From the NCBI RefSeq assembly GCF_964355755.1, contig NC_092676.1, forward strand, positions 3,888,288 through 3,952,287: 64,000 nucleotides of DNA, written 5' to 3'. The position numbers and the translations under genes were made by a program. Source of the DNA: Antedon mediterranea (taxonomy: Eukaryota > Echinodermata > Crinoidea > Comatulida > Antedonidae). Position 1 is the first letter of the stretch, and every line of letters starts with the position of its first letter. A model generated the notes under the pieces. It was not told the origin of the DNA, did not search any database, and was given only the letters and a program-made list of their open reading frames with translations. This document shows positions 1-64,000 of this stretch, piece by piece.

Positions 1-571
1 ATATGACACGCAAAACCCACATTAAAAGAATATTGAATCGGCTATCCAATAACTAAGCTAACCGCCGAACCAAATCCAAGGAGGAGCAATAACCTAAAAT
101 ACTCAATAAAAGGTTAACCATGTCATATTGGATAAAAAGAAACAGGCCTACATTTTCTTCGATGACAGGTCATAAAAAAAAAAATAAGTGAATTCAAAAA
201 TAATATTTTATAGTGGGGAATAATATTGCAAAATAAACTGTGGTACTTTAAACTGGCGTTTCTATCTCTACGATCAAGTGTGCGCCTGCGCAAAAATAGT
301 ATATATTTTGTAATCTGAACATTTTTTATGTCAATGCTAAAAAATGTGAAGTTGCAAAATTAATGTCATTAATATTTTGTGCAAAAATAATTATCCCATC
401 ATAACAATTAGATATCTAATTTTAAAAAGTAAAATATGTAAACAAATTTGCGTCAACCTCATTTCATAATTTAGGACCAGAATTGAATCTTAGTTTCATA
501 AATGGAACATGGATTGTGCGTGAATTTTATAAATTACATTTGGAACGTAGCTGACGAATAGCTAACAAAAT
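1..571. other. no gene recognised
   Basis: AT-rich sequence without a supported coding region or named repeat. Confidence 0.6.
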
Positions 572-702
572 ATTAAGCTCTGTCTACACTATCGAACTTT
601 ATGTGACAAAGAATGTGAAGTGCCCATATATGAACATGATGACATCATATCACTACCATATTTGGGCACATCACATATTTGATAGTGTAGACAGAGCTTT
701 AG
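572..702. mobile_element. MITE family A, copy 1
   Basis: Short palindromic element. The TIR begins AAGCTCTGTCTACACTATC and the other end is its reverse complement (GATAGTGTAGACAGAGCTTT). The interior carries paired CCATATATG and CATATTTGGGCACATCAC blocks around GACATCATA. It has no coding capacity. Flanks are TTAA/TTTA-like, so the target duplication could be TTAA or TA. Confidence 0.85.
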
Positions 703-1168
703 AAATTGTTGAGGGCAGCAAACTATTAACATATTTAAACATAAAAGTGGAAATTTGAAGTTTTATCGTATTTTTGGAATATTTATTTTTGTTTTTAAGA
801 GGTTCTGGGGGTGAATCAAATCCATCCTCTCTAATTGCGTGTGAACACAACTTATTACAATTCAATCTCAAATTGAATCTGCATTAAAAACAGATTACTG
901 ATTCTGCTTTAAAAGTCAAGAACATTTAAAACAATTTTATGCACCAATTACCGTGTAAACCACTACCATCACATGTATGTATTTTTAATGATACATTTTG
1001 TTTAATGTATTCTTATCTATTTTTAATTACATTTATATTATAAATCAGGTATCAAGGTGACTGTAAAGTCAAGCTAAGTTAAGCTTCGGAAATGGGGCGC
1101 GGAAAGAGGCAATTGCCTGAATATCCATACGCGGTTCTAACTCGTTAACGTTCTGTTGCACACCGTAA

Positions 1169-1820
1169 AGCACTGTCTACACTATCGAACTTTTAGACTT
1201 GCCCCAAGTCTGTATTATAAATATGTTGATTATAAATTGTAGGCATTTGGATGTTCTAACTTTTAAACACCTTGCATCCAAAACTGATAGTGGAAAGCAT
1301 TGTATCCCAACCAGATTTATTCGTTTGTGGAATACACTACCGGTCAATATTAAAGACGTCTTTGTTTGCGGAAAAGAAATACTAATGGACCACTAAAAAT
1401 ACTATGCCTCTCTAATGTATACAATTATGGTATTAATATTACATATATTTACATTGTTTTATGTTTTAATGTATGCTTTGAGTGCTGGTGTGGCACGCCT
1501 TATGGCGACAGTGGTCCTTTGACCTCTTTTGCCACTCCTTGGCACACTCAAAGTTTATGTGTTATTTTAATTTTGCTATTAAAATTAATAAAATAAAAAA
1601 TTTCGAGGCTTTTTGATGTTTGTCTGAAATACAAGTAGTATATGTATGAAACGCCATATGTGCCAAAATATTTATCTTTTTACTAATGTTAAGTCAAAAC
1701 TGGAACATAAAGTTTGATGATGTCATAGCACTAGCACTACCATATCTGGGTATATCACTACCATAGTTGGGCACATCACACGTTTTTGGTCAAATTAGTT
1801 TGATAGTGTAAATGGAGCTT
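1169..1820. mobile_element. MITE family A, copy 2, split by LINE and other repeat sequence
   Basis: The left end is at 1169-1195 (CACTGTCTACACTATCGAAC). The right half is at about 1715-1820, with CACTACCATA, GGGCACATCACAC and TTTGATAGTGTAAATGGAGC. Between them lie the LINE remnant and one copy of the GAAACGCCATATGTGCCAAA repeat (about 1600-1690). Confidence 0.55.
1199..1595 (+). mobile_element. LINE 3'-end remnant (C-terminal RT-ORF tail plus 3' UTR)
   Basis: The 65-aa frame at 1199-1396 reads HCIPTRFIRLWNTLPVNIK, the typical WN.LP..I tail of non-LTR retrotransposon ORF2. It is followed by a GC-rich hairpin-like 3' UTR (GGCACGCCTTATGGCGACAG and GCCACTCCTTGGCAC) and an A-rich end. It lies between two separated MITE-A ends (1169-1195 and about 1715-1820), so the insertion is nested. 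Confidence 0.6.
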
Positions 1821-2628
1821 TGGCTATCGAACGTTGCGCGTTCGTCAAATATGTATTACTGTGACGTCACACATGTTAATGTACGCTGAAACATCTTGGT
1901 TTGTATGTCATTAAAAACAAGCATTTGCTCCTCATTTTTGCTGTTGATTATAATTTTCCAAAATGTTGATGTCCATGAGTATTGCCATTTTATTAGTTGA
2001 ATAATTCCATCGTCTTTAAGTTGTTACACGTTAATGAGCATGCGTGAAAATTGCTTATAGGAGACGATTACACTCGTCATTTTCTACAATACAATTTTAG
2101 CACTTTATTTTGCCGAAGGGAACTCAATCTGGATTGGAAGTCGCTTTCACCTGCTCTCCATCTACTCTCTTGACAACGTTCAATACATTTCTACATAAAA
2201 TGCATTTCTATTTATATCTAGTCTTAATATCTATATATATAGGGCTATTCGTACGACGTATATAAGAAATGTAAAAAAGGTGTCAAACTTGTGCATAATT
2301 TATTATTAACATATATCACAAGTTAATTTGACCTTTGACTTTTGTATTTGTATTATTATTTACTTGCATTCTAGGAATATTTTATTTTTAGTTGAGCTTG
2401 AGGCTGTAGGCTACTATCATTCTAATTACCATTCCTAGGTACGCATTGAAATACAATTATACGGCATACAAAATACTATTGTATTGTTCAAATAAATAAT
2501 CATCTTCCAACATAGTGGATTCAACGTTGTTTATAGTTACCATAGTAATGTTTCACCCAACATGCGAATGATTATTAAAATGAGTATATATACTTATCGA
2601 AAAATAATGAAAAGGGTTCTATCGCTCA

Positions 2629-2747
2629 AGCTTGCTTGTTTCCATTTGGTTTGTGGACACATGATGCAACTCAATCTTGCTTCGTGATTGGTCAACTTAC
2701 TTGCGCGTAGGTCCTTTCGTTGTGTTCTAGTGGGAACAAAGCTTAAA
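2629..2747. mobile_element. MITE family C copy
   Basis: Opens CAAGCTTGCTTGTTTCCATT and ends GTTGTGTTCTAGTGGGAACA, with internal GTGATTGGTCAACTTACTTG. Divergent. Confidence 0.65.
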
Positions 2748-3489
2748 GTTGTTCTTCTCAGTGGACTATAGACTTAAGCACTATAGGGGATGGCTTTTAT
2801 TGCCTGGGCTCTTATTTCTTTCAACTTGTCAGTTGTAATACCGTTACTAACACAAGTTGTTTTTGTTTGTTTTTTTAAGAGATGTATCTGGCCAAAGAAA
2901 ACGTTGAAAATACTGTATATCGATAGGCAAAATGAGTTGAGCAAAACTTTGACGTGCCATTTTGAAGATGCATTTTTTTCCGATTATTTCTATGCCAGCC
3001 TCAGTATCAGTTTACGGTGTTTGGTGGCACTTGCATTCGCTTCAGACTCAAAGTGAGTGCACATTAAATATAAAATCTTTACAAAAAAAAAAAAACAAGA
3101 CAAATTTAGATTGTAGATACAGGCCTAGTTTTGACGTCTGTAAGTGTTATGTGTACGCGGCTTTTATCATTGTCGGTGTCCTTTGAATAGATCACTTGCA
3201 CATTAATCATTGAACTTGTGTAAATATACGAATCAAACAAAATGACGAAGAGCATTAACATTCTATAAAGAATAAACTATCAGAATCTATCACGTTTTGG
3301 CCACTGCGTCGAATATATAAATAAAGTGTTTTAAAACTAACGTCTAAAATAGAAATTTTAATAGTGAAATATGTAAATTATCAGCCTAAAATAAAATACT
3401 GTAAAAGGTTAAATATTCATCTTTTTATCCATTTTTTTGTAATTAAAGAATACAATACCAGAGAACTTATCACCCCATGTCCTCTGCAT

Positions 3490-3625
3490 CGAAAGTGTTC
3501 GAAAACATAGTGAAGTAAAATCGTGTACAAGATGAAATAGTAAGGCAAATTACTGAAACAATGACAATGCTGTGGGTATTAGTGGCTGGATCTCAATGGA
3601 GACACAAACTAAAATAAGCAAAAAG
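3490..3625. repeat. dispersed repeat, first of two related copies
   Basis: GCAAATTACTGAAACAATGA, then GTGGCTGGATCTCAATGGAG and AATAAGCA match 23442-23520. Family unknown. Confidence 0.6.
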
Positions 3626-4011
3626 CTCAATCAAAACGATAAAGTAAAACAGACAGAAAAAGTAGCAGAACTTTCTGGCAACACTAGCTTTTCATCGGTG
3701 CAAGTCTTTTATTTATTCTTTTATTTTATTGTAATTTTTGACTACTTTATTCGTGTCTTTTTTTATGTTGGTGATTTTTAAAATAGAATACTCTAATTAT
3801 ATTATTGTTATTAGTTAAACTTTCCTTTAATTTAGAATTGTCTAGAAGTACCCGAAGGCAAACCATTTAGGCCTAAATTTGGTTGTTGTTTATGTTGATA
3901 TAAACCTTCTTCGCGAATATTTTTCTAGATATTTTGAAAGATAACGCGCGCGTATGACGTACCAGGAAGTATCAGTTTCTGTACGCGCAGGTAAACATTC
4001 TGGCACTAAAC

Positions 4012-4091
4012 CTCCACTACTTCATATCCATATATGGGCACATCACATTTGTTGTTGTCTCATAAAGTTTGATAGTGTAGACAGAGCTTTA
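4012..4091. mobile_element. MITE family A, right half only
   Basis: CCATATATGGGCACATCACA is followed by CATAAAGTTTGATAGTGTAG and ACAGAGCTTTA; the left half is missing. Confidence 0.75.
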
Positions 4092-4507
4092 TAGACAACA
4101 ACTAATGAGTTGTAAACTAACTTAATATCAAACAGCATCATTGACCAAAATAACTACTTAAATTAGCTCAAATAGTAAGTTATGAAACAACACAACATGT
4201 AATAAACGTCAAATTTGTTCAAGGATAAGTATTATGAATGATTTACCACAATAAACAGATGTTTATTTTGATGCCCAAAACCCTAAATTTAAAAACGGTG
4301 AATTGAATTCCCTCACTCAATCTTTTGATTGACACCATTCTCCACATCCCTGATGATTTAAATGAAGAATAAAAATGATGACAAAAATAACGTGATGGTA
4401 TATTTGTATACGAATCGTATTGATAACTTGCATCAAGGACAATGTAATAATTCTTAGCATGCGATTGTTTTTAAACGCGACATCACGTTTTCAACGATTT
4501 AAATTTC

Positions 4508-4770
4508 GCCACAAGAAGACAGACAAGTTGACGCGCGCATAGAAATAATGATGAAATAACACATCTGATACGCGCGCGCGATTTCAAATATCGTCGCTAA
4601 CGCCACACAAGGAGACAGACAAGTTGACGCGCGCCTAAATATAATGATGAATCACACATTTGTTACACCCAATTTCAAAAATCGTTGCTAACGTCACAAG
4701 GAGACAGACAAGTTGACGCGCGCCTAAAAATAATGATGACATCACAAATCCGGTACGCGCGCGCTTCCAC
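4508..4770. repeat. CpG-rich tandem repeat, about 92-bp unit, three copies
   Basis: Starts at about 4508, 4602 and 4693 with G(C/T)CACA...GGAGACAGACAAGTTGACGC. The first and third units contain GTACGCGCGCGC-type alternating purine-pyrimidine runs; the second has lost this. Confidence 0.9.
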
Positions 4771-5088
4771 CTTTTCTGTGTATAAATATACGCACTACTT
4801 TTGTTTACCCTTGGGGGATTGTGTGAATGGTGTCACTGTTACCGCAATAATTGGAATTTTGTCTAACGCTATAAATGTGTTTAACCAGTAAAACAAACCG
4901 AGATATTACTTTTTGTACACATTTTTCGCCACCTTCCGCCAAGTTCGTAAATTACGCTAATGTCATACACCACTTAACACCCACAGTGTTATCGATATGT
5001 TTATGATGATACTATTTGGTAAGAAAAAACAAAGAATAGACGCTTATGCATTATTACGTCACTTTTAAATTCCCGCGTAGGCCTGGAG

Positions 5089-5830
5089 TTAAAGATGTAT
5101 TGTCCCACAAAAACATGAAAAATGAAGATTTTTTAATAGGTTTCGATAAGACCATTTCGTAGGCTTAATAGTCATAGTCATATATACTTTATTGTCCATT
5201 TAAAAAAAAAACAGAAATGTGATTTGAAAACTGGCAAAATACAAAAATATAAATATAAAATACAAATTACAAAAACACACACAAAAAGTTAAGAGGCTAC
5301 AAATTGTTAAAATTAGATAAATATTATTATTATTTTTTGTATTATATGATTTATTATTATATTGCTCTAACGATGATTTAAATTTTATATAAAAGCATTA
5401 AAAATACATGCGTGAGCTATAAAAATAAACAAAAGCGGTTACATTTTATCTTTGTACTCTGGAGTTATATAAGTGTATAGCATTAGTTACAAACGAGCAC
5501 CTAAACCGTTTTGTTTTGGTATTAAGTGCACGGAGTCTTATGCCAGAATTCATGAGGGCAAATTGTTTGTGAAGAGGATGTGTTTCATCATCAATGATAC
5601 TTTTTAGTTTTTTTAATAAAGTTAATCACCTTCGTGGGAAAAAAATAAAAGGGTTAAATTCAACCAAAAACCAATTGACTTCCAGTCAACTTGACTATTT
5701 TTTGCTTTAAACAGTTTTTCAGGTATATAATTTTTCTTTCGATCCAATTTTTTGTCAAAGTGACTATTAACTAAGTAACTATTTATGTGACATTAAAATA
5801 GCATATTCAACAAAACATTTAAAATAATTA
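5089..5830. mobile_element. MITE family D copy interrupted by another repeat
   Basis: The left end is at 5089-5160 (AAAGATGTATTGTCCCACAA). The right part is at about 5620-5825, with AAGTTAATCACCTTCGTGGG, CAACTTGACTATTTTTTGCT and TTTTTGTCAAAGTGACTATT. The middle (about 5165-5615) includes TATACTTTATTGTCCATTTA, which resembles the repeat at 40207-40270. Confidence 0.7.
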
Positions 5831-8489
5831 TTTTTAATAAGACAATTAACGCCCCCAACGATTTACTATGATTATATACCAAATACAAAATGTGGACGTT
5901 TGCCATTTCCATTTAAATATTCTGTAAAAGTTCATTGATAAACGATTTAAACTTTGGCCTTAGACTTTAATAATTCTAATAAAATAATGCAATATGGTAA
6001 TATTGTTGTATCTTTAAAATTAGTCCCCAGTGAAAAAAAAAATGGTTTGAATTCGAAATATTCCTCCCACTCGTTACTGGTATGTACATAAATACAATGA
6101 CATATCGTTTTATGCATACATAATGTGGTATTACAAATATCTGTTCTATAACATCTCTCTTCTTCATTTTAATCAAGAATACTAATTAAAAATTAATGAT
6201 CATAAATTATTTATTATTATAATTAGATCGTACATTTTGAAAAATTATATTATTTTGTTGATCATTGTTTAATATTCATTAAATAGGCCTAATTGGAATT
6301 TGTAATGCAATATGTAAGATTTCGAATGTCAGAGATTTACATGTCGTGTTTTTTTTTATAATATCGATGGTAACATTTAACTTATGGGCCGGTTCAGACT
6401 TGTTTACCCCGGGTAAGAACGTATAATGGTGCTAATTTAAACTGTATTTCGTTACTTCTTGCACGAAATTGTTCACACGTCAAAATAGGTAAACGTCGCT
6501 GCTTACGTCTGCTTTATTTCCCGCGTCAATTCGATTTCGTTTCCGGTTTGTTTGTATTGGAGCAAGTCCATGATTAAAACATGGACCTATACATTTACAA
6601 GGTCCATGATTGGAGTAATGTATAATGTGATTAGATACAATGTATAGTTAGTTCGCAGCAGTTTATCAACATCCAAACAAAGTTAAATATGGCTAAATTA
6701 TATCATACGATAATTACTTGATACAACTTTAAACGGATCCCAGTGAGTGAACGTACCATCACTGTATAGGCCTACTTAAGCGTGGTTCCCACTAGAACGC
6801 AACGCAGCGACGTATCGACGCAAAATGTTGTATTGCGTAATCACAAGTGGGAACCGACGACGCAATAGTGCTGCAAATATCGTAGGTTTGATTTCACGCA
6901 TGTGGGGGCAAACGCAATGATTGGAAGGGCATTTTCTTACGTTGCGTCGCTAGTGGGAAGCAAGCCGTGTACTGTATTTGTACGGTCATGTTATGTGTTA
7001 TTCCTTAGACGCTATATACCGTTGATTAGTATAGATGAACATGTGATGTGCACTGTGCGGGAGTCTCTTTAAACATCGAGCCAAGATGACGAATGTATTT
7101 TTAGGCAGGTGTTAATAAAGTAAGCGATAGCTTTCAATGTAACTATAAGAAATGCCGTTGTATTAAAATACCCCCTACTCACCCATTACATTACACAAAT
7201 TGCATAAATCCGATATCGTAATTGATTTAATGCAGCAAATATTGTATTACCCTACGAGGTGTCATTTATGTTATATCATATCTAATACATATATAAAATT
7301 CAGATCACTTTTCATATTATATCATTTCTATCAGTAAATATTGTATCGCTAACATGGAATATTCCCACTCTATAGCCTGCTAATATATATTTCAATATTT
7401 AAAGTATCACTCCGTATGTGATGATATTTCTTCTTTTAAGTCTGCAAGTTAAAGGAATCAGCATCCACATCTTAACCACCCTCCCCCTCACCTTTCACCT
7501 CCCCCAGCCCCCGGGATCAAGCTTAATCTTTTATAATAAAATGTCATGACGTCATAGCCAATTAATTATTACGTTTTAAAAACAGGAAGAAAGCTTGCTT
7601 ATTATATTACAAATAAAATAGATCGTGTGAACGCACACTTAATCTTATATGCGTACGTGCACGTATTATACAATATTTCTACGCATGCGTACAATAATAC
7701 ATACTATAATATCAACATTTGTACGCGCGCGTCGTGTTATGGTAATTCATAAATACCATTATGATAGTAAACCCATTAAAACGTAACTTAATATTGATAA
7801 ATGTTTTGATATAGGTTAACTTAATACTTTGTACTTGTTAACGTATATCTTGGAAAATATAGTTTGTGTTAGTGTCCATGTCACGTGCTTACATTTCATT
7901 CTGCGTTTCGAAGAATTGTGATATGTGTCATTTATAAGAAAGGCCTCACGTATCTTTCAAAAGCTATCATTGGTCTATTTTTAATATGTATAACATTTCA
8001 AAACGATTATTTTTGGATGGAAAATGTGGGTGTAGAACTGAACATTAGACCAATATGAAATTTGATATCAATATTATTTACAGTGAGACAATTTGGGATT
8101 TAACGGAGTACTACGCGCATGCTCACATAACAATTGATTCTGTGATAACTTCACCTACCTTAATTTTATAGTTTTCGTGGAAAATTGTCTCCTAAAGGGT
8201 AGATCCGGGTTCAAAATTTCAATTCATTATGAAAAATGAATATAACCTTTCAAAATAAACGATAAAAACCTCATTTATTTTAAAAGCAGAACCAGCGTCG
8301 CGAAATAAGCTCTTTTTAAAAGTGATGTTACTGGAGTTTTCGTAATTATATAAGGTATGAAAGTAACCAAATACAATTTGAATTTAAAAAGAAAAGAAAA
8401 AAAAACTACGTTTATATACTATTTCTATAAAAATGGCATCCGGTTTTACGATTGTAAGTCATTTTTTTATTCATTTTATTACTCTTCTC
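5831..8489. other. intergenic, no gene recognised
   Basis: One family B MITE at 6777-6966; a pyrimidine-rich tract at about 7473-7513; CpG-rich GTACGCGCGCGTCG near 7722. No coding signal. Confidence 0.6.
6777..6966. mobile_element. MITE family B copy (GGTTCCCACTAGAACGCAAC type)
   Basis: The left end is GCGTGGTTCCCACTAGAACG and the right end is TTGCGTCGCTAGTGGGAAGC, its imperfect complement. The interior has GTGGGAACCGACGACGCAAT and TTTGATTTCACGCA. No coding capacity. Confidence 0.82.
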
Positions 8490-8662
8490 GAATAATGAAC
8501 TGGGTTCTGTAAAGTGCACATAGGTTATCAACTATGTACACTGGACCTACGGTTTATAGTCCTGGGACTAGGAGCGAGTCGGCCTCGAACCCATGCCAAT
8601 ATTGTTGGCTCTTTAGGTACGGTACGGCGCCTCTGCCTTAACCGCTCGGCCGTTTGACTCGC
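8490..8662 (-). mobile_element. tRNA-derived SINE (Ser/Leu-type head)
   Basis: Reading the minus strand, an 89-nt head (8662-8574) has acceptor-like ends GCGAGTC and GACTCGC, A box GGCCGAGCGGTTAAGGC and B box GGTTCGAGGCC. No convincing anticodon arm forms. The body (about 8573-8490) contains the complement of GGACCTACGGTTTATAGTCC, shared with 41680-41700. Confidence 0.75.
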
Positions 8663-8741
8663 TAATTTAAATGTTATAACATTATTCAACCATGGAGAAA
8701 TAAGTTATATTCCATGCTTCACTTCAAAAATAATTACACTT

Positions 8742-8800
8742 TATTTACACGAATGTGTTTGATTGTCTATTTACACGAATGTGTTTGATTGTCGTGCACA
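8742..8800. repeat. short tandem repeat, complement of the 9.8-kb array
   Basis: TTTACACGAATGTGTTTGAT is present twice in tandem; its reverse complement matches units at 9795-9948. Confidence 0.75.
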
Positions 8801-9190
8801 TGCGCACTCCACACTGACAACTTGAGCCTTATGTCTTGCAGGCAATTTACTCCCTGTTGCTTCAGTCGTACGCTCATTAAGTACATTTGCTAATTTATAA
8901 AAGAACTAATTTAATTTTAATTAAGTTATAAAAGATATAATATTTAACTAGAACTTACCACCACAGCTTTCAATGTTTAAAGCAGGCTGAAGCCACCGCA
9001 ATCACGTTCTGTAAAAAAAATGACATTGATAGTAAAATACCCACAATGGTACGATAAAACAATTTGATTTAACTCTGATTAAAAGCTGTAGAGAACATCC
9101 CAGTTATTCCAATTATGTAATAGATAATCTGATAACGTCAAAGATCTTTCTCTTAAACATAACGTTAATACATTTTATTCTATTTACAAT

Positions 9191-9552
9191 AGGGCGTTAA
9201 TGATCGACGATAAAAAGATAAATATGCATTTTTCATACCTAAAACAAAGAATTTAAAAAAGTTTTCATTCTAGAACTATAGGATTATCATCTATGCTGCC
9301 TTTGATGAAAATAATATTTCCACACGTCCAATCAAAGGACGTCATGATAGCAATAGTATCGTTACAATACAACAATTTTATTGTTTTTATTGATCATGAC
9401 GTCATTTAATTGGATTTTTAAGAATATTATTTTTATCAAATACAGCGTACATGATTATCCTATAGTTCTAGGATGAAAACTGTTCTAATTTCTTTTATTT
9501 TATCCAAGAAAAATCTATGTTTATCTATTTATCGTCAATCGTGATCGCCATA
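9191..9552. mobile_element. palindromic non-coding element of about 360 bp
   Basis: AGTTTTCATTCTAGAACTAT with AGGATTATCAT at 9260-9291 is matched by ATGATTATCC with TATAGTTCTAGGATGAAAAC at 9452-9480. Outer arms continue with ATCGACGATAAAAAGATAAA and TTTATCTATTTATCGTCAAT. It has typical MITE structure; no relative was seen in the window. Confidence 0.7.
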
Positions 9553-9794
9553 GTGTAAATGGGCCATTAACCAGGGAATCCTGACTTTTAAAAACTTAAC
9601 CCGAATGAAATGTTACAATTACGCTAAACAAACGGGTCAATGCTTCCATACCCGTAGTACAATTTTAAATTGACGGTAATGACTATTTTGTATATTGTAA
9701 TAGCTTATTTTATGCATGAGTACATTAATATACGAATTATAATGGAATGAAACTTGTTGAAATCGCTTTACCTTGTGTGCACTGTGTACGTGTT

Positions 9795-9948
9795 AATAGA
9801 AAATCGCGCACATTCGTGTAAATACACAATTGCGCATATTCGTGTAAATAGACAATCACACACATTCGTGTTAATACACATTCGTGTAAATAGACAATCG
9901 CGCACATTCGTTTTAATAGATCATCACGCACATTCGTGTAAATAAAGT
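9795..9948. repeat. degenerate tandem repeat, about 26-29 bp unit
   Basis: CACATTCGTGTAAATAGACAATCGCG-type units recur about five times. The same words occur inverted at 8740-8800 (TTTACACGAATGTGTTTGAT twice). Confidence 0.85.
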
Positions 9949-10227
9949 TTAGTGATCAATCGTGTACGTTGTTTTTAGAAGGTAAAATAAATGTATAAAT
10001 AGTACAACATGTAGACGTCATCCTAACATTCACGCGCGCGTACAAAAGTGCATAGGCCTTAACAATATGGTTAAGTTATAATTATTTCAGATAAACCATA
10101 CGAAAGTGTGTTTATAGCTATTATGGCCATCTTTTATTTTTATTTTGATTTACAGAATACTTATTCAATAGTGCTTTTTTGGTCTCTGCTGCGCTACTGT
10201 AGGCCTATTAGTCGAATTCAATAGCGT

Positions 10228-10413
10228 AAAGCCCTGTCTATACTATCAAACTAGTTTGGATAAAAACAGTGTGATGTGCCCAAATATGGTAGTGATATGC
10301 CCAAATATGGTAGTGATATGCCCAAATATGGTAGTATTATGACATCATCATGTCCATATATGGGCATATCACATTGTTTTGTCACATAAAGTTTGAGAGT
10401 GTAGACAGAGCAT
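10228..10413. mobile_element. MITE family A, full copy with internal triplication
   Basis: TIRs are GCCCTGTCTATACTATCAAA and GTGTAGACAGAGC. The internal block AAATATGGTAGTGATATGCC occurs two to three times in tandem at 10283-10334, more than in other copies. Confidence 0.85.
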
Positions 10414-10478
10414 AAGATATTGATCTTTACGTTATGGTTTTACTTTGTGTTTTACATTCCACAAAATTTAAACCTACT

Positions 10479-10503
10479 ACCCCAATGTTTAAGACATTGG
10501 GGA
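10479..10503. repeat. short perfect hairpin
   Basis: CCCCAATGT and ACATTGGGG flank a short loop (TTAAG). No associated gene; significance unknown. Confidence 0.6.
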
Positions 10504-11851
10504 CTTTACGAAACATTACGGTTAGGGGAGGACGACGAAGATTCTGTGTTCGCTAGAGCGTAAAATCATAAACAGACGACATAGCCGTTTTACTAGTTAC
10601 GTACGTCATTAATTCTCAATCCCATCAATATTATTTGTATTATTAATAATAAGTCAAATGTGTATTTTGGTTTTTATAAAACGGCTAAATAATGTTGCAA
10701 GGTCAGTAGACTGTACAAGACGCCATGCCTGCGTCTAAGTAGCAACAACTTGTGTTATGGCAGCTGAAACAGCCAAATCTCGCGCGGTTGCTGTCGGACC
10801 CAACATGTACAGACATTCGTATCACAGTTGCATCGACGTATTCAACGCCTTTGTGTTTGTACATTCGTCTATTTGTCTCACTGTTAATTTAAAGTGTGAG
10901 TACTCCCACGGCTGATGGTCAATACGGCATAGTTAGTTTCTAACGCGATTCATCGACTTGTAACGAATTGCTGACGCGTTAGCAGTAAAGGTTTAAAAAA
11001 CACTTGTTGGCAATGAAGCGTTTTGAATAAAACCCTTTTATATACGCGGCGCAATAGCAAAAGTGTATGTATATGTGTATATTTAAAATATATGCGTACA
11101 TTAATAAAATGATTTCTACCGTGTATGCATTTTGCTGCTTACGGCGCCCTATACCGATTTGCCCTAACTTTTGTTAACGTATACTAAGACGCGCTAGAAC
11201 GTAGCCACTCGCACCGACACGTCTTGATTTCTATACTAGACCGTGCGTCGTGTGCAGATTAAAATTACAGTACAGTAGGCCTGACTGACTTTAAAGATGT
11301 CAAATCATTTGTTGGTTACATTTTCTATAACAACGAATGTACATGAAATCCGTCTACACCGAGTGCAACTTTAATGTAAGGAGAATGATCGACGTGGAAC
11401 GGCATTCTAACAGACACATTTCATCGTCGTGTGAATAAGTGTCATTAAGTCACATATAAGTAGTAAGACCTGTCTACACTAGCAATATACACTAATGAAG
11501 ATAACTGTCGTTCGCTATTATATTCACTATTTAATGTCGCAATTTAAATCTATAGAACCAGTAAGTACAAGAACATGATGTTGCTTTGATTAAGGTAATT
11601 ATCATACCATTATTAGATTAATGCGATTTTATAGTACACTGCATGTACAGAGATTTCAATCTGCTTGTGTCGAGCGAAGTTACTAACGACACTTACATAA
11701 CACTAGTCTGGGTTGACTTAATAAATATTTTGGCACATATGGCGTTTCATATGTATATTATTTGAGCTTGTATTTTCAGACAAATATCGAAAGGTTGACT
11801 GGTGGACTAACATAAAAAAGACAATAAATAAATAAACATACACATAAACCT

Positions 11852-11975
11852 GTTGGTTCTCACTTTAGAAACAACGCATGACGTAGGCGCGCCGCAAATA
11901 ATTTGACCAATCACGACGCGGATCATCATCACTTGTGATTGGTCAACTTATTTCGTTGTGCCTACGTCGAAGAAA
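11852..11975. mobile_element. MITE family C copy
   Basis: GTTGGTTCTCACTTTAGAAA is at the left, with central inverted TTGACCAATCAC and GTGATTGGTCAA at about 11909-11946, then CGTTGTGCCTACGTCG at the right. Confidence 0.72.
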
Positions 11976-12309
11976 TAAAAAATATTGAAATTCAACTTAG
12001 CCTATAACTAGTTCCTGTCAAACACATCTTCCATTTTAAGTAACATATATATTTAATAGATTCAATATACAATTTGTTAACACGTCATATGACGCGTGAC
12101 AAGTCCCGCCCCCATGGGTTTTGTACGCGTATCCAGGATGTAATATTATTCCTATAACGTGAGTTCGAGTATTTCATAAAATCGCTGGCAATCGAGTGAA
12201 AAGATTGTGACAGAGCATGTAATATCTATTTAAAATATTTTAAGAGATACATTTGACTAAATGCTTTAGTTTATACCATATTCTAAAATGTTTCCTTCTC
12301 TTGGTTGTT

Positions 12310-12323
12310 GGGGGGGGGGGGGG
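12310..12323. repeat. poly-G run
   Basis: Fourteen consecutive G followed by GAAGGG, with G-quadruplex potential. Run length may be unreliable. Confidence 0.9.
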
Positions 12324-12419
12324 AAGGGTCTAGAACGTATTGCAATACAAGTATGTTGGCGCTATCACTTTTTAAAAAAAGGAAATGACGTATTGCTATT
12401 ATAATCATATCATCATCAT

Positions 12420-12665
12420 ACTATGTAGGCCATCATACTTTTTATTGAAGATATCACATGATATGACGTCACAAAATATCCCAACATGTACGCGCGCGTG
12501 CGGAAGTCGTACGAATGTTATCGTTTGAACGCGCTCGTATAGTTCATACTATGTAGGCCATGTAGGCCATCATGCATTTCATTGATGGTATCGCAGGATA
12601 TGAAGTCACAAAAAGTCCCGACATGTACGCGCGCGTGCAAAATTCGTTTGAACGCGCTCGTATAA
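12420..12665. repeat. direct tandem duplication, about 128 bp, two copies
   Basis: Both units run from ACTATGTAGGCCAT through ATGTACGCGCGCGTGC to TTTGAACGCGCTCGTATA. The second has an extra CATGTAGGC and a small deletion near the end. Confidence 0.88.
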
Positions 12666-13040
12666 CAGGATGAAATATGCATGTATCATAGTCTTTTGTG
12701 TGTGGTTTTTAGGCCTTGTATCTATCTATATACAATAGTATGATAATCGGTCGATTTGCGGCCTTAAGCGAATCTGATTATGCATACATAACTATATATA
12801 TACAAAAGACTAGTCAGCACAATAATGATGTCTATGGAATACTTGATGAGACAATGATGACGTTTAATTTATTCACAAAATTTATATAAACCTACCTCGC
12901 TTTAATTTATACATTATTTAATCGTAAAATAGATTAAATTTAACTGGTATTGTAATTTTAAAAATTGAACAAAGCGTATACGAATGATTAATAGTGCCAT
13001 GATGATGTTGGTTAAAAAACAATGATTATTATTTTTTTTT

Positions 13041-13200
13041 AAGTTCTGTCTACACTATGAAACTAGTTTTCCCAAAAAATTGTGATGTGCCCAAATATGG
13101 GATATGTCCAAATATGGTAGTGATATGACATCATCATGCCCATATATGGGCACATCACATTTTTTTGTCGTATAAAGTGTGATAGTGTAGACAGAGCTTT
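13041..13200. mobile_element. MITE family A, full copy
   Basis: TIRs are AAGTTCTGTCTACACTATGA and GATAGTGTAGACAGAGCTTT, with the CCAAATATGG and CCATATATGGGCACATCAC internal blocks. Confidence 0.88.
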
Positions 13201-13404
13201 GAAGATTATATCCTGCCAATTATTCAATATACAAATAGGTTTTTCATTGTAATGTATTACTTATCAGTAATTGTGATTGTCTGTGACGTCACCGTATCAA
13301 CATTCACAAAACGTAATCGCGTAACTCTCGAATAATCGAGTAAACCGATCATCGATATATTAACGGTTGAACATTTACACTAATGTGATATTTATGTACT
13401 AGCC

Positions 13405-13765
13405 TTAAAGATTTATTGTCCCCCTAAACAAATAATTCGGAAAAATATTTTAGTTAAATATGCCATTTTAATGTCATCAAGTAGTCCACTCTGACCAAAA
13501 ATTGGATTAAAAAATGTATTTACCTTAAAAAACTGTAATTTAGGGGCCTAAAGCAAAAAAATAGTCAAATTGGCTGCCAGAATGGAGTTTTTGTTGAATT
13601 GACCTATTTCTTTTGTTATTTTATAAGTGAAAACATTGATTTTCTCCGGGTTTTTTCTACAGAAGTTATTAACTTTTTTAAAACTATAAAATAATATATT
13701 CAAAGTCTGTTTTTATTAATCTTTATTTTTCATGTTTTTGGGGGACAATAGGCCTACATCTTTAA
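13405..13765. mobile_element. MITE family D, full-length reference copy
   Basis: About 360 bp. The left TIR is TTAAAGATTTATTGTCCCCC and the right end GGGGGACAATA...ACATCTTTAA is its complement. Interior blocks are CATTTTAATGTCATCAAG, TCTGACCAAAAATTGGAT, AATAGTCAAATTGGCTGCCA and AGAAGTTATTAACTTTTTTA. No open frame. Confidence 0.88.
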
Positions 13766-13879
13766 TGAAGGCTGATTTGTTAACAAATTGTCTATTTATA
13801 CTCATCTTTCATCGAATAAGGAAGCTATATCCGTTCACATAGATCATACCGACAAAGGAAACGTTACCGATGGGACGCG

Positions 13880-14152
13880 ATTTTTTTTTCATACATAAGT
13901 TGGGGACCCCTTTTGTGAAAGATAACTACACCTAACCCTCTAAATTATCTCTCTCTCTAACTATAAAGTAAAAAGATGTTACTCATGGGATTCGAACCCC
14001 ATATATTGACATGTAAATTCCATAGTCTAATCCACTCGACTACACAGACGGCTCGACAGAAAGCGTTTGCATTATGGATACGACTAATGAATATTCATGT
14101 TTATTTTGTGACGTTTCATGAGGAGTCCCCAACTTATGTACGAAAATTAACC
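13880..14152. mobile_element. inverted-repeat-bounded element carrying a tRNA-like segment
   Basis: Ends are TTTTCATACATAAGTTGGGG with ACCCC and GGAGTCCCCAACTTATGTAC with GAAAATT. Inside, on the minus strand (14055-13975), are A-box-like TGTGTAGTCGAGTGG and B box GGTTCGAATCCC. A divergent relative of the right half appears around 30720-31045. Confidence 0.65.
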
Positions 14153-15086
14153 GACCGTGGTTTGTAGAACGTATCTTACAAATACACGTAGGATACTGTA
14201 TTATGTCTAGCGACAAAAAACAATATTCAGTATCGTTATATGGGACCGTCTTCTGAGACAATACAGTTAGCGTCTTCTTCAGAAACGATATATAAACGGT
14301 TTTATGCCAACCATCTTCTAGTTCGTTTACCATAGTCGCAAAACGAATGGTTACATGTCCACGCCTCCTCGATGAGCTGTGGGAACATTATTGGACCAGT
14401 CCATCCAAGAATTTAATATACCGAAGCAAACTCGGATTGAAATGCAAAAACTTCATTCGAGTCGGTATACATGCTCTTTTTAGCGGTTAACTTGTCATGT
14501 TGCTAAATATTCGAACACTGTTGCATTAAGAATTTTAACATTAACGTGTACACTCGGCATATTGTTTGAATTCATCAGCTTTTCATCACTCTATGAATAT
14601 TCATGAATAGACGGTAGGAATATTCATAAACGAGACAGTAAAAGTTATCTATATTATAGTAATAATATCAATAATTACTGTATAACAAACGTTAACAAAA
14701 ACTACAATAAAGATATTATAATAGAAATATGTGTTCTTTGGTCATCTGGTAGACTTTCCCTAAGTCTGTAGTTATTGTATTTTATGTTAGTACATGCACC
14801 AGTCTTCGGCGTTTCGATTTTTATATGAAAATGTAGGTTTAAGAATTACACGTATGAAACGCCATATGTGCCAAAATATGTATCATTTTACAGTACTAGA
14901 TCTGGATACCGATACTGTCAAAATTGGCCCTTAGTCAACATGACATTCCTTGTCCCCTTGAATACTTAGTGTAATTGCAAGAGGCTTTACATAAATTAGA
15001 ATATAAGTGATTTTGTTTAATGCATACGCATCAAACAGCGCCAATGGATAGATACCGTAAACTATCATTTATAAAGTCATTTAAGG

Positions 15087-15530
15087 CTTAGGGAGTGAAG
15101 GTGAAAAAATCGCGAGTTACAACCCTGTCACTATGTCAGAATTGAACTAGAACTTGGGTTTGGAAGGCAAGTATGTTAACACCCAAAGCTACTACGCCAC
15201 TCTAAATCATAAAACTAAAAGATATATAACGACATTAAAATCAATAATGTAAGCCTACAGTAAGCTAAGGAATTACACCGTGGGCACTAGGAATGGACAT
15301 GGAAAGCAAGTATGTTAACCACCAAGTACTAACCCACTACAAATCATAAAACTAAAAGATATATAACGACATTGACATCAATAATGTAGGCCTACAGTTA
15401 ACCTAGGGAATTGAACCCTGGGCATTTGGAATAGAAATGGAAAGTAAACCATGTTAACCATGAAGCTACTGCTCATCTTATACTACAATCATAAAATGAA
15501 AAGATAAATAAAACAACATTATCATCAATA
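15087..15530 (-). repeat. tRNA-derived SINE with about 141-bp tandem duplication of its flank
   Basis: Minus-strand SINE signals are GGTTAACATG-type A box and GGTTCAATCC-type B box (complement of GGAATTGAACCCTG at 15407). The block AATCATAAAACTAAAAGATA starts near 15205 and 15346, with a diverged third start at 15487, so SINE fragments and flank repeat about three times. A related SINE lies at 43823-43945. Confidence 0.7.
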
Positions 15531-16244
15531 ATGTCCCGCTGTACCGCAGTAAACTATTTCGTCGTTGCCAGACGCCACACAAACCCCATGACACACGAGG
15601 CAATAATGATATGCTTGTGAAATACCAATTGCTGAAAATGTATAATATTGCCACAGACGGCAACATATAACTTATAGTCAGTTTATATAATATAATATCC
15701 ATAATTAGTTTGATCTTGGCATATTGATCAAATGCCCTAGGCCTCTGAAATTACTATCTGATATGCAAGTTATATCATCGATATTACTACGAAGAATTGT
15801 AGTTTGATGGCTGGAATTCTGTAGAATATTCAAATGTGATTCTCGTAAGCTGCTCATGACTAAAAATCAGCAAAACCAAGAGGAGGACCGTCAGGAGAGG
15901 CACAGCGTGACAAATGGAGACTTGTACCTAATTCACAATCACAACTTTAAACACATAGGCCTACTAACTAACACCTGACCCCTACTCCCAAATATACAAC
16001 CCAAAAAGTAACAAACGTGCTTGGAGCTCCAAAACGGAAACTAACCTAAACCCAACTTTCTCAGCAAATCCGAAAATGGGGGTTATGCCTTAAAAAGCAC
16101 CAACTTATGTGCTGTTTATCACTTCTGAACACCAACAGAATGATCAACGTTTAGAAACTATTTGTGTACAGATATATAAACATGTATTTTTTTTAATGAA
16201 AATGCACTAAACAATTAGCAGTATCTGCATTAGAATCGGTCATT

Positions 16245-16320
16245 GTGGAACACACCTATTAAGGAGACACTTTGTTGGGTCCATAATGGTTCCCCATTGG
16301 AGTTCTACTGTATTATAAAC
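16245..16320. repeat. dispersed GGAACACACCTATTAAGGAG repeat
   Basis: GACACTTTGTTGGGTCCATA and CCCCATTGGAGTTCTACTGT follow. Related words occur at 53200-53225 and 60330-60360 and in the TFG intron 1 minisatellite. Confidence 0.5.
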
Positions 16321-17289
16321 TACAGCAAGAACCCCTGTGGCCATATTCACCATTCATACTTAGGCTAAGGGAAAAACCCATAACATTAAAAAAAATCTCT
16401 TATCTAAGTGAATACAATTTAAGGGAAGTTTAAATATTTTGTTGAGTTAAGTGAACTACTTACTAATATTGAAGAGGAATATCTCACTTAAGTGTGATTG
16501 GTGAATCATTTGGAACACGGCACCATGCCTTGTTAACAAAAATAATCCTTTTAGAAGATGACTTTTGAACCATTAAACAGAATCTGAACTTGAAATCTCT
16601 TTAGATACATCGTTAAGACACATTTGTTAAGTTATAAAATATTAACGCTATATATCACAGATTTAATATGCAAGAAGTGACTTTATGTACACCACTAGCA
16701 TTAGCGGTGATAAGTAATGTGTATATAGTAACACGGTAGCATATCACAACTATTCACCAGAATCTCTATATTGTATTTTCATAGGAAAATTCCGTAATAC
16801 AGCATCCCATGTATATCACATGACGCATGTATTATGGAAGGTTAAATCAAAGGTAGATCATAAGGTCTAAACAGCTTATAACAGGAAAGGCGAGACCAAG
16901 CTCAGTTGTAATTAAACTTCAATAACTTAATAATAATTTCTCAGTAGGCCTAGGTGTAATAAAAACAAACCGGTGAGTTCATTAAAGTGATTTAAACAAA
17001 CTTTACACTTATCAATACTATAACACTTCTGTTTTTCGTTCCGCTCGAATAAATACATTTCAATGGATTGCTCAAAGAACACACTACGCGTTTCACACAG
17101 AATGTTACGTAACAGCGTAACGTTTGTGATATTGCGCTTGTTTTCAAACCAATCAGCGTTGTGATAGTTTACAATTTCACCACATATATTCCGATATCGT
17201 TCATCTAGCTCCGTCGATCGCGCAATTGTCCTAATTTACAGCAATAAGCGTGTCATAACAACCCTTTCCCGCTTAACTCCCCCACCCCT

Positions 17290-17423
17290 AGTGGCGTAAC
17301 GCGGAGGCCTAAGGCCCATGGTTTATGAACCCTCCAACGCCGGAAGCCTCGGGCGTTTTAAGCATTTTGTCGACACTGCTCAGGGGTCCCATAAGCTCCA
17401 GGGCGCTTAACCGTTACACCACT
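17290..17423. mobile_element. short MITE with AGTGGCGTAACG termini
   Basis: AGTGGCGTAACG at the left and CGTTACACCACT at the right (one mismatch as inverted repeats). The GC-rich interior has CAGGGGTCCCATAAGCTCCA and CTCGGGCGTTTTAAG. Confidence 0.75.
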
Positions 17424-17896
17424 GCCGTCCTCTCCCCGACCAACTACCTTCTTAGATCGATAGATATCCAGTGCGTAGTATATGTTGTTCGGCTTGCAAT
17501 TGTTCTTCAAGGAGATTGGAGGTGCCTGGGTGTTAGTTATGATATTGTCCAAGGGGATCTTTATTTTCTGGGCGTTATATAGATATTTTGGACGAAGTTG
17601 TAATAGAAGTAACACTAATGCACGTCCGAGAATGAAGATGTACTTGTAATTCTCTGATACCACCAGTAGCTAATGAGATGTAATTACCTACATCTGCTAC
17701 TGCTTGGTGTGATGCATCTCAGCAGACAGTACGAGTAATGTCTTCAACATTCTTCAATCTGTCGGCTACATTTCAAGCTACAACGATATTAAATATTATT
17801 TCCCAGTCTAAAGCTCTGTATTCACTATAAAATTAGTTAGTTCAACTAATCACCCGATCAATACTAATTGACAGTTTAATGATTATTATTTTGTTT

Positions 17897-18035
17897 TAAG
17901 CTCTGTCTACACTATCAAACTAGTTTTACACAAAAGTGTGATGTACCCAAATATGGTAGTGATATGCCCAAATATGGTAGTGATATGACGTGCATCATTC
18001 ATATATGGAACATTACATTTTGTTTTCACATTCAC
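17897..18035. mobile_element. MITE family A, left portion running into a tandem repeat
   Basis: The TIR AAGCTCTGTCTACACTATCA and internal blocks are present. The right TIR is missing; at about 18035 the sequence passes into the GAAACGCCATATGTGCC tandem repeat. Confidence 0.75.
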
Positions 18036-18040
18036 AACGT

Positions 18041-18310
18041 TTCGATTTTTGTCTGAAAGTAGTTTACAAGCTCAAGTAGTATACCTATGAAACGCCATAT
18101 GTGCCAAATTATTTATCTCTTTATGTCAAATTATTATTATCTTTTTGTTTTTGTCTGAAAGTAGTTTACAAACTCAAGTAGTATACGTATGAAACGCCAT
18201 ATGTGCGAAATTATTTATCTCTTTATGTCAAATTATTAGTATCTTTTTTGTCTGAAAATAGTTTACAAGCTCAAGTAGTATACGTATGAAACGCCATATG
18301 TGCCAAACTA
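18041..18310. repeat. three tandem units, about 100 bp, of the GAAACGCCATATGTGCC repeat
   Basis: GTCTGAAAGTAGTTTACAAG starts near 18051, 18152 and 18250, each followed by AGTAGTATAC(C/G)TATGAAACG and CCATATGTGCC. Single copies occur at about 1600-1690, 14810-14890 and 25630-25740, and an inverted one at 11725-11800. Confidence 0.9.
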
Positions 18311-18374
18311 TTTATCTTTTACTAAAGTGAAAACTCCGTCTGTAACCCAGATTAGAATTGAACCAGTCAATCTG

Positions 18375-18572
18375 CGGTTGGATGGCCCTCTGCACAATAA
18401 CTATATGATCGATGCTTTCACCAGGTCACTCTTCCCTGCTTTCACCAATGCGGTTGAATGGCCCTGCACAATAACTCTATAAAACGATGCTTTCACCAGG
18501 TCACTCTTCCCTGCTTTCACCAATGCGGTTGAATGGCCCTGCACAATAACTCTATAAACCGATGCTTTCACC
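18375..18572. repeat. 75-bp tandem repeat, about 2.6 copies
   Basis: GATGCTTTCACCAGGTCACT starts at 18411 and 18486, with a partial third at 18561; GCGGTTGAATGGCCCTGCAC lies in each unit. Confidence 0.92.
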
Positions 18573-21412
18573 AATTGTACATTTCAGAGAGAAGTCAGTA
18601 ACCTTAAAACGATCTAGTACTTGACTAATACTGTCACATTTATCCAGACGTGGATAATGTTGATGCAAGGGATAACGAACTGAAAAAAACAATTGTTGCC
18701 GCTGTCACTGCACATACAGAATAAACAATCACCAGCGCTTACCATTAATTACGGTTATAAACGCCAAAATCCAGCTTTTAAAAATGATATGTCAATACGG
18801 CAGCAGCAATTAATTCGAAAGCCTCCAAGAGAATGTATGACATGCTTTTTAAACTAACCTCAGATAAACTATATCGTATTTCGTTGTTGCAATATTCGTT
18901 TTAAACAATCATGTACAATTTACATAAAATAAGAAAGCAAGATGAAGATAAAAAACCATCATTAGAATCAATGTCCAATGTCCGCATTTTTTTTAAATTT
19001 TCGGTAAAATAATTCTGAGATAAACATTCAGGGGGTTGTTGTTCGTACCTTATCCCCTAACTACTTTTCAGTTGTTTAAGAAAAAAGCGGGCGCCCCAGC
19101 CCGGACAGCTTGTACGCACCTGCGTTATGCGTCTTTAATATTCGACCGTTACTCGCAAACACCTCGCAATGTCTACTAGCTCTGGGGTGGGGGAAGAGAA
19201 GCTGTTCTCTATATTTTCTGCTGAAAATAGCCCATACCAATCGAATACGCCGACTGATTCAGATATGATTTGGACCTAGGATTGTGAGAATGTATTACAG
19301 TTACTATACAACCATGATACCGTTTGTTTTTTGTTCCGTGTTTTATTTGTTTTCTATTGTGTGCTAATATGACAATACAATAACGTACGGTGAGAGTCAA
19401 TAAAATAAATTTGCTATAAAATGTATGGTATTGCGACATGTCATGTGATTAAATGCCGACACTTCGTTTTCCCGATGCTACTACGAAACCATTTGAGTAT
19501 AACAGTCAATCTGCGCATGCTCATAAATGTCAGAGACATTTTTTTTTTCTTTGGGAGTTGGAGCATAACGCACATAAAAAATGATCTAATTGTCATTTTG
19601 TGTCTATATTAACAATATTGAGAACATCGCGTTCTTCGTGGTGTCAGTAGCCGACGATATTCTGACGTCACATTATTGTATTTAGGTAAAGCGTACATCT
19701 ATGTGACGACTGAAACACAAACACAGTGTGTACGACGTTCACATAATACACGGTAACCGCCGTTATCATTGTCAAGTGTAAATACATAAAATTGCTTAAT
19801 ATAATATTTATATAAACTAAAAGGTCACGGCTAGGTGTTGGTCCAATTAGCCTATCACCATCTGAGAATATGTCTATGTGGCATAATCCATTTAATCTCA
19901 TTGCGTTGTTTTTTTTTTTCGCTCGGGAATGAATTATATACTCTCGTGTTTTGTTATTTCATTTTATTCGGCTTTTGTGCAATAATAAAATATTGATCGA
20001 TTTTTACATTTTGGGTTTACAATTTACTCACGTGACTATTTACATATACAGAATAATGTAATCATTATTTTGGTCGATTTATAGTATTCGAAGGATCTAC
20101 GTTCGTGCTGTATAACATGAACAATATTAATTTGTGAGCAGATTTATAGCGTAAACGCAATGTCATTTTACACAGAAGTACGTGCAGAATGAGTATGATG
20201 CACTGTTGAATAATGCTATATATCTATATCAATATACAATTAATGAGCGCTTTTATATTGGCTGATTTTTCATAATATTTGCCCTCACGTGTTGATTATT
20301 ACTCGCGTATTACAATCCCAATTTAGCCTGTTATGGGCCCGGTCAGGAGTTAGTTGTTTATCCGCTTAAATGTGCTATTGTACAAGTATCGCAAATTTGG
20401 TGAGTAGCCGCCAATTTCCTAGCTAGTGGCGTATATTTTAACGGGTATGAGCGCTAACTGGCTAAACCCAGAGTCCTGGAGCTTATGGGCCCTGAGTAGT
20501 ACCAAGTAGGAAAAATATATATATATTATGTCGAAAAGACTAAAAACGTCGGAGGCCTCCAGCGTTGGAGAGCCATTTAAGGTTCCTAACCCAGGGGCTT
20601 GTTACCAGCGTAAATAGCTAAATCTAAACGGTCCCTCTCGGTTTTATTAATTATATAAAATCCATAAATATATACATTGTTACTGTTCTTGTAGCCGTCT
20701 TCTCGTGAAGACACATGGCTGTCAATAACGGATACATAGTATCAGTTGACTTCACTGCTGGTGTAATCCAGATTTACGTTTTTACCATGCTATACACTTT
20801 TATTTTAAGAGCTATGTTACACATTGCGGCTATATGTCATTTCAAATGCGACAGTGACAATGACAATGATCCTTTATTTCTTTATCGACTTTTTTTCAGG
20901 GTACGAAAGAACATTCGTTCAATCTTAAACAGAAACAAACTAAACACTTCCAGACATAAATATTTGGTCTTATACATAATTGATATATCGAAAAGCAACA
21001 TCTAACTAAAACAAATACAAAATTTCATGAATAAATTTAGTTTTAGTTTGATAGCTTTTTTTGGGATCTGGTATTAAATAATTAGTGCATTTTGGTTCGT
21101 ATAACGTACACGTTTTAGTTTGACAGTCATGCGCAGTAGTCGCCCTGATTACGTGGAAAATTAAAATTCCTTTAATGCGATATTCTATAATCATTAAGTT
21201 ACGCGTAAGTTTAAGGGTCATCAGGAAAATCACTTTAAAGATAAAATAAAAACTCAGATGAGCATGTGTACGTGATTCGAATAAAACATATTACCAGATA
21301 AATTATATATTGAACAGACAAACTGGTTTGCATACGTTAAAACATACGCTAATGTTCATTGACGCATATTTGTCCATGGCGCGTAAATACAGTTTATTAT
21401 ACTGTAGAATTA
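18573..21412. other. intergenic, no gene recognised
   Basis: Besides the inverted AGTGGCG element at 20.42 kb, nothing supported. The 96-codon frame at 20715-21005 has a hydrophobic start but no family resemblance or splice context. Confidence 0.55.
20418..20625. mobile_element. second, inverted copy of the AGTGGCGTAACG element
   Basis: CTAGTGGCGTATATTTTAAC at the left; CCTGGAGCTTATGGGCCCTG and ACGTCGGAGGCCTCCAGCGT are the reverse complement of interior blocks of the 17.29-kb copy. It has an (AT)n insertion near 20515-20527. Confidence 0.65.
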
Positions 21413-21604
21413 TGCGTGGTTCCTACTAGAACGCAACGCAGCGACGTATCGACACAAAGTGCTGCATTGCGTAATCAAGTGGGAACCGACGACGCAATAG
21501 TGCTGCAAACATCGCAGGTTTGATTTCACGCAAGCGGCGGGGGAAAACACAGTGATGGAATGGGCATTTCTTACGTTGCGTCGCTAGTGGGAACCAAGCT
21601 TTAG
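21413..21604. mobile_element. MITE family B copy
   Basis: Left GCGTGGTTCCTACTAGAACG and right TTGCGTCGCTAGTGGGAACC, with the same interior blocks. It abuts a family C half element. Confidence 0.85.
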
Positions 21605-21715
21605 TTTCCACTCTAGGTCACAACGCAAGGACGTACGTGCAAGGCATATTATTTGACCAATCACAAGTGACAGTTCCATTGATACGTCGCTTGTGATTGG
21701 TCAATTAAATCGGTT
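21604..21715. mobile_element. MITE family C, partial copy abutting a family B copy
   Basis: TTTCCACTCTAGGTCACAAC, then CGCAAGGACGTACG, then TTGACCAATCACAAG and its inverse CTTGTGATTGGTCAA; the right terminus is not found. Confidence 0.7.
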
Positions 21716-21958
21716 ACTTATATGTCCATGCGCTATTATTGGATAAAAGTAATTTTGAAATATGATAGTAACGGATGACAATGATACTGCTTGATTGCCT
21801 AAGAATTGGAATAATGAATCATGATGCTGGCGACAGTGATGTATAGTTTAAGGTTAAATATTCACTACTAACCTGCTTTAAAGGCTAGCTTCGGGTTTAG
21901 CATTTCTATAGCTTAGGCCTATTATTATTGCAAAATATTTGCAACAACAGTGATAATA

Positions 21959-22525
21959 AAGCGTGGTTCCCACTAGAACGCAAACGCAAAGTAACGCAGC
22001 GACGTATCGACGCAAAGTGCTGTATTGCATAAACACGAGTGGGAACCGACGACGCAATAGTGCTGCAAACATCGCAGGTTTGATTTCACGCCGGTGGGGG
22101 CAAGCACAATTATTAGAAGGAGTAGATACGCTTCCGTTACGATCGTGGTACCACTAAACTAAAGCTTGGTCCCCACTAGAACGTAACGCAGCGACGTATC
22201 GACACAAAGTGCTGTATTGCGTAATCACAAGTGGGAACCGACGACGCAATAGTGCTGCAAACATCGCAGGTTTGATTTCACGCAAGCGGCGGGGGCAAGC
22301 ACAATTATTAGAAGGGGTAGATACGCTTCCGTTACGATCGTGGTACCACTAAACTAAAGCTTGGTCCCCACTAGAACGTAACGCAGCGACGTATCGACAC
22401 AAAGTGCTGTATTGCGTAATCACAAGTGGAAACCGACGACGCAATAGTGACGCAAATTATTAGAAGGGCATTTGCTTACGTTGTATAGATTGCGTTACGT
22501 TGCGTCGCTAGAAAGATCCAAAGCT
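21959..22525. mobile_element. three family B MITE copies in near-direct tandem
   Basis: Copies start at about 21961, 22161 and 22350, each opening with (G/A)C(G/T)TGGTTCCCACTAGAACG-like sequence. The first two share right portions with CACAATTATTAGAAGG and CGTTACGATCGTGGTACCAC, which differ from the usual TTGCGTCGCTAGTGGG end. The third ends with TTACGTTGCGTCGCTAG. The shared junction shows amplification after one variant right end formed. Confidence 0.8.
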
Positions 22526-23441
22526 TAGTATAGCAGAAGTAAAGCAGAAAGAACGTCGCGAGGGAAGCCCCTTTTTCAACAAGGTCATATACATGGCTGC
22601 AGTCGCGTGCTCAAATTTGAGTTAGTGTTTACCGACCGACCGAACAACCGACCGACATAGTAAGCTGTAGAGCCGCGTTTACATGCGACTAACAGCGGTG
22701 CAGGACCCAGTGAAGAACAGCCCTGTGTAAATCTGAGCATGAATATACTATAGGCCTAACGTTACTATTTAACATTAAACAACATTTAGATCCGGAGCCC
22801 ACCTTTAAGCTCCCCAATGTTAAAAAAATGACGTATACAGATACACATTCATTTTACATAATACTCGCGTTTATATTTCGATGGCTAACTAATTTAATAT
22901 TTCATTGATACTGTATATCATATAGAACTGGTACTCGCGAGTAGTCACACGAATATCACAAGTGAGGCTCGCGTTAGTTGTACACGTATGACACGCGAGG
23001 GAATATATTTTGTTATCAGCTACCGTAGGCATGGTACTATTTGCTCTTTGAAGTAAAATACCTATATATTCCAATTCTCACACTACGGCTTAAATTACAA
23101 AACACTGTAAGTTCTTTGAATATAAACTATAAAATGTAAGGATGAATATATAATGCAATGATATTGAGTTTTGTTGGGTCACACACCCCGACGAACACAT
23201 CTGCACGAATTATGTAGACTATATTAGTGCATAACATACTGTGAAAATGATGTCTGTATACAACACACTGTGCAGATTATGCCAGTCCCGTTTACTGCTG
23301 ACGAAATGCTATTACGTGACACATACTGTGCAAAATATGTGCGTGTTTATACTGCGCATGCACATTTAGTCAGTATATTGCCATTATAGTATAGTCATGT
23401 ACACGATCAGACTGCGCAAACGCTAACAAATTATCCAAATG

Positions 23442-23525
23442 CAAATTACTGAAACACAAACAATGCAGTGGATATCACTGGCTGGATCTCAATGGAGATA
23501 TAAATAAAATAAGCAGAAGTAACTA
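23442..23525. repeat. dispersed repeat, second copy of the 3.5-kb sequence
   Basis: GCAAATTACTGAAACACAAA, then ACTGGCTGGATCTCAATGGA and AAATAAGCAGAAG. Confidence 0.6.
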
Positions 23526-23659
23526 TGCCACTTAAAATATTGTGCGCCACTTCTCTGTGTGACGTCACTGACATTTAAAATACAGCTGAACCAGCAAATT
23601 TGCATTCTTACAGGTGTCGTGCGTTGACGAATAACGCGCTTCAAAAAGCTTTCACATTA

Positions 23660-23706
23660 CGCAATGTCAACGCGATGTCAACGCAATGTCAACGCGATGT
23701 CAACGA
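23660..23706. repeat. 11-bp tandem repeat ACGC(A/G)ATGTCA, four copies
   Basis: The units alternate ACGCAATGTCA and ACGCGATGTCA, forming a 22-bp higher-order period. Confidence 0.92.
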
Positions 23707-24156
23707 TCTGTACATATTAGCGCATTGCAAATTAATAAATCTTCATAAATAAATACATTACGATGTCATTGATCCTACATGTGTCGTCTTCTCGTCCACT
23801 TTTTAGTATCTCGTTAATTTTTTTTCTGAAATTCGCGTAATTATAATGTATTCCGATTAAATGCTGAGTAACGAATATTGAAATAAATCGAATCGCTCTA
23901 ACACCTTTTCTTGTCAGCAGTGCCGTTCTGATTTATCAAGTTTTTCATTTCGTTTTTCACTGTCCATTAGTATCTAGATTGCAACAAGCATGTTGATGAG
24001 CACATCTGGTACGTGACGACATTACTGAAAGAACGGGAAGAAACTAGATACATAACATTAAGTGTTCAGCACATATCTAATTTTAATCGCCAATTATCTA
24101 TATTAGACTTAGGTAGTGCTACTTGTTGAATATACAAACAATGATGGCACTGTGTA

Positions 24157-24181
24157 TAAGGCGCAATTGTTTATTGCGCCG
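24157..24181. repeat. short GC-stem hairpin
   Basis: GGCGCAAT and ATTGCGCC around TGTTT. Eight perfect pairs in AT-rich surroundings; no gene context. Confidence 0.55.
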
Positions 24182-24389
24182 CATACATTATTTATTTTCA
24201 GGTATTGTAATATATGTAGATATTTTATGCATATCTGTTTGCATCAGCAATTTTTTACGATTTTAACAATTTTTTTTATAATGTACATAGTATATTGTTA
24301 TTTACACTTGTAACTAAAATATTCAATATGTTATATAATGATGTTGCTATTTGTATGTTTTACCAAGGTTAAAGTTTCTACACTGTCAA

Positions 24390-24850
24390 TATGGAGGCCG
24401 TATATTTGTCCGGTCACCGGATCCGGATCGGTACGAAAATGTATTGTATAGATTTAGTAGTAATTCATAATTGTCAGAAAAATTATTCGTAAAAATAATA
24501 ATACAATAAAGTCAGCATACGCTGTTTAGAGTCACCCTCTATAAATAAGGTGAAAATAAAAGTATAATCAAAAACATGTTATGTAGATCTGGCCCGTAGA
24601 TGGATGTTTGTCCGGTCGCCGGATCTGGTTCGATACGAAAATGTACAGATGTTTAGATACCGCCGGTAACGATTCATTATCAACGTTTTATTCGCGGAAT
24701 AGTTTTACTATCTTAATAAAGTAACCCACAAAATTAAGGTGGAGGCAAGATCATTTTCCGGTCGCCAGATATTTTCGGTCGCCGGATATTTTCCCGGTCG
24801 CCATATATTTTTCCGGTCGCCGATTCGGCAAGGAAATGCACAGCGATTCA
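24390..24850. repeat. cluster of CCGGTCGCCGGAT-type repeats
   Basis: TTTGTCCGGTC(A/G)CCGGATC starts near 24406 and 24608. Then GGTCGCC occurs four times in compressed form at 24760-24825, each followed by (G)ATATTTT. CGATACGAAAATGTA follows the first two. GC-rich words in an AT-rich background. Confidence 0.8.
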
Positions 24851-25384
24851 TTTAAAAGTTATTCGCGTAAATAGTTTTTACTGTCTTTACTAAAGTTGTT
24901 CGAATTATTACTCTGTCACGTAAATTAGAACAAGCTATCTTGAAATATTAATAACGGCACGCGCATTTAGATGGCGTCAATCTAATATAATTGTATTCCA
25001 ATTAATAACAAATACAGCAGGCTAGCCATAAAATATTGTGTGTTTATCACTTGTGTTTGCGTACAGCAGATAGCGTTATGTAAGCCTGTTTATTGTTGAT
25101 CATAGCATACAAATACCGTCATTAATGTGTAGGTAACCCAAGGGAATTGGCCAGTTGGCTCTTCATATGATAACGAAGACTAATGCAAAGAGAACATTGT
25201 ATGTATAATGCATGACATATAGTTCACTGGATTAGTTTCTGAATAAGAGTATTATCAGAATTTGAAAGATTCGTTCCACAAAACCGACTTCCAAGTAACA
25301 AACCAATGTGACAAACAAGAAGAGTGAAACCTTATCAATGTCATTTTAATTTTGTCGCATAAATTGATAATATAAAAATAACAT

Positions 25385-25541
25385 AAAGCACTGTCTACAC
25401 TATCAAACTAGTTTGACAAAAAAAAGTGTGATATACCGAAATATGGTAGTCATATGCCCAAATACAGTAACTTATATGACATCATTATGTCCATATGTTT
25501 TTTTTGTCCCATCAAGTTTGATAGTGTAGACAGAGCTTTAA
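25385..25541. mobile_element. MITE family A, full copy
   Basis: TIRs are AAGCACTGTCTACACTATCA and GATAGTGTAGACAGAGCTTT. As at 1.2 kb, it is followed closely by AGACTTGCCCCAAGT (25575) and a GAAATGCCATATTGCC repeat copy (about 25630-25740), so these sequences recur together. Confidence 0.85.
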
Positions 25542-26382
25542 GATATATCGTTATTGTCATGAATACAATATTGTAGACTTGCCCCAAGTGTGTATTTGCT
25601 GTCTTTTCTTATATTAGTCCACGAGTCGACGTTTCAATTTTTTTTCTGAAAATACAAGCTCAAGTTGTATACATAAGAAATGCCATATTGCCAAATGCCA
25701 AATATTTATCTTTTTATACAATATTAAGTCAAAACTCCGTCTGGATCCCACACTAACAATATTGGTGTAAATGAAATTTGTTTTCTTTACGTGTTTGTCA
25801 CTTATTAAGTAGTTATCTTCGAAATTGACCTACAGGCCTAAATATGTATTTATACAAAAGTTTTTCTGCAGAGGAATTTGCATACATTTTATTTAACCAT
25901 TTAATTAAGTGCTATAAAAATGTTCCATAAAACTTCATCAATGAAAATGCCTGCGGGAGACTTTAGTAAGGAGTGAGTGCAATTAGTATAATTACTATAG
26001 ATTAAGTAATATTAATTCCGTGTGCTATGGTCCGAAATAAAAGATTACATTTTTCTTTTACAACTCCTCAGCGAAGATGTAGAACACGAGCTTTGCTAGA
26101 TAGAGTGTGTCGTCATCTTCAACGTCACATCTTAATGGAGATGTCGCTAACAGATGCTTACTCATTGGGGTACGCGTTAAGACACTCGTTATCAACGTCT
26201 TTGTAACACATGCACTTTAAAGGTAAACTAAAATTCCATCTAAGAGTTGTTATTTTTGTTTTGAAAATAAGCCCATGAAACTTAATATCGAGGTCCACCA
26301 AATAAAATCATAAAATATAGCGTATAGTAATGGATGATGATTCATCGTGTCGTGATTGGTGACATTATATAAGAACCAACCA

Positions 26383-26535
26383 AACTTGCTTTCCACTCTA
26401 GACTCAACGCAAGGACGTAAGCGGCAACGCAAGTGAATTGACTAATCCAAAGCGATGGATTATTCGAACTGTCGCTAGAGATTGGTCAACTCACCTTACG
26501 TCCTTGCGTTGCGTTCTAGTGGGAACCCGAGTTTT
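26383..26535. mobile_element. MITE family C, well-preserved copy
   Basis: Arms are TCCACTCTAGACTCAACGCA with AGGACGTAAG on the left and CTTACGTCCTTGCGTTGCGT with TCTAGTGGGAAC on the right. The centre has inverted TTGACTAATCC and GATTGGTCAA. Confidence 0.85.
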
Positions 26536-27134
26536 AGCGCGCGACCTCGATTCCGCCCCGTCTCAATTTTCACAGACGAGGTAACGGTAAGCGGAAACCG
26601 CGTAGCTTGTCCCACGTAGAATCTGTATCTATCCTGAGCGGAAGCCCGTCCGCTCCTCGCTTTGTGTTAAATAGTCATAAGAAATAACATAGATTCTATA
26701 TTTTTTATTACCGTCACCGCTCGTCTGTGTAAATTGTCATTAAACGTGTTTAATGCACCACCCCAACAACCTCAATCTTGCCTCTATTTTTAACACGACG
26801 ACGTAGTAATTATTCCTATTTTCTATCAAATGTCCTTCCTAAGTATTTTCAATCAGCAGTTGACTCATTATAGAAACAGCTTAAATTAATCCTATAAAAT
26901 GCTATTAATCTAAATTGCTAACTAATCGATAGGGCCATAGGTAATTCAACGCCCTTGATTAGTACATCGTTTGACTGTTTGAAAGATGGACGTCTCGAAG
27001 GGAAATATAATCACCTTGTTATTCATAACATATTCCGCCTCTGACATGAATGTGTAAAACGTTCAAAAACCTTATTAATCATGTCAACATTATTCATGCA
27101 GTAACTTAATTTTTTTTACTCTTTGATTACCATT

Positions 27135-27975
27135 TTATCAATAGTTGGTTGGTGATAATCTATACATTGTTTATTCATGAAGTTTATTGCAGTGTCTATC
27201 GCAAAAAAATGTCATCATTAAAACAAACTAAAATCAAACGTTATTATACCAGAAAGACATTTAGTTACTGCACTACGTAACTACAGCAGAATAATGTTCA
27301 CTTTATTCTTTGGAGTAACTATATTTTGTTTATCTTATGTGAGTTCATCCCACTTTTATTTCCATACATTTTGTTCTCTTTTTTCATTTTCATTTCAATA
27401 CACATTACATTGTTATAATAACAATATTTGTTTTCATCATCTGTATACATACACTTTTTTTTAAAGAGTTTTGTTCATTTTTTTACATATTATCACATTG
27501 ATTTTTGTTTTTATCTTTTCTCTTCATAGTTTCCTCTTTTTATACATGATATCTATAATACATTTTCATTAACAGGCTTATTATTTCTTACATAGTTATT
27601 TTTTTCATCTACATGCATATTTATTTTATACAATTATAATAAATTTTATGTTTAATAAGTAACTATATTTTGTTTACTATTTAATTATTATTTACCAATA
27701 TTTGTTTTGGTAATCATAATATTTACAATGTCTATCCAAAAATGTTCTACATTGAAAAAAACTAAAATCAAACGTTAATACATAATGAATTTAGTTACTG
27801 CAGTAACTACAGCAGAATAATATTTGTTGTGATAATCATGTTGTTTATTGCAATGTCTATCCAAAAATAAAAGTCTATATTGAAACAAATTAAAATCAAC
27901 CGGTATAACCAGAAAGGAATTTAGCTACTGAAGTAAAAAAGTAGTTACTGCAGTAACTTATAGAGCAGAATAATT
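27135..27975. repeat. three dispersed copies of an about 130-150 bp AT-rich repeat
   Basis: The block with TGTCTATC(C/G)(C/A)AAAAA, AAACTAAAATCAAACGTTA and TTAGTTACTGCAGTAACTAC with AGCAGAATAAT lies at about 27150-27300, 27700-27825 and 27828-27975. The spacer 27320-27690 is T-rich simple DNA without a gene. Confidence 0.82.
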
Positions 27976-28878
27976 TACACGATACCTTTTCAGTTGTGGA
28001 GAAAAGAAAAAACTGTCAAAATAAAGATACAATCAACGCATCTTCGAAATAAAGATAAATTGCGACTTCCCGATCTCCGTCAACGCCACATGTATAATTT
28101 GATAAAAGTAGTAAAGTCAATCTGTACATCACTGTTCCCATTCAGTAAAGATTTTTTTTAACGAAAGTCGTACTCTGTTTAACTAACGGCTCAAGTGATT
28201 AGAAACGTATTACGAATTGCAGAACACGATACGTCAATTCGTGATAAACTAAGTTAGCATTTTTCGGATGTACATCTTCGCCAGCACAAAATTATGTTGA
28301 AACTAAATGTATGTACAGTACTGTATGCATTTAAATGCGTTAAAAAAAACGGAATTGCGTTTTTGACGCGATGCATTTTACGTGTATGAAACGCGTTTAG
28401 TGCAATTTTGGGTAAGACATACACAGAGAAGTCTGTTGTGATGGTCTAGTAGCGTTCCGTAAAAACACCTCCATTTTGTTTTGATAAGAAAATAAAATAT
28501 ACAATAGATCAACGCTTTGATAACAGACAACTAAAACTCATCTTTCATTGAAATAAATATATGCTTTGCCTTTTTAAGTACGAGAATACGCCATTTTTCA
28601 TTTTTTTTGCTTAGGGTATACTTTGTTAAATTAAAATTCATTAAAATTAAAATTCATTACTTCGTAATTTTCTGTAGTAACGAATTTAACGTAGCGAGGA
28701 CCTAGCGCATGACGTATTACATGAAGTACTTACTGACTGTTCGAAAATTATATGAAAACGGTTGAGTTTAGTTAGACTTGTTTTAGTTCTAATGTTTAAA
28801 TTATATTATATGAATGAGACACACCCACAAAATTAAACAAAATCATATCACAGCATGATTTGCGTACATTTATTTTAA

Positions 28879-29052
28879 TAAAGCTTGATTCACTAGCACG
28901 CAAAATGCGTACGTGCGACGCAAGGTGCGCACGGGCAACGCAAGTCAGTTGATCAATCACAAGCGATTCGGATGATCCACCGTGTGGTAATTTGTCAAAT
29001 TTTGCCTCGCGCTCTTACGCCCTTGCATTGTGCGCGCGGGAACCAAGCTTAA
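28879..29052. mobile_element. MITE family C, CpG-rich copy
   Basis: AAAGCTTGATTCACTAGCAC is at the left and GCGCGCGGGAACCAAGCTTA at the right, with the internal repeat CGCAAGGTGCGCACGGGCAA. It has unusually many CpG for the surroundings. Confidence 0.78.
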
Positions 29053-30793
29053 ATTTATTCCAACATCGAGAGCATTTTATCAGTTATTTCATATTTTAAT
29101 TACCACTGCTCTCGTGTGCTGCACGAGTATTACACGCGCGTGAAACGCGATGCATTATACTTTTGCTGTCATTGAAATTAAACTGTATGAATGCCTAAAC
29201 CGCAGCATTATGATGTTCAATTCTAAGAGATATAATTTCATTTACATATATTTCAATTGAGAAATAATCGACTAGTTGAATTCCGCAAATTCCTTACAAA
29301 TCACAACGATAAGAAAAGGATTGAATAAATAATTTTCATAAAGTATATCAAAATAATTTTTTAAACAGCAAGTAGCATTTTTGTTTTACAATGTAGTAGA
29401 TGCTCTTTTGCGAAAAGCGTCAACATTTAAATTCCCAAACGCGCTAAAAATAAATAAGTCTAATGAATTAATTTGTAATTAAGTATAATTAATATTTTTA
29501 AAAAATAAATAAAACTTACCGTAAAACTCATAAAAGTCAATTTCTTTGATTCAAATTATTGTGGTCATATAATTGTGTGTCCATTGAAGATATCGAATGC
29601 GGATCTGAACGAAATACTGTAGATATCCGTATCTTGTGAATTGTGAGAATAACCGGCACGCAGTTATCGGGCGGATATTTTTTTTAACGCTGAGGGCGTG
29701 AGCGTGACTTTAGTAAACCTTTCATAATTTTTGTGGTAACAATAACGTCAGTCAGCCGATGGGTTGAAATATTGTTCTGCAATTAATTTAATTATTCTTT
29801 TACGATATTTTTTCTGATTTTTCTATCCGTAAAAGGTGTTTGAATTATAAAAATAAACCTCCAATTAGATGTGAAATTTTAAAAGAGCGTCGATTCTCGT
29901 TTTATTTCTTGTATAACTTTGTTATGGAATGTTTTTACTATACTTACACAGATTTTTATAAGTTTTTCTTATACAAACATAAATTAAAAAAAAGAAATAT
30001 ATATATATAGGCTATATTTCTTGCACTTATGAAGGGCTAGTGTTGCCCGAAAGCTCTTCCAATTTTTCCGGCTGTTTTACTTTGTTTTGATTTAGATTTG
30101 ATTTTTGTTGATTTTGTATCTCCATACTACAGTATTTATATTTTCATAACTATTTTAAAGTATTTAAACCATAACAAAATAATAATAATGTTAAATACTC
30201 GATTCTGCAGCTGTCATTAAATAGAGTCTAATTGACTATCGCAAGTCAACTAGATACGATTCTAGCTGTATTAAATACTTTGAATACACGATATCTCTGT
30301 CAGTAGATTTAAATCTCGGACAAACAGTATTAAGTCAGCAAGCATGATCTTACTCCACAACTCATTAATAATGAGCTGTGTATTCTTATTATAGTAAGAT
30401 TCCACGACGCTAATCTTTAACAAATCGTCAATACAGAAAAACACAATTATATGTTTCCTAAGAAAATAATACAGTAAGTAAGTGGATTATGATTGAAATA
30501 CATTTATATTATTAATACAGTAATTACTATCGGAAGGTGAATTTCGATACTCAAAGTTAAATTAATCTCAGTTAATTTGATTAGTATATTGTTTAAATTT
30601 GATTAAATTGTTTGTTCCAATTCTAAATGCATTCAATTCACTGGATACATTTGTAGCCTTTATGGGCCAAATGGCCCTGATGCGATTCTTACGTCACACC
30701 TTATGGATAATAATTACTAATTGTATTCATGTTTATTTTGTGATGTTCTATAAGTGATATATTGTTTGAAGGTTTGCATGGCGAAATCAAATG

Positions 30794-31001
30794 TTGATAT
30801 AAAATTTACGGTACACCACGTATAGTTCTGAAAAGAACTGTTGAGTTTCTCGACGTTTCGATCAATATGCTTTGATCGTCCTCAGGAGAGAGAATGTCAC
30901 TCACTCCTGAGGACGATCAAAGCATATTGATCGAAACGTCGAGAAACTCAACAGTTCTTTTCAGAACTAATATACGTGGTGTACCGCAAACTTTGTATCA
31001 A
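30794..31001. repeat. large inverted repeat, arms about 95 bp, 15-bp loop
   Basis: The left arm is 30794-30888, the right arm 30904-31001, with loop AGAGAATGTCACTCA. The inner part of the arms is essentially perfect (for example CTCCTGAGGACGATCAAAGC with its complement); a few differences lie in the outer 30 bp. A fragment of the outer arm recurs at 58620-58665. Confidence 0.92.
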
Positions 31002-31191
31002 CGTTCCATAAGTAATTCCAAACTTATGTACGAAAAGAATTATCACGGCCCGGATAGGATAGGTAGGTGTAGCCTATATAAGTCTACTGAGATAAAGTAT
31101 GATTAAGTTAAATGTTTATTGTAGATTTTAAAACGAATTTGTTTATAACTGTCAATCTTTCTGGATATAATAAATATGTAATAATTATGCT

Positions 31192-31484
31192 CACCCGATT
31201 CTGCTACTGTCCACAGGTGCTATCTGTAAAACTATAGCAAGTTATACACGTTGCTGTCTGCTATAAATGCTGTACTTTTAACACACGGTACACTGTACCT
31301 ATCCATTCTTGCATGGCAGTACGAAAACCTGCCTATGGTTGTACATCATTGTAAATTGTCAACACACACTGTGCTACAGACAGTGTACCGTGTGTTAAAA
31401 GTACAGCATTTATAGCAGACAGCAACGTGTATAACTTGCTATAGTTTTACAGATAGCACCTGTGGACAGTAGCAGAATCGGGTG
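31192..31484. mobile_element. foldback element with perfect 105-bp arms and a 7-bp target duplication
   Basis: The left arm 31192-31296 and right arm 31380-31484 are exact reverse complements by eye over 105 bp; the unpaired centre is 83 bp (31297-31379). Outer ends are CACCCGATTCTG and CAGAATCGGGTG. TTATGCT stands immediately outside both ends (31185-31191 and 31485-31491). No coding capacity. Perfect arms and an intact target duplication suggest a recent insertion. Confidence 0.93.
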
Positions 31485-31491
31485 TTATGCT

Positions 31492-32262
31492 TCAACAATT
31501 CAAATGCCACTTTGTGCATCTATGCTTTGAATGATAATCCATTTCAGAAGTTCGATGGAAATTTATTTCATTAACTTTAGAGATAATTTGTAGTTTAATT
31601 TAATGCATGTATATTCATAAAACGAGCGGAATAAAATAAGTGTGATTCAAAGTTGATATGTCTGCAATTGTATAACCTTGCATTTATAAATCACCATGTA
31701 CACTACTATTGTATTTTGTATAATAAATAATAACTACCGTACTTAAATTAGATCAATCTTGGATTGATTGCTATATTAACCAAATAAAAAAACTACTTTT
31801 TTCCGATATTATAGCCTAGTTCAACCCGCATATCTGATGACCAATGTCACTAATTTGCATTTTCTACAGGGCCTGATCAGTTGAGATTATCTTTATTCTA
31901 TTCGAAAGATAAATTATAAATATATCCCGATATTCTTTCAATGAGTGAGAAGTCTGTAAGAGTAAACGTTATTCACTCTACGTTTTCAAGAACATTACTC
32001 ATAAACCCTGTTTTCCACTTTGTTGGTGTCCGGCAGGGTTTAATTTTTTACCAAACCCGAAACCAGTTCTAGAAATACCGGGATGGTGTCCGGTGGGGGA
32101 TAGTTTGACCACGTAGTTTAAGTTCTATTTATTTGCTGTTAGCCGAAACCGTTCAAATTAATTTCAATGTAAATGTTTTTTTATATGTTTGCAAATTACA
32201 ATAAATTTACTGAACCTACATTTTATATACGAAGATATTGATTTGTTGTTGTCTTCTCTTTT
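31492..32262. other. sulfotransferase 3' flank, no gene recognised
   Basis: AT-rich sequence with no assigned repeat. Confidence 0.6.
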
Positions 32263-32572
32263 TAGGCCTAAAGATATATTATCCCCCTAAAAACATTTTT
32301 TTTTATTATGCAATTTTATAATAATACTTTTTATAATTTTTCACCTTGACCAAAAATTACCTGAAAATTGTAATTTAAAGCAAAAAATAGTCAAATTGGC
32401 TGCCATTGGTTGAATGTAACCGTTTGTTTTGTAATTTGATAAGTGAAAGCACTATATTTTTTAGATTTGTTTCTATGGAATTGATTAACATTGTTACAAC
32501 TAAAATGGCCTATTCAAAGTATGATTTTATTATCTTCATTTTTCATGTTTTTTGGGGACAACACATCTTAAA
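32263..32572. mobile_element. MITE family D copy directly downstream of the sulfotransferase stop codon
   Basis: CTAAAGATATATTATCCCCC at the left, CAAATTGGCTGCCATTGG inside, and TTTGGGGACAACACATCTTA at the right, where it ends a few bases from the stop triplet at 32576-32578. It therefore supplies the start of that gene's 3' UTR. Confidence 0.85.
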
Positions 32573-32575
32573 CAT

Positions 32576-34518
<1,943 letters not shown>

Positions 34519-34622
34519 ATTGGATACCGACTTCTTCTAAAGAAAACTAGTTAAGTAAATTAAGTAATCTTGGACTGATTATTGATAAAATCAAAACCAT
34601 TGTTTTTGTTTTTAATGTTATG

Positions 34623-35335
34623 TTAAAGCTTGGTTCCCACTAGGACGCAACACAACGTAGACGCAGCGTATCATCAACGTTCCGTCAGAACATAACAGTG
34701 AGGTGCGTCAGACTATGGGAACCACCGGCGACGTATTTTAAAGCTTGGTTCCCACTAGGACGCAACACAACGTAGACGCAGCGTATCATCAACGTTCCGC
34801 GGCCGTCAGAACATAACAACATTTCCCGTCACATTATGGGAACCGTCGACGTCGTATTTTAAAGCTTGGTTCCCACTAGGACGCAACACAACGTAGACGC
34901 AGTGTATCATCAACGTTCCGCGGCCGTCAGAGCATAACAACATTGCGCGTCACATTATGGGAACCGTCGGCGACGTATTTTAAAGCTTGGTTCCCACTAG
35001 GACGCAACACAACGTAGACGCAGCGTATCATCAACGTTTCGCGGCCGTCAGAACGTAACAACATTGCGCGTCACACTGTGGGAACCGTCGGCGACGTATT
35101 TTAAAGCTTGGTTCCCACACCAGGAAAACAATACAACACAAATACAACGACCTAAATAGATGCAACACAACGTAGACGCAGCGTATCATCAACGTTCCGT
35201 GGCCGTCAGAACATAACATTGCGCGTCCCACTATGGTAACCGTCGGCGACGTATTTTAAAACCGTTTTTGATAGAAGGGTATTTTCTTACGTTGCGTCAT
35301 TACGTTGCGATGCTGCAAGATTGTTTTCTAGTGTG
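34623..35335. repeat. tandemly expanded family B-like MITE, about 121-bp unit, five copies
   Basis: Units begin AAAGCTTGGTTCCCACTAGG at about 34623, 34738, 34859, 34980 and 35101; the first is 115 bp, the next three 121 bp. Each carries ACGCAACACAACGTAGACGC, GCGTATCATCAACGTTCC, TATGGGAACCGTCG and GACGTATTTTAA. The last unit is interrupted at 35119-35160. A right terminus resembling family B (TTCTTACGTTGCGTC, TTCTAGTGTGAAAC) follows. The array lies 105 bp upstream of the chosen sulfotransferase start codon. Confidence 0.88.
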
Positions 35336-35344
35336 AAACAACAA

Positions 35345-38225
35345 CAGGGAAAATCGAAAAGGAGGTGGTGTTGGCTTGTTTATTTCAAATACTATAGAGG
35401 TCAAAACAAGAACCGATTTGAAAATTAATTTCTGTGAATGTCTGTTTATTGAGATAATTGAAAAAAAGTGTAAAAATGCAATTGTTGGTACTGTCTACAG
35501 ACCACCAGACATGAAAATAGATGTTTTTAATGATTCACTTGAAGATGTCCTCACTGCTATAGACAAAGAAGGTAAACCATGTTATATCAGGGAAGATTTT
35601 AATATCAATCTGCTTAAACATGTAACATGCAGTGATGTAAATGATTTTATTGAAATAATGATGTCTCACTCGTTTTATCCATCTATATCCAAACCAACTA
35701 GAATACAAGATCAGTCAGTAACACTAATTGACAACATATTTTCAAATACAATTTCCGAAAAAGTTCTACTGTATCTGGTATACTAGTCTCGGACATTTCC
35801 GACCATTTACCAGTATATCAAATAACTCACTCTGCTTCGTCTTCCCACGTAAACACGCACATGAATAAAGGCACCTCAGTCTCATGTGACACGTATATAG
35901 TTAACAATAGAAATATTATGAAACTAAATAGTGATTTATTAAGTGCAGAGTAGCTTGGAGTATATGAAGCGACTGATCCAGAAATCGCTTATAATGATTT
36001 TCTGGATAATTTTAAGTTTCTATATAACAAACACCTTAAAAAAACTGTAAAGTCATCAAAACAGTATGACAAATTCAAGCAGCCCTGGATGAGTTTTGGG
36101 TTACTAAGGTCAAGTAAAAGAAAGCATGTACTGTATAAAAGGTTCATAAAACACCCTACTGTAAAAAACAAAAATACGTATAAAGAATTTAAAAAAGCTT
36201 TTGCACGCACGTGCAAAATCGCCAAAAAGATGTATTATGAAAATCTTTTCAATCGAACAAATGGTAATATTAAAAAAACATGGAATGTTATAAATGATGT
36301 AATTGATCCGAATAAACGAAAAACTAAAGTTCCATCTTCTTTTACACATAGCAATGAAACTATACATGGTTGCGAAAATGTTGTAAATCATATTAATGAT
36401 TATTTTATTAATGTAGGTTGTAAGGTTCGAGACAATATTGAGTCTACTACGACAAAATATTCTGAATACCTCACAAACAAACAACGCAACTCAATGTTTT
36501 TTTGCTATGTTGATGAGGAGGAGGTACTAAAAGTTATTGAATCTCTCGATTCAAACAAAGCCCCCGGATTTGATGACATTTCAGCAAAAGTTGTAAAGGA
36601 AGTAAAATACAATATTTTAAAGCCGCTGACATATATTTTTAATTTATCACTTCAAACTGGACTAATACCAGGGAAGTTGAAAATTTCCAAAGTTGTTCCC
36701 ATACATAAAAAAGGGGACCGCCATTTGGCCTCAAACTATCGTCCCATATCGCTGTTGCCCATTTTTTCGAAAGTTTTTAAAAAGATTATCCATAATCAAT
36801 TATACAATTATCTTACAAAATGTAAAGTGTTAAGCAACAATCAATATGGATTTAGAAACAAACACTCAACTTCTCATGCTATGATCGACTTGGTCCATAA
36901 AATATTAAATGCATTTGAAAAAAAGGAATATGCACTTACTACCTTTATGGATTTGTCAAAAGCGTTTGACATTATCGATCGCAGTATTCTGTTGAGCAAA
37001 TTGGCGCATTATGGTATAAGAGGCATCGTTTTAATGTGGTTTAGAAACTATTTAAGTGGCCGCAAACAATATGTTTATGCCAACGGTAGATCATCATGTT
37101 TAAAAGACACCAATATAGGGGTGCCACAGGGTTCTGTTTTAGGACCACTTTTGTTTTTAATTTACATCAATGATATAAGTCGAGCAAGTAGTAAAATAGA
37201 TATAATTAGTTTTGCTGACGACACAACTTGTATAACAAGGGGAGATGACCCTACAATGTTAAACCATACTATGAATATTGAACTAGAAAAAATAAACGTA
37301 TGGCTTAAAGCAAATAAGCTGTTACTGAATGTCAGCAAAACTAATTACGTTGTTTTTTGAACTAACCAAAAGAACTTTGACAAAAACCAGTTTAAAATAA
37401 AAATGAATAATGTGTTATTACATAGAAAAGAAAATGTGTGACATTTCTAGGTGTAATTTTAAACGAAAATCTTAACTGGAAACATCACATACAGCTTATT
37501 AGGAAAAAAATGTCTAGGGCAATTGGTATACTTTTAAAAGTAAGAGAATTCTTTCCTCATAAAGTCCGTATTAGTCTTTATAACACCTTAGTATTACCTC
37601 ACCTTCAGTATGGTAACTTAATATGGGGAAATACATACAAGAGCACGTTAGAAGGAATACTAAAACTCCAAAAGAGAGCTGTAAAATGCATTACCTTCTC
37701 TAAATCCAGACAAGCCTCAGAGCCACTGTTTAAGAAACTAAAAATATTAAATGTTTATGATATTTACAAACTAAACGTCATAGGATTTATGGCAAACGTA
37801 AAATTCAATGAATTACCACATCACATTTTAAATATTTTTAATTACTGTGAAAGTATTAGGCCTACTCATAACCTCAGAACAGAAACTGAATTCGAAATTC
37901 CCTTCACAAGACTAACTTGCAGTCAACAGTTTATACACATATAGGCCCATGGACCAAAATTGTGGAAAGAATTCACTTGTAATGGTGGTAATAAACCGGT
38001 TATCTTAAAGAAACAAAATAAATGTATAAAAAAACAGGTTAAAAAATACTTTTTATCACTATATGCTGATTAACAACACCTTTGTTTATTTAAGTTCTAT
38101 ATACTTGTTCTTATGTAAAAGGGTCCTACAAAAAAACGAAGCTACAGCTTTTTTATGCAGGATCCCTGTTCTCAGTTGTACTGTAATTATGATGTACTGT
38201 AATTGATGACTAAATAAATGTGAAA
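35345..38225 (+). mobile_element. 5'-truncated CR1/L2-like non-LTR retrotransposon (LINE), inactivated
   Basis: The element begins inside the endonuclease domain (GGGVGLFISNTIE, then GTVYRPP, and SDHLPVY after a frameshift near 35770). A reverse transcriptase frame follows at 36089-37357: KAPGFDDISAK, YRPISLLPIFSK, DLSKAFDIIDRSIL, GVPQGSVLGPLLFLIYINDI and the catalytic FADD motif. After an in-frame TGA at 37358 and a frameshift near 37437 comes the usual C-terminal region (FLGVILNENLNWKHHI, LPHLQYGNLIWGN, LQKRAVKCI) to 37942. The 3' tail has a short hairpin-like segment and ends in AAATAAATGTGAAAAAAA. A stop at 35950-35952 and these lesions make it dead. Domain order and motifs fit the Jockey superfamily, CR1/L2/Daphne side; the clade was not resolved. 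Confidence 0.9.
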
Positions 38226-39958
38226 AAAAGTAACATTACATGACATTTAACCATCATATCTTATAACTGAATAAAAAATTAACCGAGCCCTAATCCGTTT
38301 ACTGAAGATAGTATTCCTATTAATAAGTTTATATTTATGTAACATATAAATCAGAAAAAATGTTTAAACAAATTAAATGTACACACATATTATTTATAAC
38401 AGAATATCGTAATAAAAGTTAGCCGCATAAAAGACACCAATAAGTTTATTTTATTTAAAAGACGATAAATAAAAAAATAAAAACTCACCCGTGCTCTTCA
38501 CGAGAGTGAAAATTTGAGGTTTGATTAAAATTACAATAACAATCGCTACATACAATTGTTAAAGAATACCAGTGAAAAAATTTTATTTTTCTGACCTAAG
38601 ACATCTTGTAATAACGGATGTGATATTAATTATTATTATAGGCCCTGATTATAATAATGTACGGTAATGAGATTCAATCTATAAGGTCTAATCAACAGGG
38701 CAAGATTGTGAGTAGGCCTATAATATGATATTAATAATTAATTTGATGGAAATCGATTGTATTTTTATAGCCAATGTGTATTAATTATGGCATGTATATT
38801 CATAAAGCGAAGAATATTTTTTCTTTATCATCTAAAAGAGTTTTAAACGGCTTATATTGAAAAGGTAATAAAACTTAATTCCATTTCATTTGATCTTCTT
38901 GCCACGTGACGGATAGGAAGTTTAAAATTTGATAATTTGTCAGCTGTCTTGATCATAAAAAAAATATGTTATTGTTAGTAGTGTACAATATTGTGAATAT
39001 ATTGTACTACTGACTTTATTAATTTACAGCCGGTAGAGAACGTGGACGTACAGATGTAAATTGCTAACATTACTTCACGTGAAATGTTTTATATTAACAG
39101 CAAAATATCCTGGGCAATATTAAACATTTATACATAGGTTTACTTTCGGAATTTGTAGTCTGAATAAAATTATATACTAGACATTTAGAATCTTGCTAAA
39201 ATCTTTAGTATTATTACTAACTATACCAAGCTGTATTATTTTGTTTATATTGGGGGCGCTTTAATGTTTATTTAACCAGAGCCATATATATATATGGCTC
39301 TGTATTTAACTTCAAACTCTTTAAGCCCATCAAAATTAAAATTTAATTTTCAAATAAATTTTGCACCATTATGTAATGATTCTACTCGTTTAAATTATAG
39401 TCTAATATAATTAAATCATTTTTTTATAATTAAGGTAAGAGTAATAAAGACAATAATTTATATAAGGTTTGGGATTTTTAAAGAAAATATAATTTTGAGC
39501 AAGCTAGGGAGTTCTCCACGTTCACGAGACCGGGTTTGACCACTGGTTTTTGGGTGTGAAAACATAGTTTCTGTTCGAATAAAATTCAGACTGTTAACGC
39601 TTTGTAAGTAATACTTTTATTTTTCATTATTACAAAGCAGTAAACAAATATTCATGTTATGTTAAAAAATATTTTTATTTTGTTATAATTACTTAGTAAT
39701 TTGTTAAATAAGGCTAGGCCTAGAATCCGTATTTGACGACCCTCTTTAATCTACACGTCACTGCGACTGAACAGACTGAACGACCATAATAAACTCGAGC
39801 GGGATATGCCTGCCTAAAGTAGCACAGGCCTAGTCTAGATTTTGACAGTTAGATATAGGCTGCTGTGTTATGTTTATTTATTTTATATAAGTTTACTGTA
39901 TATTATATAATTATAAGTAAAAATAACAAACACATTTTTTAAAATTTAAATTTAGAAA
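38226..39958. other. TFG upstream region, no second gene recognised
   Basis: AT-rich sequence between the LINE and TFG, with the 26-bp palindrome at 39277. It may contain the TFG promoter and a non-coding first exon; no boundary can be set. Confidence 0.5.
39277..39302. repeat. 26-bp perfect palindrome with (AT)n centre
   Basis: CAGAGCC, then alternating AT, then GGCTCTG: perfectly self-complementary. It lies 657 bp upstream of the TFG start codon. Confidence 0.9.
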
Positions 39959-44459
<4,501 letters not shown>

Positions 44460-44747
44460 AATTATGTGTTTAAAAATTATTGAAAACATTACATGTTGTA
44501 CAAAAGCATTATTGCCCCTATTGTTAGATTATAGTAAGATTGTAGTAGACTTTGTTGATTCTGGCACGCACCACAAATCAAATTGCTTAACATCTGATCA
44601 TGCTCATTGACAAAATTTGCGTTGTGATAGTTGCCATCAAATTCCAAGGCACTGATTGGTTAACATGCACAGACGTTAGATACAGTAGATCCACCATAAG
44701 GAAACACCGTTGAATAAATGAGGGGTTTATATACTTTAACACTACAT

Positions 44748-45258
44748 TCATGGAACACGCCTATAAAGGAACAGTCTCCAAGGCGTCCCCTTTACATTTA
44801 GGGGACACGCCTAGGGACAGCCTCCAAGGTGTCCGCATTACAATCAGGGGGACACGCCTATAATGAGACAGTCTCCAAGGCATCCCCTTTACATTCAAGA
44901 GATACACCTATAATGAAACAGTCTCCAAGGTGTCACCTTTAAATTCAGGAGACGCGTCTATAAAGGGACAGTCTCAAAGGCGTCCCTTTACATTCGGGAG
45001 ACACGCCCATAAAAAGAGAGTAGCCAAGGTGTCGCCCTTTACATTCATGGGACGCGCCTATAAAGGTGTACAAGGTGTCCCTTTTAAATTCAGGGGACAT
45101 GCCCATAAAGGGACAGTCTCCAAGGCATCCCCTTTACTTTCAGGACACGCCTATAAAGGGACAGTCTCCAAGATGTCCCCTTTACATTCAGGGGGACACG
45201 CCTATAATGAGACAGTCTTCAAGGTGTGTCCCCTTTACCTTCATGGGACGTGCCTTTA
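44748..45258. repeat. minisatellite in the TFG 3' flank, about 50-bp unit, about ten copies
   Basis: The unit is like GGGACACGCCTATAAAGGGA, CAGTCTCCAAGG and CGTCCCCTTTACATTCA. Units differ by substitutions and small indels. Open frames through it (such as 44930-45274) are by-products of the repeat. It starts 290 bp after the TFG stop codon, so it may be in the 3' UTR. Confidence 0.92.
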
Positions 45259-46730
45259 TAGGGGTTTCTTCTGATAATACCTCATAGTTCTTGTGTTCCA
45301 ACAATAACAAGTTTCAATATTTAGTTTATCATTACACTGATTTAAATTTTGGAATAAAATATATGAAAATTGTAAATAATATTAATATAGTCGTTGGAAA
45401 ATGATTCTATTATTCCAAGTAATGATTACATTGATAATCTTTGTAATACATGTCTTATTTAAATGTTTATACCGAAAATCTTACTTATGAGCATCAATAA
45501 TTGAGTAAAACACATATTTTTTAAATAGGGGTATGTTTATTTTGTCATTTTGGTAGTAAATTCATCCCCAATTTGACATGTATACATTTTCTAACAAACT
45601 TTGCAGATTAAGATTAATAAAATATAATTACCCAGATAGATTTAGTATACTGTAATATAATAGTATGTGGTAAGATAATGATTTTGATTCTGTATGTCTC
45701 TGTCTGTCCGTCTTTTTTTATCTCGTGTTTTCAGACAAGAATGGTTTTGTTGATATTTTACAGTACAATTTATTCTTCTGGTAGCTCTATCACATACCAG
45801 ATGTGGATTTATAAGAGGCACATTATGTACATGTGCTCTATCACATACCAGATGTGGATTTAGAAGAGGCACATTATGTACATGTGCTCTATCACATACC
45901 AGAAGTGGATTTAGAAGAGGCACACTATGTACATGTTATTGTTCATGCCGTTCGCAAGAGCCGACACCATACCCCTTTATACACAATGCTGGATCCCTAC
46001 ATACATTTTTTTTATGTACACACACAATTTGCTTCACCTTACATTTGGTAACTAAGGGTTTCAAATTTCCACATCCTTATAAATGGTGTTAAAATATTCG
46101 TAATATAGAATAATTATAGTTTTGTTATTTTATTTCATTAAATAAATATTTCATACATCAATGCCACCAATCTGTATCATTTGACTAAACTTGCACATAG
46201 TTTTGAAAAACAGATATTACTCATTTTATGGACTTTCATCATTTTTTTTTACATTAATTTATTGGTTAATTATAAAATTGTGTATTGCTGCTTATATTTC
46301 ATAAAATTTAGTTCATTAAAATGAATTATGTAATGATCTTATTTTTGTCATTTACTTTGCTTTTCACATACCTTGAATTTACATAAAAATAAAGTTGAAA
46401 AATACTTCCATTGCATTTTAATAATTATTTTTTTCAATATTGTTTATTGTGTACAATTAAAAACTGAAAAGTTTGGTTAGCAGGAAATCTTTCTATTTTT
46501 AATTGCATAATTAAGTAATTTTGATATACCCTGTACTAGTATTGTTTATCTATTATGACTATAGCTAAATACATTGTACAATTTTTTTTTTAAATTGCAT
46601 TAATGAGTTTTCTGAGCCATTGTCTATTTTGATATTTTGGATAGTGTACACTTACAGACCTGAGGAAACTCTTAGTTTGCAAAAAAAAAAGTTTCATAAA
46701 GTCTCTTAGTGACTTGATTAGGAAACATTT
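45259..46730. other. TFG-FAAP100 convergent intergenic region
   Basis: Several AATAAA signals (for example about 45617, 46139 and 46387) could serve TFG. The 51-bp repeat is inside. No coding frame is supported. Confidence 0.5.
45783..45935. repeat. 51-bp tandem repeat, three units
   Basis: Each unit begins CTCTATCACATACCAGATGT and contains GAGGCACATTATGTACATG. The copies differ at only a few positions, so the expansion is young. It lies between TFG and FAAP100. Confidence 0.93.
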
Positions 46731-46806
46731 AAGCATATCACTACCATATTTGGGCACATCACACCTTTTTTTGTCAAACTAGTTTGATAGTGTAGACAGA
46801 GCTTTA
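46731..46806. mobile_element. MITE family A, right half, in the FAAP100 3' flank
   Basis: CACTACCATATTTGGGCACA, then CAAACTAGTTTGATAGTGTA and GACAGAGCTTTAA. It lies 22 bp beyond the FAAP100 stop codon at 46828 and is therefore probably transcribed in its 3' UTR. Confidence 0.8.
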
Positions 46807-46827
46807 AGCCTAATCATTGTTTTTATG

Positions 46828-49800
46828 TCAAATCAGTTGACTCCTTGCTTTTACGTAAATCTTCATTTGTTCATTCACGTCTTGTTGACTGTGTGTCTGT
46901 GAAGTACCTTCCGGTATTCTGCTTTTCAAAATTTCAATTTCATCACAAATTTCCTGTAATTAACAACAAAAGTACAATTAAAATACAGACTCTGGTGCTT
47001 TTGATTTGGACCTATGCATGTTGTGTCATTGGTTGTTGCAAAGCCGATTTTCCATTAGGCGAATTTGTTCACCGAATCCAACGTTTTGAAGAGAAAAAAA
47101 TTGCCTACTCTCTTTCCACTACATGCGCAAATAACTGCAATGTTCATGTTCCTAGCATGGCTACTGAGCATTTCAATTCGCATGAGTGCTTATGAAAGCA
47201 TCATAGCCTATTTCCTGATTGGTTGCACAATATTTCGCTTCGCAAAAAGTAGAAACAATACGAACTAGTAAATTTCGCTGAAGCGAAAAATCAAAGGAAC
47301 TAGAATTCGTCAAATGACAGACAGAAACTCGAAAGCGCATAGCATGGCACTTTTGATTCACGCAAACACATTCGCCTAGTGGAAAATCGGCTTTAGAATC
47401 CACCAAAACTGATTGTTTGAAGAATAGTGTCAGGAAGCACAACCTGTATGTGCACAATGAATTCACATCACTTGTTCCTAGGTTTAATTACTACTACATT
47501 CAATCAATTACTTTAATTAAAGGTCATTCATTAGAATTCTGTATACCTTTAAGTTGTTGATCTTGGTTTCAAACTCGTCTGATGTAAAAGGTTTGCTTGT
47601 ACTTTGTTGTAAGCAGCTCTAAAAAAGAAAAGTTAGTTGTTTTATCGATAAATCTGTGGACATGGCAGAGATCTTTAGGACATTAAAACGTTGGTATTTT
47701 AACCCAGGGAGGTATACAATTATTTTATACCTCCCTGTTTAACCTACCTGAAAAAAGTAAGTAAGGTTTGCAAACATTTAAACAACAATGTATTATCAAA
47801 ACATTTTTATTAATTATATTACTGGAAAAAAAAGTAATGAAAACTAATGACAGGGTCTCACCATCATTTTTAAATGAATTGCCATGACAACGTGCGACAA
47901 CACTTGTAACTGATCAGATTTCAAAGTGATTGACACCTCTTCTCCCTTCATTGACAACATAAATATCACACGAAAGCCTTTAGGACTTTCCGTTGTCATG
48001 GTGGCCTGGTTTACGCATACCCCAGGCGGGACGAGGTGGGTTGCAGGTAAAAGCCATCGAAACACCTTTTCATAATTTAAATCACCTAAAAAATTAGATT
48101 AGATATGAAGAATTTATATTTTTCATTTGAACTTAGTTTCCTCAAATAGTTTCTGCTTAATTTATATTGTTGCGTAATTGTTAAGACACGAAATATACCT
48201 TCTGAAGCAATTATCTGGCAAAGGTTAAAGGTCTTGAAATGTAGGACGATTGATACATTTTCTGCCCCCACATGTTGAAACTTTGGGTTAGACTTTTTCA
48301 TCCAGTCATCATTTTTGGTATTAGCCTTGTATGTTCCAGAATTTGTTTGAAAGAATTTAGCAACATTAAATGAGTTTCCCATGTATTGTGGTGTCAAAGG
48401 TTGTAGAACATCTAAAAGGTCAAAGTGCATGTCATTTAAGGGAATACTAATGCTATCAGCATGAAGGTTGACCTTTGACATCCTGGTTTGTTTTGGATCA
48501 AGTTGTGCTACCAAATTGGAAGCATCGAAATGCACTGCCATCGAAATATCAATCGGAAGGTTGATCCTCTCTTCTGTTAAATTAAACTTTAACCTTTGTG
48601 TCTCGCCAGGGTGAAACACTTTTAAAGGTATTGATTCACTAAACATAATGTTGCGCTGACCACTTTGTGAGAACCAATCATGCTCTCCGTTTAATGTGAC
48701 ATAAAATGACCAACCACAACTCATTGTAAACAAACTGCGATTGGTTATTTCACATAAAATACTTAATTCTTTTCTGTTTCCCTGATCATCAATATTTAAA
48801 TGAGCATTAGATGGGAAAGACTGTTTTCTAGATGATGATCTTTCACTACAAAGATGACAAGCTTTGTTTAATTCCACAAGTATGGCATTATGTAGCTCGG
48901 AATTATTTTTCATTGTACTCATTTCTGTTGCCAAATTGTTGATAGCGCTTAAAAGTTCCTGTATCTCCTTCCCAGCGGAACTAGCCGAATGTGGTGCGCC
49001 GATAATTCCTTCCGGAATTCGCAGTTTAGCAATATTTCCTTTTGCTGTAAGCAGGAAAACATTCCCAAGTGGTGAATCTAGAAAAGAATTATTATATATG
49101 TGTAAACATTACAAACTTATTTCATTCAAATTTCCTGTCATTGGTGAAAAAAGTGGTTAATGTGGACAAAATTGTTAAATATTGGAAAGAGGCTCTAAAA
49201 AAAATAATGTGATAGTCTTGATTAGTCTAGGTGGGCTTAGAGATTGGTCAGATATATATGGTCGCTGAGTTTTTGCTTCGGTTAGGTTGATTCTGAGGAA
49301 TAGACTTAGACCCTTTGATTTGTTCAGTCTGGGGCAAAATATCACATCTAAGCCATTTATCCCCATGGTAGTGATTTTATATATTTTGAATTTTTAAACG
49401 AATGCTTTATGTACCATGTTGAGATTGGTTGTGAAAGACATCCGATATTGCAACAACTTGATTGACACCCAGGTCATTTGATGACAACATATCTGATAAA
49501 CTTTTCTGGTCTGAAGTCTGTCTCTTAAGATGTACCTGCAGCAACTGGTTGCCAGTTGAGTACATCAACATATCTGGTGAGACTTTGACCACAGATAATA
49601 CTGGTTCTTGAATATAACATTCCTGGAACATGGTGATATTTTCCCCGCTGTTACTCTTCAATCCAATGGTAACTAATTTCCCTTCTGTTCCCAAGAGCAT
49701 CAAATTGTCTTCTTTTTTCCGAGTCTCATCAACTCGTATTGCGCAAACGAAAGCCAAAGGCTGGTATAAATTATATAAAATCTTTTTATTTGACGCAGGT

Positions 49801-50994
49801 GTGTTCGTGAAGGTGGTAACATCTTTAAACGGCATGGTGACAATCGTACCATCTGGAAGGCCTATGAGGACTATGTTCGATCCCATCATGTTGTGCTCCG
49901 GACTAAATATCTCATTGAATAACTCATCTTTTATAATGACCATATTTGGCAACGGGCAAGAAGTTCCTATGGTTTCTGATTCAACACAGTACATTTTGCA
50001 TTGATGCATGTCGTTTGACCTTTGACATTTAAATATCCTTTCACATGTATGTTCAAAGTGTATTTTGTTATCATACGAATTGTCATTTTTCTGTTGAAAT
50101 ACTTTTATCATTATATCATTGTCATCTGTAATAGATGCAGTGAATAAGCAACCACCAACAGTCAACACGTTAACTAAATTTGTAATTTTCAATATAACGG
50201 CGCCTTCGTCTAATATCAAAACATCTTCAGCTGAAGAACTCTTCGTCTCATCGTCGTCCAAAAGTCCTGCAAATATATCTTCTGTTGAGTCAGATTCTGA
50301 GGTTGCCTTAACAGGCAGTCTGAAACAAAAGAAAAATTATTAAAAATAAACAAATGCATTCATTTGGCATACCATTTTTTTTTTAAGATTCTGAAATTTA
50401 TTTAATATTTAACTAATAAATACTAAGTCTTTTAAACAACACATAGAAACTTACTTTTTGTTGATAATATCTTTGATATTAATTGCACATATTCTTCCAC
50501 CTTCTAACCCACAAATTAATGTTGTCATCGCATTAAGTAATGTTGTACACCAACAGTGACAATCTCCGGGCAGTACACAAGTTGCCTGAAATTACAGAAA
50601 AAAAATGTTATGCCTCCCCTGTCACCTGTGAATGTCAGGAATCCTCCATCAATGAGGGAAATTTAATATAATAATAATGTTGGCTTAATTTATAAACATT
50701 TAATATCTCTAGGCCCACTACGTTTCTATAATCCCTAGGAATGTTTGATAAATCACGGGCCGCTAAGTGAGTCTAACCTGTCAAGGAGTCGTCTCTCTTC
50801 AGCTATATAAATAAATTAGGGAGGCTTAACATATATACCGTGCGTTTTCCCTGTTCGTAAATGTATAATTTAGCTCCGTTGCAGACAACTTGAACATTAT
50901 CATTTTCGACTTTAATCGAGGCTACACATGATTTATTTATTGCTGGTTTAGAACACCGATCAAGCATTTGCAGGGAAATTGTAGATCCCGCCAT
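46828..50994 (-). CDS. FAAP100: FAAP100 orthologue (Fanconi anaemia core-complex protein), complete
   Basis: In vertebrates FAAP100 forms a nuclear subcomplex with FANCB and the E3 ligase FANCL that ubiquitinates FANCD2/FANCI at interstrand crosslinks. Coding exons (minus strand): 50994-50839, 50585-50455, 50319-49415, 49077-48199, 48085-47862, 47618-47547, 46953-46828; phases agree and the product is 830 aa (human about 881). Family-like blocks: KLYIYEQ near the N-terminus; VLIGLPDGTI; LLGTEGKLVTIGLK, YIQEPVLSVV and YSTGNQLLQVHL in the propeller-like N-terminal half; LLTAKGNIAKLRI then GKEIQELLSAINNL (about 425-440); ILCEITNRSLF...CGWSFYV; and a C-terminal helical tail, EICDEIEILKSRI, in the last exon. 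Assignment rests on remembered similarity to human FAAP100 along the whole length, without an alignment. The start lies 443 bp from the divergent FAAH-like pseudogene start. A half MITE-A lies just past the stop codon. Confidence 0.85.
47040..47395. mobile_element. palindromic MITE in the last FAAP100 intron (family F)
   Basis: AAAGCCGATTTTCCATTAGG at the left and CCTAGTGGAAAATCGGCTTT at the right form the TIRs of a roughly 356-bp element. The interior is rich in ATTTCGCTTCGC-like stretches. A shorter relative lies at 56285-56446. Confidence 0.85.
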
Positions 50995-51437
50995 TGTGTG
51001 TGTACCATCAAAATAAAAACATTAAAAACCAAAATAACTTCGCCCGCCACCAGCGGTCAATGAAGTTTTGCTACTTTCTTTTTTGGCGCTTACAAAATTA
51101 AACAGCTTTCAAAAGAAAAATCTTCATCAATCACATTAAACTATTTGAATCACGAACATGTACTTGTGAATGCAGATATCTGAATAATTAAAATAACCAA
51201 ATTAATGTTAATTCTGAGATAAAAAAACGACTTAAATGGTCCAATAAAGTAGGCCTACTAATGGCACGCCTAATTTTTGTCAACAAAACGGCACGTGGAC
51301 CTCCCATGGACTGTCCGGATGCGACGTAGACTAGTACATTGTATTGTCGTCATGTTCGTTTTAATTGTATCGAGAGTATAAACTATAATCTAACTTAAAT
51401 CTCTGTGAGTCAGTATAGTAAGGACAATTTACTAAAA
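50995..51437. promoter_or_regulatory. divergent intergenic region between FAAP100 and the FAAH pseudogene
   Basis: The 443 bp separate two head-to-head starts. The part from about 51262 is shared with 58905-59097 upstream of the intact FAAH, including a nearly identical block from about 51273 to 51318 with an E-box CACGTG at 51292-51297. The FAAP100-proximal half has no recognisable counterpart downstream. Promoter function is inferred from position and paralogue conservation. Confidence 0.5.
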
Positions 51438-53273
51438 ATGGACAACGACTATATCCATATTTCTACTGTTGTTGCTTCAATATGTATCCTTATTACAATC
51501 GTTTGGTTTTTCGCTACCCGGAGAAGCAGCAACACAAGAAGGTGCGTCGTAAAGAGACCCGTTGGTGAAGCTAGCTGCCGAAATTACAATATCGTGAAAG
51601 CGGTATGTATGGGCCTGTGGCCTGACCTACTTCTTGTCGGTCTTTCATTGTTCGGGCCTAGCCATAGATGATATTTATTGGTCTTACATCGTGCTCTTCA
51701 TAATTAAAATGTTTGTTTTTACTTCTAGACAGTACCAAGATTTTCCGGCTGGACACTTTTTGCCACGATATTATCGAAGTGGGTCGGTTCGTCATAGAAA
51801 TGTGTAAAATTAAAAAAGATTTGTTACGCTTGACTTTTAGGTTCTTGGTGGTTTCATATCCTCGGTCACAGCAAGGTATCAAGCTACAATTTTGTCTCGA
51901 TATAAAATGTTTTAATGCAGAAATAGCACGAACGAGTCCTATTACATTTTTTAATTAGGAAAGAAATTTGTGCCAGCTAAAATATTTTTACAGCCTGTAT
52001 ACTATTTGAAAAAAAATGTACATTTTACTAATTTTTTACTAACTGACTATTTCAGCTATTAATAACTATTTGATATAATTTTATTTCTAGCGAAACTAAC
52101 ATATATTTGTTCCAAAATTTGCAATTGGATGATATTCCAACATACCAACCACGATTCCCATTTAGCGGACCAAAAGCTAAAGTGAACGAGAAATGTGCCA
52201 CAGATAATTTGGTTTTAAAGAAACAAAAACGTTCGAGAAAAGAATTCAAGTATCACAGTGTTTCTGAGTTCCATCAAACATACTTTTAAATATTTTTTTT
52301 GTCTCAATATCTAAAACATCATCATTCTCATTACAGTACAGTACACGCACTAACTCAAGGTTCAATAACCAGTACGGTAACATTTTATTTTAGGTGTGGT
52401 GAAGTTACTAGACGTGAGGTAAAAGCCAAACAGATTTTACACTCACTTAAAATTTTTTTTTTTATTATTTCAAATAAAATTTCAAAATATCATTCTTCTC
52501 ATAAATAATTAGAAATGTTCACTAATTACAATAGACACATTGTAGCAATGTAATATATCTTCATATCTAATGGAATGAATAACTTCAGAAATGATTTTCA
52601 TTAGGTCTGGTGAAGTTACACCTTCTGAGGTCGCCGAGGATGCGATTGAAGCTATACAGATGTCAGAAGCACGAGAACCAAAGCTGCGAGCTTTTATTTA
52701 ATACAATACCTTTGAAATTAGACGTGTAAGGGAAACTACCATAGTAAATGCTGTTTAACTTAACTACCATACTAAATACAAAAGGCAAGGATGACTATTT
52801 ACCTTGGATTCTACATACCTGTTCAACTAGTGTAAGCCCTATTTTAAATGTAAGACGTGGTATATGACAATGTATAACAACCAATTTCAAAACTGGCGTT
52901 CTTGGATTAAAAAAGTATAGAATGTGGTACATACCATGGAGTAAAGAATAAGTTGGCTGCAGATGACACGATGTGACACAGGGGAGAAGAATGTTGTTGA
53001 AAAGGTGTAATATCTAAGTGCTCTGATCTTCATGAAATAGCTCGCTATATAAATGTCGCACATTACATTACAAAAAAATTATTCTTTACTCCATTATTTA
53101 ATAATACAGCACAACCCCTACTTTGGGACAAGGGGTAACTTTTGTGTGAAACAAATAGGACAAAGTGGAATATCTGCACTAGGGCTAAATCCTATACATA
53201 GGAAAGCCCTATTAAGGTGACACTTTGTTTATTAGGTCTTGACAATTATCCTCCTCTTATTATGGGCTCTACT

Positions 53274-53424
53274 TTAAAGATGTATTATCCCCCAAAAATA
53301 TGAAAAATTAAGATTAATTAAATCAAACTTTGAATATATTATTTTGTAGTTTTAGTAAAGTTAATCACTTCCATAGAAAAAAGGATAGAAAAATTGTTTT
53401 TCAGAGGGACAATACATCTTTAAT
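53274..53424. mobile_element. MITE family D, internally deleted copy in the FAAH pseudogene
   Basis: TTAAAGATGTATTATCCCCC at the left and AGAGGGACAATACATCTTTA at the right; the interior is reduced to about 110 bp. It lies where exons 6 and 7 would be expected. Confidence 0.8.
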
Positions 53425-53639
53425 AGAAAAGAATTAACAGCATTTTATCCTTTAAATACTTATTGTAATATAATGATATACTTTTATAATTAAGAAATCA
53501 ACCTTTGTATTAGAATTCAAATAAGTTCACGAACTTGGCCCAGAAAGTCCAGAGGAGAGTTTGTCCAGATGTTTTAATGTCCATTTAGTTTATAATAGAA
53601 TCCCTAAAGAAAACACTTAGCTTAATTTTGTGACCTTTC

Positions 53640-54012
53640 CCATCGTTAAACCAGGAGAGATTGACACTATTTAAGTACAGATTTGACAGTGTCATCCATC
53701 ATAGAAATACCTTATTATACCGTTAATCACTTCTACTCAAACACCCCTGGATCAACTTAGGACCAATCAGTATATGCAAATGAACCGAAGCCAATATACC
53801 CCCAAGTTTCAGAAGAGCCCAGACACACCTTACAGCCACCTCACGGAGCACACACTTCACATCTCACCGACAGCATCACTGATCCTCCGTTCCTTATCCT
53901 TAGTTATAGTATATTGTACCGAATCATTATTGCATCAAGTATTATACTGAATAAACAATATATGTGTTACGACAGTTAAGCGAGTAAGAGTCTTCATTAC
54001 AAGTCAGTACCT
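53640..54012 (+). mobile_element. possible solo LTR-like insert in the FAAH pseudogene
   Basis: The block sits where exons 6 and 7 should be and has no match in the paralogue. It looks promoter-like: ACCAATCAG, ATGCAAAT (about 53774), a TATA-like TTATAGTATATTG (about 53905), AATAAA (about 53951), and a possible end at CTCAACA. Clear terminal repeats or a target duplication were not found, so this is tentative. Confidence 0.3.
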
Positions 54013-54290
54013 CAACAAACACTATATTACATTATATTGTTTATAAAAAGACCTTGCAGAAATGCTAGCTTTATATTCTAGCATTTTTATTAGTTTGTAT
54101 AAGTTTAGTTTATTCCTTTTTATTTAGATTACATGGAACAGCAAGGAATCCTTACAATACTAATCATTATGTTGGTGGCTCAAGCGGTTCATCTGCGGCG
54201 GTATCTTCTGGTATATTCAACACTTTATAGAATTACTATATATGGACTGTTTAGGGGTATTTTTATTCTAACTATAGGCCTACTATTCTT

Positions 54291-54385
54291 AAAGATATTG
54301 TCCAACTAAAAAATGTGTTTTATTAAATTTTTTTTTTTAATATGCCATTTTAATGTCACATAATAGTTATTCACTTTGACCAAAA
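54291..54385. mobile_element. MITE family D half, fused to the FAAH exon 9 remnant
   Basis: AAAGATATTGTCCAACTAAA, then ATATGCCATTTTAATGTCAC, then AGTTATTCACTTTGACCAAA. The sequence passes straight into ATTTGCTCGTCAGTACGAGA, the tail of exon 9. The second half of the MITE and the first part of exon 9 are missing. Confidence 0.85.
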
Positions 54386-54460
54386 ATTTGCTCGTCAGTA
54401 CGAGATGTAGCCCTAGCCTATGGTATGGTGTCGTGTAATATGTTTTTGAAGACATCTGTT

Positions 54461-54623
54461 AAGCTCTGTCTACACTATCAAACTAGTTTGACAAAAAAAG
54501 TGTGATGTGCCTAAATATGGTAGTGATATGTTTAAATATGGTAGTGATATGACATCATCATGTCCATATATGAGCACATCAGATTTTTTGTCACATAAAG
54601 TTTAATAGTGTAGACAGGGCTTT
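54461..54623. mobile_element. MITE family A, full copy private to the FAAH pseudogene
   Basis: TIRs are AAGCTCTGTCTACACTATCA and AGTGTAGACAGGGCTTTA. It sits in the intron after the exon 9 remnant. The matching intron of the intact paralogue (from 61563) has no such element, so it inserted after the duplication. Confidence 0.9.
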
Positions 54624-55104
54624 AGTCTCTTTGGTTTTCCATAAATGTTTAAAGGCATGGGAGTTTAGTGGTTAAGATTCTCTGTAACTCAATCTCATAG
54701 TAATTGGCTCAAATCATGATGTACTCATCTTTCTCCAACAAACAACACTCTTAAAGAGAAAGAAAAAATGTTTGTGTAAAAGGGGCAGTATGTTTTTTTT
54801 AATCGTATTTAGCTTTGGTTGCCGGTCCAGATCCTCGAGATCCTTTCACCGTTGACCAACCAGAAGTCACGCTTAAAAACTTTGATATATAAAATTGATC
54901 TCTACAACATCAAGATTGGAATTGATTGGCATTATTTTAGAGTAAGAAATTAATATTAAAAGATATCGACAGTTGGCAAACATTTCAACACATTGCTGGA
55001 CTGAGTACCCCATAAGGTCCGAATCAATTTTAGGGGAATTTTCATTTGAGAAATAAACCCATGTTTATCTCGACTTGTGTCTTAGTTACCATGAGAATAA
55101 ATCT

Positions 55105-55195
55105 TGTTCTGGGAGTTCCAGGATTTGAACCTGCACTCGGGTTGGTAGCAAGAATGTTAACCAGCAATGCTTCCATTATACCATAGATATTATTA
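55105..55195 (-). mobile_element. old tRNA-derived SINE copy in the FAAH pseudogene
   Basis: CAGGATTTGAACCTGCACTC and GCAAGAATGTTAACCAGCAA are complements of the B and A boxes. A related, degraded sequence occupies the matching intron of the paralogue (about 62095-62165), so the SINE predates the gene duplication. Confidence 0.65.
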
Positions 55196-56284
55196 TACCA
55201 TATTTTCCATTATTATACTGTGCTATTATTTACTTAGTTCCGCGATTTTTAACTTTCTTTCAGGACCGCGATAAAGAGATCCTTAGCGCATGTGAAAAAG
55301 GTAATTCGTGGCGTTTGTCAAGCAGATGGTGCTACACAATGTTAACATGACAAAAATAAATGGATTCTTCTACACTCTCAATGATATACCTGTAGTTAGT
55401 GCTCCACAGTTCAACAATGACTTAGCGGAAAAGAGAAAGCATGTAACGTTTATTATTGATACGGAATATACTGGTGTCATGGTTCTGCTTGATGAGTGTG
55501 TCTGTTAACATGCACATTACCATCAACAAAATAGTTGTTGAGCAGGAAAATCTATTTTTTACTGCATGATGTCTGTAAAACTTGCTTACTACCTCACCAA
55601 CTCTTCTCCAAGATTTTTGTATTAAATTCTTTCCAAGCTGTCAAGCATCTGGAGATGAATGAAGCTAAGGTTATTGACGTACATTGAGATTCCAGAGTTG
55701 GAAGAAGCTAGAATTGGCCATCTCATTACATGCTTAGCAGAAATGAGTCCTAAAATTACAAATGCTCTATGTGACTACTACAATAAAATAGTAAGTAAAT
55801 TTTAGTTAGTGATCCTAAAAATGCTTGACAATTTCAGACGGCTTTAAATAAGGGCCTGTTCACACTACGGAATTAGAGGTTTTAATGTTCACCCCTACAC
55901 AGGTATATACTCATCAATAGGCCTGAACCTATTTTCAACAAAGTCTCAAGTATCTACTGTATGACGCTTATGATATGACGATTACGTTACGATGTTATGA
56001 TACAAAAGTTTCCATCCAATCAAATTGATTCCTGCATACCCGATATTTACCCACATAACTTCAAATTGTTGTACAGATATCAACATTTTATGCTCGATAT
56101 ATTTTTTCCCGATGCAGTCATGCGAATCCAGGTTGAACATGTCAGCAGCTAGCAACATATCAGCCACAGACTTTGTACGGGCGAATAAACAACGAACAAG
56201 AACTATCAACTTTCTGAAAGAAATTTATCAACAAGTAGATGTTATTATAACACCAGGTAAATTGGACCAGCCCCTGAACCCGCC

Positions 56285-56446
56285 TAAAGCCGATTTTCAA
56301 CTAGGCGAATTTGTTCGCGCGAATCTAAAGCGCCAGTTTGTACGCATGCGTATCCATGTTCACATCTTAATCCTTCTCTACGCATGTGTATTAGCTGACG
56401 CCTTTGATTCGCGCGAAAAAATTCGCCTAGTGGAAAATTGGCTGTA
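56285..56446. mobile_element. MITE family F copy private to the FAAH pseudogene
   Basis: AAAGCCGATTTTCAACTAGG at the left and CCTAGTGGAAAATTGGCTGT at the right. In the intact paralogue the flanks GGACCAGCC and GGGACCACCAAT are joined directly (about 63141-63161), giving a near-exact empty site. Confidence 0.9.
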
Positions 56447-57073
56447 AGGACCACCAATTACTTTCCTAACATCTGATTACCATGTTGCAGAAGTAACAGT
56501 ATATGTAGTAGGGTACAGATGTGAAAAAGGATGGTAGAGTGAAAATTCGATACAGATATAAGCACGTTTTTGTGGAACAGTTTTTAAAGAAATAAAAGTT
56601 TCTGATTCTTAATCCAAATAAAGAGAAGGAAGTATGATTCAACGTACTGATTTTTATTGGATCAAAATCAGGAAAGATAATAATTCTAATAGGCAGATAG
56701 TAATAATTATAATAGTTAACACCAAGATATTATATATGCAAATGAGGATTGATGTAGAAACTTTGAATCATTGCTTCCTATATTGTTTGAAGTTGGTTTT
56801 ATCAAAGTGAATTTATTTCACACCCACCGTATACAACTCTATAGGCCTTAAACTTTTTAAACAAAGTTTCGAGGTACATAGTAATTAGCCTATACGTACT
56901 GTATGACGCTTACAATACAACGCTTGATACCAAACCAAACTTATACCAAAAATATTGTTCACTTTCATTTTTTAGGAACACTTATTGCATCTATTAAGTG
57001 CTTACACCTATACTCTGTATGGATGAGTGGATACACCTCAGTATTACACACCTATTAACCTATTTAAAACCTA

Positions 57074-57426
57074 TTAAAGTAGTATTGTCCCCCTAAAAAA
57101 AATATATATTTTTTTTAAATTTTGTTGTTGAATAAGTCATTTTAATTAAACATACACATAATAGTTATTCACTTTGACCAAAAATTGGATCGGAGAAAAT
57201 GATTTACCTGAAAAATAGTAATTTTAAGTAAGAAAATGTAATAGTCAAATTGGGTGCCAGTCAATGGATTTTTAGGTTGAATTAAACCGTTTTATTTTAT
57301 TTTTTTTCGGGTTTTTTTTTTCTACAGAAATGATTAACTTTGTTAAAACTACAAAATGGCCTATTCAAGGTATGATATTTATTAATCTTTATTTTTCATC
57401 TTTTTGAGTGATAATTAATCTTTAAA
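57074..57426. mobile_element. MITE family D, full copy in the FAAH pseudogene
   Basis: TTAAAGTAGTATTGTCCCCC at the left. The interior matches the 13.4-kb copy (CACTTTGACCAAAAATTGGA; TAGTCAAATTGGGTGCCAG). The right end is degraded (GAGTGATAATTAATCTTTAA). The corresponding intron of the intact paralogue lacks it. Confidence 0.85.
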
Positions 57427-57657
57427 TAGGTATATTTTTGTGTTTTTAGGAACAGCTATTACAGCTCCTGAGATCCAGCCTGGAGATCTGACATAATATG
57501 GAACGTTTGACACGGACACTATAGTTGATTCAATGAGGTAAAGTTATAGGACCCTTAAACAAACTTTAAAATGTCAAAGTACTATAAAAGGCAATTTAAA
57601 AAAAACAATAAACAATATATTTTTGCTCCCTTGATTAAAAAATATATTATGTTTTTG

Positions 57658-57712
57658 TTTGCGTTGCGTCTACGTCCTTGCATTGGTTCCTAGTAGTGGG
57701 AATCAAGCTTTA
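57658..57712. mobile_element. MITE family C, right-end fragment
   Basis: GCGTTGCGTCTACGTCCTTG, then TAGTAGTGGGAATCAAGCTT. It lies in the last intron of the FAAH pseudogene, just before a MITE-A. Confidence 0.65.
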
Positions 57713-57730
57713 CTGTGAAGGCAGTAGACC

Positions 57731-57875
57731 TAAAGCTCTGTCCACACTATCAAACTAGAGTTTGACAAAAAAGTGTGATGTCCCCAAATATGGTAGTGAT
57801 ATATCATCATGTCCATATATGGGCACATCACATTTTTTTTGTCACATAAAGTTTGATAGTGGAGACAGAGCTTAA
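57731..57875. mobile_element. MITE family A, full copy in the last intron of the FAAH pseudogene
   Basis: TIRs are AAAGCTCTGTCCACACTATC and GATAGTGGAGACAGAGCTT. It is absent from the matching intron of the paralogue (63709-63941). Confidence 0.9.
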
Positions 57876-58150
57876 AACAGTTTATGACGTTGAATCCCAC
57901 AGCCCTTTTGACATAATAGTGACACTGTGGTATGGTAGTTTGCTTAATGGTTGAAAATCGGTTGTTTTTCTCGTTCTTTTTAACTAGGTATATGTTTTTG
58001 GGTGACTTTGTTGGTAATCCGTGTTTAGTGGTTCCCGTTGGATTCAGTCAGATGGGTTTGCCGATAAGTCTCCAGATCCATGGAAGATGGTGGGAAGAGG
58101 ATATAGTACTACTCATCGGAAATGTGGCGGAGATGGCTTGTCCACCTTGA

Positions 58151-58619
58151 CCACAACAACCAGAGGTCTTTTACTCCTTGCTGTGAAAATAAATTTATTA
58201 TAGTAAATTAATATGGAAACAGGCTGTGGAAAGGACTTATTTCATCCAGGGAAAAAATATATAGGCCTAAATCGTAAAACTAAATTTGTATTTTAGTACA
58301 GTGCTAATTTTATATTTGTACTTTTATTTAGTCTAGTCTAGACTCTCTTAATGCTTGTAAAAGAAAATCATTGTGGCACTCATGGTGTGTCATAACTTCG
58401 ACTGAAATAATCTAGTTTCAATTCAATTCACATTTTCAATTCATAGTAAATTTTAAATGTTACTCTTTATGACATCATTTAATTCACGGCTGTTGATTTG
58501 ATGTAATTAGAACAAAATAAATACATTTTCTGAAGTTACCTTAAAAATGTTAATATAAATTATAGTAACATTTTTCTAATACTAAACAAACAGCTTATCA
58601 TTAAAATGTAAACATTTTA
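58151..58619. other. spacer between the FAAH pseudogene and its paralogue
   Basis: Starts with AATAAATTTATTATAG (about 58187), a possible old polyadenylation signal; AT-rich otherwise. Confidence 0.5.
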
Positions 58620-58668
58620 TGTTGATATAAAGTTTGCGGTACACCAATATTTAAGTTCTGAACAGGAA
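58620..58668. repeat. fragment related to the outer arm of the 30.8-kb inverted repeat
   Basis: TGTTGATATAAAGTTTGCGG then TACACC and AAGTTCTGAA match the outer arms at 30792-30833 and 30965-31001. Only one arm is present. It lies between the FAAH pseudogene and its paralogue. Confidence 0.7.
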
Positions 58669-58904
58669 GGACAATTAAATTGTAGGATATTTTAAATCTT
58701 TCTAAAGCTTTCGTTAGTGTCCAGGTAGAGGATCCATATTTTACTGTGTATTAATCCCTCGATCCACTGTAGCACAATAAAAAGATTGATAATTATTAGA
58801 ATGTATGATCAATAGACAATGTTGCCTATACCTAGCCTTTAAGATTAAGTGATTAATGCCCTCGGTTAGTGCTTTGCACACCAAACCTAACTCTTTTCAA
58901 AAAT

Positions 58905-59097
58905 TTATATGTTGCTGGCGTGCCATATTTTTGTCAACAAAACTGCACGTGGACCTCCCATGGACTGTGCAGGTACGTATAGTGAATTCCAGGTAAGTAC
59001 GCCTTTTACCGGATGCGACATGCTTCGCTGCACGTAGCACATTGTGTTGTTTATCGAGAGTATAATCAGTAGTATTTGTAAGGAAAATTGACTCAAA
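58905..59097 (+). promoter_or_regulatory. probable promoter / 5' leader of the intact FAAH gene
   Basis: The region repeats the segment upstream of the pseudogene copy: GTCAACAAAAC, E-box CACGTG (58946-58951), GGACCTCCCATGGACTG, and later ATCGAGAGTATAA, 20-45 bp before the start codon. It marks the left edge of the duplicated unit, so the duplication carried its proximal promoter. The downstream copy has about 20 bp extra around 58975-59010. Confidence 0.5.
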
Positions 59098-62000
59098 ATG
59101 GACAACAACTATATTCATATTTCTACTGTTGTTGCCTCAACATGTATCCTTATGACAACCGTGTGGTTGTTCGCTATCCGGAGAAGTAGCAACACAAGAA
59201 GGCGCGTCGTAAAGAGACCCGTAGGTGAAGCTAGCTGCCGAAATTACAATATCGTGAAAGCGGTATGTATGGGCCTCTGGCCTGCGACCTACTGCTTGTC
59301 GGTCTTTCAATGTTTGGGCCTAGCCATATATATTGGTCTTACAACGTGCACTTCTTGATTAAAATTTTTGTTTTTACTTCTTTTAGACAGTACCAAGATT
59401 TTCCGGCTTGACACTAAAGTTTGCCACGACATTATCAAATTCTGTAAGTAGTTTTGAGTTTTATCATTCATAAGATTAAAAAGATTTGTTTATGCTTTTG
59501 ACTGCACAGATGGGTGCAGTTAGTTTAGTTGCAATCGGTTCTTTAGCCTTATGATAAAGAAAATTTGTGTTTGTTTTTTTTTTAGGTTCTTGGTGGTTTT
59601 ATTTCCTCGGTCACAGCAAGGTATCACATTATAATTTTTTATTATTTTTTTTTTTTACATTATTGAAAATGATTGATATAGAATATGTTTAAATGCAGAA
59701 ATAGAAATTGCACAAAAAGTCCTTGCAAAATAGTTTTAATTAGAAAATAAATTTGTGCAGGTAAAATATTTGTGCAGGTATATAATACTAATTCTTACTG
59801 CTTTTGATTATTTTTAAAACTATTTGATATCATTTTTTTTCCAGCGAAGCTAACCTATATTTGTTTCGAAATTTGCAATTGGATGATATTCCAACGTACC
59901 AACCACGATTCCCATTTAGCGGACCACAAGCCAAAGTGAACGAGAAATGTGCCACAGATAACTTGGTTTTTAAGAAACAGAAACGTTCGAGAAAGGAATT
60001 CAACTATCACAGTGTTTCTGAATTCCATCAAGCGTACCTGTAAATATAATTTTGTTGTGATTGTTTAAAACAACATTATTCTCATTACAGTAGAACCCAA
60101 GGTTCAGTAATCATAAAGTAAATTTTATTTTAGGTCTGGTGAAGTTACACCTTCTGAAGTAGCCGAGGATGCGATTGAAGCTATACAGATGTCAGAAGCA
60201 CGAGAACCAAAACTGCGAGCTTTTATTGAATACAATACCTTTGAAATCAGACGTGTAAGTGAAACTACCATAGTAAATGCTGTTAACTAAACTAGTATGT
60301 TAAACAAAGGAAAATATATGTTTGGACCTTCCTATTAATGAGACATTTGTTGAGTTCCATCGATTTCCTCTTCAATAGTGTTTCTTCTTTAATAGAAAAA
60401 AATTAGGAGCCTTTATATTTGGTTGTTTATTATTTTTTGTTTTATTATTATTTATTTTTATTGTTTATAGATGGCTAAGGAGTCTACTGATAGATACAGC
60501 AAAGGAACTTGGTTGTCTGTGTTTGATGGAGTTCCCGTAGCTTTTAAAAATGAGCTTCATTGTGTATGTATACATTGTTTTTTTTTATACATTCATAAAA
60601 ACCTAATGCCGTTGAAATTCTGTATGCCTTACCAGAATATGTAAGGATAACTATTTGTGTTTGATTTTGTAGGTACCATACCACAGACGGGCTGGAAGTG
60701 AATGCTTTGGCAGTGAGCAGAGCGTGGAAGACGCCGCTGTTGTAGCCAAGATGAGAGCAGCTGGAGCTATGATACTAGGGGTTACAAATATGCACGAGTT
60801 TGGCCTAGGTACCACTGGCTGTAACCCAGGCAAGTAAGTAACTTCAATTTATTTCTTGTCCAGACTGCAAAGTATCGTTGGAAATTATACAATTTCCAGA
60901 GATCATTCTCTATTAGGGCAGAGAGAATAATTCTGAGCAACTGATTTTTAAAAATTACTTTTTTGAAAACAAACATACTAAAACATTTTCTTTTAATTTT
61001 TAATTTGTTTTTTAATAATTATGCCCCTGTTACAAAGAGAAAAAATAAAGTGTGTAAAATAACCATTTTGTAAATTATTATTACAAAATTTTTATCCCCA
61101 ACAAAATTGGTTGTAAACCAAAAAAAGGGTTTTTACACTCCAGCATTACAATTTTTGTATGATTGATTGTTTTGTAAGTTAACTATGTTACCTTTTTATT
61201 TAGATTACATGGAACGGCAAGAAATCCTTACAACACTAATCATTACACTGGCGGAAGCTCAAGTGGTTCATCCGCAGCGGTATCTTCTGGTACATTCAAA
61301 ACTTTATAGAGTTTGTATGCATATTTTTATTCTTCAATAAAATGTTTCACAACCTCTGTCTTTGTTTTTCTAGGTTTATGTCCAGTAGCGTTTGGTACTG
61401 ACGCAGGAGGATCGATCCGTATTCCTTCCTCATTCTGTGGTATAGTTGGGCTTAAAGCAACGCTAGGCCGCATTAGTTATTATGGTGGAGCAGGGCAATG
61501 TTACTCTTGCTTGCATTGTGGGCCAATTTGCTCGTCTGTACGAGATGTAGCCCTGGCCTATGGTATGTTATCTTGTAATGTTTCTAGTCGAACGTTTTTC
61601 CATATAAATTGTTGAATAAAAGGCTTGTGGAGTTGTAGCTAAGATACTCTGAGAGTCCTGGGGGTCATGTAATGATTGCTCTTTCTCCAACAACAAACAA
61701 ACATTGTGGTTGAACTATGCCATCCACTGCAAAACAAATTGTTTTATATCGCCGCATTTTACCTTTTTTTAGCTATGGTTGCCGGTCCAGATCCTCGAGA
61801 TCCTTTCACCGTCGACCAACCAGAAGTCACGCTTCAAAACTTTGATAATATTGATCTCTACAACATTAAGATTGGAATTGATTGGCATTTCTTTAGAGTA
61901 AGAAATTAAGATAAGATATCGACAGTTGGCAAAACACATTTTTACGAGTCTGAATCTATTTTAACTTAACTTTTTCTTACACGTCAAAGGCCTATCAATT

Positions 62001-64000
62001 AAGCACATGACTCGCCAATGGCATGTTGGGAAATAAAACCCATGTTTGTAACCCAAGTCTCTTATGTGTCTGAGGTAGTAACATAAGAATAACTCTGGTT
62101 TGAACCTAGCATTCTGAGATCGGTAGCAAGCATGTTAACAACCAGTAATTCCACTATGATCATACTTTTGTTATACTGTGTTTTTTACATATTTCCTTAA
62201 TTTATAACTTTTTTTCAGGACTGTGATAAAGAAATCCTTAGCGCATGTGAAAAAGGTAATTATTTAATTTTTGCCCTGAGTTATTCACCATTGCATTTGC
62301 CAAGACAAAAGAGGGTTCCATGGCAAAAATAAAGTACTACACCAAACAAAATGGCCTAAAACATTTTTGGAGTTCTCAGTTCAACAATGGTCTAGCAGAT
62401 ATGAGAAAAAGCATGCCATTTATATTGACTGTTAGGGAGTATACTGGTGTTATGTCTGTTGTTAAATGTGTGTGCCTGGCAACATGTTGAAAAGGCATAA
62501 ATGCGAAGCAAGCCAACAAATGTCATTAAAACCTCACTCACTACTTCAAAAACGCTTTACAAGATTTGTTTCTTTGTATCTTTCGAAGCTGTCAAGCATC
62601 TAGAGATGAACGGAGCTAAGGTTATTGACATTGAGATTCCAGAGTTGGAAGAAGCTAGAATTGGCCATATCATTACATGCTTAGCAGAGATGAGGCCTAC
62701 AATTACAAATGTTCTATGTGACCACTACAATAAAATAGTAAGTAAATAACAAGTCATGATTTGAATAAGGGCCTGTTCAGACCTACAAAATTATGGTTTT
62801 GTATAGTACTCCGCACTGTGAAGAATTGGGAAAAAGTTATTGGTAGCATCTAGTTATATCGCTGACCTTTACTATGAAAGGTTATTAAAACAAGGTTAGT
62901 ATATGATATATTTACGACACAAAAGTACAAATTTTAAAATTTGGTGCTCATTATTTATTTTTTTTCCCGATGCAGTCATGCGAATCCAGGTTGAACATGT
63001 CAGCAGCCAACAACATATCAGCCACAGACTTTGTACTAGCGAATAAACAACGAACAAGAACTATCAACTTTCTGAAAGATATTTATCAACAAGTAGATGT
63101 TATAATAACACCAGGTAATACTCGATGGTTCCTTTACAAGGACCAGCCTTAGGGACCACCAATCACTTTCCTGGCAGATATAAATTAACAGTACTGTATC
63201 AGACAGTATAGTGTACAAATGTAAAAGAGAGAAAGTAGAGTTAAAGCTAGCTCTGTCTACACTATCAAACTAGTTTGACAAAAAAAGTGCGATGTGCCAA
63301 AATATGGTAGTGATATGCATAAATACGGTAGTGATATCACATATCATCATGTCCATATATGGGCTCTTCACATTTGTTGTCACATAATGTTTGATAGTGT
63401 AGACAGCTTTAGACTTAATGACTAGTCATTCAGCTGTTTTATCGATATTGGAAATGGGAATCAAACTTATCTCAAATGGTTACATAGGATAGTTAAGAGG
63501 GAATTCATATCCCTCTCATTATTTGAAGTTAGTTATTAAAAGATAGTACACCTCCCACCTTTTCATACTACACCTATTACAACTGTTTGCTGACAAAGGC
63601 ATTAAATATTTTTGTGTTCTTAGGAACACCTATTACAGCTCCTGAGATCCAGCCTGGCGATCTCAACTATGGAACGTTTGATTCGGACACTATAGTTGAT
63701 TCAATGAGGTAAGTTATTGGGCTATAACCTTATACTTTTAAAATAATTTAACCCATTAAATATACTGTGTAAAAATAAATATATTTTTTGAAAAAACACT
63801 AAACAATACGTTTACTACTGTTCTTGTTCCCTTGAGGCAAAAAAAAAACCATTTTAAGTGTTGGTATCATTTGAGCAATGTGGGTGGAAAACATCCTAAG
63901 TTACTGTTAATAACTTATCATTTTCTCGTTCTTTTAACTAGGTATATGTTTTTGGGTGATTTTGTTGGTAATCCGTGTTTAGTTGTTCCCGTTGGATTCA
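59098..64000 (+). CDS. fatty acid amide hydrolase, plant-type FAAH / amidase-signature family (3' end beyond window)
   Basis: Predicted serine hydrolase of fatty acid amides such as N-acylethanolamines. Exons: 59098-59262, 59387-59443, 59586-59620, 59845-60039, 60134-60254, 60471-60563, 60673-60833, 61204-61289, 61374-61562, 61773-61897, 62219-62255, 62589-62737, 62976-63114, 63624-63708, 63942 onward. Phases agree throughout; about 599 aa expected if the last exon ends as in the upstream copy. An N-terminal hydrophobic segment (about residues 7-26) suggests a membrane anchor. Catalytic set: Lys217 in [10 protein letters not shown], cis-Ser294 in [14 protein letters not shown], nucleophile Ser318 in [12 protein letters not shown]. 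Plant-FAAH-like features are the upstream [12 protein letters not shown] block, [37 protein letters not shown] and [18 protein letters not shown]. It is a head-to-tail paralogue of the pseudogene at 51438-58150. No lesion was seen within the window. Substrate is inferred from family. Confidence 0.92.
62095..62165 (-). mobile_element. old tRNA-derived SINE copy in the intact FAAH gene
   Basis: TTGAACCTAGCATTCTGAGA and GTAGCAAGCATGTTAACAAC are at the same intron position as the pseudogene's 55105-55195 copy. Confidence 0.6.
63242..63411. mobile_element. MITE family A, full copy private to the intact FAAH gene
   Basis: TIRs are CTCTGTCTACACTATCAAAC and GTTTGATAGTGTAGACAG. It lies in the intron after exon 13; the pseudogene intron at the corresponding site (about 56540) lacks it. 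Confidence 0.9.

Follow-up and report, generated by a model that had tools for sequence, protein, structure and literature searches.

In human, FAAH-OUT (FAAHP1) is a pseudogene and long non-coding RNA located next to the fatty acid amide hydrolase gene FAAH, whose expression it affects according to two reports (PMC6676009, PMC10473560). A similar arrangement, in which a broken copy adjoins an intact fatty acid amide hydrolase gene, is present in a 64,000-bp stretch of the genome of the crinoid Antedon mediterranea (C7:3888288-3952287, hereafter the window). Compared with the human case, however, the two crinoid copies belong to another amidase branch, the broken copy lies upstream of the intact gene whereas FAAH-OUT lies downstream, and transcription or a regulatory role of the broken copy is hypothetical. 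A literature search on FAAH, pseudogene and tandem duplication found no report of such a case, as judged by titles and the openings of abstracts. It is highly probable that a tandem duplication gave two plant-type FAAH genes, of which the upstream copy (U) later lost its function and the downstream copy (D) stayed intact. U is an ordinary duplicated pseudogene beside an intact sister gene. As in other duplicated (non-processed) pseudogenes, the introns are kept, homology extends past the exons (both flanks align with those of D), and disabling lesions and repeat insertions are present; U differs from them in nothing of kind, but shows signs of a constrained period before its death.

The intact copy consists of 15 exons, and its gene model was completed with 9 kb of DNA 3' of the window:

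59098-64137, plus strand: D, intact plant-type FAAH gene, with its final 137 bp past the window end
59098-59262, 59387-59443, 59586-59620 and 59845-60039, plus strand: D exons 1-4
60134-60254, 60471-60563, 60673-60833 and 61204-61289, plus strand: D exons 5-8
61374-61562, 61773-61897, 62219-62255 and 62589-62737, plus strand: D exons 9-12
62976-63114, 63624-63708 and 63942-64137, plus strand: D exons 13-15

The coding sequence of 1,833 bp is translated into 610 aa, possesses a single, terminal stop, and is interrupted by introns with GT-AG borders in 14/14 cases, which upholds the original prediction that the downstream copy is clean, the gene end at 64137 being outside the window. The protein is a member of the Pfam Amidase family PF01425 (289 bits against a curated cut-off of 27, E 9.9e-86). 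Among proteins of solved structure its best relative is the FAAH of Arabidopsis (AtFAAH; PDB 6dhv, E 2.2e-99), which aligns across D residues 45-610, while mammalian FAAH1 entries match at 9e-20 to 5e-18 over residues 207-367 only; bacterial GatA and other amidases stand between the two among the matches of D. The FAAH label proposed earlier is thereby refined, the protein being nearer by sequence to plant FAAH than to mammalian FAAH1. The Lys motif FKNE (from residue 216) and both Ser motifs, GGSSSGSS (292) and GGSIRIPS (316), are in register with AtFAAH. These three motifs are taken here to fill the Ser-cisSer-Lys catalytic roles. D presumably makes an enzyme, for which we infer a putative activity on N-acylethanolamines. 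Unlike Arabidopsis FAAH, D is a 15-exon animal gene whose residues 1-44 are unaligned and whose substrate and activity are putative. A literature search found no report of plant-type FAAH in metazoa, and the present locus adds such a gene in an animal.

The two copies lie on one strand with the same exon order. Each D exon, padded with 12 bp at both ends, was aligned to 51001-58600 and compared with 20 shuffled controls; for 13 of the 15, U contains a counterpart in matching order that scores above all 20. The exon 1 starts (51438 and 59098) are separated by 7,660 bp, in agreement with the predicted spacing of about 7.65 kb, and the predicted common upstream DNA of about 170 bp was recovered in a gappy form, accompanied by a common 3' flank:

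51262-51437, plus strand: 5' flank of U, start of the duplicated unit (125/145 identical to D 58916-59097, 11 gaps)
58187-58340, plus strand: 3' flank of U, end of the duplicated unit (124/143 identical to D 64138-64324, 13 gaps)

Because BLAST homology starts at U 51262 and D 58916 and ends at U 58340 and D 64324, the duplicated unit comprises the gene with less than 200 bp per side (about 5.4 kb in D, 58916-64324), and the spacer measures about 575 bp. The gene model and the exon alignments show two FAAH copies arranged head to tail, the upstream one dead and the downstream one intact, as predicted. In the whole 354-Mb assembly (18 contigs), 31 candidates were scored in a search with D and yielded 27 rows: 21 belong to U or D on C7 and the other six to distant paralogs of 41-54% identity. 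A Pfam search gave amidase loci on C1, C7 and C9 (32 rows). By sequence, D is the only intact gene of its kind found among the best-scored candidates of these genome searches. Seven other amidase loci were considered as outgroups and rejected, since their short matches to D (30-65% identity, E < 0.05) are too distant to polarise changes. A further amidase-family pair, about 9 kb apart, is located on the minus strand at C9:20439411-20453082. No Rfam match was obtained in 50000-64000.

The remnants and lesions of the upstream copy are as follows:

51438-58186, plus strand: U, pseudogene with ordered remnants of exons 1-5 and 8-15
51438-51602, plus strand: exon 1, frame open, ATG and GT donor retained
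51729-51782, plus strand: exon 2, 3 bp lost in frame; end placed by extending without gaps, which leaves a GT where the donor should be, in altered context
52091-52285, plus strand: exon 4, GT donor lost, TT instead
52605-52725, plus strand: exon 5, GAA>TAA in-frame stop at codon 183 of D
54128-54210, plus strand: exon 8, 3 bp lost in the serine-rich catalytic loop (GGSSSGSS to GGSSGSS)
54385-54422, plus strand: exon 9 remnant, the final 34-38 of 189 bp
54813-54941, plus strand: exon 10, +4 bp frameshift
55638-55790, plus strand: exon 12, +4 bp frameshift
57450-57537, plus strand: exon 14, +3 bp change containing an in-frame TAA
57988-58186, plus strand: exon 15, CGA>TGA stop (codon 600 of D) and +3 bp in frame

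All of the stops and frameshifts that had been predicted in exons 5, 10, 12 and 14 were found in the exon alignments. The predicted absence of exons 6, 7 and most of exon 9 was borne out as well, as exons 6 and 7 gave alignment scores below the best of 20 shuffles within 51001-58600 and exon 9 is reduced to the remnant listed above. Beyond the earlier list, U carries the exon 15 stop, the exon 4 donor loss, the 3-bp losses in exons 2 and 8 and the 3-bp gain in exon 15, and exons 1, 3, 11 and 13 are free of such lesions. A donor loss in exon 2 was also considered, the local alignment having ended four bases early, and was rejected, as ungapped continuation shows the GT. When joined, U exons 1-5 (190 codons) read open up to codon 182, the stop in exon 5. 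Since exon 6 carries the Lys motif and exon 9 carries GGSIRIPS, the full catalytic set would be impossible in any splice form of U, and the remaining motif, GGSSSGSS, is one residue short. A second, degenerate exon 5 start with an acceptor is present at 52382-52417, about 210 bp before U exon 5.

The gaps in U are mostly filled or bordered by repeats:

52767-54100: stretch expected to hold exons 6-7, no exon match, mostly repeats
52951-53072: second short interspersed repeat of the exon 6-7 gap (best 40 of 188 candidates scored, one being this place)
53272-53403: short interspersed repeat of the exon 6-7 gap (best 40 of 2333 candidates scored, one being this place)
53464-54031: solo LTR of 568 bp with ends TGTAATATA...TATATTACA and TTAT, a 4-bp target duplication, on either side
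54289-54388: interspersed repeat fragment abutting the exon 9 remnant, AATT common at the joint

The solo LTR belongs to a family with at least 39 other genomic places (best 40 of 2725 first-look candidates scored). Twelve of these 39 copies were examined, and nine have a matching 4-bp duplication. The three copies without it, two with one common 3' flank and a third with a purine-rich 5' flank, look as if they were parts of longer elements. Recombination between LTRs in introns 5 and 7 was considered as the cause of the exon 6-7 loss and is unneeded, as TTAT flanks both sides of the LTR. The 3' flank of the LTR scored 56.4 against D intron 7, just over the maximum of 200 shuffles (55.6), and the 5' flank scored a marginal 46.6 against D intron 5 (95% of shuffles, 44.0; maximum, 48.2), and the 23 bp adjoining the LTR gave no stand-out score. 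The joint between repeat and exon 9, with its common AATT, is consistent with a small deletion that began within the repeat and reached into the exon; a longer copy of this repeat is located at 57074-57426. A palindromic repeat lies in intron 13 of D and, in U, in introns 9 and 14, so that the insertions were separate events. The palindrome TAGGCCTA occurs 19 times in the window (1-64000), whereas 100 dinucleotide shuffles average 0.41 occurrences and never exceed 3.

The divergence of the two copies bears on how U came to be in this state. Virtually no credence can be given to an assembly artefact, in which U would be an allele of D that carries sequencing errors and was left uncollapsed or wrongly joined, considering that the copies differ at 6.8% of exon bases (94/1384 aligned in 12 exons, the exon 9 remnant excluded) against 18% of intron bases (218/1205 in introns 2, 3, 10, 11, 12 and 14 pooled), that repeat positions differ between U and D, and that the LTR is flanked by matching TTAT. 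Introns 5-9 were excluded, exons being absent there in U, and introns 4 and 13 (Jukes-Cantor 0.170 and 0.198) are outside the pool. Over 466 aligned codons, Ks is 0.192 and Ka is 0.035, giving a Ka/Ks of 0.18 (two sequences only), and synonymous and intron divergence are in agreement. Exon-only gene conversion, which was considered as the source of the exon similarity, is unneeded, as synonymous sites match introns in divergence. It is extremely unlikely that U was already dead when it arose by duplication and decayed neutrally from then on: its many lesions, including two nonsense substitutions, speak for such a history, but the low Ka/Ks speaks against it. In a Poisson count model (53 synonymous, 37 nonsynonymous and 2 nonsense changes; 0.02 grid), which ignores rate variation and whose best fit, with w at 0.02, means an almost unchanging protein elsewhere, the unconstrained share of the U branch is best placed at 0.42 (0.08-0.70 within 1.92 log units). 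A share of 1 ('dead from birth') fits worse by 6.2 log units, even with D allowed no amino-acid change at all, which this share requires. Moreover, only 6 small indels are found in the 12 exons (1384 aligned bases) compared with 96 in seven introns (1324). Multiples of three make up 4/6 of the small exon indels and 25/96 of the intron indels of <=12 bp (binomial p 0.04), where the excess is based on six events only and intron counts vary with gap settings. Among 39 residue differences (two of them stops), AtFAAH agrees with D at 7, with U at 2 and with neither at 22, and has no residue at 8, which polarises the changes weakly. Taken together, Ka/Ks, the count model and the indel pattern make it probable that U evolved under constraint for a period and lost its function only afterwards, with loose bounds on both share and date.

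Another proposal is that U acts as a transcribed pseudogene regulating D, or that its promoter and exon 1 provide an alternative start for D, which is highly unlikely, although the 5' flank, exon 1, ATG and donor of U all survive, U exon 1 would join D exon 2 in frame, and FAAH-OUT offers a human parallel in regulating FAAH (PMC6676009, PMC10473560). Intron 1 has also diverged less than the six pooled introns (10/119 against 218/1205 bases, Fisher p 0.007), but it is one of seven introns and was singled out post hoc, after the others had been viewed. Furthermore, U exon 1 differs from D at 12/165 bases, near the exon mean of 6.8%, the common 5' flank (176 bp) is broken by 11 gaps, and the human pseudogene is downstream of its gene rather than upstream. 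We likewise see little chance that U, though dead, has been retained for a regulatory role, in which its promoter and exon 1 (51262-51728, a segment that takes in the least diverged of the compared introns) would start non-coding RNA or transcripts spliced in frame into D. Should U be transcribed, the locus would parallel human FAAH-OUT by convergence, in another amidase branch.

According to the favored reading, with a duplication followed by the later loss of U, a single-gene tandem duplication, presumably through unequal exchange, would have produced the head-to-tail pair of plant-type FAAH genes, and selection probably acted on both for some of the period that followed. U would then have been disabled by stop codons, frameshifts, loss of a splice donor and deletions that took exons 6 and 7 and the greater part of exon 9, and an LTR retrotransposon (today a solo LTR) and short interspersed repeats inserted in or beside the gaps; the late death of U and the order of lesions are what we infer.

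The main importance of the locus is a warning for annotation, as a gene caller could build a valid-looking chimera of U and D. U exon 1 followed by D exons 2-15 forms one frame with a single stop at its end. Given that the reading frame continues from U exon 1 into D exon 2, the warning in the original prediction was fair, and the risk of a chimeric model is real in principle.

Several other features were also identified in the window. On the minus strand, a long open frame at 48086-49108 matches Pfam FANCAA (Fanconi anemia-associated) at 5e-17, another at 49407-50336 has no Pfam match at 0.01, and an open frame at 32722-33129 matches Sulfotransfer_1 at 3e-11. Three long open frames follow in series at 35337-37944, the middle one of which (35954-37360), the sole one scanned, matches RVT_1 (reverse transcriptase) at 8.1e-34. 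Finally, a minisatellite with a 50-bp unit repeated about 10.6 times occupies 44743-45263, and a 51-bp unit is repeated three times with 97% matches at 45784-45936.
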